From: Sphingomonas sp. AP4-R1
GTDB taxonomy: Bacteria > Pseudomonadota > Alphaproteobacteria > Sphingomonadales > Sphingomonadaceae
Reading direction: 5' to 3'
Assembly (NCBI RefSeq): GCF_013113735.1
Contig: NZ_CP053346.1
Span: forward strand, 1,874,001 to 1,938,000
DNA length: 64,000 nucleotides
Below the pieces are notes generated by a model. That model was not told the DNA's origin, ran no database searches, and was given only the letters and a program-made list of their open reading frames with translations. The translations under genes were made by a program, and so were the position numbers. Below, piece by piece: positions 1 through 64,000 of this stretch. Within the stretch, counting starts at the first letter, position 1. Each line of letters begins with the position of its first letter.

Positions 1-227
1 TCGGTCTGGCCAAGGATCACAATCTCGATCAGTTCACCGGCAACGTCGCGGACAGCGGCGAGGGCCAGTGGACGATCGACGCGGCGATGGAGGAGGCGGT
101 GCCCGCCTACGTCCTCTCGGCCGCTCTGTTCGCGCGCTATCGCAGCCGGGTGGAGCATACGTTCGGCGACAAGCTCCTGTCCGCGATGCGCTTCGGGTTC
201 GGCGGCCATGTCGAGATGCCGCAGTGA
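1..227 (+). CDS. gnd: 6-phosphogluconate dehydrogenase, C-terminal end (partial)
   Basis: The reading frame is open from base 3 and ends at TGA 225-227, giving about 74 C-terminal residues; the rest lies before the window. The tail contains [18 protein letters not shown] and ends in AMRFGFGGH, the pattern of the short, GntZ/YqeC-type 6-phosphogluconate dehydrogenases. These oxidatively decarboxylate 6-phosphogluconate to ribulose 5-phosphate with NAD(P)+ in the cytosol. It is followed directly by zwf on the same strand, so the two oxidative steps of the pentose phosphate pathway appear to share one transcript. No canonical 6-phosphogluconolactonase gene is visible here; it may lie upstream. 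Confidence 0.85.
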
Positions 228-237
228 GCGCCGTGAA

Positions 238-1671
238 GTGAGGAAGCCGCCGGTCGCGCCGCTCGCCACCTTCGTCATTTTTGGAGCCCTGGGAGATCTC
301 ACGCGGCGCCTGCTGGCGCCCGCGCTCGTCAATCTGGTGCGGGACGGTCTGCTGACCAAGGGGACCAAGATCCTCGGCGTCGCGCATACCGAAGGCGACG
401 ATAACTCGCTGAGGGACGTCCTGGGCGAATATATCGACGACAAGAGCGACTGGCCGAACATGTCGGCCAATGTCCATTATCGGCGTGGCGACTTCACGCA
501 GGCCGAGACGTTCGCGGCGCTGGCGAAGGAGCTGACGGGCAATGTCGTCTTCTATCTGGCGACGTCGCCCGGCTTCTTCGGACAGATCGTCGACCATCTC
601 GGCGATGCCGGGTTGCTGGACGAGAAAGGCGGCTTCCGCCGCGTCGTGATCGAAAAGCCGTTCGGTACTGATCTGGAGTCGGCGCGCGCGCTCAACCGGC
701 AGATATTGGCGCGCGCCTCGGAAGAGCAGATCTATCGGATCGATCACTTCCTGGGGAAGGAAACGGTCCAGAACATTCTCGTCACCCGCTTCGGCAACGC
801 GCTGATGGATGCGGTGTGGAACCGGCGATATATCGATTATGTCGAGATCACCGCGGCCGAGGTGGTGACGGTCGGCACGCGCGGCGCCTTCTACGATGGC
901 ACCGGCGCGCTGCGCGACATGGTGCCCAACCATCTTTTCCAGCTCTTGTCGCTGGTCTGCATGGAGCCGCCGGTCAGCCTGTCGGCGGACGCCATCCGCA
1001 CCGAAAAGGCCAAGGTGATCGCGGCGGTGCCTCCGATCCCGCCGGAGGATGCGGTGCGCGGCCGTTACGCCAAGGGGAAGATCGGCAAAGCCAAGGTCCC
1101 CGATTATACGGCCGAGCCCGACGTGAACCCCAAGGGCCGCACCGAAACCTATGTGGCGCTGAAGGTGGCGGTGGAGACGTGGCGCTGGTCCGGCGTGCCT
1201 TTCTATCTGCGCACGGGCAAGGCGATGTCGGCGCGCGATACCGAGATCGTGATCCACTTCCGCGATGCGCCGCTGTCGCTGTTCCCGGACGCCGAAGGCG
1301 GCAAGCTGCCGCCCAACACGTTGATCCTGCAGATCCAGCCCAATGAGGGCATGACGCTGGACATCGCGGCCAAGGCGCCGGGGCCGATCGTGGCGCCCGT
1401 GCCCGTCAGCCTCGATTTCCTGTATGCCAGCCACTTCGATATCGGCCACCGGACCGGCTACGAGACGTTGCTCTACGACGTGTTGATCGGAGACCAGACC
1501 TTGTTCCAGCGCGCCGACCAGATTGAGGGCGGCTGGGCGGCCGTGCAACCTCTGCTCGATGCGTGGGGCAAGAAGGGCAAGCCCGAGCCCTACAAGGCCG
1601 GAAGCGACGGACCCGAAGCGGCGGCGGCGCTGCTGGAGCGCGACGGCCGCGCGTGGCATCCCATTCAGTGA
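238..1671 (+). CDS. zwf: Glucose-6-phosphate 1-dehydrogenase
   Basis: A protein of 477 residues that oxidises glucose 6-phosphate to 6-phosphoglucono-lactone, the entry step of the oxidative pentose phosphate and Entner-Doudoroff routes. The Rossmann dinucleotide-binding segment FVIFGALGDLTRR lies near residues 12-24, the EKPFG element near 139-143, and the substrate-binding/catalytic signature RIDHFLGKE near 167-175. I chose GTG 238 because it places the usual RKPPVAPLATFVIFG start at the N-terminus; an in-frame ATG at 208 would overlap gnd by 20 bases and add ten atypical residues. The stop overlaps the start of the next gene. Length is normal for the family. Confidence 0.93.
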   Translation: MRKPPVAPLATFVIFGALGDLTRRLLAPALVNLVRDGLLTKGTKILGVAHTEGDDNSLRDVLGEYIDDKSDWPNMSANVHYRRGDFTQAETFAALAKELTGNVVFYLATSPGFFGQIVDHLGDAGLLDEKGGFRRVVIEKPFGTDLESARALNRQILARASEEQIYRIDHFLGKETVQNILVTRFGNALMDAVWNRRYIDYVEITAAEVVTVGTRGAFYDGTGALRDMVPNHLFQLLSLVCMEPPVSLSADAIRTEKAKVIAAVPPIPPEDAVRGRYAKGKIGKAKVPDYTAEPDVNPKGRTETYVALKVAVETWRWSGVPFYLRTGKAMSARDTEIVIHFRDAPLSLFPDAEGGKLPPNTLILQIQPNEGMTLDIAAKAPGPIVAPVPVSLDFLYASHFDIGHRTGYETLLYDVLIGDQTLFQRADQIEGGWAAVQPLLDAWGKKGKPEPYKAGSDGPEAAAALLERDGRAWHPIQ

Positions 1672-2516
1672 GCGATGATCCTGTGAACCATGAAGCCGGC
1701 CGCAAGCCGCTGAAGCTCGTCATTTCCGATGTGGACGGCACGCTCGTCCGTTCCGACAAGACGCTCTCGCCCGCGACGATCGCGGCGGTGGGCCGTCTGG
1801 AGGCGGCGGGTCTGCCCTTCACCCTGATCAGCGCGCGGCCGCCGAGCGGGCTGCTGTGGATCGCGGAGGCGCTGAACCTCACGCATCCGATGGGAGCGTT
1901 CAATGGCGGCACGATCGTCAATCCGGACGGGACGGTGATCGCCGCCGAACGGATCGACACCGCCGCCGCCGAGACGGCGATCGCGATGCTGACCGAGGCG
2001 AAGGTCTCGATCTGGCTGTTCGCGGACGGCAAATGGTATGCGCAGGAAGGCGCGAACACGCATATGGAGTCCGAGCGCAACTCGGCCAATGCGGAGCCGG
2101 TGATGTTCGGGGATCCGGCCGAGGTGGAGGGGCCGTTCGACAAGATCGTCGGCGTGTCGGACGATTATCCCTATCTCGCCGCACTGGATGCCAAGGTGGC
2201 GGCGGCTTTGGGCGATGCGGCGACGGTGGGCCGCTCGCAGCTTTACTATCTCGACGTGACGGCGCCGCGCGCGAACAAGGGCGACGGCGTCGAGGCCTTG
2301 GCCGCGACGCACTGGCTGGGCCTCGACGAGGTGGCGGTGCTGGGCGACCAGCGCAACGATCTGCCGATGTTCGCGCGCGCGGGCTTTTCGGTCGCGATGG
2401 GGCAGGGGCCGGAGGAGGTGCGCGCGGCGGCCAGCTGCACCACGCTCTCCAATAACGAGGACGGCGTGGCCCACGCGATCGACACGATCCTGCTGCCGAT
2501 GGCGAAGGCCGAATGA
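1668..2516 (+). CDS. HAD superfamily hydrolase, Cof/IIB type
   Basis: About 282 residues. HAD motif I is ISDVDGTLVRSDKTLS near the N-terminus (nucleophile and acid/base Asp in DVDGT), and motif IV is GDQRNDLPMF near the C-terminus, the pattern of Cof-type sugar-phosphate phosphatases with a C2b cap between them. The GTG at 1668 overlaps the zwf stop in a GTGA junction; an in-frame GTG at 1683 is an alternative. The gene sits between zwf and rpe with coupled starts, so a phosphatase acting on a pentose-phosphate or related sugar phosphate is a reasonable inference, but the substrate cannot be read from sequence. Confidence 0.8.
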   Translation: MSDDPVNHEAGRKPLKLVISDVDGTLVRSDKTLSPATIAAVGRLEAAGLPFTLISARPPSGLLWIAEALNLTHPMGAFNGGTIVNPDGTVIAAERIDTAAAETAIAMLTEAKVSIWLFADGKWYAQEGANTHMESERNSANAEPVMFGDPAEVEGPFDKIVGVSDDYPYLAALDAKVAAALGDAATVGRSQLYYLDVTAPRANKGDGVEALAATHWLGLDEVAVLGDQRNDLPMFARAGFSVAMGQGPEEVRAAASCTTLSNNEDGVAHAIDTILLPMAKAE

Positions 2517-3199
2517 CCCGGCCTCTGCTGATCGCCCCGTCCGTCCTCGCGGCGGATTTCGGGCGGTTGGCGGAGGAGGTGGCGGCGGTGGACCGCGCGG
2601 GTGCGGACTGGATCCATGTCGACATCATGGACGGCCGCTTCGTGCCCGAAATCTCGTTCGGGCCGCCGGTGGTGCGCGCGATCCGCAAGGCGACGACGAA
2701 GCCGCTCAACGTGCATCTGATGGTGGTCGAGCCCGAACGGTCGCTGGCCGCCTATGCGGAGGCGGGGGCGGATCATCTGCTGGTGCAGGCCGAGCCCGGA
2801 TCGACCGTGCATCTCCACCGCGTGCTGAGCCAGGTGCGCGAGATGGAGAAGAAGGCCGGCGTCGTGATCGATCCGGCGACCCCGCTCGTCTGGATCGAGC
2901 ATGTGCTGCACCTGGCGGACATCATCCTCGTCATGACCGTCAATCCCGGTTTCGGCGGGCAGAAATTCCTGCCCGAGATGCTGCCCAAAATCGCGGCCTT
3001 GCGTGGGCTCTGCGCCGAACGCGGCCTCGCTCCGCACATCGAGGTGGATGGCGGGCAGGATGCGAGGACGGTGCGCAGCGTGGTGGAGGCGGGCGCGGAC
3101 GTGATCGTGGCCGGCACCGCCATCTTCGGTGCGGACGATCGCGCGGCCGCGATCGATCGGATCAGAACGTGCGGCGGTATGCCGGGAGGATGTGCATGA
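2513..3199 (+). CDS. rpe: Ribulose-phosphate 3-epimerase
   Basis: A 228-residue TIM-barrel enzyme that interconverts ribulose 5-phosphate and xylulose 5-phosphate. Visible signatures are the start LLIAPSVLAADF, the metal-binding IHVDIMDGRFVP segment near residues 34-45, NVHLMV, the phosphate-loop element VNPGFGGQKFLP, and a C-terminal VDGG. Its ATG overlaps the upstream HAD gene stop by four bases (ATGA), and its own stop overlaps the next ATG in the same way. Together with gnd and zwf it forms a pentose-phosphate operon. Confidence 0.95.
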   Translation: MTRPLLIAPSVLAADFGRLAEEVAAVDRAGADWIHVDIMDGRFVPEISFGPPVVRAIRKATTKPLNVHLMVVEPERSLAAYAEAGADHLLVQAEPGSTVHLHRVLSQVREMEKKAGVVIDPATPLVWIEHVLHLADIILVMTVNPGFGGQKFLPEMLPKIAALRGLCAERGLAPHIEVDGGQDARTVRSVVEAGADVIVAGTAIFGADDRAAAIDRIRTCGGMPGGCA

Positions 3200-3942
3200 A
3201 GACGATGATCGCGTTCGATCTGGATGGCACGCTCGCCGCCAGCAAGCAGCCCTTGCAGGACGATATGGCGGCGACCTTGAAGGCGCTGCTGGACGTGGCC
3301 TCGGTCGCGGTGATTTCAGGTGGCGATTGGCCGCAGTTCGACAAGCAGGTCGCCTCGCGCCTGCCGGAGGGCACGAAGCTGGAGCGGCTGTTCCTGATGC
3401 CGACGACGGGATCGAAGCTCTACCGCCATCGGGACGGCCAGTGGACGCGCATCTATGCCGAGGATTTCTCGCGCGACGAGCATGACCATATCCTGCAGGC
3501 GCTGCAGAAGGCCGTGAAGGCATGCGGCTACGATCAGGAGAAGACGTGGGGGCAGCAGATCGAGGATCGTGGCAGCCAGATCACCTTCTCCGCGCTCGGG
3601 CAGGAGGCGCCGCTGGATGCCAAGGAAAAGTGGGATCCCGATCAGAAGAAGCGCGGCGCGATGCAGGCGATCATCGAGAAGGAGCTGCCGGGCCTGTCGG
3701 TGAAGGTGGGCGGCTCCACCTCGATCGACATCACGCGCGAGGGCGTCGACAAGGCGTGGGCGATCGGAAAGCTGTGCGAGCATTCGGGAGTGGCGCGCGA
3801 CGAGATCCTGTTCATGGGCGACGCGATCTTCCCCGGCGGCAATGACGATCCGGTGCGGGCGGCGGGGATCGACAGCATCAAGGTGCGCGATCCGGCCGAG
3901 ACGATCACGGCGATCACGGCCGTGGTGGCCTGTCTGAAATAG
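3196..3942 (+). CDS. HAD-IIB phosphatase/phosphomannomutase-like protein
   Basis: About 248 residues. ATG 3196 is chosen because GGGAGG at 3184-3189 stands six bases upstream and the start overlaps the rpe stop (ATGA). Motif I is IAFDLDGTLAASK, and the C-terminal motif is FMGDAIFPGGNDDPV. The cap region carries IEDRGSQITFSALGQEAP, which resembles the cap of eukaryotic-type phosphomannomutases more than Cof phosphatases. It could act on a hexose phosphate or be a phosphomannomutase; the sequence does not decide. It is the last gene of the operon and is followed by a palindromic repeat and a strong terminator. Confidence 0.72.
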   Translation: MKTMIAFDLDGTLAASKQPLQDDMAATLKALLDVASVAVISGGDWPQFDKQVASRLPEGTKLERLFLMPTTGSKLYRHRDGQWTRIYAEDFSRDEHDHILQALQKAVKACGYDQEKTWGQQIEDRGSQITFSALGQEAPLDAKEKWDPDQKKRGAMQAIIEKELPGLSVKVGGSTSIDITREGVDKAWAIGKLCEHSGVARDEILFMGDAIFPGGNDDPVRAAGIDSIKVRDPAETITAITAVVACLK

Positions 3943-3952
3943 GGGCCGCTTT

Positions 3953-4032
3953 CGTATTCCTGCGTACGCAGGAATCCAGAGCTTCGGGCGGCGCCGCTTG
4001 CAGCCCTGGGCTCCGGCGTTCGCCGGAGTACG
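3953..4032. repeat. 80-bp double-hairpin intergenic repeat, family A, copy 1
   Basis: Two hairpins flank a conserved core: a 20-base palindrome at 3956-3975 (attcctgcg...cgcaggaat) and ctccggcg-tt-cgccggag at 4011-4028, with cgta/tacg at the outer ends. A second copy of exactly 80 bp lies at 42353-42432; by eye 66 of 80 bases agree, and several stem differences are compensated. It lies just after the last gene of the operon. Confidence 0.85.
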
Positions 4033-4049
4033 GTGAGATAAAGAAAAGA

Positions 4050-4080
4050 GCGGCGACACCCTCGTGTCGCCGCCCTTTTT
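4050..4080. terminator. Bidirectional intrinsic terminator
   Basis: A perfect 10-bp stem, gcggcgacac (4050-4059) and gtgtcgccgc (4064-4073), with loop cctc, is followed by ccttttt on the plus strand. It is preceded by an A-rich stretch (aaagaaaa), which gives a T-rich tail on the minus strand. It can stop the pentose-phosphate operon from the left and the TonB receptor transcript ending at 4099 from the right. Confidence 0.85.
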
Positions 4081-4098
4081 GTTACGCGGATCGCCCGA

Positions 4099-7000
4099 TC
4101 AGAATTCGAACTTGGCGCCGACGCGGATCGCATAGAGCGAGACGCGGCCGACATTGTCGACGGCGGGGTTCGAGAAGCTGGAGTAGCGATACTGGGTGCA
4201 GTTGTTGCCCGAGGTCGCGGCGCAGGTGACGTTCACGACGGAGGCGAGGTACGGGAACGAGACCTGGCGCAGCGAGCCCCAGTTCTTGTTGATCATGTTC
4301 AGCACGTTTTCCATGTCGGCGAACAGCTTGATGCGGCCGCTGCGGATCACAGGAACCGGGATTTCCTGATCGACGTGGAGATCGATCTTGAACCAGCTCG
4401 GCGCGCGCATCGTATTCTTGCCGACCGTCTGGCCCTGCTTCAGCTTGTTCGTCTGCACGAAATTCTGGAGCGAGGTGAAGGTGGCCGTGCTGTCATAGGA
4501 GACGAGCGGATCGGCGGTGATGCTCGACACGTTCGGCACATAGAGCAGGAAGCGGTTGTTCGATCCCGCCACGCCGAAGACGTTGCCATGGCCCTGCGTG
4601 GCAACGGTATCGGCCATCGTCAGGCTGTAGGGAATACCCGAGCGACGCTCGCCGAACAGGCTGAAGCGCGTCTTGTAATCGCCGAAGAAGGCGTGATCGA
4701 AATCGACGTGGAACTTGATGCTGTTCTTGATCTCGTAGATCGACGTTCCGTAGGCGGCGATGTTCGGATCGAGCATCGCATTCTGGCCATAGGTGCCCGA
4801 TGCGGTCGTGCCGTTCATCGAGCTGCGATCCTTCACGTCCTGATAGGTGTAGCTGACACCCAGGCCCAGGCCGAAATCGAAGTTCTTGTCGAGGCGCGCC
4901 ACCGAAACAAGCGAATAACCGTCGCGGCTGTTGGTCAGCAACAGATCGGTGTTGGCGCTGGTCGAGGTGAGCGAGGCGTAGCGAGGGCGTCCGTCCGGTG
5001 TCACGCCGATCTGGCGCAGGCGCAGATCCTTGTAGATCGGCGCATAATTGACCCAGCCATAATAGATGTCACCGCCGACATTCCAGCCGCCACCCAGAAA
5101 GCCCTCGAACTTGGGCGTCCAGTCGACCGACAGGCTCGACTTCCAGGTGGATTCAAGATGGTAGTGCGGGTCCATCGCGTTGACGTTGGCGACGGACAGC
5201 GAACCGGTGTTGGTGCGGAGATAATCCGTCAGCGCGGTGTTGAAGGTGCGGCCGTTCACATTGTCCAGCGCTGCCGAACACAGCGCGTCCGAAATGCCGC
5301 CTTGACAGCCGACACCGCTGAGGTTGCGCGTGATCGTGACCGAATTGGCATAGACGCCCGACACCGAATAGCTGTTGCCGACGAACACGTCCGGCGAACC
5401 GCCCGCGAACAGGCCGATGCCGCCGCGCACGCGCACCGTCGGCGTCACCTTCCAGGTCGCCTGCAGGCGCGGCTGGATCACTTCCTTGCCGTTGATCGCG
5501 CTCTGGTTGGTGAAACCATAGCGGGCAGAGAAGAAGTTGTTGAGCGGCGGGGCCGAGATGCCGCCATACATGTCGGTGCGGACGCCGGCCGTGACGTTCA
5601 GATTCGAGCTGGGATCCCAGGCGACCTGGCCACCGACCGTATATTGATCATATTTGAAGCTCGCGAGCGTATCGAGGAGATTGCCCGTGACGGAACCGGC
5701 GAGCGTGACGCTGCCGGCGCGGCGGTTCTGGAAATCGGCGACGCTGTCGAAATAATAAGTGCCGAGCGCATCCGAGGTGAAGGCGTTCGCCACGTCCAGA
5801 TGGCTCCACGCGGCGGTCAGCTTCATCGAGAACTGGCCGGCTTCCCAGCGCATCGCGATGTCGCCGCCATATTGCTTGGTGCGGACATAGTTGAAGTGGC
5901 GGAAGCGATCCGGGCCGAGATACAGGCGCGCGGCGCCGGGGGCCGCCGTCGATCCCTGCGAGCAGAGCGTGGCGTTGCTGTTGGCGGCGCCATTCTGCTG
6001 GGTGGTGGCGTTCGGATCCAGGCAGACCTGCATCTGCGCGAAATTGAACTCGCCGAACGGAACCGGCGTCAGATCATATTTGCGGTAGTTGCCACGGATT
6101 TCGGTGTGGAATTTGCTCGACCAGTCGGAGTTCAGCTGGGCGACATAGCTGTCGACCTTTTCCGGGCGGCGATAATTGTCCGACTGGAGCCCGAGCGCGG
6201 GCGTCGCCGGCACGGTGGAGGAGAAACCGGCCGTCGCGGAGTTATTGCTGTTGTTGTGGATCCAGGTGGCCGAGAGGCGCTGGCCGGTGGTGATGTTCCA
6301 GTCGGCCTTGACCGTCCACTTCTCGTCGGTCTCGATCGTCGACTGCTGCACGCCGAGCGTGTCGTAATTGTAGATCGACTGCGCGATCGACGAGACGTTG
6401 GAGATCTGGGCGTCCGTCAGGTTCGGGACGACCGAGGGGAAACCCGCCGTGCCGATCTGGATCGGCGTGCCCTCGCGCAGATGCTCATAAGAGACGGCGA
6501 GGAACAGCTTGTCCTTGATGATCGGGCCCGACAGGAAGCCGCCGTAATTCTTGCTCTTGAAGTCCAGATTGATGCGGCCGCTCGGGTTGGCGATGCCGGG
6601 CTTGGTCTTGCTGCCGGTCAGCCCGTCGCTGCTGAAAGTGTAGAAGCCCGAGCCGTGATAGTCGTTCGTGCCCGAACGCAGCACGACGTTGACGGCGCCG
6701 CCCTGGAAATCGCCTTCGGAAATGTCGAAGGGCGCGATCTTGACCGACATCTGCTCGATCGCGTCGATCGGCACCGGGCCGCGCGCGGTGGGCAGACCGC
6801 CGACGTTCAGGCCGAAATTGTCGGAGAAGCGCAGGCCGTCGACCGAGAATTTGTTGAGGCGGGCATTCTGGCCGGCGATCATCACGCCGCGGCTCTGGCC
6901 CGGATCGATCGTGGCGAAGGGATCGCGGCGCACGATATCGCGAATATCGCGGCCAACCGTCGCAACGCTGGCGATCTGCTGGCGCGTAATGTTGGTCGAC

Positions 7001-7392
7001 GGGCCGGCGGCGAGGTTGACCGTGTTGGTGCGGGTCGCGCTCACCACGATCTCCTGGCCTTCCGGCTCCAGCGCGAACGGCACGGCCAGCGGTTGGCCGG
7101 CGACGAGCTGGATGTCGGTCACCGTGCTGTCGGCATAGCCGGGCGAGGAGACGACGACGGTGAAGGGGCCGCCGACGCGCAGGCCCGAGGCCGAGAAGGC
7201 GCCGTCCGCGCCCGAGCGCGTGACCGCCTTCGTGCCCGAGGGAAGATGCGTGACGGTGACGGTCGCGCCTGCGACCGCGGCGCCGTTCGCCGTCACCGCG
7301 CCGCGGATCGACGAGGTGACTTCCTGGGCGTGCGCGCCGCCGGCGACGCACAGAGCCGCGATCGCGGCGCCCGCATAAAGAGTATTCCGCAT
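4099..7392 (-). CDS. TonB-dependent receptor with N-terminal carboxypeptidase-regulatory-like domain (Oar-like)
   Basis: About 1097 residues. The start MRNTLYAGAAIAALCVAG (ATG at 7392) begins a clear signal peptide ending at AHA-QE; an in-frame start 18 codons upstream would bury it. After the signal comes an Ig-like carboxypeptidase regulatory segment (SSIRGAVTANGAAVAGATVT), then a plug with VVSATRTNT and NITRQQIASVATVGRDIRDI, then a long beta-barrel ending in aromatic FEF, as needed for outer-membrane insertion. Such Oar-like receptors import unknown, often polymeric, substrates. It lies about 85 bases downstream of the nucleoside permease-family gene on the same strand, so the two may form an operon. 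Substrate not determinable. Confidence 0.88.
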   Translation of the reverse strand: MRNTLYAGAAIAALCVAGGAHAQEVTSSIRGAVTANGAAVAGATVTVTHLPSGTKAVTRSGADGAFSASGLRVGGPFTVVVSSPGYADSTVTDIQLVAGQPLAVPFALEPEGQEIVVSATRTNTVNLAAGPSTNITRQQIASVATVGRDIRDIVRRDPFATIDPGQSRGVMIAGQNARLNKFSVDGLRFSDNFGLNVGGLPTARGPVPIDAIEQMSVKIAPFDISEGDFQGGAVNVVLRSGTNDYHGSGFYTFSSDGLTGSKTKPGIANPSGRINLDFKSKNYGGFLSGPIIKDKLFLAVSYEHLREGTPIQIGTAGFPSVVPNLTDAQISNVSSIAQSIYNYDTLGVQQSTIETDEKWTVKADWNITTGQRLSATWIHNNSNNSATAGFSSTVPATPALGLQSDNYRRPEKVDSYVAQLNSDWSSKFHTEIRGNYRKYDLTPVPFGEFNFAQMQVCLDPNATTQQNGAANSNATLCSQGSTAAPGAARLYLGPDRFRHFNYVRTKQYGGDIAMRWEAGQFSMKLTAAWSHLDVANAFTSDALGTYYFDSVADFQNRRAGSVTLAGSVTGNLLDTLASFKYDQYTVGGQVAWDPSSNLNVTAGVRTDMYGGISAPPLNNFFSARYGFTNQSAINGKEVIQPRLQATWKVTPTVRVRGGIGLFAGGSPDVFVGNSYSVSGVYANSVTITRNLSGVGCQGGISDALCSAALDNVNGRTFNTALTDYLRTNTGSLSVANVNAMDPHYHLESTWKSSLSVDWTPKFEGFLGGGWNVGGDIYYGWVNYAPIYKDLRLRQIGVTPDGRPRYASLTSTSANTDLLLTNSRDGYSLVSVARLDKNFDFGLGLGVSYTYQDVKDRSSMNGTTASGTYGQNAMLDPNIAAYGTSIYEIKNSIKFHVDFDHAFFGDYKTRFSLFGERRSGIPYSLTMADTVATQGHGNVFGVAGSNNRFLLYVPNVSSITADPLVSYDSTATFTSLQNFVQTNKLKQGQTVGKNTMRAPSWFKIDLHVDQEIPVPVIRSGRIKLFADMENVLNMINKNWGSLRQVSFPYLASVVNVTCAATSGNNCTQYRYSSFSNPAVDNVGRVSLYAIRVGAKFEF

Positions 7393-7476
7393 TCCTGTTC
7401 TGCCCCTTTTCCTGTCGGAGCGTTCCGGCCTCCCACCGTCCCGCACCGATGCTCGATAAACCCCGTTGTCGATGTC

Positions 7477-8590
7477 TTACGGCGCGGCGCTGGCCCCGCT
7501 CGTGCCGGGCGTGGCGTCGCGATAGCGGCTCCAGTTCCCGGTGATCTCGTCCACCACCGTCCCGCCCACCGTGAAGGCGGCGTCCAGCGAGGCCTGCATC
7601 GCGGAAAGCCCCTTCAGCTCCCCGATCAGGCTGCCCGCCGCATCCTGCCCCCTTGGGCTGCGTGGTGAAATTGCTGCCCGTCCGCAGCACCATCAGCCGC
7701 TGCGGATCGGCCTTGCCGATCCGGCCGAGCATGGAGATCGCATTGGCGACGCCGGTATCCTCCATGCCGGTCATCACGAAGCTGTCCGGCCGGCCGGTCC
7801 AGTAGGCGACCCAGCGCTCGGCATGGTCGTTCATCAGCGTGCCGTGCCAGAAGGTCTGGCCGGTCGCCTCGTCCCCTCGGATCACCGAAGGCGGCTGCAG
7901 CGCGGCGCCGTTGCGCGGATCGCCCGCATAGCCGGCGCGGATCTGCTGCAGCACCGGCGTGTCGGGCAGCTTCATGCCCTTCGTCAGCGCATAGGCCCAG
8001 TCGCGCAGGCCCTTGTTGAGCGGGTAGAGATTATATTGGGTGTCGCCGGCCTTGCCCTGATAGGGCGCGGTGCGATCACGCGGGAAGGTGCCCGTGGTCC
8101 AGCCCTTTGGGGCCTCGCGCGGATCGACCCCGTAGCCGTAATCGGTATCCACCAGATCGCCGATCCAGGCGGCCGAGCCGACCGTGGCGGTGTGCGGATT
8201 GGCGCCCGCGATCGCGGCGATCATCCAATAGGCATGGGTGAGATCGAAGCGGGAATCGGTGCCCAGCGCCATGATCGAGGCGGCGGCGCGGTTCGTGCCG
8301 ATGCCGGTCATGATCAGCAGCGCCTGCTTCTTCGGATCGTAGCGCAGGTGGCGGAAACCGGCGGGGAAGGGCAGGATCTCGGGCATCACAGTGGCCCAGG
8401 CCTGATATTCGGCGGCCCTGTCGCCGGTGTCCTCGCCAATCTCGAACGCGGTGACGATCACCATGCGGATTTCGAGTAGTTTCGCCGAGGCCGCGATGCT
8501 GGCCGGAGCTGGCGGCGTCTGGGCGCAAAGCGGAACGGCCGCGCACATGGCGGCCAGCAAGCCCAGGCGATGACGAAGATAGTCCCCCAA
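7477..8590 (-). pseudogene. Purine nucleoside permease (NUP) family protein, frameshifted near the 3' end
   Basis: From TTG 8590 the product starts with a signal-like segment (HRLGLLAAMCAAVPLCAQ) and continues as a NUP-family protein: RMVIVTAFEIGEDTGD, IMTGIGTNRAAASIMALG, SFVMTGMEDTGVANA. An ATG at 8548 is an alternative start. The frame is intact up to LRTGSNFTTQPKG and is then lost at a run of five C on the plus strand (7648-7652). With four bases in that run the frame continues as QDAAGSLIGELKGLSAMQAS to a TAA at 7477-7479, giving the expected C-terminus. Without correction the ORF runs on into the downstream receptor in a shadow frame. Either a recent mutation or a homopolymer sequencing error. 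Confidence 0.82.
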
Positions 8591-8739
8591 AAAGCGGCCC
8601 CGCTCTCGTTGCGTGCCCCTCCCGCCCCCGGCCTCTTTTCGTGCCTGTGTCTCGGGCCTTAGCAGCGTGTGAACGAAGCGGCCAAGTGCCGATCGCTTCG
8701 GGCTGGCGGCGGCCGTGCGCTTTCCGCTAGGCTGTGACC

Positions 8740-9381
8740 ATGAAGCTGCACCTCCTGTCCGCTGTGGCCCTGATCGCCGCGCCGCTCCTTGCCCAGACCC
8801 CGCCGGCTCCGCCGCCCGAAGCGGCAGGCGCGATGCCCGCCGCCGCTCCCGCGCCCAAGCCCGCGACGGTGAAGGTCACGCTCACCACCAGCGAAGGGCC
8901 GATCGTGCTGGAGCTGGAGAAGGAGCGGGCGCCGATCACGACGGCCAACTTCCTCAGATATGTGGATGCCAAGCGTTTCGACGGGATCGGCTTCTATCGG
9001 GCGGTGAAGGTGCAGCCGGGCTTCGGCCTGATCCAGGCGGGCCTGCGCAACGATCCCAAGAAGGTCTTCCCGAACATCGCGCACGAGCCGACGACCAAGA
9101 CCGGCCTGCACCATGAGGACGGCACGATCTCGATGGCGATGGCGGCGCCCGGCACGGCCTCGGCGGATTTCTTCATCATGGTCGGCCCGGCGCCGACGAT
9201 GGATGCGGATCCTGCGACCAACAATGCCGGCTTCGCGGCCTTTGGCCATGTTGTCGAGGGGATGGACCTCGTCCGCAAGATCATGGACGAGCCCACGTCG
9301 CAGACGGCGGGCCCGGCCGCGATGAAGGGGCAGATGCTGGTCGCGCCGGTGAAGATCCTGACGGCGCGGCGGACGGGCTGA
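8740..9381 (+). CDS. Peptidyl-prolyl cis-trans isomerase, cyclophilin type, exported
   Basis: A 213-residue protein. ATG 8740 begins MKLHLLSAVALIAAPLLAQ, a signal peptide, followed by a Pro/Ala-rich linker and a cyclophilin domain: VTLTTSEGPIVLELEKERAP, TTANFLRYVDAKRFDG and FYRAVKVQPGFGLIQAG. It should accelerate proline isomerisation of proteins in the periplasm. A GTG two codons upstream (8734) is possible but ATG is preferred. It stands alone, divergent from the gene at 7477-8590, with tRNA-Gln convergent behind it. Confidence 0.9.
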   Translation: MKLHLLSAVALIAAPLLAQTPPAPPPEAAGAMPAAAPAPKPATVKVTLTTSEGPIVLELEKERAPITTANFLRYVDAKRFDGIGFYRAVKVQPGFGLIQAGLRNDPKKVFPNIAHEPTTKTGLHHEDGTISMAMAAPGTASADFFIMVGPAPTMDADPATNNAGFAAFGHVVEGMDLVRKIMDEPTSQTAGPAAMKGQMLVAPVKILTARRTG

Positions 9382-9402
9382 TCGGCCGTCCCTTCGGGAA
9401 GC

Positions 9403-9477
9403 TGGCTGGGGCGGCAGGATTCGAACCTGCGGATGGCGGCACCAAAAGCCGCTGCCTTACCACTTGGCGACGCCCCA
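9403..9477 (-). tRNA. tRNA-Gln (TTG anticodon)
   Basis: On the minus strand a 7-bp acceptor stem TGGGGCG/CGCCCCA encloses a D arm, an anticodon arm with loop ctTTTGGt-type sequence reading TTG, and a TTCGAATC T loop. Discriminator G is followed by an encoded CCA at 9403-9405. Anticodon TTG reads CAA and, by wobble, CAG. Confidence 0.95.
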
Positions 9478-9566
9478 ACGAGGAGGGCGGCTTATAGCCG
9501 CCCCGACGCGGGATGGAAGGTCCTAGTTGGCCTGCTTTCACCGATGGCGGGTCGGCCTCGTCACCC

Positions 9567-10655
9567 TCAGAAAAGCCGTTCCATCCAGCCGTGCGGATCG
9601 GGCGCGACGCCGCGCTGAATATCGACGAGGCGCGCCTTGATGCGGTCGGTCGCGACGCCGATGCCGCCATTGCCGATGCGGAAATCGCGGTTGCACCCGC
9701 GCACCCGGCCGATCGGCGTGACCACCGCCGCCGTGCCGCAGGCGAACGCCTCGCGCAGGCGGCCCGAGGCGACGTCCGCCTCCCACTGATCGATCGAATA
9801 GGGCTCCTCGCGCACCGTGAGCCCTTCCTCGCGGGCGAGGAGCATGATGCTCTCGCGCGTGATGCCGGGAAGGATCGTGCCGCCGAGCGGGGGCGTCTGG
9901 ATCGAGCCATCCTCGAACACGAAGAAGACGTTCATGCCGCCCAGTTCCTCGACCCATTTGCGCTCGACCGCATCGAGGAAGACCACCTGATCGCAGCCCT
10001 CGCGGATCGCCTCCTGCTGGGCGACGAGGCTGGACGCATAATTGCCGCCGCACTTGGCCGCCCCCGTGCCGCCGGGCGCGGCGCGCGTATAATCCTCCGA
10101 GATCCAGATCGAGACGCCCGTGGGCGTCTTGAAATAGGCGCCGACCGACGAGGCGATCACCATGTACAGATATTCGGAGGCGGGCTTCACGCCGAGAAAC
10201 ACCTCCGACGCGAACATGAAGGGGCGCAGATAGAGCGCGCCGCCCTCCGCTTCCGGGATCCACTCGCGATCGACGGCGACCAGCTCGCGGCAGGATTGCA
10301 GGAACAATTCCTCGGGCAGCTCGGCCATCGCCATGCGGCGCGCGCTCTCGCGGAAGCGGCGGGCATTGGCGTCGGCGCGGAACAGGGCCGCGCCGCCATC
10401 GGGCAGGCGATAGGCCTTCAGTCCCTCGAAAATTTCCTGCGCATAATGCAGCACGGCGGTGGCGGGATCGAGCACGAGCGGCGCGCGCGGCGTGATCTTC
10501 GCATCGTGCCAGCCCTGGCCCTCGGTGTAGCGGATCGTCACCATATGATCGGTGAAAACCTTGCCGAAGCCGGGGTTGGCGAGCAGCGCGCCGCGCTCGC
10601 TGGCGGGGACGAGCGCCGGGTGCTCCTCTCGGGCGAAGAACGAAGGGGCGCTCAT
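9567..10655 (-). CDS. ilvE: Branched-chain amino acid aminotransferase
   Basis: A 362-residue class IV PLP aminotransferase of the long (about 360 aa) subtype, catalysing the last step of valine, leucine and isoleucine synthesis and the first of their breakdown. The PLP lysine is predicted at K201 in GAAKCGGNYASS; other family features are HYAQEIFEGLKAY and LYLRPFMFASE. I chose ATG 10655 (MSAPSFFAREE) because GGAG stands about six bases upstream; a longer ORF start at 10697 lacks this. It is divergent from the MarR gene, with about 100 bases between the starts. Confidence 0.94.
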   Translation of the reverse strand: MSAPSFFAREEHPALVPASERGALLANPGFGKVFTDHMVTIRYTEGQGWHDAKITPRAPLVLDPATAVLHYAQEIFEGLKAYRLPDGGAALFRADANARRFRESARRMAMAELPEELFLQSCRELVAVDREWIPEAEGGALYLRPFMFASEVFLGVKPASEYLYMVIASSVGAYFKTPTGVSIWISEDYTRAAPGGTGAAKCGGNYASSLVAQQEAIREGCDQVVFLDAVERKWVEELGGMNVFFVFEDGSIQTPPLGGTILPGITRESIMLLAREEGLTVREEPYSIDQWEADVASGRLREAFACGTAAVVTPIGRVRGCNRDFRIGNGGIGVATDRIKARLVDIQRGVAPDPHGWMERLF

Positions 10656-10751
10656 GTCAGTCTCCAACGCTGGAAATCGGTCAGAAAGTGCGACCAAAAG
10701 ATGGACCGGATCGGTTGCATCCCCCTAATCACCGTGGCAGAAAGGGTCAAC

Positions 10752-11249
10752 ATGACTGTCCCGTCAGCATCGCCTCTCTTCCTCCGTGAAGCAGAAATCC
10801 GCCGCGGCACCGAGCTTCTCTTCTTCGGTTACGCGAATCTCTACAAGCCCACGGACAAGATGCTGGCGAGCCAGGGGCTCGGCCGGGCGCATCACCGCGC
10901 GCTTTATTTCATCGCGCGCCAGCCGGGGATGACGATCGGCAGCCTGCTGCGGCTGCTGGGCATCACCAAGCAATCGCTGGGCCGCGTGCTGAACGAACTG
11001 GGCGATCGCGATCTCGTGGAGATCGTGCCGGGCGAGGAGGATCGCCGCCAGCGGCTGCTGCGCCTGACCGAGAAGGGCGCGAAGCTGGAGGCCGACCTGT
11101 TCGCGATCACGCGCGAAAACCTGTCGGCCGCTTATGGTCAGGCCGGGCAGGAGGCGGTGACGGGCTTCTGGCGCGTGCTGGAACTGATGATGCCGCCGGC
11201 CGAGCGCGCGCGCGTGGCCGAACTGAGCCGGGAAACGCGCAAGGGCTGA
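10752..11249 (+). CDS. MarR family transcriptional regulator
   Basis: A 165-residue winged-helix protein. The DNA-binding core is MTIGSLLRLLGITKQSLGRVLNELGDRDLVE, followed by the wing EEDRRQRLLRLTEKG, the characteristic MarR DxR motif region. ATG 10752 has AAAGGG five to six bases upstream; an in-frame ATG at 10701 would add 17 residues. It is divergent from ilvE, so it may regulate ilvE or itself, but no clear operator was found between them. The ligand is unknown. Confidence 0.85.
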   Translation: MTVPSASPLFLREAEIRRGTELLFFGYANLYKPTDKMLASQGLGRAHHRALYFIARQPGMTIGSLLRLLGITKQSLGRVLNELGDRDLVEIVPGEEDRRQRLLRLTEKGAKLEADLFAITRENLSAAYGQAGQEAVTGFWRVLELMMPPAERARVAELSRETRKG

Positions 11250-11297
11250 GCGCGAAGGCGCGCGCTCCGATCGGAAGATGCCGTGCTGTCGGCGCGG

Positions 11298-11630
11298 TCA
11301 GACCGTCACCGTCTGCCAGTCGAATGTCAGGGGCGCTTCGCGGAAGGCGAAGCGGTCGAGGTGGCGGGCGACGACGCCTTCCAGCGCTTCCAACTGCTCG
11401 GGCGTGGAGGCGTCGATGCGGACGAGGAGGAAATCCTCCGCCGCGTTGAAGGTGCAGAGACCGTCGGCGGGGAAGGTGCCGGCGCGGCCCTCGCGCGGGA
11501 AGACGACCGTGCCATGGTCGGCGGTGAATTCCACCTGCAGATCGTGCGACCAATGCTTGCACAATTGCTGGAGATATTTGCTGCCGCTGGTGGTGGGAAC
11601 GCGGGCGGCGGCGGTGATCGTATCGGTCAT
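11298..11630 (-). CDS. DUF2218 domain protein
   Basis: A 110-residue soluble protein matching the DUF2218 pattern: TSGSKYLQQLCKHWSHDLQV at the start, FPREGRAGTFPADG in the middle, and FAFREAPLTFDW at the end. Its biochemical role is not established. The ATG overlaps the stop of a 62-codon ORF on the same strand (ATGA at 11627-11630), suggesting translational coupling, and padR lies further upstream on the same strand, so PadR control is likely. Confidence 0.8.
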   Translation of the reverse strand: MTDTITAAARVPTTSGSKYLQQLCKHWSHDLQVEFTADHGTVVFPREGRAGTFPADGLCTFNAAEDFLLVRIDASTPEQLEALEGVVARHLDRFAFREAPLTFDWQTVTV

Positions 11631-11815
11631 GGCATGTCGTTCCTGCTGGTCGATCCGGTCGTCTTGGTCCCGTCCGATCGCGACGCCCGCCGGGAGCGGG
11701 GCCGCGAGCCGGACAGGCCGAGAGCGATCGGAGCGGATATAGGAGGCAGAAGCGCCGGGGGCACCACCGGAGCGGTGATTCCCAGTCGACGCCGGAGGAG
11801 TTCGAGGCGCGGCAT
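11627..11815 (-). CDS. Small 62-residue ORF upstream of the DUF2218 gene
   Basis: ATG at 11815, with AGAGG about nine bases upstream, opens an ORF beginning MPRLELLRRRLGITAP and ending TSRNDMP. The middle is Pro/Ala rich (PVVPPALLPPISAP) and the C-terminal third is Arg/Ser rich and low in complexity. Support for it being real is the four-base overlap of its stop with the DUF2218 start and its position between padR and that gene. I do not recognise a family. It could simply be a leader ORF that couples translation. Confidence 0.4.
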   Translation of the reverse strand: MPRLELLRRRLGITAPVVPPALLPPISAPIALGLSGSRPRSRRASRSDGTKTTGSTSRNDMP

Positions 11816-11966
11816 GATTACAGCCTCTTGAGAACGCGCCATCGCGCGTTGCGGCACTGGCCCGCTCCCCGACCGCCCACAGAATATCCTGAACAAGCGG
11901 CCGGGTAGGGGAGCGGCCCGGCGCCGCGTTCGAGATGCGTTCTTCCGCGCATTTCCAGACGACCCC

Positions 11967-12557
11967 TTACAGGCGCTCGATCTTGCGGGCGGCCTCGTCG
12001 AGGATCTCCGCGATCGCATGGCCGCGTTCGCTGCCCTCGTCGCCTTCGGCCTCCATCGCGGCCTCGCGCAGCGCGAGCTTCAGGTTCGTCATAGCGCGAC
12101 GGATCGGCGCATGATCGGTGCGGTTGCGCTCCTCGCCCATGGCCGAGAGCCGGGCGAGCAGGGCGTCCGCCTGTTCGCGGCGCTCCTCCAGCCAGGCGGT
12201 GCCGGTGGCGGTGATGCGGAAGCGGCGACGGGCGCCTTCCTCCTTCACCTCCTCGATCAGGTCCATCTCGTCGAGCAGGGTAAGCGTCGGATAGACGACG
12301 CCGGGGCTGGGCGCATAGGCGCCGCCGGTGCGCTCCTCGATCTGGCGGATCAGATCATAGCCGTGGCGCGGTTCCTCCGCGAGCAGAGCCAGCAGGACGA
12401 GCTTCAGTTCCTCGCCGTCGAACACGCGCCGCCGCCCGCCGCCGCCGCGAAAACCGCGATCGCCGTCGAACGACCAGGCGAATTCGAACGGGCCACGGCG
12501 AAAGCCGCCGCCGCCGCGCGGGCCGAAATGATGGTGGTGGCCAAAGCCTCTCAACAT
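11967..12557 (-). CDS. PadR family transcriptional regulator with His/Gly-rich N-terminus
   Basis: A 196-residue regulator. ATG 12557 is supported by AAAGGAG a few bases upstream. Residues 1-40 are rich in His, Gly, Arg and Phe (GFGHHHHFGPRGGGGF); the PadR winged helix follows, with ELKLVLLALLAEEPRHGYDL, GVVYPTLTLLDEMDLIEE and RRRFRITATG. The C-terminal half is a helical dimerisation segment. PadR proteins usually repress their own operon and are released by a small molecule. A perfect 12-bp palindrome lies about 25 bases upstream of the start, a likely operator. The His-rich head could bind metal, which is inference. Confidence 0.88.
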   Translation of the reverse strand: MLRGFGHHHHFGPRGGGGFRRGPFEFAWSFDGDRGFRGGGGRRRVFDGEELKLVLLALLAEEPRHGYDLIRQIEERTGGAYAPSPGVVYPTLTLLDEMDLIEEVKEEGARRRFRITATGTAWLEERREQADALLARLSAMGEERNRTDHAPIRRAMTNLKLALREAAMEAEGDEGSERGHAIAEILDEAARKIERL

Positions 12558-12581
12558 AAAAAATCTCCTTTGATGCGACTC

Positions 12582-12593
12582 AAGATATATCTT
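12582..12593. promoter_or_regulatory. Candidate PadR operator palindrome
   Basis: AAGATATATCTT is a perfect 12-bp palindrome in otherwise GC-rich DNA, 24-36 bases upstream of the padR start. Its position and AT-rich symmetry fit an autoregulatory operator overlapping the promoter. Binding by the adjacent PadR protein is inferred. Confidence 0.55.
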
Positions 12594-13075
12594 AGACGGA
12601 TTTTTGCAAGAGGGTTGTTGGGGCCGTCGTCGGGAAGGGTGCATGAGGACGGGATCGGAGCCGGACGGCGGCTGCTCGCCGCGACGATCCGGGCGCCGTC
12701 GCTGCGCGGGATTGCTTACCCTGCGGAAATCCGTCCCTATATCGGGGCCATGGCTGACCTCTTCGCCCACGCCCGCCTGCCCGACGACGCCGTGGTCGGG
12801 CTGCCGCCATTTACCGGGGTGGATCGACCATCATCGCTTTCGCTGCGCCTCGCCGTCATCCAAGCCTTGAGCCGGGGTGACGCTGCTTTGGGATTCGGGG
12901 TCGGCGGGCGAAGAAGCGGAATCCCGGATCAAGTCCGGGGCGATGGAATGACACGAAGCCGCGTCCGTCTTTTCGAGCGATCCGAATGCCGATCCGATCT
13001 TGTCGCCTCGATGCAGCGTTCCGGCCGGGTGTCGGATCGCAGGAGCCGGTGCGGAAGCCTTACGGACTTTGGGAA
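12594..13075. other. 482-bp non-coding gap before rarA, with possible remnants
   Basis: No convincing complete gene is present. ATG 12750 opens a plus-strand frame starting MADLFAHARLPDDAV, reminiscent of the N-terminus of RarA/MgsA proteins, but it loses family similarity within about 15 codons. Around 12932-12953 (cggaatcccggatcaagtcc) lies sequence resembling a degraded hairpin repeat. The stretch probably holds the rarA and padR promoters. Confidence 0.4.
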
Positions 13076-14386
13076 ATGACTCTCACGCTTTTCGAGGATC
13101 CCGTGCAGCGCCCGCTGGCGGAACTTCTCCGCCCGAAAACCCTGGCCGAGGTCGTCGGGCAGGATCATCTTCTCGCCCCGTCGAGCCCGCTGGGGCGCAT
13201 GATCCAGAGACGGCATCTGCAGTCGTTCATCCTCTGGGGACCGCCGGGTGTCGGGAAGACCACGATCGCGCGTCTGATCGCCAGCGCGGCGGGCTACAGC
13301 TTCGTGCAGTTGTCGGCCGTGTCCACAGGCGTCGTCGATCTGAGAAAGACCATCGCGGAGGCCGACAATCTGAGGCAGGCCAACGGGACGACGACGGCCG
13401 TCTTCATCGACGAGCTGCACCGATTTTCGAGGCCGGTGCAGGATGCGCTCCTTCCCGCTGTGGAGGAGGGGAGGATCATCCTGATCGGCGCCACGACCGA
13501 AAATCCCAGCTTCAGCCTGGTGTCCGCCCTCCTGTCCCGGTGCAAGGTGCTGACGCTCCGCCGTCTGGACGGCGCGGCGCTCGATCTGGTCATCCAGCGC
13601 GCCGAAGAACATTTCGGACGAGCGCTGCCTTTGACGCCGGACGCGCGGGATGCCGTGATCGCGATGGCTGATGGCGATGCCCGCTATCTGTTGGGCCTGT
13701 GTGACGAACTGCTCTCGCTACCGCCCGACGAGACGATCGATGCCAAGCAGCTTGCCGACCTTCTGCAGCAGCGCGCGCCGCTCTATGATCGGGGCAAGGA
13801 AGAGCATTTCAATCTGCTGAGCTGCTTCCATAAGAGCCTCCGGGGAAGCGATCCCGATGCGGCGCTCTACTGGGCCGCCCGGATGATGGCGGGGGGCGAG
13901 GATCCGGCCGTCATTTTCAGGCGGTTGTGCTGCGCGGCTTCCGAGGATGTTGGCCTGGCGGATCCGCAGGCGATGATACAGGCGACGACCGCGTGGCAGG
14001 CGTTCGAGCGTGTGGGCTTGCCGGAGGGGCGCCTGTTTCTCGCGCAGGCCATCGTCTACGTCGCGACCGCTCCGAAATCCAACGCCTGCTACATGGCCTT
14101 CGCGAAAGCGCAGGAACTCGCCCGGCAGACCGGCTCCGCAGCCCCGCCCATGCACATCCTGAATGCCCCGACCAAGCTGATGAAGGAACTCGGCTACCAT
14201 GCGGGCTATCGGTATGATCATGACTTTCCGGACGCCTATTCCGGTCAGACCTATTTTCCGGACGAGCTCGGCGGCGCGGATCATCCGGAACTCTACCGGC
14301 CGAACGAGCGCGGTTTCGAGCGCGAGATCAAGCGCCGGCTGGATTTCTGGTCGAAGCGGCGGGCCCAGGCGAACGGCGAGGGGTGA
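13076..14386 (+). CDS. rarA: Replication-associated recombination protein A (AAA+ ATPase)
   Basis: A 436-residue RarA/MgsA/WRNIP1-type ATPase that acts at stalled replication forks. The start MTLTLFEDPVQRPLAELLRP leads into LAEVVGQDHLL; Walker A GPPGVGKT lies at residues 55-62, Walker B VFIDELHRF near 109-117, sensor 1 in GATTENPSF, and the C-terminal clamp-loader-like domain includes YDRGKEEHFNLLSCFHKSLR and YHAGYRYDHDFPDA. ATG 13076 gives the normal family length; the upstream 30 in-frame codons look non-coding. It is single-gene, convergent with the thiamine operon. Confidence 0.94.
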   Translation: MTLTLFEDPVQRPLAELLRPKTLAEVVGQDHLLAPSSPLGRMIQRRHLQSFILWGPPGVGKTTIARLIASAAGYSFVQLSAVSTGVVDLRKTIAEADNLRQANGTTTAVFIDELHRFSRPVQDALLPAVEEGRIILIGATTENPSFSLVSALLSRCKVLTLRRLDGAALDLVIQRAEEHFGRALPLTPDARDAVIAMADGDARYLLGLCDELLSLPPDETIDAKQLADLLQQRAPLYDRGKEEHFNLLSCFHKSLRGSDPDAALYWAARMMAGGEDPAVIFRRLCCAASEDVGLADPQAMIQATTAWQAFERVGLPEGRLFLAQAIVYVATAPKSNACYMAFAKAQELARQTGSAAPPMHILNAPTKLMKELGYHAGYRYDHDFPDAYSGQTYFPDELGGADHPELYRPNERGFEREIKRRLDFWSKRRAQANGEG

Positions 14387-14428
14387 CGCCGGTCGGCATC
14401 GGCCGATCGGACGAGGCGCGGTGGCGCC

Positions 14429-14986
14429 TCACGCTGCCGTGGCCGTCCGCCAGCGTCTGTAGCCCAGAATCGCCAGCGCGATCATCACCGCATAGAGCCC
14501 GGCCGTCAGCGCCAGTCCCTTGAAGGCGAACATGCCGACGTAGAAGATATCCACCGCGATCCAGAGCAGCCAGTTGGCCGGATATCGCCGCGCGGTCCAA
14601 ACTTGTGCGACGAGGCTGAAGCTGGTCAGCGTCGAATCCATCCAGGGCAAGGCCGCGTCGGTATGGTGGCTGGTGAACCATCCGATCGCCGCCGCACCCA
14701 CGGCGCCCGCCGCCAGCCCCGTTACGGCCTGACGCGGCGCCATCGTCCTCGGGATGACGGTGCCGCCGACGTCCCGGTCCCGCGCCCACGCGATCCAGCC
14801 ATACAGGATGGCGAGGCCGAACACCGCCTGCAGCATCATGTCGGCATAGAGGCGCTCGTCGAGGAAGAGTTTGAAATAGAGCGCGCAGGCCACGAGATTG
14901 ACGGGCCAGCACAGCATATGCCGCTTCGCGGTCAGCCAGATGGCCGTGAGGGTGGCGGCGACCGCGACGATTTCTAGCCAGGTCAT
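14429..14986 (-). CDS. pnuT: PnuC-family transporter, probable thiamine transporter PnuT
   Basis: A 185-residue inner-membrane protein with about six to seven hydrophobic segments and PnuC-family features: CWPVNLVACALYFKLF, LYADMMLQAVFGLAILYGW and the substrate-pocket WxxW motif in NWLLWIAVDIFYVG. PnuC homologues carry nicotinamide riboside, riboflavin or thiamine by facilitated diffusion, the vitamin being trapped by phosphorylation. Here the gene is third in an operon headed by a TPP riboswitch and its ATG overlaps the stop of a kinase gene, so thiamine is the best-supported substrate. The specificity is inferred from this context. Confidence 0.83.
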   Translation of the reverse strand: MTWLEIVAVAATLTAIWLTAKRHMLCWPVNLVACALYFKLFLDERLYADMMLQAVFGLAILYGWIAWARDRDVGGTVIPRTMAPRQAVTGLAAGAVGAAAIGWFTSHHTDAALPWMDSTLTSFSLVAQVWTARRYPANWLLWIAVDIFYVGMFAFKGLALTAGLYAVMIALAILGYRRWRTATAA

Positions 14987-16137
14987 CGGGGCTGCGTCCA
15001 TGCGCCGATCCGGTGCAGGACATCCTGTCCCGCGGCCGAGAGGAACCATTCGGCATGGCCGATCAGATAGGTGTCCCACGCCAGCGCCGCCTGATCGGGC
15101 CGGCCGGCCACGCCGGCGAAATAGTCGATCTCGGACAGCGCGAATTCGAGATGCACGAGCGGCAGCAGGCGGACGATCGCGTCGACCGCGCGAGGATCGA
15201 TCGGGTGGACCGATGCATAGCCGGCCAGCAGGGCGATGGCCGCCTGCGGATCGGCCAGCGCATCGTCTGCCCCGTGCCCGAGATGCAGCCAGTCGATGGC
15301 CGTCCGCTCGATCGCGGTGGCGATATCGTGGACCGCGCAACCGCGATCGGCGAGGCCGAAATCGAACGCCGTCCGCACCGTGCCGTCGGGCGTCCACAAG
15401 AGGTTCGACGGATGCCAGTCATTGTGCGTCCACAGCGCCGGCTGTTCGGCCAGCCGTGGGGCCAGACCGGCGGCCGCCGCCGCGAACAGACGCGCCAGCG
15501 GCCGCCGCCAAGGCCGGCCGGCCAGATATCCGGCGAGGGCCGGGCGCGCCGCGACATAGGCCTCGGCGGCGGCAAGCGGGTCGGCGGCGGGCAGGATGGT
15601 GAAACTGGCGACCAGCGGCTGGGGTTTGCGGGCGGGCTCGGCGAAGCCGCGCGCCGCCCCGTGCAGCCGTGCGAGCGCGGCGCCGGCGGCCTCGGCATGG
15701 GGCTGCGAGAGGAAGGGCGTCCACGAAAGCCGGTCGCGATAGAGATCGGCGCCCGGCGCCTTGCGGTGCAGTTCGTAGGTCCACTCGCCCGCCGCGACCG
15801 CGCCGGGACCTTCGGCGGTCCGCATCGTCTCGGGCACCGGCATGCCGGCGGCGGCGAGATGCGCGATGAAGCGATGCTCCTCCGCCAGGCCCTCGGGCAG
15901 CCGCACCCGCCGGTGATGGCGCTTCAGGACGAACGCGCCCCGATCGGTGTCGATCAGGGCGGCGGCCGAGAAGGGGCGGGGGGAGTGCCAGCGCAGCGCT
16001 TCCATCCGGCCCGCCGCCGGGAAGAGGGCGAGCAAAGCGTCGGCCTCCGCCTCGGTGATGGCCGGCCACGTCGGGGCTTCCGGCGCGGTGCCCATGCCGT
16101 GGACGAGATGCCCGGCCGGCGACGCCATTCCGCTCAT
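14983..16137 (-). CDS. APH/choline-kinase-fold phosphotransferase, candidate thiamine kinase
   Basis: About 384 residues with the aminoglycoside phosphotransferase fold: an N-lobe Lys in GAFVLKRHHR, the catalytic loop THNDWHPSNLLW (HxDxxxxN pattern) and the metal-binding AFDFGLADRG. ATG 16137 is preferred; ATG 16128 is possible. It follows the TonB receptor by 16 bases and its stop overlaps the PnuC-type start (ATGA). With the TPP riboswitch upstream, phosphorylation of imported thiamine to trap it inside the cell is the likely role, similar to ThiK. It resembles generic aminoglycoside phosphotransferases, so automatic annotation may mislabel it. Substrate is inferred. Confidence 0.75.
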   Translation of the reverse strand: MSGMASPAGHLVHGMGTAPEAPTWPAITEAEADALLALFPAAGRMEALRWHSPRPFSAAALIDTDRGAFVLKRHHRRVRLPEGLAEEHRFIAHLAAAGMPVPETMRTAEGPGAVAAGEWTYELHRKAPGADLYRDRLSWTPFLSQPHAEAAGAALARLHGAARGFAEPARKPQPLVASFTILPAADPLAAAEAYVAARPALAGYLAGRPWRRPLARLFAAAAAGLAPRLAEQPALWTHNDWHPSNLLWTPDGTVRTAFDFGLADRGCAVHDIATAIERTAIDWLHLGHGADDALADPQAAIALLAGYASVHPIDPRAVDAIVRLLPLVHLEFALSEIDYFAGVAGRPDQAALAWDTYLIGHAEWFLSAAGQDVLHRIGAWTQPR

Positions 16138-16153
16138 TCGGTCAGATGCGCGG

Positions 16154-18442
16154 TCAGAAGGCACGCGACAGCGTCGCCATGACGGCGCGCCCGCTGCCCA
16201 CATAATAAGCGGGCGCGGTGCCGGAGATGATCGTCCCGCCGCGCCCCACCGTATCGTGCGCATTGGTGGTGACCGCCTGCACGCCCGAGAGCACATGCGG
16301 GTTCGTGATGTTGATCGCGTTCAGGCGCAGATCGGTGCGTTTGCCGTCGAGCCAGTCCGCCAGATGCACGCCGATCGACATGTCGAGCGTCGCATATCCG
16401 GCGATGCTCTCGTCGTTCATGAAGGTCGCATATTGCCGGCCGACATATTTGACCGCGCTGCTGCCGAACAGGTGGCCGTCGTCATAGGTGCTGCCGAGGC
16501 CGAATTGCAGGGTCGGCGCGGAAACCGCGTGCCGGCCTTTGGTGGGGAGAAAATCCCCGCCCACGGGCAGATCGTCGTCGATCCGGGCGTGCAGATATTC
16601 GCCCGAGACATAGATGCTGACGCCCCTGGCCGGGCGATAGTCGATCTCCGCATCCACGCCGTACGATGTCTGGCCGCCGGCGTTCAGCGTGGAATTGACC
16701 TGCGGACCGCCGCTTTCCACCACCGTCGCCAGCTGCCGGTTGCGGAATTGGTAGTGGAAGCCGGTCACCGATGCCGAGAAACTGGGCCCGATATAGCGGT
16801 AGCCTACCTCCTGCGAGACAGAATATTCGTTCTTGACCGCCGCCGTCCCCTCGCCGTCGCGCACGCCGCCATAATAGCTGTCGTAGAGCGTGAACTCGTT
16901 GGGCGTCCGGAAATTGGTCGTCACGTTCGCGAACAGCTGCTGGCGATCGTCGACCTGATAGCGCACCGATGCGCGCGGCAGCGCCGCGAAGCTGTCGATA
17001 TGGACCCTGGTTTGCGGGCCGGGCAAATAGTTGCGGCCGTTGCGCAGGAGATCGACGCCCTTGAACCCGGCATCGAGCGTCAGGCGCGACGTGATGGCGA
17101 TGCTGTCGGCAACGAAAAAGCCCTTGGTCACCGTCACGGTGCGCTGGTTCTCATAAGCGAGCAGGCGGCCGTCGGCGGTGCGGATCGCTTTGCGGCGATA
17201 TCCCCAGCGATCGGTCGGCCGCCCGTCCGCATCGATCGCGGTATAGGATTGGGTGACGCGATCCGTGCCGTAATCGAACCACAGGCCCGCGCTGATCCGG
17301 TGCGCGCCGGCCTGGCGCGTCAGCTTGCCGACCTGCCCGGCCCGCATCTGATCGCCGGTATAATTGCCGAGCACGGTGGCGACGCCGTCGACGGCGCCCG
17401 GCAGCGCGATCGGATCGGCCAGCGCCTCGTTGCCGAGGAAATTGCCGGTCGTGGTCAGTTGCGTTCCATAGGGCGAATTGCCGTAGCCGAACTGGAGATA
17501 GGAGGTGCCGTCGAACGTCAGCCGATCGCCGAGCTTCAGATGGACCGGCGCGGCGGCGTAGAGATTGCGGAACGGCGCCCGATACAATTCCCAGTAATTC
17601 GTGTTTCCCGCGCTGTACCGCCGGTCGAAATTGAAGCCGCGCCCCTCGGCCCGCCACTCCTCCAGCGTAGGGCTGGGATAGGTCGAGGAATTGGCGTCGT
17701 TGAAGGACAGAGCGAGGCTCGCGCGATTGCCGTCGCCCCACTCGCCGAGCAATTTGGCATCGACATGGCGGCGCGTGTCATGTCCGGCGCCGCGCCAATT
17801 GTCCGCGCGCGTCTGCGAATAAGAGAGGAAGGCCCTGAGCCCGGTCCGGCCGATCGCGCCCGTATCGAGCCGCACGAAGCCGCGGAGCGCGGCATAGGAC
17901 CCCGCCGAGAGATTGACGAGCATTCCGGTCTGCGTTTTCGGATCGTCGAGCGAGAGCGAGAGCAGGCCGCCCGCACCGCCGACGGTGGGAGAATCTATGT
18001 CCGCCGCCCCCTGGGCCAGCGTTACCTGCCGCACATTCTCCGCGTCGGCGAACTGCGACGGATAGGCATAATAATAGCCGATGTCGTTCTGCGGGGCGCC
18101 TTCCATCAGCACGCCGATCTCGTCCTGACCGAGGCCGCGCAGCGTGAGGCTGGAACTGGTCGACAGGCCGTAGGGATCGCTCGACGAGACGTTCGCGCCG
18201 GGCATCAGGTTGACGAGCTGAAAGGCGTTGAGCGTCGGCGCCTGCTTGGTGATGAACGCGGCGGCGATCGTGCTTTGCGCCTTGGCCACGGTCTGATCGG
18301 GCAGCAGCCCTTCGGGATCGGGATGGCCGACGACCTGTATGTCGTCCGCTTCGCCACGATCGGCCGCCGCCGCCGGAGCCGGGGACAGCGCGGCCAGAAC
18401 CACGGGCGAAATCATTGCGATGCGCGAAAACCTACCGGTCAC
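16154..18442 (-). CDS. TonB-dependent receptor, probable thiamine uptake
   Basis: About 762 residues. GTG 18442 or the adjacent TTG 18445 begins a signal peptide (FSRIAMISPVVLAALSPAPA); ATG 18415 is also possible. The plug contains PTLNAFQLVNLMPGANVSSS and LTLRGLGQDEIGVLMEGAPQ, and the barrel ends in ALSRAF with a C-terminal Phe. It is the first gene behind a TPP riboswitch (aptamer about 38 bases upstream), which points to outer-membrane uptake of thiamine or a precursor. There is no strong Shine-Dalgarno sequence, consistent with control at translation or with a weak start. Confidence 0.85.
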   Translation of the reverse strand: MTGRFSRIAMISPVVLAALSPAPAAAADRGEADDIQVVGHPDPEGLLPDQTVAKAQSTIAAAFITKQAPTLNAFQLVNLMPGANVSSSDPYGLSTSSSLTLRGLGQDEIGVLMEGAPQNDIGYYYAYPSQFADAENVRQVTLAQGAADIDSPTVGGAGGLLSLSLDDPKTQTGMLVNLSAGSYAALRGFVRLDTGAIGRTGLRAFLSYSQTRADNWRGAGHDTRRHVDAKLLGEWGDGNRASLALSFNDANSSTYPSPTLEEWRAEGRGFNFDRRYSAGNTNYWELYRAPFRNLYAAAPVHLKLGDRLTFDGTSYLQFGYGNSPYGTQLTTTGNFLGNEALADPIALPGAVDGVATVLGNYTGDQMRAGQVGKLTRQAGAHRISAGLWFDYGTDRVTQSYTAIDADGRPTDRWGYRRKAIRTADGRLLAYENQRTVTVTKGFFVADSIAITSRLTLDAGFKGVDLLRNGRNYLPGPQTRVHIDSFAALPRASVRYQVDDRQQLFANVTTNFRTPNEFTLYDSYYGGVRDGEGTAAVKNEYSVSQEVGYRYIGPSFSASVTGFHYQFRNRQLATVVESGGPQVNSTLNAGGQTSYGVDAEIDYRPARGVSIYVSGEYLHARIDDDLPVGGDFLPTKGRHAVSAPTLQFGLGSTYDDGHLFGSSAVKYVGRQYATFMNDESIAGYATLDMSIGVHLADWLDGKRTDLRLNAINITNPHVLSGVQAVTTNAHDTVGRGGTIISGTAPAYYVGSGRAVMATLSRAF

Positions 18443-18479
18443 CAATCAGGTCCACTCCACTCGGAGGGACAACGGAACG

Positions 18480-18584
18480 ACCGCCAGCCCTCCCTACGCC
18501 GGTATCAACCGGATCAGGTTCAGCGGGTCGTGAGCTGCTGCCCACCTCTCAGCCGCGCGTCAGCGGCCCCCCGGGGATGGCGCC
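18480..18584 (-). promoter_or_regulatory. TPP (thiamine pyrophosphate) riboswitch
   Basis: Read on the minus strand, the conserved THI-box elements appear in order: GGGGGGCCGC, GGCTGAGAGG, CTGAACCTGATCCGG and ATACCGGCGTAGGGAGG. P1 is closed by CGCCA/TGGCG (plus-strand positions 18578-18582 and 18482-18486). The CTGAGA and CCTGATC...GCGTAGGGA elements bind the pyrimidine and pyrophosphate ends of TPP. The aptamer ends about 35-40 bases before the receptor start with no terminator-like T run, so control is more likely at translation initiation. It should shut the receptor-kinase-PnuT operon off when TPP is plentiful. Confidence 0.95.
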
Positions 18585-18679
18585 TGTTAGGGGATCGGGC
18601 GTTGCGTTGGAAGGTCTATCTAGGTGAGTAATGCCGCGCACTTTCTGCAGGCGCGACGACAGGCGAAAGACGATGTCCG

Positions 18680-20350
18680 ATGACCATCACCCGTGACACG
18701 CTGATCGCCGGACTGCGCGCCATCGTCGGCGGCGCTCATGTCCTGACGGGAGACGCGCGGACGCGCCGCTTCGCGACCGGCTATCGCTTCGGTTCCGGAC
18801 CGGTGATGGCAGTCGTGCGGCCGGGGTCGCTCGTCGAGCAATGGCGCACGCTGCAGGCCTGCGTGGCGGCGAACGTGATCGTCATCATGCAGTCCGCCAA
18901 TACCGGGCTCACCGGCGGATCGACGCCGCACGGCGAGTATGACCGGCCGGTCGTCCTCATCAACACGCTGCGCATCCACGGTCTTCACCTGATCGGTGGC
19001 GGCACCCAGGTGGTCTGCCTGCCGGGCACCACGCTCTACGATCTCGAGCGGAGGCTCGCCCCGATCGGCCGCGAACCGCATTCGGTGATCGGCTCGTCCT
19101 GCATCGGCGCCTCGGTGTTCGGCGGGGTCTGCAACAATTCGGGCGGATCCCTGGTCCAGCGCGGTCCCGCTTATACCGAACTGGCGCTCTACGCGCGGCT
19201 CGATGCCGACGGGGTGCTGCATCTCGTCAATCATCTCGGCATAGCACTGGGCGACGATCCCGAGACGATCCTGCGCCGCGTCGAAGCCGGTGATTTCTCC
19301 GCCGCCGACATCGAAACCCCGAACCGTGCGGCCTCCGATCACGGCTATGGCGCGCATGTGCGCCAGATCGACGCGGATACGCCCGCGCGCTTCAATGCCG
19401 ATCCGACCCGGCTGTTCGAAGCCTCCGGCAGCGCGGGCAAGGTGATGCTGCTCGCGGTGCGGCTCGACACGTTCGCCAGGGAGGCGGAGACCGCGACCTT
19501 CTATATCGGCACCAACGACACCGCCGAGCTGACGTCGCTGCGTCGCGCGATCCTCGGCGGTTTCGCGTCGCTGCCGGTGGCGGGGGAATATATCCACCGC
19601 GACGCCTTCGACGTGGCGGCCGTCTACGGCAAGGACACCTATCTCGCGATCAAGCATCTCGGCACCGATCGCCTGCCCCGGCTGTTCGCACTCAAGAGCC
19701 GGATCGATGCGATCGCGCCGCATCTGGGCGATCGGCTGCTGCAGGGCGCGAGCCGGCTGTTCCCGAGCCACCTGCCGAAGCGGATGCGCGCCTGGCGGGA
19801 GCGTTACGAACATCATCTGATCCTCAAGATGGCGGGCGACGGGATCGCCGAGGCGCGCGCGCATCTGGCCGCGATCTTTCCGAGCGCCTCCGGAGACATG
19901 TTCGAATGCACGCCTGACGAGGCGACCGCCGCCTTCCTGCATCGCTTCGCGGTCGCGGGCGCGGCGGTGCGCTATCGCGCGGTCCATCCGCAGGAGGTGG
20001 AGGATATCGTCGCGCTCGACATCGCGCTGCGCCGCGACGACCGCGACTGGTTCGAAACGCTGCCGGGCGACATCGCGAAGCCGATCATCCGCGCGCTCTA
20101 TTACGGGCATTTCTTCTGCCACGTCTTCCATCAGGACTATATCGTCGAGAAGGGCGTGGACGTGCACGCGCTGGAACACCGGATGCTGGACATATTGGAG
20201 ACGCGCGGCGCGGAGTTTCCGGCCGAGCATAATGTCGGCCATCTCTACGCTGCCAAGCCGGCGCTGGCCGAACATTATCGCGCGCTGGATCCGTGCAACG
20301 CCTTCAATCCCGGCATCGGCCACACGTCGCGCGACGCGCACTGGCGCTGA
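18680..20350 (+). CDS. dld: Quinone-dependent D-lactate dehydrogenase
   Basis: A 556-residue FAD enzyme of the Dld type (E. coli Dld is about 570), a peripheral inner-membrane protein that oxidises D-lactate to pyruvate and passes electrons to quinone. The FAD-binding PCMH domain includes MQSANTGLTGGSTPHGEYDR and SSCIGASVFGGVCNNSGGSL; the Dld-specific C-terminal membrane-binding domain includes FCHVFHQDYIVEKG and EFPAEHNVGHLY. It is transcribed divergently from the thiamine operon, with about 95 bases between the riboswitch and its ATG. A hairpin follows the stop. Confidence 0.93.
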   Translation: MTITRDTLIAGLRAIVGGAHVLTGDARTRRFATGYRFGSGPVMAVVRPGSLVEQWRTLQACVAANVIVIMQSANTGLTGGSTPHGEYDRPVVLINTLRIHGLHLIGGGTQVVCLPGTTLYDLERRLAPIGREPHSVIGSSCIGASVFGGVCNNSGGSLVQRGPAYTELALYARLDADGVLHLVNHLGIALGDDPETILRRVEAGDFSAADIETPNRAASDHGYGAHVRQIDADTPARFNADPTRLFEASGSAGKVMLLAVRLDTFAREAETATFYIGTNDTAELTSLRRAILGGFASLPVAGEYIHRDAFDVAAVYGKDTYLAIKHLGTDRLPRLFALKSRIDAIAPHLGDRLLQGASRLFPSHLPKRMRAWRERYEHHLILKMAGDGIAEARAHLAAIFPSASGDMFECTPDEATAAFLHRFAVAGAAVRYRAVHPQEVEDIVALDIALRRDDRDWFETLPGDIAKPIIRALYYGHFFCHVFHQDYIVEKGVDVHALEHRMLDILETRGAEFPAEHNVGHLYAAKPALAEHYRALDPCNAFNPGIGHTSRDAHWR

Positions 20351-20379
20351 GCCGCGCCTGTTCGTGACGGGCAGACCGT

Positions 20380-20410
20380 CCTCAGGTCACCGGCAGCGGA
20401 TGACCTGAGG
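20380..20410. terminator. Hairpin between dld and the cytochrome gene, possible terminator
   Basis: A perfect 10-bp stem, cctcaggtca (20380-20389) and tgacctgagg (20401-20410), with an 11-base loop, lies in the 97-bp gap between two convergent genes. No strong T run follows on either strand, so termination would be weak or Rho-assisted. Confidence 0.5.
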
Positions 20411-20447
20411 GCGAATTGTTCACGGACAGCCTGCTCCGAAGCCGGCG

Positions 20448-21767
20448 TCAGTTGGCGGGAAGCGAGGTGGCCGCGCTGGCCGCCTTGCGCATCCTCGCGA
20501 CATCGGCCTCGCGGACGGGCCTGGCCGCATTGCCCCAGCTGTTGCGGACATAATCGAGCGTTTCGGCGATCTGCCGATCATCCATCTTCCACGCGAAGGA
20601 GGGCATGCCCGCGCCGGTCGGCTTATGGTGCGTGGAGGCGGCCCGGCCACCCACCAGCATCACCTGGATCAGGCTGCTCGCATCCGCCGATTGCAGCGCC
20701 TGATTGCCGGCGAACGGCGGCACCATATCGCCCATGCCCTCGCCGCGCACGCCGTGGCAGGCCGAGCAATTGACCTCGTAGCGCAACGCCGCGCGCTTCA
20801 TCGCGGGGGGTTCGGCGCCGATCGGATCCGGGCGCGGATTGTTCGAGGCGGGCAGCGACTTGAGATAGATCGCCATCGCCGTGAGGTCCGCGTCGGAGAG
20901 ATATTGCAGCGAATGTTCGACCACCTCGGCCATGGGGCCGGCGGCGATGGCGGTCCTGTTGCCGCCCGTCTTCAGATATTCGACGATGTCCGCGTCCGTA
21001 TCGCGGCCCAGGCCGACATGGGCGTTCGCGGTGAGATCGGGCGCATGCCAGAAACCGATCCGGGCACCCTCAAGGTAGCGGCTCTGCTTCTCCGCGCCCA
21101 GCATGTTGCGCGGACTGTGGCAGACCGAGCAATGGCCGCCGCCGTCCACCAGATAGCGTCCGCGTTCCCATTCGGCGGACCGGCCGGCCGTCGGGCGATA
21201 CGGGGCGGGATCGAAGAACAGCATGTCCCAGCCCGCCAAAGCGAGGCGGATGTTGAACGGGAACATCATCCCCGCATTCTCGTCGACCGCGTTGGAGATC
21301 GGGGCGACGGTGGACATATAGGCCCACAGATCATGCATGTCGCGGTCGGTCAGCCGGGCATAGGCGGTGTAGGGCATGGCCGGGTAGAGCAGGCCCTTCG
21401 ATCCCTGGCCGTGGCGCACGGCGTTGAAGAAGGCCCGCTCGGTCATCGTGCCGATGCCGGTCTTTCGATCCGGGGTGATGTTCGAGGACAGCACCGTGCC
21501 GAAATTCGTATCGAACCGATAGCCGCCGGCGAAAACGCCTTTGGTCCCGTTGTGGCAGGCCGCGCAGTCGGCGGCGCGCATCACATATTCGCCGCGCCGG
21601 ATCGCCGCGCGATCGGCGGACCGCACATCCGCCAGCTGGACCGTCGCATCGGCCACGGCGGAGCGCGACGTATCGAGCGCGCGATGGCCCCAGATGCCGA
21701 TCCCGGCGGCGGCGATGAGCGCTGCGGCACCGGCGCCGAGCGCGATGCGTTTCCTGGTCTTGCTCAT
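20448..21767 (-). CDS. Three-heme membrane-anchored cytochrome c subunit of a sugar/alcohol dehydrogenase
   Basis: A 439-residue protein with an N-terminal transmembrane anchor (IALGAGAAALIAAAGIGIWG) and three CxxCH heme sites: CAACH 68-72, CSVCH 213-217 and CSACH 334-338, with matching distal Met candidates. This is the architecture of the cytochrome subunit of gluconate 2-dehydrogenase and related GMC or alcohol dehydrogenases, passing electrons to ubiquinone at the periplasmic face. It follows the flavoprotein gene by nine bases, with a Shine-Dalgarno-like GAGG beside the upstream stop, so the two are surely co-transcribed. Confidence 0.9.
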   Translation of the reverse strand: MSKTRKRIALGAGAAALIAAAGIGIWGHRALDTSRSAVADATVQLADVRSADRAAIRRGEYVMRAADCAACHNGTKGVFAGGYRFDTNFGTVLSSNITPDRKTGIGTMTERAFFNAVRHGQGSKGLLYPAMPYTAYARLTDRDMHDLWAYMSTVAPISNAVDENAGMMFPFNIRLALAGWDMLFFDPAPYRPTAGRSAEWERGRYLVDGGGHCSVCHSPRNMLGAEKQSRYLEGARIGFWHAPDLTANAHVGLGRDTDADIVEYLKTGGNRTAIAAGPMAEVVEHSLQYLSDADLTAMAIYLKSLPASNNPRPDPIGAEPPAMKRAALRYEVNCSACHGVRGEGMGDMVPPFAGNQALQSADASSLIQVMLVGGRAASTHHKPTGAGMPSFAWKMDDRQIAETLDYVRNSWGNAARPVREADVARMRKAASAATSLPAN

Positions 21768-21776
21768 AGGTCAGCC

Positions 21777-23546
21777 TCAGGCGAGCCGTGCGGGATTGCG
21801 CACGTAGGTCTGGTGGATGGCCTGCGCGGTGCGGATCGCCAGCGCGCCGACGGTGCCGGTCGGATTGTAACCGGCATTGTTGGGGAAGGCCGATGCGCCG
21901 ACGACGAACAGGTTGTGCGCGTCCCAGCTCTGCAGCCACGGATTGACCGCGGACGTCGCCGGATCGTCGCCCATCACCGCGCCTCCGATCACGTGATCGG
22001 AGGCGATGACGGCGGTGGAGAAGGCCTTGTCCGCGAAGTTGAAGCCGGTGACGTGCGCCGCGCCCATCGCGCGGGCGATCTCCACGGCGCGGTCCATCGT
22101 AAACTTCGCCATGTTGCGGTCGCTCTGCGCATAATCGTAGGTCAGCCGCAGCAGCGGCACGCCGAATTTGTCGCGATAGGTGGGGTCGAGATCCAGCGTC
22201 GCGGATCGCGTGGGCATCGAGCAGCCCTGATTGAAGATCGTCCCGTAATTCCGGTAATATTTGGCATAGGCCTTCTTGAAGCCGCTGCCCCAGCGCGGAG
22301 ATCCTTCTGGCAAGGCGGCCGCCTTGGCGATCGGCGCGCCGTCGCGGGCGAGCGTGAGGATGCCGGCGCCACCGATGAAATCCAGCTTCGAATGGTCGAA
22401 ATTGTCGCCGTTATAATCGTCGATCTGCGAGCCGAGACCGCCTGTGCCGATGAACGGATTGATATGCTCGTCCTCGAACCACATGTCGGTGCCGGAGACG
22501 GTCTGGAAGCTGAAATTGCGGCCGATCGTGCCTTCGCCGCTCTTCGGATCATAGGTCTTGCCGACGCCCGAATTGAGCAGGATGCGGACATTGTCCACCT
22601 GGAAGGCGGTGAGGCAGACGATATCGGCCGGCTGCTCCCACTCGTGGCCATTCTCGTCGATGAAGGTGACGCCGGTGACGGTCTTTCCGTCCGACGACTT
22701 ATTCACCTTGGTGACGCAGGATCGGGTGATGACCTTGAAGTTCGGGCGGCGCACCAGCACCGGGAAGATGCACGCCTGCGGGCTGGACTTGGAGAAATTG
22801 CCGCAGCCATAAGCCAGGCAGAAGCCGCAATAGGTGCAGGCGCCCATGCTGACGCCGAGCGGGTTGGTATAAGGTTCGGAGATGTTCGCGCACGGAATCG
22901 TGAAGGGGTGCAGCCCCATGTCCGTGGTGGCTTTGTTGAACAGCTCCATGATCCGCAGGGTCTTGAGCTTGGGCGTCGGATAATCGCGCGCGCGCGGCCC
23001 TTCGAACGGATTGCCGCCGGGCTGGATCTGCCCCTTGATGTTGCCCGCCTTTCCGGAGATGCCGGCGATGCGCTCCCACTGATCGTAGAAGGGCTCCAGC
23101 GTGTCGTAGGTGACGCCCCAGTCCTGCAGCTGCATCTCGCCGTCTTCGGCCTTCCGGCGGCCGTAGCGCTCGATCGTCCTGGAGCGGACCTCGAAATCCC
23201 AGGGCGAGAAGCGCCAGGCCATGCCGGCCCAGTGGAAGCCCGCGCCGCCGACGCCGCGCCCCAGCTCGAAGATGCCGTAGTCGCGCAGCGGCGCCGCCGT
23301 CTGGCCGGCATGGTTGCGGAAGGTGACGGTGTTGTCGCGCGGCGGCGACAGGAATTCCTTGCGCTGGCCCCAGCGCAGCTCGTCCGGATCGACGGCGGGG
23401 GGCGTATGCGTCGACGTGTCGATCCACGGGCCGCGATCGATCGCCACCACGTTCAGGCCGGCGCGGGTCAGTTCCTCCGCCATGAGGGAGCCGGACCAGC
23501 CGAGCCCCACCACCACCACGTCCGCCTTGGGGCGCTTGCTCACCAT
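21777..23546 (-). CDS. GMC oxidoreductase, gluconate 2-dehydrogenase-type flavoprotein
   Basis: A 589-residue FAD protein. The N-terminal dinucleotide-binding motif is VVVVGLGWSGSLMAEEL, followed by GLNVVAIDRGPW; the C-terminal GMC segment contains HVIGGAVMGDDPATSAVNPW and VVGASAFPNNAGYNPTGTVG. A cysteine-rich stretch (ACTYCGFCLAYGCGNFSK) is typical of the gluconate/2-keto-sugar dehydrogenase branch. It lacks its own signal peptide and is presumably exported as a complex with subunit 3, whose leader looks Tat-like. Electrons go to the cytochrome encoded next. The oxidised sugar or polyol is not identifiable from sequence. Confidence 0.9.
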   Translation of the reverse strand: MVSKRPKADVVVVGLGWSGSLMAEELTRAGLNVVAIDRGPWIDTSTHTPPAVDPDELRWGQRKEFLSPPRDNTVTFRNHAGQTAAPLRDYGIFELGRGVGGAGFHWAGMAWRFSPWDFEVRSRTIERYGRRKAEDGEMQLQDWGVTYDTLEPFYDQWERIAGISGKAGNIKGQIQPGGNPFEGPRARDYPTPKLKTLRIMELFNKATTDMGLHPFTIPCANISEPYTNPLGVSMGACTYCGFCLAYGCGNFSKSSPQACIFPVLVRRPNFKVITRSCVTKVNKSSDGKTVTGVTFIDENGHEWEQPADIVCLTAFQVDNVRILLNSGVGKTYDPKSGEGTIGRNFSFQTVSGTDMWFEDEHINPFIGTGGLGSQIDDYNGDNFDHSKLDFIGGAGILTLARDGAPIAKAAALPEGSPRWGSGFKKAYAKYYRNYGTIFNQGCSMPTRSATLDLDPTYRDKFGVPLLRLTYDYAQSDRNMAKFTMDRAVEIARAMGAAHVTGFNFADKAFSTAVIASDHVIGGAVMGDDPATSAVNPWLQSWDAHNLFVVGASAFPNNAGYNPTGTVGALAIRTAQAIHQTYVRNPARLA

Positions 23547-23590
23547 ATCATCTTGCCTTGCTGGGGGTCTTCGCCGACCGGGAGAGGCGC

Positions 23591-24310
23591 TCAGGCCTTC
23601 GGGACAAGGCTGACGGGCTCGAGGCCCAGATCTTCGCCGGTCCGATCGGCATAGAGACGGTAATCGTAGCGGGCGCCGGGGAAGCCGATCATCTTCCAGC
23701 CGGCCATGTCCTTGTTGCCGCCATAGAGCGGATCAGCGAAATAGCCTTCGCGCGCATTGGCCAGCATCAGCTCGAAGAAGGCGCGCGTATTGACCTCCGG
23801 CGCGAGTTCGATCTCGCCTTTTTCCATCCCGGTCAGGATCGCGTCCTGCTGCTCGGGCTTCAGGTCGGCGAAGGAGCCCTGATGGGTGCGGCGGGCATAG
23901 GCCTCCAGCGCGCGCAGGCCGGTTTCGTAGCGTTCGCGCGGGGTCGCGATGAACTGCGGCTTCTGCATCAGCGCATCCTCGCCCACCGCCTTCGGCCCGG
24001 CCCGGTAGAGCGTGGCGCCCTGGCCGAACGGGCCGGCAAGCTGCGCGTCGAGGAATTCGACACAGCCCGCCGCGCTGGCGGACGGCCCCAGCTCGTCGCC
24101 CGGAATGAACCGATCGAACACGGCCGTGATGGTGCGCCGATCGATGTCCCGCGTGAGGACCTGCGGCGCGCCGCCCGGCGCCGGCTTCGGAACGAAGGCG
24201 GGATCGAGCGCCATGTCGTGCGGGAAGGCGTCCATCTCGGCGGCGAGCAGCCGGGCGGCCGGGACCGCCCCGACCGCGACACCGAGGGAAAGGATTTCGC
24301 GCCGCCTCAT
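23591..24310 (-). CDS. Gluconate 2-dehydrogenase subunit 3 family protein
   Basis: A 239-residue small subunit. ATG 24310 starts MRRREILSLGVAVGAVPAAR, a twin-arginine-like leader, with GGCGG about five bases upstream. The mature part carries family features DRRTITAVFDRFIPGDELGP, AGCVEFLDAQLAGPFG and EGYFADPLYGGNKDMAGWKM. In known complexes this subunit escorts the flavoprotein across the membrane through Tat and stabilises it. It is the first gene of the three-gene operon, with about 220 bases of regulatory DNA before it, including a TGACA palindrome. Confidence 0.88.
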   Translation of the reverse strand: MRRREILSLGVAVGAVPAARLLAAEMDAFPHDMALDPAFVPKPAPGGAPQVLTRDIDRRTITAVFDRFIPGDELGPSASAAGCVEFLDAQLAGPFGQGATLYRAGPKAVGEDALMQKPQFIATPRERYETGLRALEAYARRTHQGSFADLKPEQQDAILTGMEKGEIELAPEVNTRAFFELMLANAREGYFADPLYGGNKDMAGWKMIGFPGARYDYRLYADRTGEDLGLEPVSLVPKA

Positions 24311-24499
24311 CAAACCGCCTTTTGCTTCAGTGCCGAACCGGGGAAGCGGGCGAGCGGCGGGCGCAGAGATGGGCCCATCGCGGAGCCGGCCTGCGACCTG
24401 AGGCTCCCACGAGTTCCCGATGGCCGTATGTTTGGTCTGTCTTGGTGGCGGGCCGCATATGGCCGTGCCGGCAGCCAGGCAACGTTCTTGTGACAATTT

Positions 24500-24514
24500 T
24501 GACAGAATCTGTCA
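24500..24514. promoter_or_regulatory. Candidate operator palindrome TGACAGAATCTGTCA
   Basis: A 15-base perfect palindrome with odd centre sits about 190 bases upstream of the subunit-3 gene and just past the OprB stop. Additional TGACA half-sites occur at 24491-24495 and 24519-24523, and ttttgacag is directly repeated. TGACA...TGTCA half-sites resemble those of LacI-family operators, and a LacI gene lies 1.5 kb away. Binding is inferred. Confidence 0.5.
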
Positions 24515-24533
24515 TTTTGACAGCTGTTCCGCA

Positions 24534-25829
24534 TCAGAAACCAATCGACGTGCGTGCGCCGGTGATGATCGCGTCGCGGTTGGCGGCGATGCCCCCCGGG
24601 CGACGGATCCACTGGATATCGGGGCGGAATTTGAGGAAGCGCGTGACCTGGATGCCGTAATAAAGCTCCACCACATTCTCGCCGACGCCGGGCATGTCCG
24701 TGCCGGTGCCGTTGAGCAGCCGCTCCCTGCGATAATCGGCGACGCGCTGGTTCAGGTGATTGTAGCTGACGGCGATGCCGATCTCGTCCTTGGGCCGGGC
24801 CGCCAAGGCGCCGGTATAGACGATGCCGGCGGCGAAGCTCTGATCGACGAGGCTGGTGCGCGTATCCGCCAGCGTGGCGTTGGCGAAGACCATGACGGTG
24901 CCCGGCCCGTCGCGTTCGCCGATCGGCATGCGCGCGACGAAGCTGGCATAGCCGCCATAGGATCCCGAGCGCTCCAGGAAGGGTGCGGCGGTCTGCGCGG
25001 CGCTGGCCCGGTTCCGGTCCAGATAGACGTCGTTGCGCGCGGCCGTGCTATACCATCCGCCCAGCTTCAGGGTGGTGTTGCCGGCCGCGCCGCGCAGCGG
25101 GGTCCAGCCGAATTCGAAGGGAATGAGCGTGCCGGTGCCGTGCGAAGGATCGAAAGGCGAGAAGAAGCCGAGTTTCAGATTGTTCGGATTGACCTGATAG
25201 GCGCCGACCTTGAACGAGGTGGTGCCGCCGATGCGGGCCTTGGCGATCGCGCCCCACTGGCTGATCGGATAATTGTACCAATAATCCGAGACGATGTTGC
25301 CGACCTGATTGCCGCAATAGGACAGGTTGATGAAATTGCAGTCGAACTCCTCGAAGTCGCTGCCTGGATTGACCCGTCCGATCCGGATCGACAGCCGCTT
25401 GCCGGCGAGATCCTGATCGAGCCAGAATTGCGAGATGCGGGTGACGTTGCCCCGCCCGTAAATCTCCTGCGGCCCCAGCAGCGCGCCGATGCCGGAGCGG
25501 GTGTTGATCCCTTGCCCGTCGCGCTTCGAGACCGACAGCGTGATCGCCGCGCCGCCCCATCCCGCGAGCCGATCCATGTCGGCCTGGCCGGTGAAGGAGA
25601 GCTGGCCGGCATGCACGACCGCGTCGCTGTTTCCGCCGCGCACCGCGACGAGATCCTCGGACGTATAATTGAGATCGAAGGTCAGGCCCTTTTGCCTGAG
25701 GCGCCCCTTCCAGCCCTCATAAGCGGAGAGAGGATCCCCGTGCGATGCCGGCGGCTCGTCCCGCTGGGCCACCGATTCGGCATGGGACGCGCTCGCCACG
25801 GCGGGCAGGCCGAGGAGCAAAGCGCGCAT
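24534..25829 (-). CDS. OprB-type carbohydrate-selective porin
   Basis: About 431 residues. The chosen ATG 25829 gives a leader MRALLLGLPAVASASHA. The family signature is spread over GLTFDLNYTSEDLVAVRGG, GQADMDRLAGWGGAAITLSV and RIGRVNPGSDFEEFDCNFIN, and the chain ends ARTSIGF with a C-terminal Phe. OprB porins let sugars diffuse across the outer membrane. It lies upstream of the sugar dehydrogenase operon on the same strand and divergent from a LacI regulator, so porin and periplasmic oxidation probably serve one sugar. No good ribosome-binding site precedes the chosen start, so a start further upstream is possible. Confidence 0.85.
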   Translation of the reverse strand: MRALLLGLPAVASASHAESVAQRDEPPASHGDPLSAYEGWKGRLRQKGLTFDLNYTSEDLVAVRGGNSDAVVHAGQLSFTGQADMDRLAGWGGAAITLSVSKRDGQGINTRSGIGALLGPQEIYGRGNVTRISQFWLDQDLAGKRLSIRIGRVNPGSDFEEFDCNFINLSYCGNQVGNIVSDYWYNYPISQWGAIAKARIGGTTSFKVGAYQVNPNNLKLGFFSPFDPSHGTGTLIPFEFGWTPLRGAAGNTTLKLGGWYSTAARNDVYLDRNRASAAQTAAPFLERSGSYGGYASFVARMPIGERDGPGTVMVFANATLADTRTSLVDQSFAAGIVYTGALAARPKDEIGIAVSYNHLNQRVADYRRERLLNGTGTDMPGVGENVVELYYGIQVTRFLKFRPDIQWIRRPGGIAANRDAIITGARTSIGF

Positions 25830-25993
25830 CGGGAGATAGGCCGGCCGGCCGCGAAGGGCGCCGGCAAGGGCTTCGGATTTTACGGGGATGGCTGGGGTCC
25901 GGTATCTGATGGGGGTGGTGGCCGAAGCCACGGCACGGTCCTTGGCGTCTGGACCGGATCGTTCAAGCCTAGGCTCGCATTTTCTGTCTTTTT

Positions 25994-26014
25994 ATGTCAT
26001 GATAGATGTCATGA
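25994..26014. promoter_or_regulatory. Direct repeat atgtcatga upstream of the LacI-type regulator
   Basis: atgtcatga occurs at 25994-26002 and again at 26006-26014, a 12-base period, 27 bases before the regulator start and inside the porin/regulator intergenic region. Each unit contains TGTCA and the palindrome tcatga. It may be part of an autoregulatory operator; this is inference. Confidence 0.4.
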
Positions 26015-26040
26015 AATGAGGCTTTCGAAAGGGCGATGAG

Positions 26041-27081
26041 ATGGAGACAGCGGAGCGTCGGACGATCGTCGATCTGGCGAGCGCGGCCGGGGTCAGCGTC
26101 TCCACCGTGGACCGGGTGCTTAACGGGCGGCATCCGGTTCGGCAGGTCACGGCGGATCGCGTGCTGGAGGCGGCCGAGCGGATCGGCTTTCGCGGGCTGA
26201 CCGCGATCCGCCATCGCGTGGCCAATTCGCGGCCCGTCGGCCGCCTCGGCTTCCTCCTCCAGCGGCCCGGCCAGAAGGAATATCGGCTGTGGGGCGAGCA
26301 TCTCGCCGAGGCCACGCGCGCCAGCACGATCATCCACGGCCGGCCGGTCGTCCGCTTCGTGGAGGATCTGACGCCGGACAACGTCGTCGATCATCTGATG
26401 GCCCTGAGCCGCGAGGTGGATGCGGTGGCGCTCGTCGCCGCCGATCATCCCCGGATCAACCATGCGGTGGACATGCTCGCGGCGGACGGGGTGCAGGTGT
26501 TCACGCTCGTGACCGACCTGAGCGCCGCGGGGGTGGTGGGGCATATCGGGATCGACGATCTGAAGAAGGGCCGGACGGCCGGCTGGTTCGTGAAGGGTCT
26601 GGCCCGTCGGGCGGGGCCGGTCGCGGTCATCGTCGGGAACGCCCGCTACATGAGCCAGGATCTCGCCGAGACGGGCTTTCGGGGCTATCTGCGCGAGCAT
26701 GCGCCGGACGTCCGCCTGCTCCAGACGGCTCCGACGCTGGAGGATGACGCACAGGCCTTTTCGATCACCGAAGCGCTGCTGCGCGACGAACCGGACCTTG
26801 CCGGAATCTATGTGGCGGGCGGCGGTATCGGCGGCGTCATCGCCGCGCTGCGCGCGCGGGGCGGCGCGGAGGAGGGGCCGGTCGTCGTCGTGAACGAACT
26901 GACCGAGGAAACGCGCGAGGCCCTGACGGACGGGGTGATCCGGGTGGTCCTGTCCCACCCGGCCGGGCAGATGGCGAAGACCGCCGTCGAAATGATGGCG
27001 CTGGCGCTGGTCGGGCAGAACCAGAGCGGGCGCAGGAGCGGGATCCTGCCGTTCGAGACCTTCACGTCAGAGAATGTGTAG
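26041..27081 (+). CDS. LacI family transcriptional regulator
   Basis: A 346-residue regulator. Residues 8-30 form the LacI helix-turn-helix (TIVDLASAAGVSVSTVDRVL, then NGRHPVR), followed by the hinge region and a periplasmic-binding-protein-like effector domain with VDAVALVAADHP, HIGIDDLKKGRTAGWFV and DLAGIYVAGGGIGG. AAGGGCG lies just upstream of ATG 26041. It is divergent from the OprB porin gene, which is the most probable target along with the dehydrogenase operon behind it. The inducer is presumably a sugar or sugar acid. Confidence 0.9.
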   Translation: METAERRTIVDLASAAGVSVSTVDRVLNGRHPVRQVTADRVLEAAERIGFRGLTAIRHRVANSRPVGRLGFLLQRPGQKEYRLWGEHLAEATRASTIIHGRPVVRFVEDLTPDNVVDHLMALSREVDAVALVAADHPRINHAVDMLAADGVQVFTLVTDLSAAGVVGHIGIDDLKKGRTAGWFVKGLARRAGPVAVIVGNARYMSQDLAETGFRGYLREHAPDVRLLQTAPTLEDDAQAFSITEALLRDEPDLAGIYVAGGGIGGVIAALRARGGAEEGPVVVVNELTEETREALTDGVIRVVLSHPAGQMAKTAVEMMALALVGQNQSGRRSGILPFETFTSENV

Positions 27082-27170
27082 GGGGCGACGCCGCCGAAAC
27101 GAACCATTCGGTTACGCCGTTTTAATCGATCCTCCGGTAACCGCGTCTCTCGACAGAGCAAGGCGGGCGT

Positions 27171-28676
27171 GTGCGTAACCCTTTCAGACGCGAATGGTTG
27201 ATGAGGAGGGTGCGCGCATTTTTCCCGGATAACCGGGGAAATGTGCTGATCCTGACGGCGGCGTTCCTGCTGCCGATGCTCGCGTTGATCGGCTCCGGCG
27301 TCGATATCGGCCGGGTCTATGTCGCGCGGTCGCGCATGCAGCAGGCGTGCGACGCGGCCTCGCTCGCGGGGCGCTGGGCGTTCAGCCAGGGCCAGACGAC
27401 GGATACGGCGACGGCCGAGGCGCAGAAATTCTTCACCTTCAATTTCCAGCAGGGCAGCTTCGGCACCGCGCCGTTCACGCCGATCGTGACGGTGACGGGC
27501 ACCACGACGAAGGTGGTGACCGTCTCCGCCAGCACGACCCTGCGGCTGACGATCATGGGCCTGTTCGGCTTCCCGCCGATGGCGGTGGCGACGACCTGCA
27601 CCGCCGAGCAGAATTTCGTGAACACCGATATCGTGCTGGTCCTCGATACGACGGGTTCGATGGCCGACAAGGCTACGTCCAAGGATACGCAGACCAAGAT
27701 CGAGGGGCTGCGCGCCGCCGTGCTGGCGCTGTACGATCAGCTGGCGCCGATCCAGACGCAGCTGGCGGCAGCGAACATGCGGATGCGCTTTTCGATCGTG
27801 CCTTATTCCAGCACTGTGAACGTCGGAAAGCTGATCTATGGGGTCGACAGTAGCTATATCCGCAATCCGGCACCGTATCAGAAGTGCTCCAACTACAGCA
27901 GTAACAACGGTTGTACCGGCGGATACCAAGCTATCAGCGTCACACACAGCACGAGCAATCCGAACTGGTTCACCTCCAGCAGTTGGGGCGGCTGTATCGA
28001 GGAGCGACAGACGACATCGACGATCACGGCCTCGACATCGGCGATTCCGGCTGCCGCTTATGATCTCGACATTGATCGCAAGCCGGACAGCGATGCAACG
28101 CGCTGGCCGCCTTACGATCCTTCTTACGCCAGTTACTCCAAACTCCAGGTCGCCTGTCCGCAGCCCGCAAAGCGCCTGCAGGCCTGGACGCGGTCGGATC
28201 TCGATACCTACCTGCAGGCTCTTTCGCCGGATGGTGGTACATATCACGATTTGGGCATGATCTGGGGCGCGCGGATGATCTCCAGCGCGGGCATCTTCGC
28301 GGACAGCCCCTCGACCTACAATGGCATGCCGACCAACCGCTTCGTGATCTTCATGACGGATGGCCTGCTCGATACCGGCCCCACGCTCTACAGCGCCTAT
28401 GGCGTGGAGCAATATGACAAGCGCGTCACCGGCGGCTGGACGAGCAAGGCCGATCAGGATTCGCGCCACCAGCAGCGCTTCAACCTGATGTGCAGCGCCG
28501 TGAAGAATCGCGGCGTCTCGATCTGGGTGGTCGCCTTCGCCAGCTCGCTGGACACCAACCTCACCAATTGCGCGAGCAATTCGGGACAGGCCTCCACCTC
28601 GGCCAATTCGGCGGACCTGACGACCAAGTTCGTCCAGATCGGCAAGAGCATCGGCGCGATGAGGCTCACGCAATGA
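27171..28676 (+). CDS. Tad pilus-associated protein with TadE-like N-terminus and von Willebrand factor A domain (TadG-like)
   Basis: A 501-residue protein. GTG 27171 has AAGGCGGG just upstream. Residues about 18-50 (DNRGNVLILTAAFLLPMLA) form a pseudopilin-like hydrophobic helix, followed by a vWA domain with MIDAS motif DIVLVLDTTGSMADK and FVIFMTDGLLDTGP. TadG proteins are secreted or membrane-anchored parts of Flp pilus systems. The gene is coupled to two pseudopilin genes (ATGA at 28673-28676). A Ser/Asn/Thr-rich insertion, 27880-28060, has lower GC than its surroundings. Confidence 0.87.
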   Translation: MRNPFRREWLMRRVRAFFPDNRGNVLILTAAFLLPMLALIGSGVDIGRVYVARSRMQQACDAASLAGRWAFSQGQTTDTATAEAQKFFTFNFQQGSFGTAPFTPIVTVTGTTTKVVTVSASTTLRLTIMGLFGFPPMAVATTCTAEQNFVNTDIVLVLDTTGSMADKATSKDTQTKIEGLRAAVLALYDQLAPIQTQLAAANMRMRFSIVPYSSTVNVGKLIYGVDSSYIRNPAPYQKCSNYSSNNGCTGGYQAISVTHSTSNPNWFTSSSWGGCIEERQTTSTITASTSAIPAAAYDLDIDRKPDSDATRWPPYDPSYASYSKLQVACPQPAKRLQAWTRSDLDTYLQALSPDGGTYHDLGMIWGARMISSAGIFADSPSTYNGMPTNRFVIFMTDGLLDTGPTLYSAYGVEQYDKRVTGGWTSKADQDSRHQQRFNLMCSAVKNRGVSIWVVAFASSLDTNLTNCASNSGQASTSANSADLTTKFVQIGKSIGAMRLTQ

Positions 28677-29269
28677 TGCCCCTCTCCGGGTGCGTCCGCC
28701 TGCGCCGGCTGGCGCGCGACGGCAGGGGCGTCGCCGCCGTCGAGTTCGCGCTCGTGTCCGTGCCCGTGGTGCTGATGCTGCTCACGCTGATCGATCTCGG
28801 CTTTCGCAGCTATCTCTCGTCCCAGCTGCAGGGGACGATGGACCAGGCCGCGCGCAGGGTGACGGTGGGTGGCGTCACCACGACGAGCATCACCAACTTC
28901 GTGACGGACCGGATGAAGCGGATCCTGCCGGGCGCGCAGGTTCAGGTCGTGCCCAAAAGCTATGACGATTTCTCGCAGGTCGCCAAGCCCGAGCCGATCA
29001 CGACGGATAAGGCGCCGATCGGCACCTACAATGCTGGCGACTGCTTCACCGATCTGAACGGGAATGGCATTTGGGACAGCGACGGCGGCTCCGCTGGCAA
29101 TGGCGGGGGCGACGACATCGTCTATTATGTCGCCACCGTCACCTATCCGGCGCTGATGCCGCTGCGCGGGTTCCTCGGCTGGCCCAGTACCGAAACCGTC
29201 AGCGCGACGATGATGATGCGGAACCAGCCTTATTCGGCCCAGCCGCAGCCCGTGACGGTCTGCACATGA
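28673..29269 (+). CDS. TadE/TadG-like pseudopilin
   Basis: A 198-residue protein starting at ATG 28673, which overlaps the previous stop. The N-terminus DGRGVAAVEFALVSVPVVLM carries the conserved Glu of TadE pseudopilins within the start of the transmembrane helix. The remainder is a periplasmic domain ending in QPQPVTVCT. TadE-like minor pilins are processed by TadV-type prepilin peptidases and help initiate the Flp pilus. Other tad genes (ATPase, secretin, Flp) are not in this window. Confidence 0.85.
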   Translation: MMPLSGCVRLRRLARDGRGVAAVEFALVSVPVVLMLLTLIDLGFRSYLSSQLQGTMDQAARRVTVGGVTTTSITNFVTDRMKRILPGAQVQVVPKSYDDFSQVAKPEPITTDKAPIGTYNAGDCFTDLNGNGIWDSDGGSAGNGGGDDIVYYVATVTYPALMPLRGFLGWPSTETVSATMMMRNQPYSAQPQPVTVCT

Positions 29270-30018
29270 GCGCGTCGCTGCGCCGCCTGCGTGGGGCCGA
29301 ACGGGGCGTGGTGCTGGTCGAGATGGGGCTGGCCCTGCCGCTCGTCCTGCTGGTCGGGCTGGGCGGGCTGGAAGTGGCGCGCTATTCGCTCACCGTGCTG
29401 CGGATGAACCAGATCGCGGCCGCCGTCGCCGACAATGCCGGCCGCGTGCGCCAGGGTCTGGACGAGACCGACGTGAACGAGATCATGATCGGCGGCAAGC
29501 TGATGGGCGGCAGCGATTTCGCCGCCAACGGCCGCATCATCCTGAGCGATCTGGAGCAGCGCACCAACACCAGCGGCAGCAACGGGACGGGCGCCACCTC
29601 GCCCGGCAATCCCAACGGCTATCGCCAGTGGATCCGCTGGCAGCGCTGCGCGGGGGCGCTCTCGCGCACCTCCAGCTATGGCGTGCCGACGAACGGCAGC
29701 GGCGTCGCCGTAGTCGATCTCGACAGCAAGACCAACGCCGATCACGGCGCGGTCGAGAAGAATTCTATCCTGGATGGCATGGGCCCGGCCGGGCAGCAGA
29801 TCTCGGCGGCGGGCGGCACGGCGGTGATGGTGGTGGAGGTATTCTACACCTATCGGCCGATGGTGCCCTTTTATTCCTTCGCCACCTCCAGCATCCATGT
29901 GTTCGAGGCGTATAATATCCGGCAGCGGACGGACTTCACAGTGTCCAACGGCGCGAAGCTGAGCGGTAATGGCCGCTCCGATTGCCGACTGTTCAACACG
30001 GCGGTGCCTGCGGCCTGA
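29266..30018 (+). CDS. TadE-like minor pseudopilin
   Basis: A 250-residue protein starting at ATG 29266, overlapping the upstream stop (ATGA). The N-terminus GAERGVVLVEMGLALPLVLL carries the TadE-type Glu in its helix; the exported domain has Thr/Ser/Gly-rich stretches and two Cys that could form a disulfide (near WQRCAG and SDCRLF). The three pseudopilin-like genes look like one operon. Confidence 0.84.
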   Translation: MSASLRRLRGAERGVVLVEMGLALPLVLLVGLGGLEVARYSLTVLRMNQIAAAVADNAGRVRQGLDETDVNEIMIGGKLMGGSDFAANGRIILSDLEQRTNTSGSNGTGATSPGNPNGYRQWIRWQRCAGALSRTSSYGVPTNGSGVAVVDLDSKTNADHGAVEKNSILDGMGPAGQQISAAGGTAVMVVEVFYTYRPMVPFYSFATSSIHVFEAYNIRQRTDFTVSNGAKLSGNGRSDCRLFNTAVPAA

Positions 30019-30047
30019 TCGGCTCGGATGGTAAGGAGGCGCGGGCG

Positions 30048-30923
30048 ATGACACACCGCTTCGACCGCTTCGACCGCTTCGCCTGCATCGACTGGTCGGG
30101 CGCGGTGGGCGATCGGCTGAAGGGAATCGCCATCGCCACCTGCAAGGCGGGCGAAGAGGCGCCCAGCCTGGTGATCCCGCCGCGCGGGCGCTGGTCGCGG
30201 CAGGAGGTGCTGGACTGGCTGATCGCGCAGGCCCCGCGCCGGATGCTGATCGGGCTCGATCTCTCGCCGTCCCTGCCCTTCGCCGACGAGGGCGCCTTCC
30301 TGCCGGGCGAGGGGACCGCCCCGGCCGACGCGCGGGCCTTATGGGCCTATGTCGAGGCGGGCTCGGCCGGGCAGGCGCATCATGCCGTCTCGCATTTCGT
30401 GGCGGATCATGCCGCGCATTTCCGGATCGGGATGCGGACGGGCGCGCGGTTTCGCACGGCGGGCAACGGCCGGATGCGCGCGACCGAGGTGGCAGCGCGC
30501 GCGCAGGGCGTGCGGCCTTATTCCTGCTTCAACCTCGTCGGCGCCTCGCAGGTCGGGCGATCGAGCCTGACCGGGATGCGCGTGCTGCATGCGCTGGACG
30601 GGCGCATTCCGTTCTGGCCGTTCGATCCCGTGCCGGAGGAGGACGCGCTGCTGGTGGAAATCTATACGAGCATCGCCGCGCGCCGGGCGGGCGTGACGGG
30701 CGGCACGAAGCTGCGCTCGATCGAGGCGCTGAACCGGGCGCTGACGGCGCCGGCCATCGCCTCGGCGCCCGTGCCCGGCGCGGGCGCGATCGACGATCAC
30801 AGCGGCGATGCCCTGCTCACCGCCGCCTGGCTGCGCCGCGCCGCCGTCGATCCGGATCTGTGGCATCCGCACGATCTGGAGCCCGTTCGCGACACCGAAG
30901 GCTGGACGTTCGGCGTTCGCTGA
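30048..30923 (+). CDS. Predicted RNase H-like (DUF429-like) protein
   Basis: A 291-residue protein. ATG 30048 has AAGGAGG nine bases upstream. Acidic residues recur in the order seen in the DUF429 RNase-H-like fold: FACIDWSGAVG near the N-terminus, RMLIGLDLSPS, LLVEIYTS and IDDHSGDALLTAAW near the C-terminus. That pattern could form a metal-dependent nuclease site, but overall identity to a named family cannot be judged by eye. It follows the Tad genes by 29 bases and may be co-transcribed, though a functional link is not evident. Confidence 0.6.
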   Translation: MTHRFDRFDRFACIDWSGAVGDRLKGIAIATCKAGEEAPSLVIPPRGRWSRQEVLDWLIAQAPRRMLIGLDLSPSLPFADEGAFLPGEGTAPADARALWAYVEAGSAGQAHHAVSHFVADHAAHFRIGMRTGARFRTAGNGRMRATEVAARAQGVRPYSCFNLVGASQVGRSSLTGMRVLHALDGRIPFWPFDPVPEEDALLVEIYTSIAARRAGVTGGTKLRSIEALNRALTAPAIASAPVPGAGAIDDHSGDALLTAAWLRRAAVDPDLWHPHDLEPVRDTEGWTFGVR

Positions 30924-30964
30924 CGCATGGAGCGCACGTCATGCGACGGGGCATTGCCCCACGG

Positions 30965-31039
<75 letters not shown>

Positions 31040-31137
31040 TTCCATTCCGATATCAAGGGCTTGAATCGCGCTTCGGGATGCGGAGGCGCGCTCTGGCTTT
31101 GGGCGAGCGACGCCTCCGGCCTTGGGTCAGGCCCGCG

Positions 31138-33951
31138 TCACAATTTTCCCCGGATGCCGAAATAGACGCGGCGGCCGTAGGTTTCGATCACGTTGCGGCG
31201 ATAGATGCTGTTCGCATCCTCGATCCGGGTGGCGTCCGTCAGGTTCACGCCCTCCAGAAACACGGAGAAGTGCTTGTTGACGACGTAGCTGAGCGACGCG
31301 TCGAACTGGCCGAAGGCTTCTCCGAACGAGGGATTGTTGCCGCGATCCTGCGCGTTGATCAGGAAGCGGCTGCGCCAGTTATAGGATCCGCGGATCGCGA
31401 CATGCCCGTCGTCGTAGAAGAGTGACGCGTTGTAGCTGTTGTGGGAGACGCCCGGAAAGGGCAGCTTGTCGCGGGTGAAATAGTCGCGCCCTTCATAGCC
31501 GCTGTCGTGCATGTAGGTGTAGTTCAGCACGGTGCCGAGATTGTGGAGGAGGCCCGGCAGGAAGCCGAACGTCACCTGCGCGCCCGCCTCGAAACCCTGG
31601 ATCGTAACATGCTGGGTTCCGTTCACGGGCAGGCTGATCGCATAGGTCTGCCCGTTGATTGTCTCTTCCTGGATGCGCGTGTCGATGAAGGACGTGATGT
31701 CCTTGCGGAAACCGGTGAGCGACACATAATCGGTGCGCGACATGTAATATTCGGCGCCGAGATCATATTGCCAGGCGCGATAGGGCTTCAGCCCCGGATT
31801 GCCGCGCGATCCCGTCAGCGCCACCGGATCGAGGCGGACGTTTGGCGCCTGCTGCGACGGGGCGGGGCGGGCGAGCACGTCGGTCGCGGTCGCGCGCAGC
31901 ACCAGCTTGTTCGGGATGATTTCGGCGCGCAGATTGGCCGAGGGCAAAGCCACCGTATAGCTGCCGCTGTAGCGCACCGGCGTGATCACATTGTTCGCGC
32001 TCTGGCTGCCGTAGGAGATGGTGCGCGTGTGGGCGAGGCGCACGCCGAACACGCCGGACAGATCGATGCCCACGTCGGCCTTCACCGCCGTCTGCAGATA
32101 GCCGGCGATATTCTCCTCCTTCACCCGATAGGTATCGAGCGGCGAGGCGCTGCCATAGGGATCGGGCACGCCGATCGCGTCGGCGAGGGGCTGGCCGAGA
32201 TTCAGCCAGCGATCGATCCCGCTGAAGCCGAGGTCGCCGGTGCGGAAGAAGCTGCCGTCGCCCACGGTGGCGTGGGCGCCCAGCAGGCTCTGGATCTGGC
32301 CGAGCATGGCGGCCGGCGTGGTGGTGGAGAGGATCTGCGTGCCCGTCACGCCCGATTGCGTGCGGGTGGTCTGCCCGGTGACGCCGTTCAGCGTGTAGAC
32401 CGAGTTGAAAAAGGTGCTGCTGGAGGTGAGGTTGCGCGCCTCCACGCCGGCCTTGAACGACTGGAAGATGCTGGCGCTTTCGGGCTTGAACTCGGCATCG
32501 AACTTGCCGCCCACCTCGCGCTGCCGGTTGATCCGTGGCCGCGCCTCGGCGGAGAGCGTGTTGACGCCTGCGGTCGAGGTCGGATCGATCGGCAGGATGA
32601 TGTTGGGGCCCTGCTGCGGATTGCTGTAATCGATCTTGATCCAGGGCAGGGCGTCCCGGCCGGAAACGGTGGCGGTGAGGTCCACCTCGTTGTTGAAGAC
32701 GCGCGATTTCGCATAGGTGCCGCGCGCCGACAGCGTCAGGCGGCCCAGCGTCCATTCGGATCCGGCGATGCCGTTGAACGTCCGCCGGTTGAGGCTGCCG
32801 ATCACGCTGCGATAATTGACGGCGAGGCCGGACGGCGCGTTGAGCCCGTTGACGAACGTCACCGTGCGCGCGGTTTCGTCGGCGATGGCGACGCTGCCGG
32901 TATCGATGCCGCCATTGGCCACCGCCTGGGTCGTGCCGATCTGGAGATACTGATCGTCGGAGCGCGTATCGCTGCGGGTGAAGGTGCCTTCGACATAGGC
33001 CTTGAAGTTCGGCTCCGGGCGCCACTCGACGATGCCGTTCAGGGCGTAACGCTTGGTCGGCTCGTTCGACTGGATGTAGCGCGGGATATCGGGATAGAAA
33101 TCGCCGAAGCCGCTCTTGTCGACATCGACGCAGCGGGCCTGATTGCGTCCGCTCAGGCAATTCTGCGCGGCGGGCGTCGCGGGCTGCACCGTCTCCACCT
33201 GACGCCAGCCGGTCGTGCGCGCCTGATCGTAGCGGATCGTGCGCTTTTCGTACGTGCCCGACAGCAGCACGCCCAGCGTGTCATGGGCGAACAGCTTGCT
33301 GCCGATCAGCGCCAGCCGGGGATCGGCGGTCTTGGCCAGCTGATTGTAGATGCCCTGCGCGGATCCCGCGAGATAGCCGTCCTTCGTATCGAACGGCCGC
33401 CGGGTGATGACGCGCACCGTGCCGCCCAGGCCGCCTTCGGTCATGTCCGCCGTCGCGGATTTCACCACCTCGACGCGCGAGAGGAACTCGGTCGGCAAAT
33501 CGCGGAAATCCACCTGCCGGTTGCTGCCATTGCCCGCGGCGGCGGCGATGCTGGTGGAAAGCGCGGTCTGCCCGTTGATCTCGACGCGGTTGAGCGAGGC
33601 GTCGGCGCCCCGGATCGTGATGCTGGAGCCCTCGCCGCCTGCGCGGGTGAGCTGGACGCCGGTGACGCGCTGGAGCGCCTCGGCGATGTTCTTGTCGGGG
33701 AATTTGCCGGTATCCTCGGCCGAAATGGCGTCGATCACCTGCGGGGCATTCCGCTTCGCGGTCAGCGCGCCGGCCAGGCTCTGGCGAATGCCGGTGACGA
33801 CGACTTCCTTCTCATCGGCGCCCTTCTCGTCCGCACCGTCGGTCTTGGCGGAGGGCGATGGCGCCGGTGCGCTCTGGATCGCCGCCTGAGCGATCACGGA
33901 CGTGCTGGAAAGCAGCGCGAAAGGCGCCAGGAAAAAGCTGTAGCGTCCCAT
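31138..33951 (-). CDS. TonB-dependent receptor, Xanthomonas/Caulobacter type
   Basis: About 937 residues. ATG 33951 begins MGRYSFFLAPFALLSSTSVIAQ, a signal peptide, with CGGGG just upstream. The TonB box region EVVVTGIRQSLAGAL is followed by a plug signature typical of TIGR01782-like receptors: DAISAEDTGKFPDKNIAEAL, QRVTGVQLTRAGGEG and ITIRGADASLNRVEINGQ. The barrel ends YGRRVYFGIRGKL. Such receptors commonly import plant-derived sugars or other complex nutrients, but no transport partner is adjacent. An AT-rich 80-base stretch upstream (33952-34035), with the palindrome tatcgata, probably holds its promoter. Confidence 0.88.
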   Translation of the reverse strand: MGRYSFFLAPFALLSSTSVIAQAAIQSAPAPSPSAKTDGADEKGADEKEVVVTGIRQSLAGALTAKRNAPQVIDAISAEDTGKFPDKNIAEALQRVTGVQLTRAGGEGSSITIRGADASLNRVEINGQTALSTSIAAAAGNGSNRQVDFRDLPTEFLSRVEVVKSATADMTEGGLGGTVRVITRRPFDTKDGYLAGSAQGIYNQLAKTADPRLALIGSKLFAHDTLGVLLSGTYEKRTIRYDQARTTGWRQVETVQPATPAAQNCLSGRNQARCVDVDKSGFGDFYPDIPRYIQSNEPTKRYALNGIVEWRPEPNFKAYVEGTFTRSDTRSDDQYLQIGTTQAVANGGIDTGSVAIADETARTVTFVNGLNAPSGLAVNYRSVIGSLNRRTFNGIAGSEWTLGRLTLSARGTYAKSRVFNNEVDLTATVSGRDALPWIKIDYSNPQQGPNIILPIDPTSTAGVNTLSAEARPRINRQREVGGKFDAEFKPESASIFQSFKAGVEARNLTSSSTFFNSVYTLNGVTGQTTRTQSGVTGTQILSTTTPAAMLGQIQSLLGAHATVGDGSFFRTGDLGFSGIDRWLNLGQPLADAIGVPDPYGSASPLDTYRVKEENIAGYLQTAVKADVGIDLSGVFGVRLAHTRTISYGSQSANNVITPVRYSGSYTVALPSANLRAEIIPNKLVLRATATDVLARPAPSQQAPNVRLDPVALTGSRGNPGLKPYRAWQYDLGAEYYMSRTDYVSLTGFRKDITSFIDTRIQEETINGQTYAISLPVNGTQHVTIQGFEAGAQVTFGFLPGLLHNLGTVLNYTYMHDSGYEGRDYFTRDKLPFPGVSHNSYNASLFYDDGHVAIRGSYNWRSRFLINAQDRGNNPSFGEAFGQFDASLSYVVNKHFSVFLEGVNLTDATRIEDANSIYRRNVIETYGRRVYFGIRGKL

Positions 33952-34170
33952 AAATCCCCGTTTTTTTGCGATTTTGTGGGGAGGGCGGCTAAATCCTACT
34001 TTATCGATAGGCAAAAAAGAAAAACTTCGCCCAAACCTAGGCGCGCGGCCTTGGACGTGCGGGTTGTCGATCCCGGTGTTGCGATGAGCGGGCGAGGTGG
34101 TCCACGCGGAGGAGGGTGGGGCGAGGGCGTCGCGACAAACACGCCCGGTTGGCGGCCCGGCCGCGAGGAT

Positions 34171-34551
34171 TCAGGCGTGGGTGCGCAGCCAGTCGCGTTC
34201 CGCGTCGGTGAACACCCGGCCGCGCGTCAGGAAGCGTTTCTCGCGGCCATTGTCGAGGCTGAACATGCCGCCACGCCCGGCAACGACATCGAGGATCAAT
34301 TGCGTGTGCGCCCAGGCCTCGCCTTGCGCGCGGCCGATATAGACGGGCGCGCCGCCGACCTCGCCCAGCAAGATGTCGCCCTCGCCGAGGCGGAAGTCGC
34401 CGGCCGGATAGCACATGGGGGAGGAGCCATCGCAGCATCCGCCCGACTGATGGAACAGCACCGGCCCATGATCGGCGCGGATCTCGTCCAGCAACGCCAG
34501 CGCCGCCTGGGTGGCGACGACCCGTTCGATTCCGGCTGCCTCATGCGCCAT
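34171..34551 (-). CDS. DUF779 protein associated with aldehyde dehydrogenase
   Basis: A 126-residue protein with the family hallmark LFHQSGGCCDGSSPMC near residues 33-48, IYIGRAQGEAW-like middle and ends RDWLRTHA. DUF779 genes commonly accompany acetaldehyde-type aldehyde dehydrogenases; the paired cysteines suggest metal or redox function, but the role is not established. Here it is the last gene of a same-strand run of regulator, aldehyde dehydrogenase and alcohol dehydrogenase, separated from the latter by a palindromic repeat. Confidence 0.85.
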   Translation of the reverse strand: MAHEAAGIERVVATQAALALLDEIRADHGPVLFHQSGGCCDGSSPMCYPAGDFRLGEGDILLGEVGGAPVYIGRAQGEAWAHTQLILDVVAGRGGMFSLDNGREKRFLTRGRVFTDAERDWLRTHA

Positions 34552-34593
34552 GCTCCGCCTCCTGCTGTCGGATGACGATCTGACCTTTCCAAA

Positions 34594-34685
34594 CCCGTTC
34601 GTGCTGAGCCTGTCGAAGCACCGTCCTTCTCCTCTTCGGCATAGCTAAAGAAGAACGGCACTTCGACAAGCTCAGTGCAAACGGG
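34594..34685. repeat. Inverted repeat element, family B, copy 1
   Basis: Arms cccgttcgtgctgagcctgt... and ...cgacaagctcagtgcaaacggg can pair over about 30 bases around a variable centre. A second copy lies at 47967-48055 with nearly identical arms and a different centre. It sits between adhP and the DUF779 gene and may act as a transcript-stabilising or attenuating hairpin. Confidence 0.85.
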
Positions 34686-34706
34686 AAGGTAGGATAAGGC
34701 TTCTGT

Positions 34707-35738
34707 CTAGCCCACCAGATCCATCACCACGCGCCCTTCGATCTGGCCCTTGTGCATGCGATCGAAGATTTTGTTGATGTCCGCCAGCTTCGCGGTCTCC
34801 ACCGTGGCCTTCACCTTGCCCTGTGCGGCGAAGTCGATCGATTCCTGCAGATCCAGGCGCGTGCCGACGATCGATCCGCGCACGGTGATGCCGTTCAGCA
34901 CGAGGCCGAAGATGTTGAGCGGGAAATCGCCCGGCGGCAGGCCGTTCAGCGCCACGGTGCCGCCGCGCGCCGTTACCCCGATCGCCTGCTCGAACGCCTT
35001 GGGGCTGACGGCGGTGACGAGCACGCCGTTCACGCCGCCACCCGTCTCGCGCTTGATGATCGTCGCCGGATCCTCGTTGCGGGCATTGACCGTCACGGTC
35101 GCGCCCAGCCGGCGCGCGAGATCCAGCTTCGCATCATCGATGTCGATCGCCGCCACGTTCAGCCCCATCGCGACCGCATATTGCACGGCCATGTGGCCGA
35201 GGCCGCCAATGCCGCTGATCGCGACGAAGTCGCCCGGCTTGGTGTCCGTCATCTTCAGGCCCTTATAGACCGTGACACCGGCGCAGAGGACGGGCGCGAT
35301 CTCGGCGAAGCTGATCGAGCTGGGCAGGTGGCCGACATAATTGGGATCGGCGATCACATAATCGGCGAAGCCGCCATTGATCGAATAGCCGGTGTTGAGC
35401 TGTGTTTCGCACAAAGTCTCCCAGCCGCCCAGGCAGTGCACGCAATGCCCGCACGCGCTGTAGAGCCACGGCACGCCCACGCGGTCGCCCTCCTTCACAT
35501 GCTTCACGCCCGCGCCGACCTGGCTGACGAAGCCGACGCCCTCGTGGCCGGGAATGAAGGGCGGATTGGGCTTGACCGGCCAGTCGCCCTCGGCGGCATG
35601 AAGATCGGTGTGGCACACGCCCGACGCCTGGATCGCGACCTGGATCTGGCCGGGGCCGACCTCCGGCACGGGCACTTCATCGATGGTGAGGGGCTTGCCG
35701 AATTCGCGCACGACGGCGGCCTTCATGGTCTTCGCCAT
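34707..35738 (-). CDS. adhP: Zinc-dependent alcohol dehydrogenase, AdhP type
   Basis: A 343-residue medium-chain dehydrogenase oxidising ethanol and other primary alcohols with NAD+. Catalytic zinc ligands are C42 ([15 protein letters not shown]), H65 in PGHEGVG and C152; structural zinc cysteines are C96, C99, C102 and C110; the NAD-binding motif is [14 protein letters not shown] near 175. ATG 35738 has GGAGAG upstream. It lies 82 bases after the aldehyde dehydrogenase gene on the same strand, giving a two-step alcohol to acid pathway. Confidence 0.94.
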
Positions 35739-35820
35739 GGTCTCTCTCCTTTGTCTGGAACGTCTGGAAAAGGGTGCGCCCGGCCGTGAGGATGGGGAGC
35801 GGCCGGGCGCGGGGGGACAG

Positions 35821-37347
<1,527 letters not shown>

Positions 37348-37452
37348 GTGCCTGATCCTCTTCATCTCTCGATCGGCGCCGTTTGACCCGGCGTCTGGAG
37401 AGGAGGTTGGACCTGGGGGATGCCGGGCGAAAGAGCCGGAAAATCGCGGCGG

Positions 37453-37491
37453 TCCGGATCCGTCTCACTATCGAGACAGGTGGGATCCGGA
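37453..37491. promoter_or_regulatory. Nested inverted repeat between the regulator and aldehyde dehydrogenase genes
   Basis: Outer arms tccggatcc (37453-37461) and ggatccgga (37483-37491) enclose inner arms gtctc (37462-37466) and gagac (37473-37477). It lies 5 bases after the regulator stop and about 105-145 bases upstream of the aldehyde dehydrogenase start, the distance expected for an upstream activator site. No T run follows, so a terminator is less likely. Confidence 0.5.
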
Positions 37492-37496
37492 AACGA

Positions 37497-38453
37497 TCAG
37501 TGCTTCATCCCGGCGCGCGCCATGCGCCGATAGAGGGTCGCGCGGCCGATGCCGAGCAGGCGCGCGGCCTCGCTGGCATTGCCGTTGGCGCGCGCCAGCG
37601 CGCGGCGCAGCACGGCGCGATCGGCATCGTCGAACGAGAGCGGCGCCTGTTCGCCCAGCAGCTGATCCAGCGCGCGCGGAGTCGCCAGCGCGGCATCCTC
37701 CAGCCGCAAGTGCAGCCGCGCGGCGCGGCTGGCGCCGATCACCAGATCGTCGCGGTCCACCGCCAGCAGCGCCGTGCCCGTCACCGCATCGTCGGAGAGC
37801 AGGACGATGCGATGCCCCTCGAAATGGCGGCAGAAAAAGTCGCGTTCGATCTGGCGCGCGGCATCGCGGACGAGGGCCGCGATCATCTCCGCCATCGCCG
37901 GGCTGTGATCATCGCGACAGCTGGAGACGTCGAGCGCGGCGGCCAGCCGGCCATAAGGATCGTGCACGGGCGCATCCATGCAGCTGATGTGCACGTTGCG
38001 GCTGGCGAAATGCTGGTCGCGGTGGATGATCACGGGCTTGCCCTCGAACAGGCAGGTGCCGATGCCGTTGGTCCCTTCCTCCGCCTCGCTCCAGCGCGCG
38101 CCCTCGACCAGCCCGGCGGCGGAGAACCCGTCCGCATCGCCATCGCCCGCCCGACGCTCCAGGATCACGCCGCGCGCATCGCTCAGGATCACCGCGCATC
38201 CCGATCGCGCGACCGAGCGATAGATGTGATCCAGCACGGGCACGGCGACCGAGAGCATCAGGCCATGCTCGGTGCGCAACGTCGCCAGCGCGGCGCCGTC
38301 CATCCGCTCGCGCTGGTCGCGATCCTCGGGGTCCAGCCCGTGGGCGAGGACCGATCGGCACCACGATGCGGCGATCGCGGATACGCCCGCGCTGCTCGGC
38401 GACCGCACCGCCTCGAACACCGACTCTCCGTGGCTGGCGCTGCTCTGCTTCAT
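37497..38453 (-). CDS. AcoR-like regulator: GAF domain plus Fis-type HTH, without AAA+ domain
   Basis: A 318-residue protein. The N-terminal region (SWCRSVLAHGLDPED) and GAF domain with EGTNGIGTCLFEGKPVIIHR and FASRNVHISCMDAPVHDPYG match AcoR-type activators of acetoin or alcohol catabolism. The C-terminus ANGNASEAARLLGIGRATLY is a Fis-type helix-turn-helix. Full AcoR proteins are about 620-670 residues with a central sigma-54-activating AAA+ domain carrying GAFTGA; none is present here, so the protein probably acts on an ordinary sigma-70-type promoter. It precedes the aldehyde and alcohol dehydrogenase genes on the same strand. Confidence 0.85.
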   Translation of the reverse strand: MKQSSASHGESVFEAVRSPSSAGVSAIAASWCRSVLAHGLDPEDRDQRERMDGAALATLRTEHGLMLSVAVPVLDHIYRSVARSGCAVILSDARGVILERRAGDGDADGFSAAGLVEGARWSEAEEGTNGIGTCLFEGKPVIIHRDQHFASRNVHISCMDAPVHDPYGRLAAALDVSSCRDDHSPAMAEMIAALVRDAARQIERDFFCRHFEGHRIVLLSDDAVTGTALLAVDRDDLVIGASRAARLHLRLEDAALATPRALDQLLGEQAPLSFDDADRAVLRRALARANGNASEAARLLGIGRATLYRRMARAGMKH

Positions 38454-38575
38454 GCCTTCTCTCGTTGCCCGCAGGGTCGCAGACGGCCCCGCACGGAGTC
38501 AATGGCGAGGGTCGGGTCGGCCCCTGGCGGTCATCGTTTATCATGGCCCGGAACCATAAACCTGAGCGCGCCCCC

Positions 38576-39646
38576 TCAGCCGCCGGTCTTGCCGATCTCC
38601 TGTCCCAGCCGGCCGCCCAGATCGGCGAGGTCGCGGTGGAGAATCTCGATCGCGAAGGCGAGGCCGAAGACGCGGCCGGCATCGGCGAAATCCATTGTCC
38701 GGATCAGGCCGGACTGGCGCAGGCTGCCGAACGCCTCCTCGAAGGCCTGATATAAAGGCTGTTCGTCGCCGGTCGCCGCCGCCGTGCCTGCACGAAGCGC
38801 CGTGGCGCAGCGCCCGGCATATTCGGCTTCGGCCGCCAGCAATGCGGTGGCAGGCGCTGCGATGAGGTGCGCGGCGGGCGCGGGAAGCGGCAGATCGATC
38901 GCGCGTGCCACGAGGATCAGGTCGTTGCGGATCCGCCAGAGCGCGCGCGCGATCACGGGCGGCGGCGCGCCATAGGCCAGCCCGGAGGCGCGCTCGCGTT
39001 CGGCATCGCGGGCGGCCTGCTCCACCGCGCCGAGCGCGGCGCGCAGCGGTCCATGCTCTCCGGCCAGGGCGGGTGTCCCCGTATCCCCGACGGCGGCGGC
39101 GAGAACGCCGAGGATGCGCTGCATCTGCTCCAGCACGGCGGCGGCGCGCGCGATGACGAGCGGTTGCGAGCGCGCCGGGAAAACCAATACGCTGACCGCG
39201 ACGCCGATCAGCCCGCCCAGCGCGATCTCGACGATGCGATCGATCACGAAGTGCAGGACGGGCATTCCCTGCGGCTGCGTGAGCAGCAGGATCGCGGCGG
39301 TGACGGGCGCCACCTTGAGCTGCGGGCGCACCGCCGCCGCAAAGGCCGTGATGCCGACCACCACGACCAGGGCGACGCCGATCGTGACATCGCCATGCTG
39401 GATCGCGACCGTGGCGATGCCGCCGATCAGCGCGCCGGCGATCGTTCCGAACAGCCGATCCAGCGCGGCGCCCAGCGTGGTGGCGATCGAGCCCTGCAGC
39501 ACGATGATCACCGTGAACACCGCCCAATAGCCCTGGGCGAGGTGAAGCATGCGATAGGCCGTGTAGGTCAGCGCGCAGCCGATCAGCACCCGCGCGGCCT
39601 GGCGCAATTGGGAGCCGTAGCGGTCGAGAAGGTTCGAGTGGGGCAT
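38576..39646 (-). CDS. FUSC family inner-membrane transporter
   Basis: A 356-residue protein with about six N-terminal transmembrane helices (YWAVFTVIIVLQGSIATTLG, VALVVVVGITAFAAAV, IVEIALGGLIGVAVSVLVF) and a C-terminal cytoplasmic helical domain. The FUSC family covers aromatic-acid exporters (AaeB) and YccS-like proteins. Length is short because only one membrane half is present, as in half-size FUSC proteins that may dimerise. The substrate is unknown. It is divergent from the beta-galactosidase gene. Confidence 0.83.
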   Translation of the reverse strand: MPHSNLLDRYGSQLRQAARVLIGCALTYTAYRMLHLAQGYWAVFTVIIVLQGSIATTLGAALDRLFGTIAGALIGGIATVAIQHGDVTIGVALVVVVGITAFAAAVRPQLKVAPVTAAILLLTQPQGMPVLHFVIDRIVEIALGGLIGVAVSVLVFPARSQPLVIARAAAVLEQMQRILGVLAAAVGDTGTPALAGEHGPLRAALGAVEQAARDAERERASGLAYGAPPPVIARALWRIRNDLILVARAIDLPLPAPAAHLIAAPATALLAAEAEYAGRCATALRAGTAAATGDEQPLYQAFEEAFGSLRQSGLIRTMDFADAGRVFGLAFAIEILHRDLADLGGRLGQEIGKTGG

Positions 39647-39886
39647 CGTGGACGATCGATCAGCGCGCTTCGGCCCGCTCTGCCCTCAACGGCCTAGGAT
39701 GGCAATGTGGCGGGCGTCGTCGTCGGCCCTGAGGGCGCATCGGGATGCGGTCCGGAGTGACCTACGTCGTTCCGCATTGCGCACGGGATCGATCGGTCGC
39801 ACAATAAGTATGACATATCATATGAATATGCCCGGCCGGTCAGGACGGGCCGGGCGGACCGGATCCGCCGGCAGGGGAGGACGATG

Positions 39887-42319
39887 ATGAGGGCGTTTCG
39901 CAGCGGCATTCGGGGCTCGGCACTGGCATTGCTGGCGGCCGGACCGGCCTTTGCCGCGACCGTCACAGTGGATGCGACCGCCCCGTCGCCACAGCCACGC
40001 TCCGGCCATCTCATAATGGGCACAGGGGCAGGGCCGCATGGCACGCTCGGCGTCGACAGTCGGGAGCTGCTGCGCGACGGCAAGCCCTGGCTGCCGGTGA
40101 TGGGCGAGTTTCATTACACGCGCACGCCCGCCGCCGAATGGGATGCCGAGCTGGCGAAGATGAAAGCCTCGGGCGTCTCGATCGTCGCCACCTACATCAT
40201 CTGGAACCAGATCGAGCAGGAGCCGGGTCGTCTCGACTGGACCGGCGATCATGACCTCCGCCGTTTCGCACAACTCTGCGCCAAGCATGGCCTGATGCTG
40301 TTCGTGCGCCCCGGCCCGTGGGCGCATGCGGAGACGCGCTTCGGCGGCATTCCGGACTGGATCGTGGGTTCCACCCGCCCGCGCAGCAACGATCCCGCTT
40401 ATCTCGCGCAGGTCGAGCGCTTCTGGTCCGGCATAGGCGATCAATTGAAGGGCCAATTGTGGAAGGAAGGCGGGCCGGTCGTCGGTTTCCAGCTGGAGAA
40501 TGAATATAATACCGACGGCCCCGGTCAGGGGCGCGATCATATCCAGGCGCTGAAGGCGCTCGCGCTGAAGCTGGGCTTCGATGTCCCGCTCTATACGGTG
40601 ACGGGCTGGGACCACACCATCTATCCGCGTGGGCAGGTGCTGCCCGTCTTCGGCGGTTATCCGGACGAGCCCTGGTCGGCGAAGACGACGGCGCTGCCGC
40701 CCAAGGAGAATTATCTCTTCCGCTTCCACAGCCGGGTGAGCGGCGATCTGGGCGCGCAGACCAAATCGGCCAAGCGCGGTGACGCCGATGACGATATCGC
40801 GGACACGCCCTTCCTCGGCGCGGAATATGGCGGCGGCGTGCCCACCATGTATCGCCGCCGGCCGATCCTGCAGCCGGAGGATATCGCCGCCGCCGTCACG
40901 ACCCAGGTGGGCTCCGGCGTCAATCTGCTCGGCTATTACATGTTCCACGGCGGCGCGAACCCGCTCGCCCACGGGCGCACCCTGGAGGAGTCGAGCCGCT
41001 CGGGCGGCTATAATGACGTGCCGGCGATCGGGTACGACTTTCAGGCGCCGATCGGCCAATATGGCGAGATCAATCCGGTCAACGGCGCGCTCCGGCCGCT
41101 CCACGCCTTTCTGGAGGCCTATGGCGACCGGCTCGCGCCGATGGTGCCGCACGAGCCCGCCGTCGTGCCGAGCGGGCCGGGGGATCGCGCGTCGCTGCGT
41201 TGGTCGCTCCGAAGTGCTGGCGACAGCGGCTTCCTGTTCGTGAACAATCACATCCGCCAATACCCGATGGCGAAGCAGAGCGCGGTGCGCTTCACGCTGA
41301 AATTGCCGGGCCGGACGGTGACGATGCCGTCGCGGCCGATCGACATCGCTTCGGGCGCGAGCTTCTTCTGGCCGATCGATCTGGATCTCGATGGCGTCCG
41401 GCTGGCCTGGGCGACGGCGCAGCCGATGACGCGGCTGGAGGATCGCGATGGGCCGATCCATGTGCTGGCCGCAACGCAGCCGGGGCCGGTGGAGCTGGCG
41501 TTCGATGCGGGCGTGCGCGCCGTCTCCGTGCCGACGCGTGCGGAGGACGGCGGCAGGCTGATCGCGCAGGTGATCCCCGCGCCGAACCGGATCGTGACCG
41601 TCACCAAGGCGGATGGTGGGCGCGTGCGCCTGCTGGTGCTGGACCCGGCCTCGGCGAAGCAGGCGTGGGTCGGCGAGGTCGGCGGCCAGCGCCGGCTGGT
41701 GCTGACCCCGGCCGATCTCACCTTCGACGGCGATCAGATCACGCTGCGGAAGCGGGGTGGCGGGGATGTGCCGCTCGCCGTCTGGCCGGCCGTGCCGTCA
41801 CTGGCGAAGCAGCCGGGCGTGCGGAGCGGGGCGAACGGGGCGATGATCGCGCGGCTCCCGGCGGCAGCGACGCAGACGCTCACGCCGCAGCAGTCGCGCG
41901 CGGCGGGCGAGGCGCCGCCGGTGGAGATTGGCGGTCCGGCCAAGGCCGCGATGCAGCCGCTGGACGAAGCGCATCGCGTGGACGCGGCGTGGACGTTCAG
42001 CGTGACGACGGACGCGCTGCCCAAGGGCGGCGATGCCTTCCTCGAGATCGATTATCGCGGCGATATCGGCCGTCTGTTCGACGGCACCACGATGATCGAC
42101 GATGCCTTCTGGGACGGGCGCGTGTGGCGCATCGGCCTGCGTCGCTTCGCCGCCCGCCTCGGCCATCCGTGGACGCTCACGGTGATGCCGCTCCGCGCCG
42201 ACGCGCCCATCTATCTGGACGAGAAGACGAGGGCGCTCGTGCCCGCCAAGGAGCAGGTGGCGGACCTGCTCTCGGTGCGCCTGATCCCGGAAAGCGAGCT
42301 GACGATCAGGCTGCGCTAG
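39887..42319 (+). CDS. Glycoside hydrolase family 35 beta-galactosidase, exported
   Basis: An 810-residue protein with signal peptide (FRSGIRGSALALLAAGPAFA). ATG 39887 is preferred over 39884 because GGAGG is then six bases away. The GH35 catalytic signature GGPVVGFQLENEYNTDG places the predicted acid/base at E206; the predicted nucleophile is E313 in FLGAEYGGG. Downstream are beta-sandwich domains of the family, with GDIGRLFDGTTMIDDAFWDG in the last. It should remove terminal beta-galactose from oligosaccharides or galactan in the periplasm. It stands alone, with no sugar transporter beside it; the 237-bp gap upstream has AT-rich sequence near 39807-39830 suitable for a promoter. Confidence 0.9.
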   Translation: MRAFRSGIRGSALALLAAGPAFAATVTVDATAPSPQPRSGHLIMGTGAGPHGTLGVDSRELLRDGKPWLPVMGEFHYTRTPAAEWDAELAKMKASGVSIVATYIIWNQIEQEPGRLDWTGDHDLRRFAQLCAKHGLMLFVRPGPWAHAETRFGGIPDWIVGSTRPRSNDPAYLAQVERFWSGIGDQLKGQLWKEGGPVVGFQLENEYNTDGPGQGRDHIQALKALALKLGFDVPLYTVTGWDHTIYPRGQVLPVFGGYPDEPWSAKTTALPPKENYLFRFHSRVSGDLGAQTKSAKRGDADDDIADTPFLGAEYGGGVPTMYRRRPILQPEDIAAAVTTQVGSGVNLLGYYMFHGGANPLAHGRTLEESSRSGGYNDVPAIGYDFQAPIGQYGEINPVNGALRPLHAFLEAYGDRLAPMVPHEPAVVPSGPGDRASLRWSLRSAGDSGFLFVNNHIRQYPMAKQSAVRFTLKLPGRTVTMPSRPIDIASGASFFWPIDLDLDGVRLAWATAQPMTRLEDRDGPIHVLAATQPGPVELAFDAGVRAVSVPTRAEDGGRLIAQVIPAPNRIVTVTKADGGRVRLLVLDPASAKQAWVGEVGGQRRLVLTPADLTFDGDQITLRKRGGGDVPLAVWPAVPSLAKQPGVRSGANGAMIARLPAAATQTLTPQQSRAAGEAPPVEIGGPAKAAMQPLDEAHRVDAAWTFSVTTDALPKGGDAFLEIDYRGDIGRLFDGTTMIDDAFWDGRVWRIGLRRFAARLGHPWTLTVMPLRADAPIYLDEKTRALVPAKEQVADLLSVRLIPESELTIRLR

Positions 42320-42352
42320 GGCGGCGTTCGATCACTCTGCCGATCATTCTGC

Positions 42353-42432
42353 CGTGCTCCTGCGAAAGCAGGAGCCCAGAGCTTCGGGCGCATCCGCCTG
42401 CAACCCTGGGCTCCTGCGTCCGCAGGAGTACG
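42353..42432. repeat. 80-bp double-hairpin intergenic repeat, family A, copy 2
   Basis: Hairpins gctcctgc-gaaa-gcaggagc (42356-42375) and ctcctgcg-tc-cgcaggag (42411-42428) flank the core cccagagcttcgggcg. Same length and outer ends as the copy at 3953-4032. It lies just after the beta-galactosidase stop. Confidence 0.87.
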
Positions 42433-42461
42433 GATGGCCTGAAGATGTGCGGCAATCTGTT

Positions 42462-42536
42462 CGTCATTGCGAGCGCAGCGAAACAATCCAGACCCGCACG
42501 GGAGGACTGGATTGCTTCGCTGCGCTCGCAATGACG
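42462..42536. repeat. Long inverted repeat element (family E)
   Basis: Arms cgtcattgcgagcgcagcga... at 42462-42491 and its near-exact reverse complement ...ctgcgctcgcaatgacg at 42507-42536 form a stem of about 30 bp around a 15-base loop. Only one copy is visible here, but the form is that of a dispersed palindromic element. It follows the family A repeat directly. Confidence 0.8.
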
Positions 42537-42571
42537 ATCGTGGGAGGGAGGCGTCGATCGCCCCCGGAGCG

Positions 42572-42754
42572 TCAGTCCTTGGCCTGGCTCTTCTTCTTCC
42601 GGTAGCGCGTCGCGTAGAGCAGGGCCGCCGCCAGCGCGGCCGATCCGATCCCCGCGCCCACGCCCGCGCCGATCCACATGCCCATGTTGGGATTCGCCTT
42701 CGCCTTCTCGGCGTCGGTCTTGGTTTCGGGCGTCTTGTTGGCGTCGTCGGCCAT
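42572..42754 (-). CDS. Small single-pass membrane protein
   Basis: A 60-residue protein. ATG 42754 has GGGAG eight bases upstream; a GTG at 42763 leaves no room for it. The N-terminus is charged and hydrophilic (MADDANKTPETKTDAEKAKA), followed by one glycine/alanine-rich transmembrane helix (MGMWIGAGVGAGIGSAALAA) and a basic tail (YRKKKSQAKD) that should stay in the cytoplasm. No family recognised. Confidence 0.72.
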   Translation of the reverse strand: MADDANKTPETKTDAEKAKANPNMGMWIGAGVGAGIGSAALAAALLYATRYRKKKSQAKD

Positions 42755-42906
42755 GGCGGGCACTCCCTGAACAGAAACGGAAGGCGTCCGCCCTTATCGC
42801 GCGAGCTGCCGCGCTGTCGAGCCGGGCGCGGCGAACCGTTTCCGCGCGGGGGTAGCGGCGCGGGCTGGTCCGTCCTTACGCCGAAAGACGCATCTTCAAA
42901 CGAGCC

Positions 42907-44385
42907 TCAGTGCGCCAGCGCCTTCACGATCTCCTCCACCATCTTCTTGGCGTCGGCGAGGAGCATCATCGTATTGTCCTGGTAGAACACGTCATTGTCG
43001 ACGCCCGCATAGCCCACGCCGCCCATCGATCGCTTGATGAACAGCACGGTCTTGGCCTTGTTCACGTCGAACACGGGCATGCCGTAGATGGGCGAGCTTT
43101 TGTCGGTCTTGGCGGCGGGGTTCACCACGTCGTTCGCGCCGATGATGAAGGCCACGTCGGTCTGGGCGAACTCGCTGTTGATGTCCTCCAGCTCGAACAC
43201 CTCGTCATAAGGCACGTTCGCCTCGGCCAGCAGCACGTTCATATGGCCGGGCATGCGGCCCGCGACCGGATGGATCGCATATTTCACGGTGACGCCCTCG
43301 GCCTTCAGCACGTCGGCCATCTCGCGCAGCGCATGCTGGGCCTGTGCCACCGCCATGCCGTAACCGGGCACGATGATGACCTGCTCGGCCTGGCTCATCA
43401 GGAACGCCGCATCCTCGGCCGAGCCGCGCTTCCATGGCCGCTGCTCCTTCGCTTCGCCGCCACCTGCGCCACCCGCATCGCCGCCGAAGCCGCCCGCGAT
43501 CACGCTGATGAAGCTGCGGTTCATCGCCGCGCACATGATGTAGCTGAGGATCGCGCCCGACGAGCCGACCAGCGCGCCGGTGATGATCATCGCGGTGTTG
43601 TGGAGCGTGAAGCCCATCGCGGCGGCCGCCCAGCCCGAATAGCTGTTCAGCATCGAGACGACGACGGGCATGTCCGCGCCGCCGATCGGGATGATCAGCA
43701 GGAAGCCGATCGCGAAGGACAGGAGCGCGATCGCCCAGAACAGGATCGGTGTGTTCAGGTGGAACAGGCCGACCAGCACGAGGATCGCGACGAGCGTACC
43801 GAGGTTGATGATGTGGCGGCCGGGCAGCATGATCGGCTTGCCGCCCATATTGCCGTTGAGCTTCAGGAAGGCGATCACGGAGCCGGAGAAGGTGATCGCG
43901 CCGATCGCGATGCCGAGGCCCATCTCGATCCGGCTGTTGAGGAAGATGTCGGCGCCGCTCTCGTCGAGGATGCCGAACGCGGCGGGGTTCAGGAACGCGG
44001 CGATCGCCACCAGCACGGCGGCGAGGCCGACGAGGCTGTGGAAGGCCGCGACGAGCTGCGGCATCGCCGTCATCTGGATGCGCTTGGCGGTGGTGAGGCC
44101 GATCACGGCGCCGATCAGGATCGCGCCGGCGATTTCAGCGGCGGTGATCCAGTCGATCGTCCACGTCGTCCAGCAATCGGCGGCGATCGGGCAGACCCTG
44201 GTGCCCACGGCGGGGGCGTGGGTGATGAGCGTGGTCGCCACGGCGATGGCCATGCCGGCCATGCCGAAGCGGTTGCCGCGCTGGCTGCTCGACGGGCTGG
44301 AAAGCCCGCGCAGCGCCATGATGAAGCAGACGCCCGCGACCAGATAGGCCAGCATCGCCCACGGATTGACGGCTACATGCTCCAT
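42907..44385 (-). CDS. pntB: NAD(P) transhydrogenase subunit beta
   Basis: A 492-residue inner-membrane subunit that binds NADP(H) and with PntA couples hydride transfer between NADH and NADP+ to proton entry. About eight transmembrane helices are visible in the first 300 residues (LVAVFHSLVGLAAVLVAIA-like region, ALLSFAIGFLLIIPIGGADM), then a soluble domain with IIVPGYGMAVAQAQHALREM, HPVAGRMPGHMNVLLAEANV and FIKRSMGGVGYAGVDN, all strongly conserved. It is the last gene of the pnt operon, separated from pntA2 by a palindromic repeat. Confidence 0.95.
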   Translation of the reverse strand: MEHVAVNPWAMLAYLVAGVCFIMALRGLSSPSSSQRGNRFGMAGMAIAVATTLITHAPAVGTRVCPIAADCWTTWTIDWITAAEIAGAILIGAVIGLTTAKRIQMTAMPQLVAAFHSLVGLAAVLVAIAAFLNPAAFGILDESGADIFLNSRIEMGLGIAIGAITFSGSVIAFLKLNGNMGGKPIMLPGRHIINLGTLVAILVLVGLFHLNTPILFWAIALLSFAIGFLLIIPIGGADMPVVVSMLNSYSGWAAAAMGFTLHNTAMIITGALVGSSGAILSYIMCAAMNRSFISVIAGGFGGDAGGAGGGEAKEQRPWKRGSAEDAAFLMSQAEQVIIVPGYGMAVAQAQHALREMADVLKAEGVTVKYAIHPVAGRMPGHMNVLLAEANVPYDEVFELEDINSEFAQTDVAFIIGANDVVNPAAKTDKSSPIYGMPVFDVNKAKTVLFIKRSMGGVGYAGVDNDVFYQDNTMMLLADAKKMVEEIVKALAH

Positions 44386-44410
44386 TAAAACCCCCTCGAA
44401 CCTTTTATCG

Positions 44411-44493
44411 CGTCATGCCAGCGAAGGCTGGCATCTCCGGGCTATCAGGCGCTCGCCCGGCCACACGAGATCCCGGCCTGCGCCGGGATGACG
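44411..44493. repeat. Palindromic repeat element in the pntA2-pntB gap (family F)
   Basis: Two hairpins, atgccagc-gaag-gctggcat (44415-44434) and atcccggc-ctgc-gccgggat (44470-44489), are enclosed by inverted ends cgtcat/atgacg. It fills almost the whole 109-bp gap between pntA2 and pntB. It resembles dispersed REP-type elements. Confidence 0.78.
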
Positions 44494-44494
44494 A

Positions 44495-44809
44495 TCAATG
44501 CTTGGGACCGGCGCCGGCCGGCTTGTCCTTCTTCTTGTACATGGCGAGCATCCGCTCGGTGACCGCGAAGCCGCCGAAGATGTTCACGCTGGCCAGCACC
44601 ACCGCCGCCAGGCCGAGCCATTTCGACGCGGCGGATCCGCCCAGCACGCCGGCCGCACTCGCCACCAGCGCGCCGACGATGATCACGGACGAGATCGCGT
44701 TGGTCACCGCCATCAGCGGCGTGTGCAAGGCGGGCGTGACCGACCAGACGACATAATAGCCGACGAAACAGGCCATCACGAAAATCGACAGGATCGAGAT
44801 GAAGTCCAT
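44495..44809 (-). CDS. pntAB: NAD(P) transhydrogenase subunit alpha, part 2 (membrane part)
   Basis: A 104-residue protein with three to four transmembrane helices (ISILSIFVMACFVGYYVVW, MAVTNAISSVIIVGALVA, LGLAAVVLASVNIFGGFAV) corresponding to the C-terminal membrane part of E. coli PntA; the split into two polypeptides is normal in alphaproteobacteria. ATG 44809 has GGAG about seven bases upstream and shares its A with the stop of the DUF559 ORF (TGATG). It should assemble with PntA1 and PntB. Confidence 0.93.
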   Translation of the reverse strand: MDFISILSIFVMACFVGYYVVWSVTPALHTPLMAVTNAISSVIIVGALVASAAGVLGGSAASKWLGLAAVVLASVNIFGGFAVTERMLAMYKKKDKPAGAGPKH

Positions 44810-45279
44810 CAGCAGGCTCCGCTAAATTCCTCCCCATGCAAAGCATGGGGAGGGGGACCGACCGCAGGGCGGTGGAGGGGTAAGGCGGCGCGCGCAAGCA
44901 TATCGGCTGCGGCATCCGGATCGTTCAAAACCTTGCGCGCTTCGAGCCGGACAATTTTGAGCCCGCGCGCGATCAGAAAAGCATCGCGAATTTCGTCACG
45001 GTGCGGTCGATTTCCGTGTGCGTGGCTGGCGCCGTCGATCTCGGTGGCGAGCTTGGCCGACGCGCAATAGAAGTCGAGAATATAAGGGCCGATCGGATGC
45101 TGGCGACGAAACTTCGCGCCGCCGGCCTTGCGCCGCAGACGCTGCCACAACAGACCTTCCGGCAGGCTCATGTCGCGGCGGAGGGCGCGAGCCTTGCGGA
45201 CGGGATCTGCCCCTCCACCAGCCTTCGGCTGGTCCCCCTCCCCATGCGGGGCATGGGGAGGAACTAGGTGGGCGATCAT
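44809..45279 (-). CDS. DUF559 (Vsr-like) endonuclease inserted in the pnt operon
   Basis: A 156-codon ORF. The DUF559 domain spans residues about 28-131: RKARALRRDMSLPEGLLWQR, KFRRQHPIGPYILDFYCASA and ATEIDGASHAHG. The D in LDFYC and the ExD-like EID give the PD-(D/E)XK pattern of very-short-patch-repair-like endonucleases. Residues about 6-24 and 134-151 are translated from two flanking 54-bp inverted repeats, so both ends are encoded by repeat DNA. The first ATG (45279) overlaps the pntA1 stop, and the TGA shares its A with the pntA2 start. Met37 is the only other obvious start. It has no role in transhydrogenation; it looks like a mobile-element gene. Confidence 0.85.
   Translation of the reverse strand: MIAHLVPPHAPHGEGDQPKAGGGADPVRKARALRRDMSLPEGLLWQRLRRKAGGAKFRRQHPIGPYILDFYCASAKLATEIDGASHAHGNRPHRDEIRDAFLIARGLKIVRLEARKVLNDPDAAADMLARAALPLHRPAVGPPPHALHGEEFSGAC
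44827..44880. mobile_element. Left inverted repeat of the DUF559 cassette
   Basis: A 54-base arm with hairpin cctccccatgc-aaa-gcatggggagg and a second hairpin accgc-agg-gcggt. It is the inverted counterpart of 45210-45263. Loop 1 differs (aaa versus ccc), and the second stem differs with both strands changed together, indicating that the fold is maintained. Confidence 0.85.
45210..45263. mobile_element. Right inverted repeat of the DUF559 cassette
   Basis: A 54-base arm, in reverse orientation to the left arm: hairpin cctccccatgc-ccc-gcatggggagg and second hairpin accagcc-gaa-ggctggt when read on the minus strand. It starts 12 bases inside the pntA1/pntA2 interval. Outside the arms both sides show cta (ctaaa left, ctagg right), too short to prove a target duplication. 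Confidence 0.85.
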
Positions 45280-46403
45280 CCGAGCAGCCTCGGGTTCACG
45301 ACCTTGCCGCCCTGCGTCAGGCGGATGGCGTCGCCGATTTCGGCGTCCAGCACGGGTTTGCCCGCTTCCTTGTCCCAGAAGGCCGAGAGGAAGTTGAAGA
45401 GGTTGCGCGCGAATAGGGCCGAGGAATCGGCGGCCATCGTCGCCGCGATATTCTTCGCGCCGATGATCTTCACGCCGTGCTTCACGATCGTCTCGCCCGC
45501 GACGACACCCTCGACATTGCCGCCGCTTTCGGCCGCCAGATCGACGATCACGCTGCCCGCGCGCATCGTCGCGATCTGCGCGTCGGAGATCAGGCGCGGG
45601 GCGGGGCGGCCGGGGATCAGGGCCGTGGTGATGACGATGTCCTGCTTGGCGATATGCGCGGAAACCAGTTCGGCCTGTGCCTTCTGATACTCGTCGCTCA
45701 TCTCGGTCGCGTAGCCGCCGGAGCCTTCGCCCTCGATGCCCTTCACGCTTTCCACGAAGATCGGCTTGGCGCCGAGCGACTGGATCTGCTCCTTCGTGGC
45801 GGAGCGCACGTCGGTGGCCGACACCTGCGCGCCGAGGCGCCGCGCGGTGGCGATCGCCTGCAGGCCGGCCACGCCCACGCCCATCACGAACGCCTTGGCG
45901 GCCGAGACGGTGCCTGCGGCCGTCATCATCATCGGGAAGGCGCGGCCATATTCGGCCGCCGCCAGCAGCACCGCCTTGTAGCCGGCGAGGTTCGACTGCG
46001 AGGAGAGGATGTCCATCGATTGCGCGCGCGTGATGCGCGGCATGAATTCCATCGCCAGCGCCTCATAGCCCGCCGCCGCATAGGCATCGACGCGCGCGCG
46101 CTCCGCGAACGGCGCGAGGCCCGCGACGATCCACGCGCCGGGGTTCGCGCCCGCAAGGCCCGTCGGATCGGCCCCCTGTATGCCGAGGATGATGTCCGCG
46201 CCCGCCAGCGTCGCCGCGCGATCGCCGATGGCGGCGCCGGCCGCCGCATAATCGGCATCGGAGATCGAGGCGGTGAGGCCGGCTCCGCTCTCCACCGCGA
46301 CGGTGGCGCCGAGGGCCGCAAACTTCTTCACGGTCTCGGGCGTCGCCGAAACCCGCGTCTCGCCGGGCGCCGTCTCCTTCAGGACGGCGATCTTGAGTGC
46401 CAT
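45276..46403 (-). CDS. pntAA: NAD(P) transhydrogenase subunit alpha, part 1 (NAD-binding)
   Basis: A 375-residue soluble protein related to alanine dehydrogenase: start MALKIAVLKETAPGETRVSA, MEFMPRITRAQSMDILSSQ, NAD-binding VMGVGVAGLQAIATARRLGA, and GSVIVDLAAESGGNVEG. It binds NAD(H) on the cytoplasmic side of the proton-translocating transhydrogenase. Its TGA overlaps the start of the DUF559 ORF. It begins eight bases after the oxidase subunit IV gene stop, so that small gene probably leads the operon. Confidence 0.95.
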   Translation of the reverse strand: MALKIAVLKETAPGETRVSATPETVKKFAALGATVAVESGAGLTASISDADYAAAGAAIGDRAATLAGADIILGIQGADPTGLAGANPGAWIVAGLAPFAERARVDAYAAAGYEALAMEFMPRITRAQSMDILSSQSNLAGYKAVLLAAAEYGRAFPMMMTAAGTVSAAKAFVMGVGVAGLQAIATARRLGAQVSATDVRSATKEQIQSLGAKPIFVESVKGIEGEGSGGYATEMSDEYQKAQAELVSAHIAKQDIVITTALIPGRPAPRLISDAQIATMRAGSVIVDLAAESGGNVEGVVAGETIVKHGVKIIGAKNIAATMAADSSALFARNLFNFLSAFWDKEAGKPVLDAEIGDAIRLTQGGKVVNPRLLG

Positions 46404-46410
46404 CAGGGAA

Positions 46411-46542
46411 TCAGCGCGTGATGAGGAAGATGACGAAGGCGGCGATCAGCGCGCAGGCGATCGTGCCGGCCTTGGCGAGGCCGATGAAGCGCGCATAGGT
46501 TTCCTCATGCGCCTTCTGGTCCATTGGAGCGCCTTCGGCCAT
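46411..46542 (-). CDS. aa3-type cytochrome c oxidase subunit IV-like small membrane protein
   Basis: A 43-residue protein, MAEGAPMDQKAHEETYARFI then GLAKAGTIACALIAAFVIFL, with one transmembrane helix and the pattern of the bacterial aa3-type COX subunit IV family. ATG 46542 is chosen; a longer frame from 46593 has an atypical basic N-terminus. These small proteins bind oxidase complexes. Its placement directly before pntA1 recurs in alphaproteobacteria, from general knowledge. Confidence 0.8.
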   Translation of the reverse strand: MAEGAPMDQKAHEETYARFIGLAKAGTIACALIAAFVIFLITR

Positions 46543-46634
46543 CCCGTATCCCCGTCCCTGTTGTTTCCGCCGGTTTAGACGCGCGCACCCCACACCTCAA
46601 GTCCTTCGCGGAGACGAAACGATCGCGGCAAAAT

Positions 46635-47949
<1,315 letters not shown>

Positions 47950-47966
47950 GCTCGATACTTTCCAAT

Positions 47967-48055
47967 TCCGTTCGTGCTGAGCCTGTCGAAGCACCGTTCC
48001 TTCTTTTCCCCACTGAAAAGAAGGACAGCCCTTCGACAAGCTTAGGGCAAACGGG
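47967..48055. repeat. Inverted repeat element, family B, copy 2
   Basis: Arms ccgttcgtgctgagcctgtc... and ...cttcgacaagcttagggcaa pair around a centre containing ccttcttttc and gaaaagaagg, itself a hairpin. The arms match the copy at 34594-34685. It lies just downstream of ccrM and probably forms its 3' end structure. Confidence 0.85.
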
Positions 48056-48115
48056 AGAGGATGTGGCACTCGAACGCCACATGACGATCGCTGTGCAACC
48101 CGCTAGAGCCTCCAT

Positions 48116-48295
48116 ATGGCCGAACGCTTCGAACGACATCGTCAGCCCTGGAAACAGGACGAGATCCAGAAACTCCACACGCTCGCGAAGAAGGGCATGG
48201 CACTCAAGGCGATCGCCAAGGCGCTCACCCGCAGCGAGGATTCGGTGAAGGAGCGCGCCAAGCTCGACGGGCTCTCCATCGCCAAACTGCACTGA
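48116..48295 (+). CDS. Small helix-turn-helix protein
   Basis: A 59-residue ORF starting MAERFERHRQPWKQDEIQKL and continuing HTLAKKGMALKAIAKALTRS, then EDSVKERAKLDGLSIAKLH. The W-x-x-D-E start and the A-x-x-I-A-K-A-L-x-R-S segment resemble a Myb/SANT-like or sigma-4-like helix-turn-helix. It starts 60 bases after a family B repeat, its stop lies seven bases before the folP GTG, and codon use matches its neighbours, so I consider it a real gene, likely co-transcribed with folP. Function unknown. Confidence 0.72.
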   Translation: MAERFERHRQPWKQDEIQKLHTLAKKGMALKAIAKALTRSEDSVKERAKLDGLSIAKLH

Positions 48296-48302
48296 GCGCG
48301 GG

Positions 48303-49400
48303 GTGACCGGCTCCCGCCTCTATCTGCGCCCGACGGCGTTCGTGGATGCGCCGTTCGGGCATGACGGCAAGGTGCTGCGGCTCGCGGGCGGGCTCTGCTT
48401 CTTCTCCGCCGTCGAGGTGATCGAGGTCGAGGCCGGGCGTCGCATCGCGCAGACCTTGGTCGCGGTCGAGGCGCTCGATGCTTTCCTTGGCGGACTCCCC
48501 GGCGCGCTGGCGGAGCAGGGCAGGGCGTTCCTCGCGCGGCTGATCGCACCCCGCGCCCCTCTGCAGCTGGGCGCGCGTACCATCCGGCTGGATCAGCCGC
48601 AGGTGATGGCGATCCTCAACATGACGCCGGACAGCTTTTCGGATGGCGGCCGCAATGCCGATCCGGCCAGCGCCGCCTTGTCCGCCACACGCATGCTGGA
48701 GGCGGGGGCGGCTTTGATCGACGTGGGCGGCGAATCCACCCGGCCGGGCGCGGCCGCCGTGTGGGAGCAGGACGAGATCGCGCGCGTCGTGCCCGTGATC
48801 CAGCTGCTGGCGGGGGCGGGCGCGGCCATCTCGATCGATACGCGCAAGGCGGCGGTGATGGCCGCCGCGCTGGATGCCGGCGCGGGGCTGATCAACGACG
48901 TGTCGGGCCTCACATATGATAAAGAGGCGGAGGCTCTGGTCGCGGCGCGCGGTGCGCCCGTGGTGATCATGCACCATCGCGGCGATCCGGCGACGATGCA
49001 GCAGGATCCGCATTATGGCGACGCGCTGATCGAAGTCTATGACTGGCTGGAGGATCGCGTCGCATCGGCGGTGGCGGCGGGGATCGATCGCACGCGGATC
49101 ATGGTCGATCCGGGCGTCGGCTTCGGCAAGACGCTGCGGCACAATCTGGCGGTGATGAACGGCCTGTCGCTGTTTCACGGGCTGGGCTGCGCGATCCTGT
49201 TGGGGGCGAGCCGCAAGCGCTTCATCGGCGCGCTTTCCAACGAGGCGCCCGCGCAGGAGCGGCTGGGCGGATCGGTGGCGGTGGTGCTGACAGGTGCCGC
49301 GCAGGGCGTGCAGATGGTGCGCGTCCACGATGCCTATGAGACGGTGCAGGCGCTGCGGGTGTGGCGCGGGCTGAGGGACGAGGCGCTTTCGCCGGTTTGA
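48303..49400 (+). CDS. folP: Dihydropteroate synthase with N-terminal extension
   Basis: A 365-residue protein from GTG 48303. The synthase domain starts near residue 97 and has the two family signatures VMAILNMTPDSFSDGG (101-116) and LIDVGGESTRPGA, plus SIDTRKAAV, LINDVSGL and GASRKRFIG. It condenses p-aminobenzoate with hydroxymethyl-dihydropterin diphosphate in folate synthesis and is the sulfonamide target. Usual length is about 280; the first 95 residues (RLYLRPTAFVDAPFG, CFFSAVEVIEVEAG) are an unrecognised extension present in frame without a strong internal start. Confidence 0.92.
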   Translation: MTGSRLYLRPTAFVDAPFGHDGKVLRLAGGLCFFSAVEVIEVEAGRRIAQTLVAVEALDAFLGGLPGALAEQGRAFLARLIAPRAPLQLGARTIRLDQPQVMAILNMTPDSFSDGGRNADPASAALSATRMLEAGAALIDVGGESTRPGAAAVWEQDEIARVVPVIQLLAGAGAAISIDTRKAAVMAAALDAGAGLINDVSGLTYDKEAEALVAARGAPVVIMHHRGDPATMQQDPHYGDALIEVYDWLEDRVASAVAAGIDRTRIMVDPGVGFGKTLRHNLAVMNGLSLFHGLGCAILLGASRKRFIGALSNEAPAQERLGGSVAVVLTGAAQGVQMVRVHDAYETVQALRVWRGLRDEALSPV

Positions 49401-49410
49401 CCCTTCTCTT

Positions 49411-49558
49411 CTCCCCTCCCTGGAAGGGAGGGGCCGGGGGTGGGTGGAAGCTTGCGAGCCGCTCGCTGGACAATGGCAGGTCGGTCGGGCTCGCTGCCGG
49501 AGCCGATCGCCCCGCCTTCCTCAACCCACCCCCAACCCCTCCCTTTCAGGGAGGGGAG
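49411..49558. repeat. Composite palindromic repeat, family C, copy 1
   Basis: Hairpin cccctccct-gga-agggagggg (49413-49433), then gggggtgggt, a 75-base spacer, its complement acccaccccc, and a closing hairpin cccctccct-ttc-agggagggg (49536-49556). The two halves are mirror images around the spacer. It fills the gap between the convergent folP and rnhB genes. Confidence 0.82.
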
Positions 49559-49582
49559 TTTGGTGGGGGAGCGCAGAGGGGT

Positions 49583-50239
49583 TTAGCGCGCCACCACCGG
49601 CTCCAGCCCCGCCAGCAGATCCCCGAACGAGCGGCGATGGTGGCGGGTGGAGCCGTGCGTCAGGATCGCGTCGCGATGCGCCTTGGTGCCGTAGCCGGCA
49701 TTCTGCTCCCAGCGATAATAGATGTGGCGCTGCGCGAGGCGCGCCATCAGGCGATCGCGCATCACCTTGGCCATGATCGAGGCGGCGGCGATCTGCGGCA
49801 CGATCGCGTCGCCCTTGATCACAGCGAGCGCATCGCCGGAAAGCCCGCGCGGCACGTCGATCCCGTCGATCCGTACGGGGGCGTCCAGGTCCAGCCGGGT
49901 GACGGCCTGCGTCATCGCCTGCAGCGTCGCGTTCCGGATATTATAGACGTCGATATAGCGTGCCGATCGCGCCGCGAAGGAGACGCGGGCGCAGCGTGCG
50001 ATCAATGGGTAGAGCGCCTCGCGCTCGGCCTGCGCGATCTTCTTGCTGTCATCCAGCCGCGCGAGCAGCCCCTTGGGCAGCGCCTCGGGCTCGAACCACA
50101 CCGCACACACCACCACGGGGCCGCAGAGTGCCCCCCGGCCCACTTCGTCGCAGCCGATCACCGGCGGGAACAGGCTCGCCCGTCGCCGCGCGAACGGGCG
50201 CACGCTGGACTTGCTGGATGGGGAGGACTTGGACGGCAT
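49583..50239 (-). CDS. rnhB: Ribonuclease HII
   Basis: A 218-residue enzyme that cuts the RNA strand of RNA-DNA hybrids and removes misincorporated ribonucleotides. Catalytic acidic residues begin with D31 and E32 in IGCDEVGRGALCGPVVVCAV; others are in LDDSKK and the DAPVRIDG region. The Ser/Lys-rich first 12 residues are non-conserved. It is convergent with folP across a repeat. In other alphaproteobacteria rnhB often sits beside ccrM; here folP and a small gene lie between them. Confidence 0.93.
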   Translation of the reverse strand: MPSKSSPSSKSSVRPFARRRASLFPPVIGCDEVGRGALCGPVVVCAVWFEPEALPKGLLARLDDSKKIAQAEREALYPLIARCARVSFAARSARYIDVYNIRNATLQAMTQAVTRLDLDAPVRIDGIDVPRGLSGDALAVIKGDAIVPQIAAASIMAKVMRDRLMARLAQRHIYYRWEQNAGYGTKAHRDAILTHGSTRHHRRSFGDLLAGLEPVVAR

Positions 50240-50389
50240 CGCGCCGGAATTAGTCCGGGCCGTGCCGTGACGGAAGAGCCGGCTCTTCCCAATGGCTGCA
50301 TTAACCGCTTATCTACTTGAACTCGCTAGATTGTGGGGATCGGAAAAGCCGCGGCCGACACGGATCGCGGGATCCGGGGGAGAGGCGCC

Positions 50390-51334
50390 GTGTCCGACGA
50401 CTGGCTTTTGATCGATATAGATGGCGGAAATGCGCGCTTTGCGCTGGCGTGCGGCGCCGATCATGCGGAGCTTCGCCAGCAGCGCCATTATTCCAGCCGC
50501 GATTTCGTGACCGCCACCGATTGCATCCTCCATTATGGGCGGGAGGCGGGGATCACCTTGCGCGGCCTGCCGACGGCGGTGGTGATCAGCGGGCCCGTGA
50601 TCGGCGATACCGTCCGGGTGGCGCGATCGCCGTGGATCATCTCGGTCCGAGGGCTGGCCTATGTGATGGACCGCATGCCCGCCGTGATGAACGACAGCGC
50701 GGCGAAGCTCTGGTCCGATCTCGCACCGTCGTCGAACCGGCATAGTCCGCTCGGCGGCCTGGCGGAGCCGAGGCAATTGCCGGACGGCAGCAAGGGTGGC
50801 TATCTCGCCGTCAATTTCCGGTCGGGGCTCGGTGCGGCTTTGCTGATCCACTCCCCGCACGGGATTGCGCATGCCGAAACGGAGATCGGCCACATCGCCT
50901 TTTCCCCCTTCGGCGATGTCGAGCGCACGGTGTGGACAGCGTTGTCGGGTGCGCGTGGGCCGGTCGGCTGGGAGCGGGCCCTGCTGGTCGGGCGGGACGA
51001 TCCGATCTGGGCCGGCACGTCGCTGCGGGGCAATGCGATCGGGATCGCGCGGGCGCGCGCGGCGATGCTGGGCGCCTTCTGCGGCGATGCGGTGCTGGCG
51101 ACAGGGGCGTGGAACGGGCTGCTGCTGCACGGCGCCGGCAACGATCTGCTCGCTGGCGATCAGCTCGCCGCCGCATTCAACGAGCGGTTCGAGGCGCGGG
51201 CGGGCTATGCCTCGATGCTTCGCCGCGTGCCGCGCTGGCGGGTTGAGGCACGCGAGGAAAATCTCGTCGGCGCGGCCAATTTCCTCCGCGCGCGGATGAA
51301 AGCCGGAGAGGGCTCCCTCAGCGCGCCTTGCTGA
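50390..51334 (+). CDS. Divergent glucokinase-family protein
   Basis: A 314-residue protein. GTG 50390 has GGGGGAGAG about six bases upstream. Hexokinase/actin-fold motifs of bacterial Glk are recognisable: phosphate loop LLIDIDGGNARFAL, catalytic NDSAAKLW (Asp in the usual NDF position), RSGLGAALLI and ETEIGHIAF in place of GEGGH. Substitutions such as GGNAR for GGTNAR and TEIGH for GEGGH make it divergent from typical glucokinases, so activity on glucose is plausible but not certain. Its last 17 bases overlap the convergent glycosyltransferase gene. Confidence 0.62.
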   Translation: MSDDWLLIDIDGGNARFALACGADHAELRQQRHYSSRDFVTATDCILHYGREAGITLRGLPTAVVISGPVIGDTVRVARSPWIISVRGLAYVMDRMPAVMNDSAAKLWSDLAPSSNRHSPLGGLAEPRQLPDGSKGGYLAVNFRSGLGAALLIHSPHGIAHAETEIGHIAFSPFGDVERTVWTALSGARGPVGWERALLVGRDDPIWAGTSLRGNAIGIARARAAMLGAFCGDAVLATGAWNGLLLHGAGNDLLAGDQLAAAFNERFEARAGYASMLRRVPRWRVEAREENLVGAANFLRARMKAGEGSLSAPC

Positions 51335-52496
51335 TCGGGCGGCCGCCCATTTCGCGCAGCCGGATCACGCGCAGATAGCCTTCGACAAGGGCCTGATTGA
51401 CGCGATCCCAGGTGTAGCGTTCGCTGGCGGCAAGGCCGGCGCGTCCGGCGGCTTCCCGCGCGCCGGCATCCTCGCAATAGAGGCGCAGCGCCTGCGCGAA
51501 GGCCTCGTTGGCGCCGGGGCGGATCAGGCGGCCGGTGATGCCGTCCTCGACCAGGCTCTCGCTGCCCGTCGCCTTGGCGGCCACCACGGGCAGGCCGCTG
51601 GCCATCGCCTCCAGCGTCACGTTGCCGAACGTCTCGGTGACGGAGGGGTTGAACAGCATGTCGCACGAGGCCATCGCGCGGCCCAGATCCTCGCCGCGCT
51701 GGAAGCCGGCGAAGATGGTATCCTCGGGCAGGCGCTTTTCGAACCATTCGCGCGCCGGGCCTTCGCCCACCACCACGATGCGGCCCTTCGTGCCGCGCTG
51801 GCGCATCAGATCGATCGTCTCGGCGAAGACGTCGAGGCCCTTTTCCATCACGAGCCGGCCGACATAGCCGATGGCGGGCTCGTCATCGGCCAGGCCGATG
51901 CTGCGGCGCCACTCCATGTCGCGCCGCTGAGGCGTGAAGATCGCATTGTCCACGCCGCGCGTCCAGATGCCGACGTCATAGCTCATGCGCTGTTCGCGCA
52001 GCACCTGGGCCATCGATTCGGACGGGGCGAAGATCGCGTCGCAGCGGCGATAGAAGCGCCGCAGATAGGCCTCCACCGCCGGCTCCAGAAACGCGAAGCC
52101 GTAATAGCGCGGATAGGTCTCGAAACGGGTGTGGACCGAGGCCACCACCGGCTTGCCCCAGTAGCGCGCGAGCGTGACGGCGCGGTGGCCGAGGATTTCG
52201 GGGCTGGCCACGTGGAAGATGTTCGCGCCGAATTCGCGCAGGTTGCGGCGCACCTTTCCGGGGATGCCGAGCGGCGCGCGATATTCGCCGCGACCGGGCA
52301 GGGGCAAAGAGGGGACGTTCACGACGCGGCCGGTGGAGGCGAAGGCGGGCTTGGCCACCTTGGGGCTGTAGATGCGGACCTTGGCCCCTTCGCGCATCAG
52401 ATAGCCGACAAGGCGGTTCAGCGCCTGATTGGCCCCGTCCCGCACATAATTATAATTGCCTGAGAACAGCGCGACGCGCAGGTCGGTAACATCCAT
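51318..52496 (-). CDS. Glycosyltransferase family 4 (GT-B) protein
   Basis: A 392-residue GT-B enzyme. N-terminal domain: LRVALFSGNYNYVRDGANQA and HVASPEILGHRAVTLARYWG with ASVHTRFETYPRYY; C-terminal nucleotide-sugar domain: IGYVGRLVMEKGLDVFAETI and the E-x7-E motif in NPSVTETFGNVTLEAMASG. It resembles the PimB/MgtA group of lipid mannosyl or glucosyl transferases. In sphingomonads related enzymes glycosylate membrane lipids, so a lipid acceptor is an inference. ATG 52496. Its 3' end overlaps the glucokinase-like gene tail to tail. Confidence 0.87.
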   Translation of the reverse strand: MDVTDLRVALFSGNYNYVRDGANQALNRLVGYLMREGAKVRIYSPKVAKPAFASTGRVVNVPSLPLPGRGEYRAPLGIPGKVRRNLREFGANIFHVASPEILGHRAVTLARYWGKPVVASVHTRFETYPRYYGFAFLEPAVEAYLRRFYRRCDAIFAPSESMAQVLREQRMSYDVGIWTRGVDNAIFTPQRRDMEWRRSIGLADDEPAIGYVGRLVMEKGLDVFAETIDLMRQRGTKGRIVVVGEGPAREWFEKRLPEDTIFAGFQRGEDLGRAMASCDMLFNPSVTETFGNVTLEAMASGLPVVAAKATGSESLVEDGITGRLIRPGANEAFAQALRLYCEDAGAREAAGRAGLAASERYTWDRVNQALVEGYLRVIRLREMGGRPISKAR

Positions 52497-52542
52497 TGCG
52501 CGCCCCTAACGGACGGGCGGTGTCTATGCAATGAACCGGAGA

Positions 52543-53076
52543 TCAGCCGCCGATGCCGGCGTTCTTGCCTTCCAGCGCCTGGCCGGCGGCAGCGGCCTCG
52601 GCGGCGACGGCCTTCGCGCCGCCATAGATGAAGCCGTAGGTGGGGTAAGCGCGCTGGCCGATATCGTGGATCGGCGAATACCAGACCTTCACCTGGCTCC
52701 AGTCGCCGTTCGGCGAGGCGTCCACCACGGTCACGTCATTCTCGACGCGGCCCTTGGCGCCGCCCCAATTGGCGTGGGTCACCTTGATGATGCGATCGGA
52801 GACGATCTTGGTGACGGTGGCGACATGGCCCGAGCGCATGGCGCCGATCGCCTTGAACACCAGCACCGAGCCCATCTTGGGCGCGCCGCCCTGAGCATAT
52901 TTGCCGATCGCCTGATGCCACCAGCTGGCGGCCGCGCCGAACAGCTGAATGCCCGAGAAGACGCGGGCGAACGGGGCGCACTGCCAATAGGTCGACTGGG
53001 CGTTGGCGGCCGTGGGGGCCGAGATCGCCGTGATGAAGATCAGAGCGGCAACCGCCGCCCGGGCACTTTTAAACAA
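52543..53076 (-). CDS. Exported CHAP-domain peptidoglycan hydrolase
   Basis: About 177 residues. I prefer TTG 53076 because GGGGGA lies seven bases upstream and it gives a clean signal peptide (FKSARAAVAALIFITAISAP); the GTG at 53103 lacks a binding site. The CHAP catalytic residues are visible: Cys in YWQCAPFAR (C33), His in RSGHVATV (H84) and Asn in THANWGG (N103). CHAP enzymes are cysteine amidases or endopeptidases of peptidoglycan. Ends in an Ala/Gly-rich tail. Confidence 0.85.
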   Translation of the reverse strand: MFKSARAAVAALIFITAISAPTAANAQSTYWQCAPFARVFSGIQLFGAAASWWHQAIGKYAQGGAPKMGSVLVFKAIGAMRSGHVATVTKIVSDRIIKVTHANWGGAKGRVENDVTVVDASPNGDWSQVKVWYSPIHDIGQRAYPTYGFIYGGAKAVAAEAAAAGQALEGKNAGIGG

Positions 53077-53260
53077 CTGCGAATCCCCCGATCCCGCTGA
53101 CACAGTGTGAGCTACGGGATGGCGGCGGGCCTGTTAAGCTGCGGTGCGGCGAAACGACGGAGTCCTGCGTTCATCTGCAGGCAAGGCGGGAGAGGCTTTC
53201 CGAAAGGTAAAAGCGGGCCCGTAAAAAGGGCAGGAAATCGGCGCGAATGAAGGTCCCGCG

Positions 53261-53506
53261 TTACGAATCCTGATTCCGCGCGGCCTCCTTCTGGCGCTTG
53301 CGTTCCTCCCGCGCTCGCTTCTCTTCGTCCTTGCGCATCTTGCGGCCGGCGTTGCGATCCGCCTCGCTCTGGCTGGTCGTCGCCTTGTCGACCGTCCAGC
53401 TCGCGGCCTTCACCGGCGCGGTGACGATCGTGCCGACGGTGCGGACGCAGCCCGAAAGCGCGAGGGCGCACACAGCGAGCGCGGGGAGGGCGAGAGCCTT
53501 TTTCAT
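53261..53506 (-). CDS. Small lipoprotein
   Basis: An 81-residue protein with lipobox LSGC (MKKALALPALAVCALALSGC), so Cys20 should be lipidated. After a short Val/Thr-rich part the C-terminal half is very basic and acidic (RNAGRKMRKDEEKRAREERK), predicted helical or coiled coil. It is likely anchored in the outer membrane facing the periplasm. No family recognised. Confidence 0.75.
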   Translation of the reverse strand: MKKALALPALAVCALALSGCVRTVGTIVTAPVKAASWTVDKATTSQSEADRNAGRKMRKDEEKRAREERKRQKEAARNQDS

Positions 53507-53583
53507 GACGCCCGTCTGCCGGGCATTTGCGGCCGGATCACGGCACGGGCGATGGGATGAGGTGGGGGGCGGCGGGAAGCCCC

Positions 53584-53667
53584 GCCCGCAAGCGGGAGGC
53601 AGAGGAGGAGCGCAAGGCTCGCTTCGCTCGCGCCCACCCCCGGCCCCTCCAGCAGGCGGGAGGGGAG
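53584..53667. repeat. Composite palindromic repeat, family C, copy 2 (degenerate)
   Basis: Left arm cccgc-aa-gcggg, a middle with gcttcgctcgcgcccacccc shared with the copy at 58575, and right arm cccctcc-agcagg-c-ggagggg (53644-53665). It lies between the PilZ and lipoprotein genes. Confidence 0.65.
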
Positions 53668-53680
53668 AGCGCCGCCCGGA

Positions 53681-54037
53681 CTAGCGCCGCGGCTCATCCT
53701 TGTCGTCGATGGCCACGGGGGTGGCGGTGGCGAGGGCGAGGGCGACTTCGGCCGGGCTGACCGGGCGCAGGAATTCGCAGCCCACCACATCCCCGATCCG
53801 CCACACAACGCGGGCGTCGGCATAGCCGGTGCGGCCGAGCCGGAAGGTCAGCCGATCGCCACCGGCGACGGCGGCCGCGCATTGTGCGCCGAAGCCGCCT
53901 TCCGAGATATTCCAGAGCGTGACCGAGGACGGCACCCCATCCGGCCCGCGAACGCCGCAGGTGGCGTGGGTCGGCCAGCGGCGGGTCCGCCGGCGATCCT
54001 GGGCAAGTCGTTCGCCCGTGGGCGTGATGAACACCAT
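53681..54037 (-). CDS. PilZ domain protein
   Basis: A 118-residue protein. The cyclic di-GMP binding motifs are in place: the RxxxR element in RRRTRRWPTHATC near residues 15-27 and the [D/N]xSxxG element in WNISEGGFGAQC. It is therefore a probable single-domain cyclic di-GMP receptor, which would act through a protein partner, perhaps motility or envelope. ATG 54037. The next gene upstream on this strand is rpoC, separated by a terminator. Confidence 0.85.
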   Translation of the reverse strand: MVFITPTGERLAQDRRRTRRWPTHATCGVRGPDGVPSSVTLWNISEGGFGAQCAAAVAGGDRLTFRLGRTGYADARVVWRIGDVVGCEFLRPVSPAEVALALATATPVAIDDKDEPRR

Positions 54038-54218
54038 GCGTAACCCTACCTACGACCACGACCCCGGGCTGTGCCCCGGGCCGATACCGAACCGTATTGC
54101 GGCGCCCTGCGGGGGCGCAACGCTGCGCTGCACCATTTCCTTATGCAGAAATACGGCCGAAGTGTGCATTCGTTTCGTTTCTGAGACGGTTTTGGGGTTT
54201 TTTAAGCCGGCCCAAACG

Positions 54219-54256
54219 AAAAACGCCGCCGCCCCTTCCGGGACGACGGCGCTTTT
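54219..54256 (-). terminator. Intrinsic terminator of the rpoBC operon
   Basis: On the minus strand a GC-rich 12-bp stem (CGCCGTCGTCCC paired with GGGGCGGCGGCG, two G-U pairs) with loop GGAA is followed by TTTTTCG, 22 bases after the rpoC stop. A second T run lies at 54198-54203. Confidence 0.85.
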
Positions 54257-54277
54257 TCGAGCCCGAAAGGGCGACGA

Positions 54278-58558
<4,281 letters not shown>

Positions 58559-58574
58559 GTGATCCCTCACTCAG

Positions 58575-58672
58575 CTCCCCTCCCGCATGCGGGAGGGGTT
58601 GGGGGTGGGCAGGCGCCGGAGCTCGCTCCGTTCGCGCCCACCCCTCGATCCCCTCCCGCAGGCGGGAGGGGA
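58575..58672. repeat. Composite palindromic repeat, family C, copy 3, in the rpoB-rpoC gap
   Basis: A perfect 22-base palindrome at 58577-58598 (cccctcccgca/tgcgggagggg), then ggggtgggc, a small ggagc-tc-gctcc hairpin, complement gcccacccc, and a closing hairpin at 58650-58671. Nearly the whole gap between the two essential genes is this element. Confidence 0.85.
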
Positions 58673-58682
58673 GGGTTCCTGT

Positions 58683-62852
<4,170 letters not shown>

Positions 62853-63149
62853 CAATTATCCTCGCGGAGCATCACCAAAAATACCCGCCTCGCTGCGGGC
62901 CTGCGGCCTTTGCGTGGAAGGACTCCACGCAAAAAAGTGCGGGTCCGGACCGTCGGAACCGCACTGGCAGCGTCTGATCCCGTCTGCCCCCATTCGTCGC
63001 GGCCGTCGCGCTACAAGCGGCCGTGTCCCGGGGCGGGACGGGCGGCGCGACTCCTCCGAACGGAAAAGTGGCGCCTGGGATGTTGGATTGGGCGCATATA
63101 AGCCCTCTTCAGAATTTGGAAAGCCCCCCTGTGGCGCGGGGACAAGAAA
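62853..63149 (-). promoter_or_regulatory. rpoB leader region with hairpins and a possible promoter
   Basis: About 300 bases without a gene. Two hairpins lie in the presumed 5' leader: ttgcgtgga-aggac-tccacgcaa (62910-62932) and cccgc-ctcgct-gcggg (62884-62899). Reading the minus strand, CTTTCC and TATATG with 17 bases between (63095-63123) could be a weak promoter. This fits an independent promoter and long structured leader for rpoB; none of it is proven. Confidence 0.4.
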
Positions 63150-64000
63150 TCAGCCCGCAGTACCCAGCTCGGCGAGGAAGGCATCTACGCGCTCGCGCAG
63201 GCGGCGCGCGTCGCGGCCGAGATCGTCGGCGCGCGCGCGCAACGCTTCGGTATGGCCGGATGCGGTGGTGACGAGTCGCTCGGTTTCGGACGCGCCCGCC
63301 TGGATCGCGGCGCTCGCCTGTCGGGCGCGATGCACGTTGGAGGCGAGCAGGCGCGCCGAGTCGGCCTCGGCCTCCACTGCCTGCTCCACCGACAGCGAGA
63401 CGCCGTCCACGATGCGGGCGATCTGCTCCACCGCCGCCTGGCTCGCGGCGATATCGACGGCGATGTCGCGTATCTCGCCCATCTGGCCGCCGATCGTGCC
63501 GACCGCCTCGCGGGTGCGGCCGGCGAACTGGCGCAGCTCGCGCGCGACGATGCTGAAGCCGCCGCCGGCCTCGCCCAGCCGCGCCGCCTCGATCGCGGCG
63601 TTGACGGAGAGCAGATGCGCCTGCGTGGCGACCGAGCGGATCAGCGCGAGATTCTCGTCGATCGACTGCGCGGCGGTGGCGAGCGCGGCGCCGCGCCGGC
63701 TGCCCGCCTCGGTCAGCTCGATCGCCTCGCCCGCGCTGGTGCGCGCGGAGGCGGCGGCGTCGCGCAGATGCTGGATGGTGGTGGCGAGGCGGGAGCCCTG
63801 GTCGGCCAGGCCGGTCATGTCGTCGGTCGTGCGCTGGCAGGCGGCGGCGACGATCGCGGACTGGCGCTGGAAGGCCTCGACGCGGGATCGCGTGCCGTCG
63901 GCGGCGCCGTCGATCGCGGTGGCGGCGTCGGTCAGGTCGTCGGCGATCAGGTCGACATCGCCCAGGAAGCGCGCGCTGGCCTGCGCGCTGCGCTCCCAGC
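63150..64000 (-). CDS. Methyl-accepting chemotaxis-type signalling protein, C-terminal part (truncated by window)
   Basis: The frame is open to the window edge, giving about 282 residues. The C-terminal signalling domain is recognisable: TQAHLLSVNAAIEAARLGEA, GGGFSIVARELRQFAGRT and long heptad-like helices rich in Ala, Glu and Arg on both sides. The hairpin tip replaces the canonical E-x-N-x-x-I-A-A-R pattern with NAAIEAARLGEAGGGF-type sequence, consistent with MCP-like proteins. N-terminal sensor and any membrane segments lie beyond the window. Confidence 0.82.
   Translation of the reverse strand, partial: WERSAQASARFLGDVDLIADDLTDAATAIDGAADGTRSRVEAFQRQSAIVAAACQRTTDDMTGLADQGSRLATTIQHLRDAAASARTSAGEAIELTEAGSRRGAALATAAQSIDENLALIRSVATQAHLLSVNAAIEAARLGEAGGGFSIVARELRQFAGRTREAVGTIGGQMGEIRDIAVDIAASQAAVEQIARIVDGVSLSVEQAVEAEADSARLLASNVHRARQASAAIQAGASETERLVTTASGHTEALRARADDLGRDARRLRERVDAFLAELGTAG

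Follow-up and report, generated by a model that had tools for sequence, protein, structure and literature searches.

The stretch of DNA analysed here (64,000 nt, in the following the window) raises the question why a gene for a DUF559 endonuclease lies between two inverted repeats and between the genes pntA1 and pntA2 (names taken over from a preliminary description of the locus), and what the repeats and the nuclease have to do with each other. The preliminary description had claimed two 54-bp inverted repeats around the gene, paired base changes in their second stem, and a reading frame that runs through both repeats and overlaps both neighbours. The bases agree with it in all these points. 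The repeats, in the following called arms, are found at the same coordinates (Table 1), are 85% complementary and have 329 nt between them; the flank-to-flank inverted alignment score of the locus (L007) is 68. The DUF559 ORF, with its terminal codons, runs through both arms and shares bases with both neighbours: the ATG with the stop codon of pntA1 (ATGA), the TGA with the ATG of pntA2 (TGATG). The left arm consists, in this order, of an outer hairpin (CCTCCCC-ATGC..GCAT-GGGGAGG), an inner hairpin (ACCGC/GCGGT) and a GGAGGGG strand on the gene side. The inner stem (stem 2) covaries, the right arm having ACCAGCC/GGCTGGT at this place, and in single-stranded DNA folding each arm is predicted to form two hairpins, with free energies of -18.9 and -20.3 kcal/mol and z values of -5.0 and -4.2. 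Palindromic-looking repeats of another type occur at 44405-44495 and 42306-42605, where they flank the downstream gene 42907-44385; one of them is of the GTCATGCCAGCGAAGGCTGGCAT type and others are stretches translating as HCERSEAIQ..GLDCFAALAMT.

Table 1. Coordinates of the DUF559 locus, of the gene-less arm copies in the window and of a repeat pair at E. coli ycjD
Feature	Position	Strand	Basis or sequence
DUF559 (PF04480) endonuclease ORF, 156 aa	44809..45279	-	ORF list, Pfam scan
DUF559 domain match, residues 28-128	44896..45198	-	Pfam scan
Left arm, 54 nt	44827..44880	+	inverted-repeat search, folding
Right arm, left-arm unit inverted, 54 nt	45210..45263	-	inverted-repeat search, folding
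pntA1, same operon, upstream of the DUF559 gene	45276..46403	-	
pntA2, downstream of the DUF559 gene, start overlapping the DUF559 stop	44495..44809	-	
Gene-less inverted doublet, REPIN-like, L002/L003/L004 arm type (L311)	49410..49560	.	window
Gene-less inverted doublet, hairpins like the L001 arm type	58577..58668	.	window
Single imperfect arm, T1 type	53634..53665	-	window
ycjD 3'-region 39-bp partial copy pair (E. coli K-12)	2321-2359 and 2427-2465		L062

By its sequence, the window protein is a DUF559/YcjD-like PD-(D/E)XK nuclease: PF04480 is matched far above the cut-off (E 9.4e-26, 90.3 bits vs 20.6), next to weaker matches to MTES_1575 and DUF2726, and the E, D, E, D columns are invariant. 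An alignment of 18 sequences (A4) has E40, D68, E79, D81, H85, D94, R97 and R110 (window numbering) without exception. The Pfam scan of the window protein returned neither a Vsr match nor Y1_Tnp, the HUH Y1 transposase domain. By profile and by fold, the nearest solved relative is 3hrl (an endonuclease-like protein from Neisseria gonorrhoeae), followed by the homing endonuclease I-Bth0305I (3r3p; fold E 5e-4, profile E 2e-5). The Vsr structure 1vsr is a weak fold match (E 0.8), and the Vsr model TIGR00632 was matched below threshold by L003 only (E 0.0016). The nuclease is under purifying selection, with dN/dS values of 0.06-0.22 in twenty close pairs, several of them with saturated dS, and of 0.06 in the arm-less pair L141/L142. 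A role as defence gene was considered and rejected, the PADLOC matches being weak and partial (DpdF, PDC-S37, mREase_II; three of four proteins).

The arms are no peculiarity of the pnt operon. All eight DUF559 matches in the 5.27-Mb genome of the window (G000) are enclosed by inverted palindromic arms, which come in several types; those of L006 pair in pieces only. Our larger set of 115 loci comprises 30 loci from the seven genus genomes G000-G006 (8 from G000) and 85 phylum loci with at least 41 bits from an even draw of 160 phylum genomes, 51 of which hold a DUF559 match at E ≤ 0.001; gene fragments (e.g. L020, L029) are counted, a neighbouring second copy (G057:C10:5527) is left out, and the domain position of L092-L147 is taken as about 3001-3315 of the fetched stretch. 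When the upstream flank was aligned to the reverse complement of the downstream flank, 67 of the 115 loci reached the threshold score of 40. The rate was 0.1% for 1431 control positions inside these loci and 4.1% for 1954 mismatched pairs of flanks taken from different genomes. We also searched for a motif made up of a pyrimidine-rich stem, the complementary stem strand and then a G-rich strand. Within 350 nt of the gene it had a match at 106 of the 115 loci (30/30 genus, 76/85 phylum), on both sides in 73. Its density was 3.37 per kb in the vicinity of the gene, compared to 0.15 in the remaining parts of the loci and 0.019 in Markov shuffles. The nine loci without the motif within this distance (L129, L134, L138, L140, L141, L142, L144, L145 and L147) mostly have divergent or truncated domains. 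Six of them (L129, L140, L144, L145, L141, L142) have open frames of some 200-400 aa whose DUF559-like products show a change in one conserved acidic residue; these arm-less proteins are possibly domesticated.

A named set, the best 80 of at least 585 confirmed candidates, gave a similar picture; among its members are alpha-, beta- and gammaproteobacteria as well as some metagenome-assembled genomes that carry labels of other phyla, and it is skewed to relatives of the query (Comamonadaceae), since the best-scoring 80 were chosen. The motif was detected at 74 of the 80 loci, on both sides in 49, and was lacking in six, with 3.2 motifs per kb near the gene vs 0.16 elsewhere in the loci. A score of at least 40 was reached by 39 of 79 loci vs 3 of 1210 control positions (0.25%), and by 17 of 78 if the flanks are taken strictly outside the match. 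Canonical Vsr genes from the phylum draw, represented by 30 loci out of 44 listed Vsr matches, yielded 0/30 on the inverted-repeat score and 0/30 on the motif. The association of arms and DUF559 genes is general and goes beyond chance; 8/8, 106/115 and 74/80 loci answer the question, raised in the preliminary description, whether DUF559 genes are repeatedly flanked by arms.

Our comparison of the arms in the 115-locus set revealed a common layout, with the hairpin on the outer side and the G-rich strand toward the gene. At loci with only one strand matched, the left arm was + in 55 and - in 2 cases, the right arm - in 53 and + in 3, and many DUF559 ORFs enter the right arm with their C-termini. 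The arm of L003 reads CCCCTCCC-loop-GGGAGGGG-TT-GGGGGTGGG, a second form CCCTCTCCC..GGGAGAGGG..GGGTGAGGG and the form of the Comamonadaceae CCTTCCCCC..GGGGGAAGG..GGGATGGGG, while in the window-type arm an extra hairpin separates the purine stem from the last G-rich strand. Similarity is 0.86 between both arms of an element (66 loci); between arms of different elements it is 0.72 within the same genome (48 pairs) and 0.64 across genomes (4242 pairs). The G-rich strand occurs specifically on the inner side of the hairpin (44.6% of 336 hairpins vs 0.9% on the outer side). It is possible that the arm folds as an intrastrand triplex; triplex formation is a proposal, since a third strand in mirror order (44.6% of the 336 hairpins) is barely more frequent than one in direct order (38.1%), the value for the shuffled segment being 25%. 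The idea that the arms are a known structured RNA was dropped, as no Rfam family reached the gathering score in nine loci.

Repeats of this kind have been described before as box C or intrastrand-triplex (PIT/TMECO) repeats for E. coli and over 260 genomes, and the available part of this description reports no associated mobility gene and lists 23 TMECO copies for E. coli K-12 (Holder et al. 2015, PMC4666352). Judging from sequence and predicted folding, the DUF559 arms share the architecture of this class, namely a hairpin, 2-3 nt and a G-rich strand, arranged in inverted pairs and present in many genomes. The published consensus of these three parts is matched by the arms of many DUF559 loci, and the exact TMECO consensus occurs on both DUF559 flanks in G069:C1 and G165:C19. 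There are also differences: DUF559 is a consistent partner here, whereas the available text of PMC4666352 names no mobility gene, and the window-type arm adds an inner hairpin in the connecting loop and thereby departs from the TMECO consensus, its last G-rich strand coming after the inner hairpin.

E. coli itself provides a further case. The gene ycjD of strain MG1655 (1351407-1351760) is a DUF559 gene; TMECO no. 9 is located 167 bp past its stop, a second triplex-motif arm overlaps its 3' end, and between these two arms a stretch of 39 bp repeats part of the 3' region of ycjD (90%; Table 1). The 5' side of ycjD has no such arm in MG1655. We found no clean empty site for ycjD, with 3362 of 5426 genomes holding at least 80% of the region; in two E. 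coli strains lacking ycjD, a regulator and an efflux gene adjoin fabI, the place for which the accessible part of PMC12817139 reports eefRABCD. The E. coli genome among our 14 control genomes had no PF04480 match, though one Vsr match, and strain variation of ycjD may explain this. The mean number of repeats at other places, determined for 59 of 60 listed E. coli records, was 3.3 in the 37 records with ycjD and 1.6 in the 22 without it, a difference to which we give no weight, since it is a coarse proxy confounded by lineage.

Arms also occur without a gene. Both the window type and the L003 type are scattered across the genus genomes, as seen in searches with 40 scored candidates per genome. 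A sample of 800 kb, taken evenly from G000 and holding none of its eight DUF559 genes, has 15 strict motifs compared to 0 in the shuffle, and all six motif pairs with a distance below 150 bp are +/- and span 106-156 bp; the position of 6 of the 15 motifs inside a crude long-ORF mask is uninformative, the mask covering 58% of the sample. Two hairpins are present in 17 of 20 fetched places, which were mostly picked as doublets. The gene-less doublets have the arm in common with the gene-bearing elements, some of them also a few inner bases, and the centres differ. The question whether arms are dispersed, raised in the preliminary description for solo arms, is answered by scattered gene-less arms, many of which form inverted doublets, and the window itself has examples (Table 1). 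Three genus genomes also have, in many places, another dispersed repeat roughly 90 bp long (L002 2513-2607).

At this point, a trivial explanation has to be considered. The arms might have come to surround DUF559 by chance, being ordinary terminators, hairpins that stabilise mRNA or palindromes prone to recombination, which would agree with the stability of the hairpins and with the strain differences at box C loci mentioned in the accessible part of PMC4666352. However, neither the control positions nor the Vsr genes have arms, the orientation of the arms is nearly uniform, many DUF559 C-termini enter the right arm, and the same arms are dispersed as +/- doublets. We rejected this reading because of the control positions and the Vsr control, and its probability appears very slight.

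Orthologous sites differ in their occupation. The pntA1-pntA2 junction contains a gene-bearing element in G000 and G005, a doublet followed by a DUF559 gene in G004 and G006, and nothing but a short spacer in G001. G002 has two pntA1-pntA2 copies (G002:C7:395702 and G002:C1:170809) with different element remnants at the junction, a solo hairpin in one copy and one full plus one degraded arm in the other. The empty junction in related strains that the preliminary description had asked for therefore exists in G001, next to the gene-less remnants of G002. PntA1 is 82-88% identical to that of the window in G001, G002, G005 and G006 (in G004 there are two pieces with 68 and 86%), whereas the DUF559 proteins at the junction are only 50-57% identical, and both fast divergence and repeated insertion into the same site fit these values. 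G002 lacks the element of L002: 121 nt, not 677, separate the flanking matches there. Unoccupied sites hence exist in relatives, both at the pnt junction (G001) and at the L002 site (G002), in agreement with gain or loss alike. E. coli BH100 has a solo hairpin at the site of a K-12 doublet, a footprint like that in G002; a deletion between short repeats of the two arms would yield such a solo hairpin with or without a nuclease.

The type of arm follows the phylogeny of the nuclease. A tree was built from 184 domains, after 11 of 195 loci had been omitted for domains below 85 aa. On it, the arm class changes 48 times, compared to 107.7 times after shuffling and with 0/200 shuffles as low; given the physical linkage of arm and gene, shared descent would be enough to produce this agreement. 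In this count, 47 of the 184 loci were without arm class and treated as their own fifth class, and 26 changes remain without them; since the class patterns are rough, some labels are doubtful (e.g. L005, L023 and L169 as B). A clade of 20 rows (SH-aLRT 95) has the window-type arm in 19. A correlation between protein and flank similarity was set aside, the flanks including coding parts. DUF559 forms several subfamilies, each with its own arms, and reaches up to 10 matches per genome.

Of the 160 genomes, 36 have a stand-alone DUF559 (a match of at least 40 bits, our own cut). The TMECO consensus was detected in 18 of these and in 9 of the other 124 (odds ratio 12.8, p 5e-8, with kinship between genomes ignored), and the reversed control pattern gave one match. 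The consensus describes a single arm class, and therefore the other 18 of the 36 DUF559 genomes, including G000 with 0 exact matches, are without it. Four genomes (G146, G060, G055 and G038) contain 8-121 TMECO-type motifs and no DUF559 match, with 121 copies in G146 and 36 in G060; such genomes may have lost the nuclease or may use another enzyme. Among the L003-type query matches listed, G006 has 73 and lacks this nuclease type, G003 has only 5 and two such nucleases, G000 (77) and G002 (107) have both nuclease and matches, and G001 (0), G004 (7) and G005 (4) have neither or almost neither of the two. A strict coupling of nuclease and dispersed repeats does not exist.

In our opinion, the best reading of the locus is that DUF559 probably serves as partner nuclease in a REPIN-like system, which resembles RAYT/REP but employs a PD-(D/E)XK enzyme. 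The DUF559 gene and its two inverted arms would be the gene-bearing copy of a REPIN-like element. The stand-alone nuclease would recognise the arm, i.e. a C-rich/G-rich hairpin with a G-rich inner strand and possibly an intrastrand triplex, and would nick or cut it when it is extruded or single-stranded, for instance at a replication fork. Host repair of the cut would then move or copy the unit bounded by the outer hairpins, which could be the whole nuclease element or, in trans, a short gene-less doublet, and losses of the element would leave a solo hairpin. Every nuclease subfamily might act on its own arm subfamily. We regard it as likely that a structure-specific nuclease cutting at the arm drives copying and loss of the unit through host repair; binding, cleavage, mobilisation and action in trans are what we infer for this enzyme. 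PD-(D/E)XK enzymes hydrolyse DNA and are not known to form a covalent link of the kind used by HUH transposases. Strand transfer in the style of RAYT cannot be assumed for such an enzyme.

RAYT genes are flanked by REP palindromes, and REPINs are dispersed, gene-less inverted doublets of these. The likeness to TnpA-REP systems concerns the single partner gene between inverted palindromic repeats, the dispersed short doublets without a gene, and the occurrence of several gene/repeat subfamilies within one genome. In contrast, RAYT is a Y1 HUH transposase and DUF559 a PD-(D/E)XK hydrolase, and the arms differ from REPs as C-rich/G-rich hairpins with a G-rich inner strand. MITEs are short gene-less copies that have only their ends in common with the gene-bearing copy, just as gene-less doublets and the DUF559 element are alike at the ends only, but the DUF559 element has no DD[E/D] or HUH transposase. 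The preliminary reading as a mobile element analogous to RAYT/REP is supported insofar as the arms are general, gene-less doublets are dispersed and sites vary; it has to be modified in that the arms are of a class already described.

The main rival of the partner-nuclease reading, although rather unlikely, is homing into existing repeats. Here, the repeats came first and spread by other means, and DUF559 is a selfish gene similar to a homing endonuclease that invades doublets by cutting gene-less elements. I-Bth0305I as second-best solved relative by profile and fold is in line with homing, as are the ends common to doublets and gene-bearing elements and the repeats in genomes without a matching DUF559. 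Both I-Bth0305I and DUF559 are nucleases of a mobile gene under this assumption, but the former is listed as a mobile intron protein, whereas the DUF559 gene is bounded by dispersed palindromic repeats. Moreover, whole elements occur at sites that are unoccupied in relatives, the arm differences are systematic by nuclease clade, and DUF559 is the sole gene between the arms in the own-genome elements inspected, all of which argues against homing.

DUF559 could also be a host repair nuclease for Vsr-like mismatch or hairpin processing, the arms being a regulatory or structural feature of the locus and not the boundary of an element. The nuclease folds are related, with the weak TIGR00632 match, and purifying selection would suit such a role. 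According to the accessible part of PMC12907096, the Caulobacter DUF559 protein VsrA is needed for the SOS response when the solitary cytosine methyltransferase is absent. Yet the Vsr genes differ from DUF559 genes in being arm-less (0/30) and the 1vsr fold match is weak; several subfamilies with up to 10 matches per genome and arms of their own, as well as the dispersal of gene-less arm copies, speak against a repair enzyme, and we consider this explanation improbable.

Returning to the partner-nuclease reading, a wider version of it seems about evenly balanced between right and wrong. It states that DUF559 proteins are the mobilising enzymes of the whole box C/intrastrand-triplex class in Pseudomonadota and perhaps beyond, forming a second, independent REPIN system that is based on metal-dependent PD-(D/E)XK enzymes, works without a HUH transposase and recognises a hairpin or triplex structure. 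In the literature covered, with subscription papers and preprints largely outside and texts accessible in part, we found no paper tying DUF559, YcjD or PF04480 to REP or triplex repeats. The accessible parts of PMC12907096, PMC1189080, PMC6712171 and PMC12817139, which name DUF559, YcjD or PF04480, make no such link, and those of PMC12306157 and PMC3733652 do not mention DUF proteins.

Our results suggest that DUF559 is a candidate for the missing enzyme of a common and unexplained family of bacterial repeats. As far as the accessible part of PMC4666352 goes, box C/triplex repeats had no enzyme to explain their spread. The DUF559 nucleases, for their part, have no agreed role. The link between the two makes both questions testable in E. 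coli K-12, which has ycjD and the TMECO copies. If it is true, REPIN-type systems would have arisen with two unrelated nuclease chemistries, and the strain-to-strain instability of the hairpin loci would gain a candidate cause.
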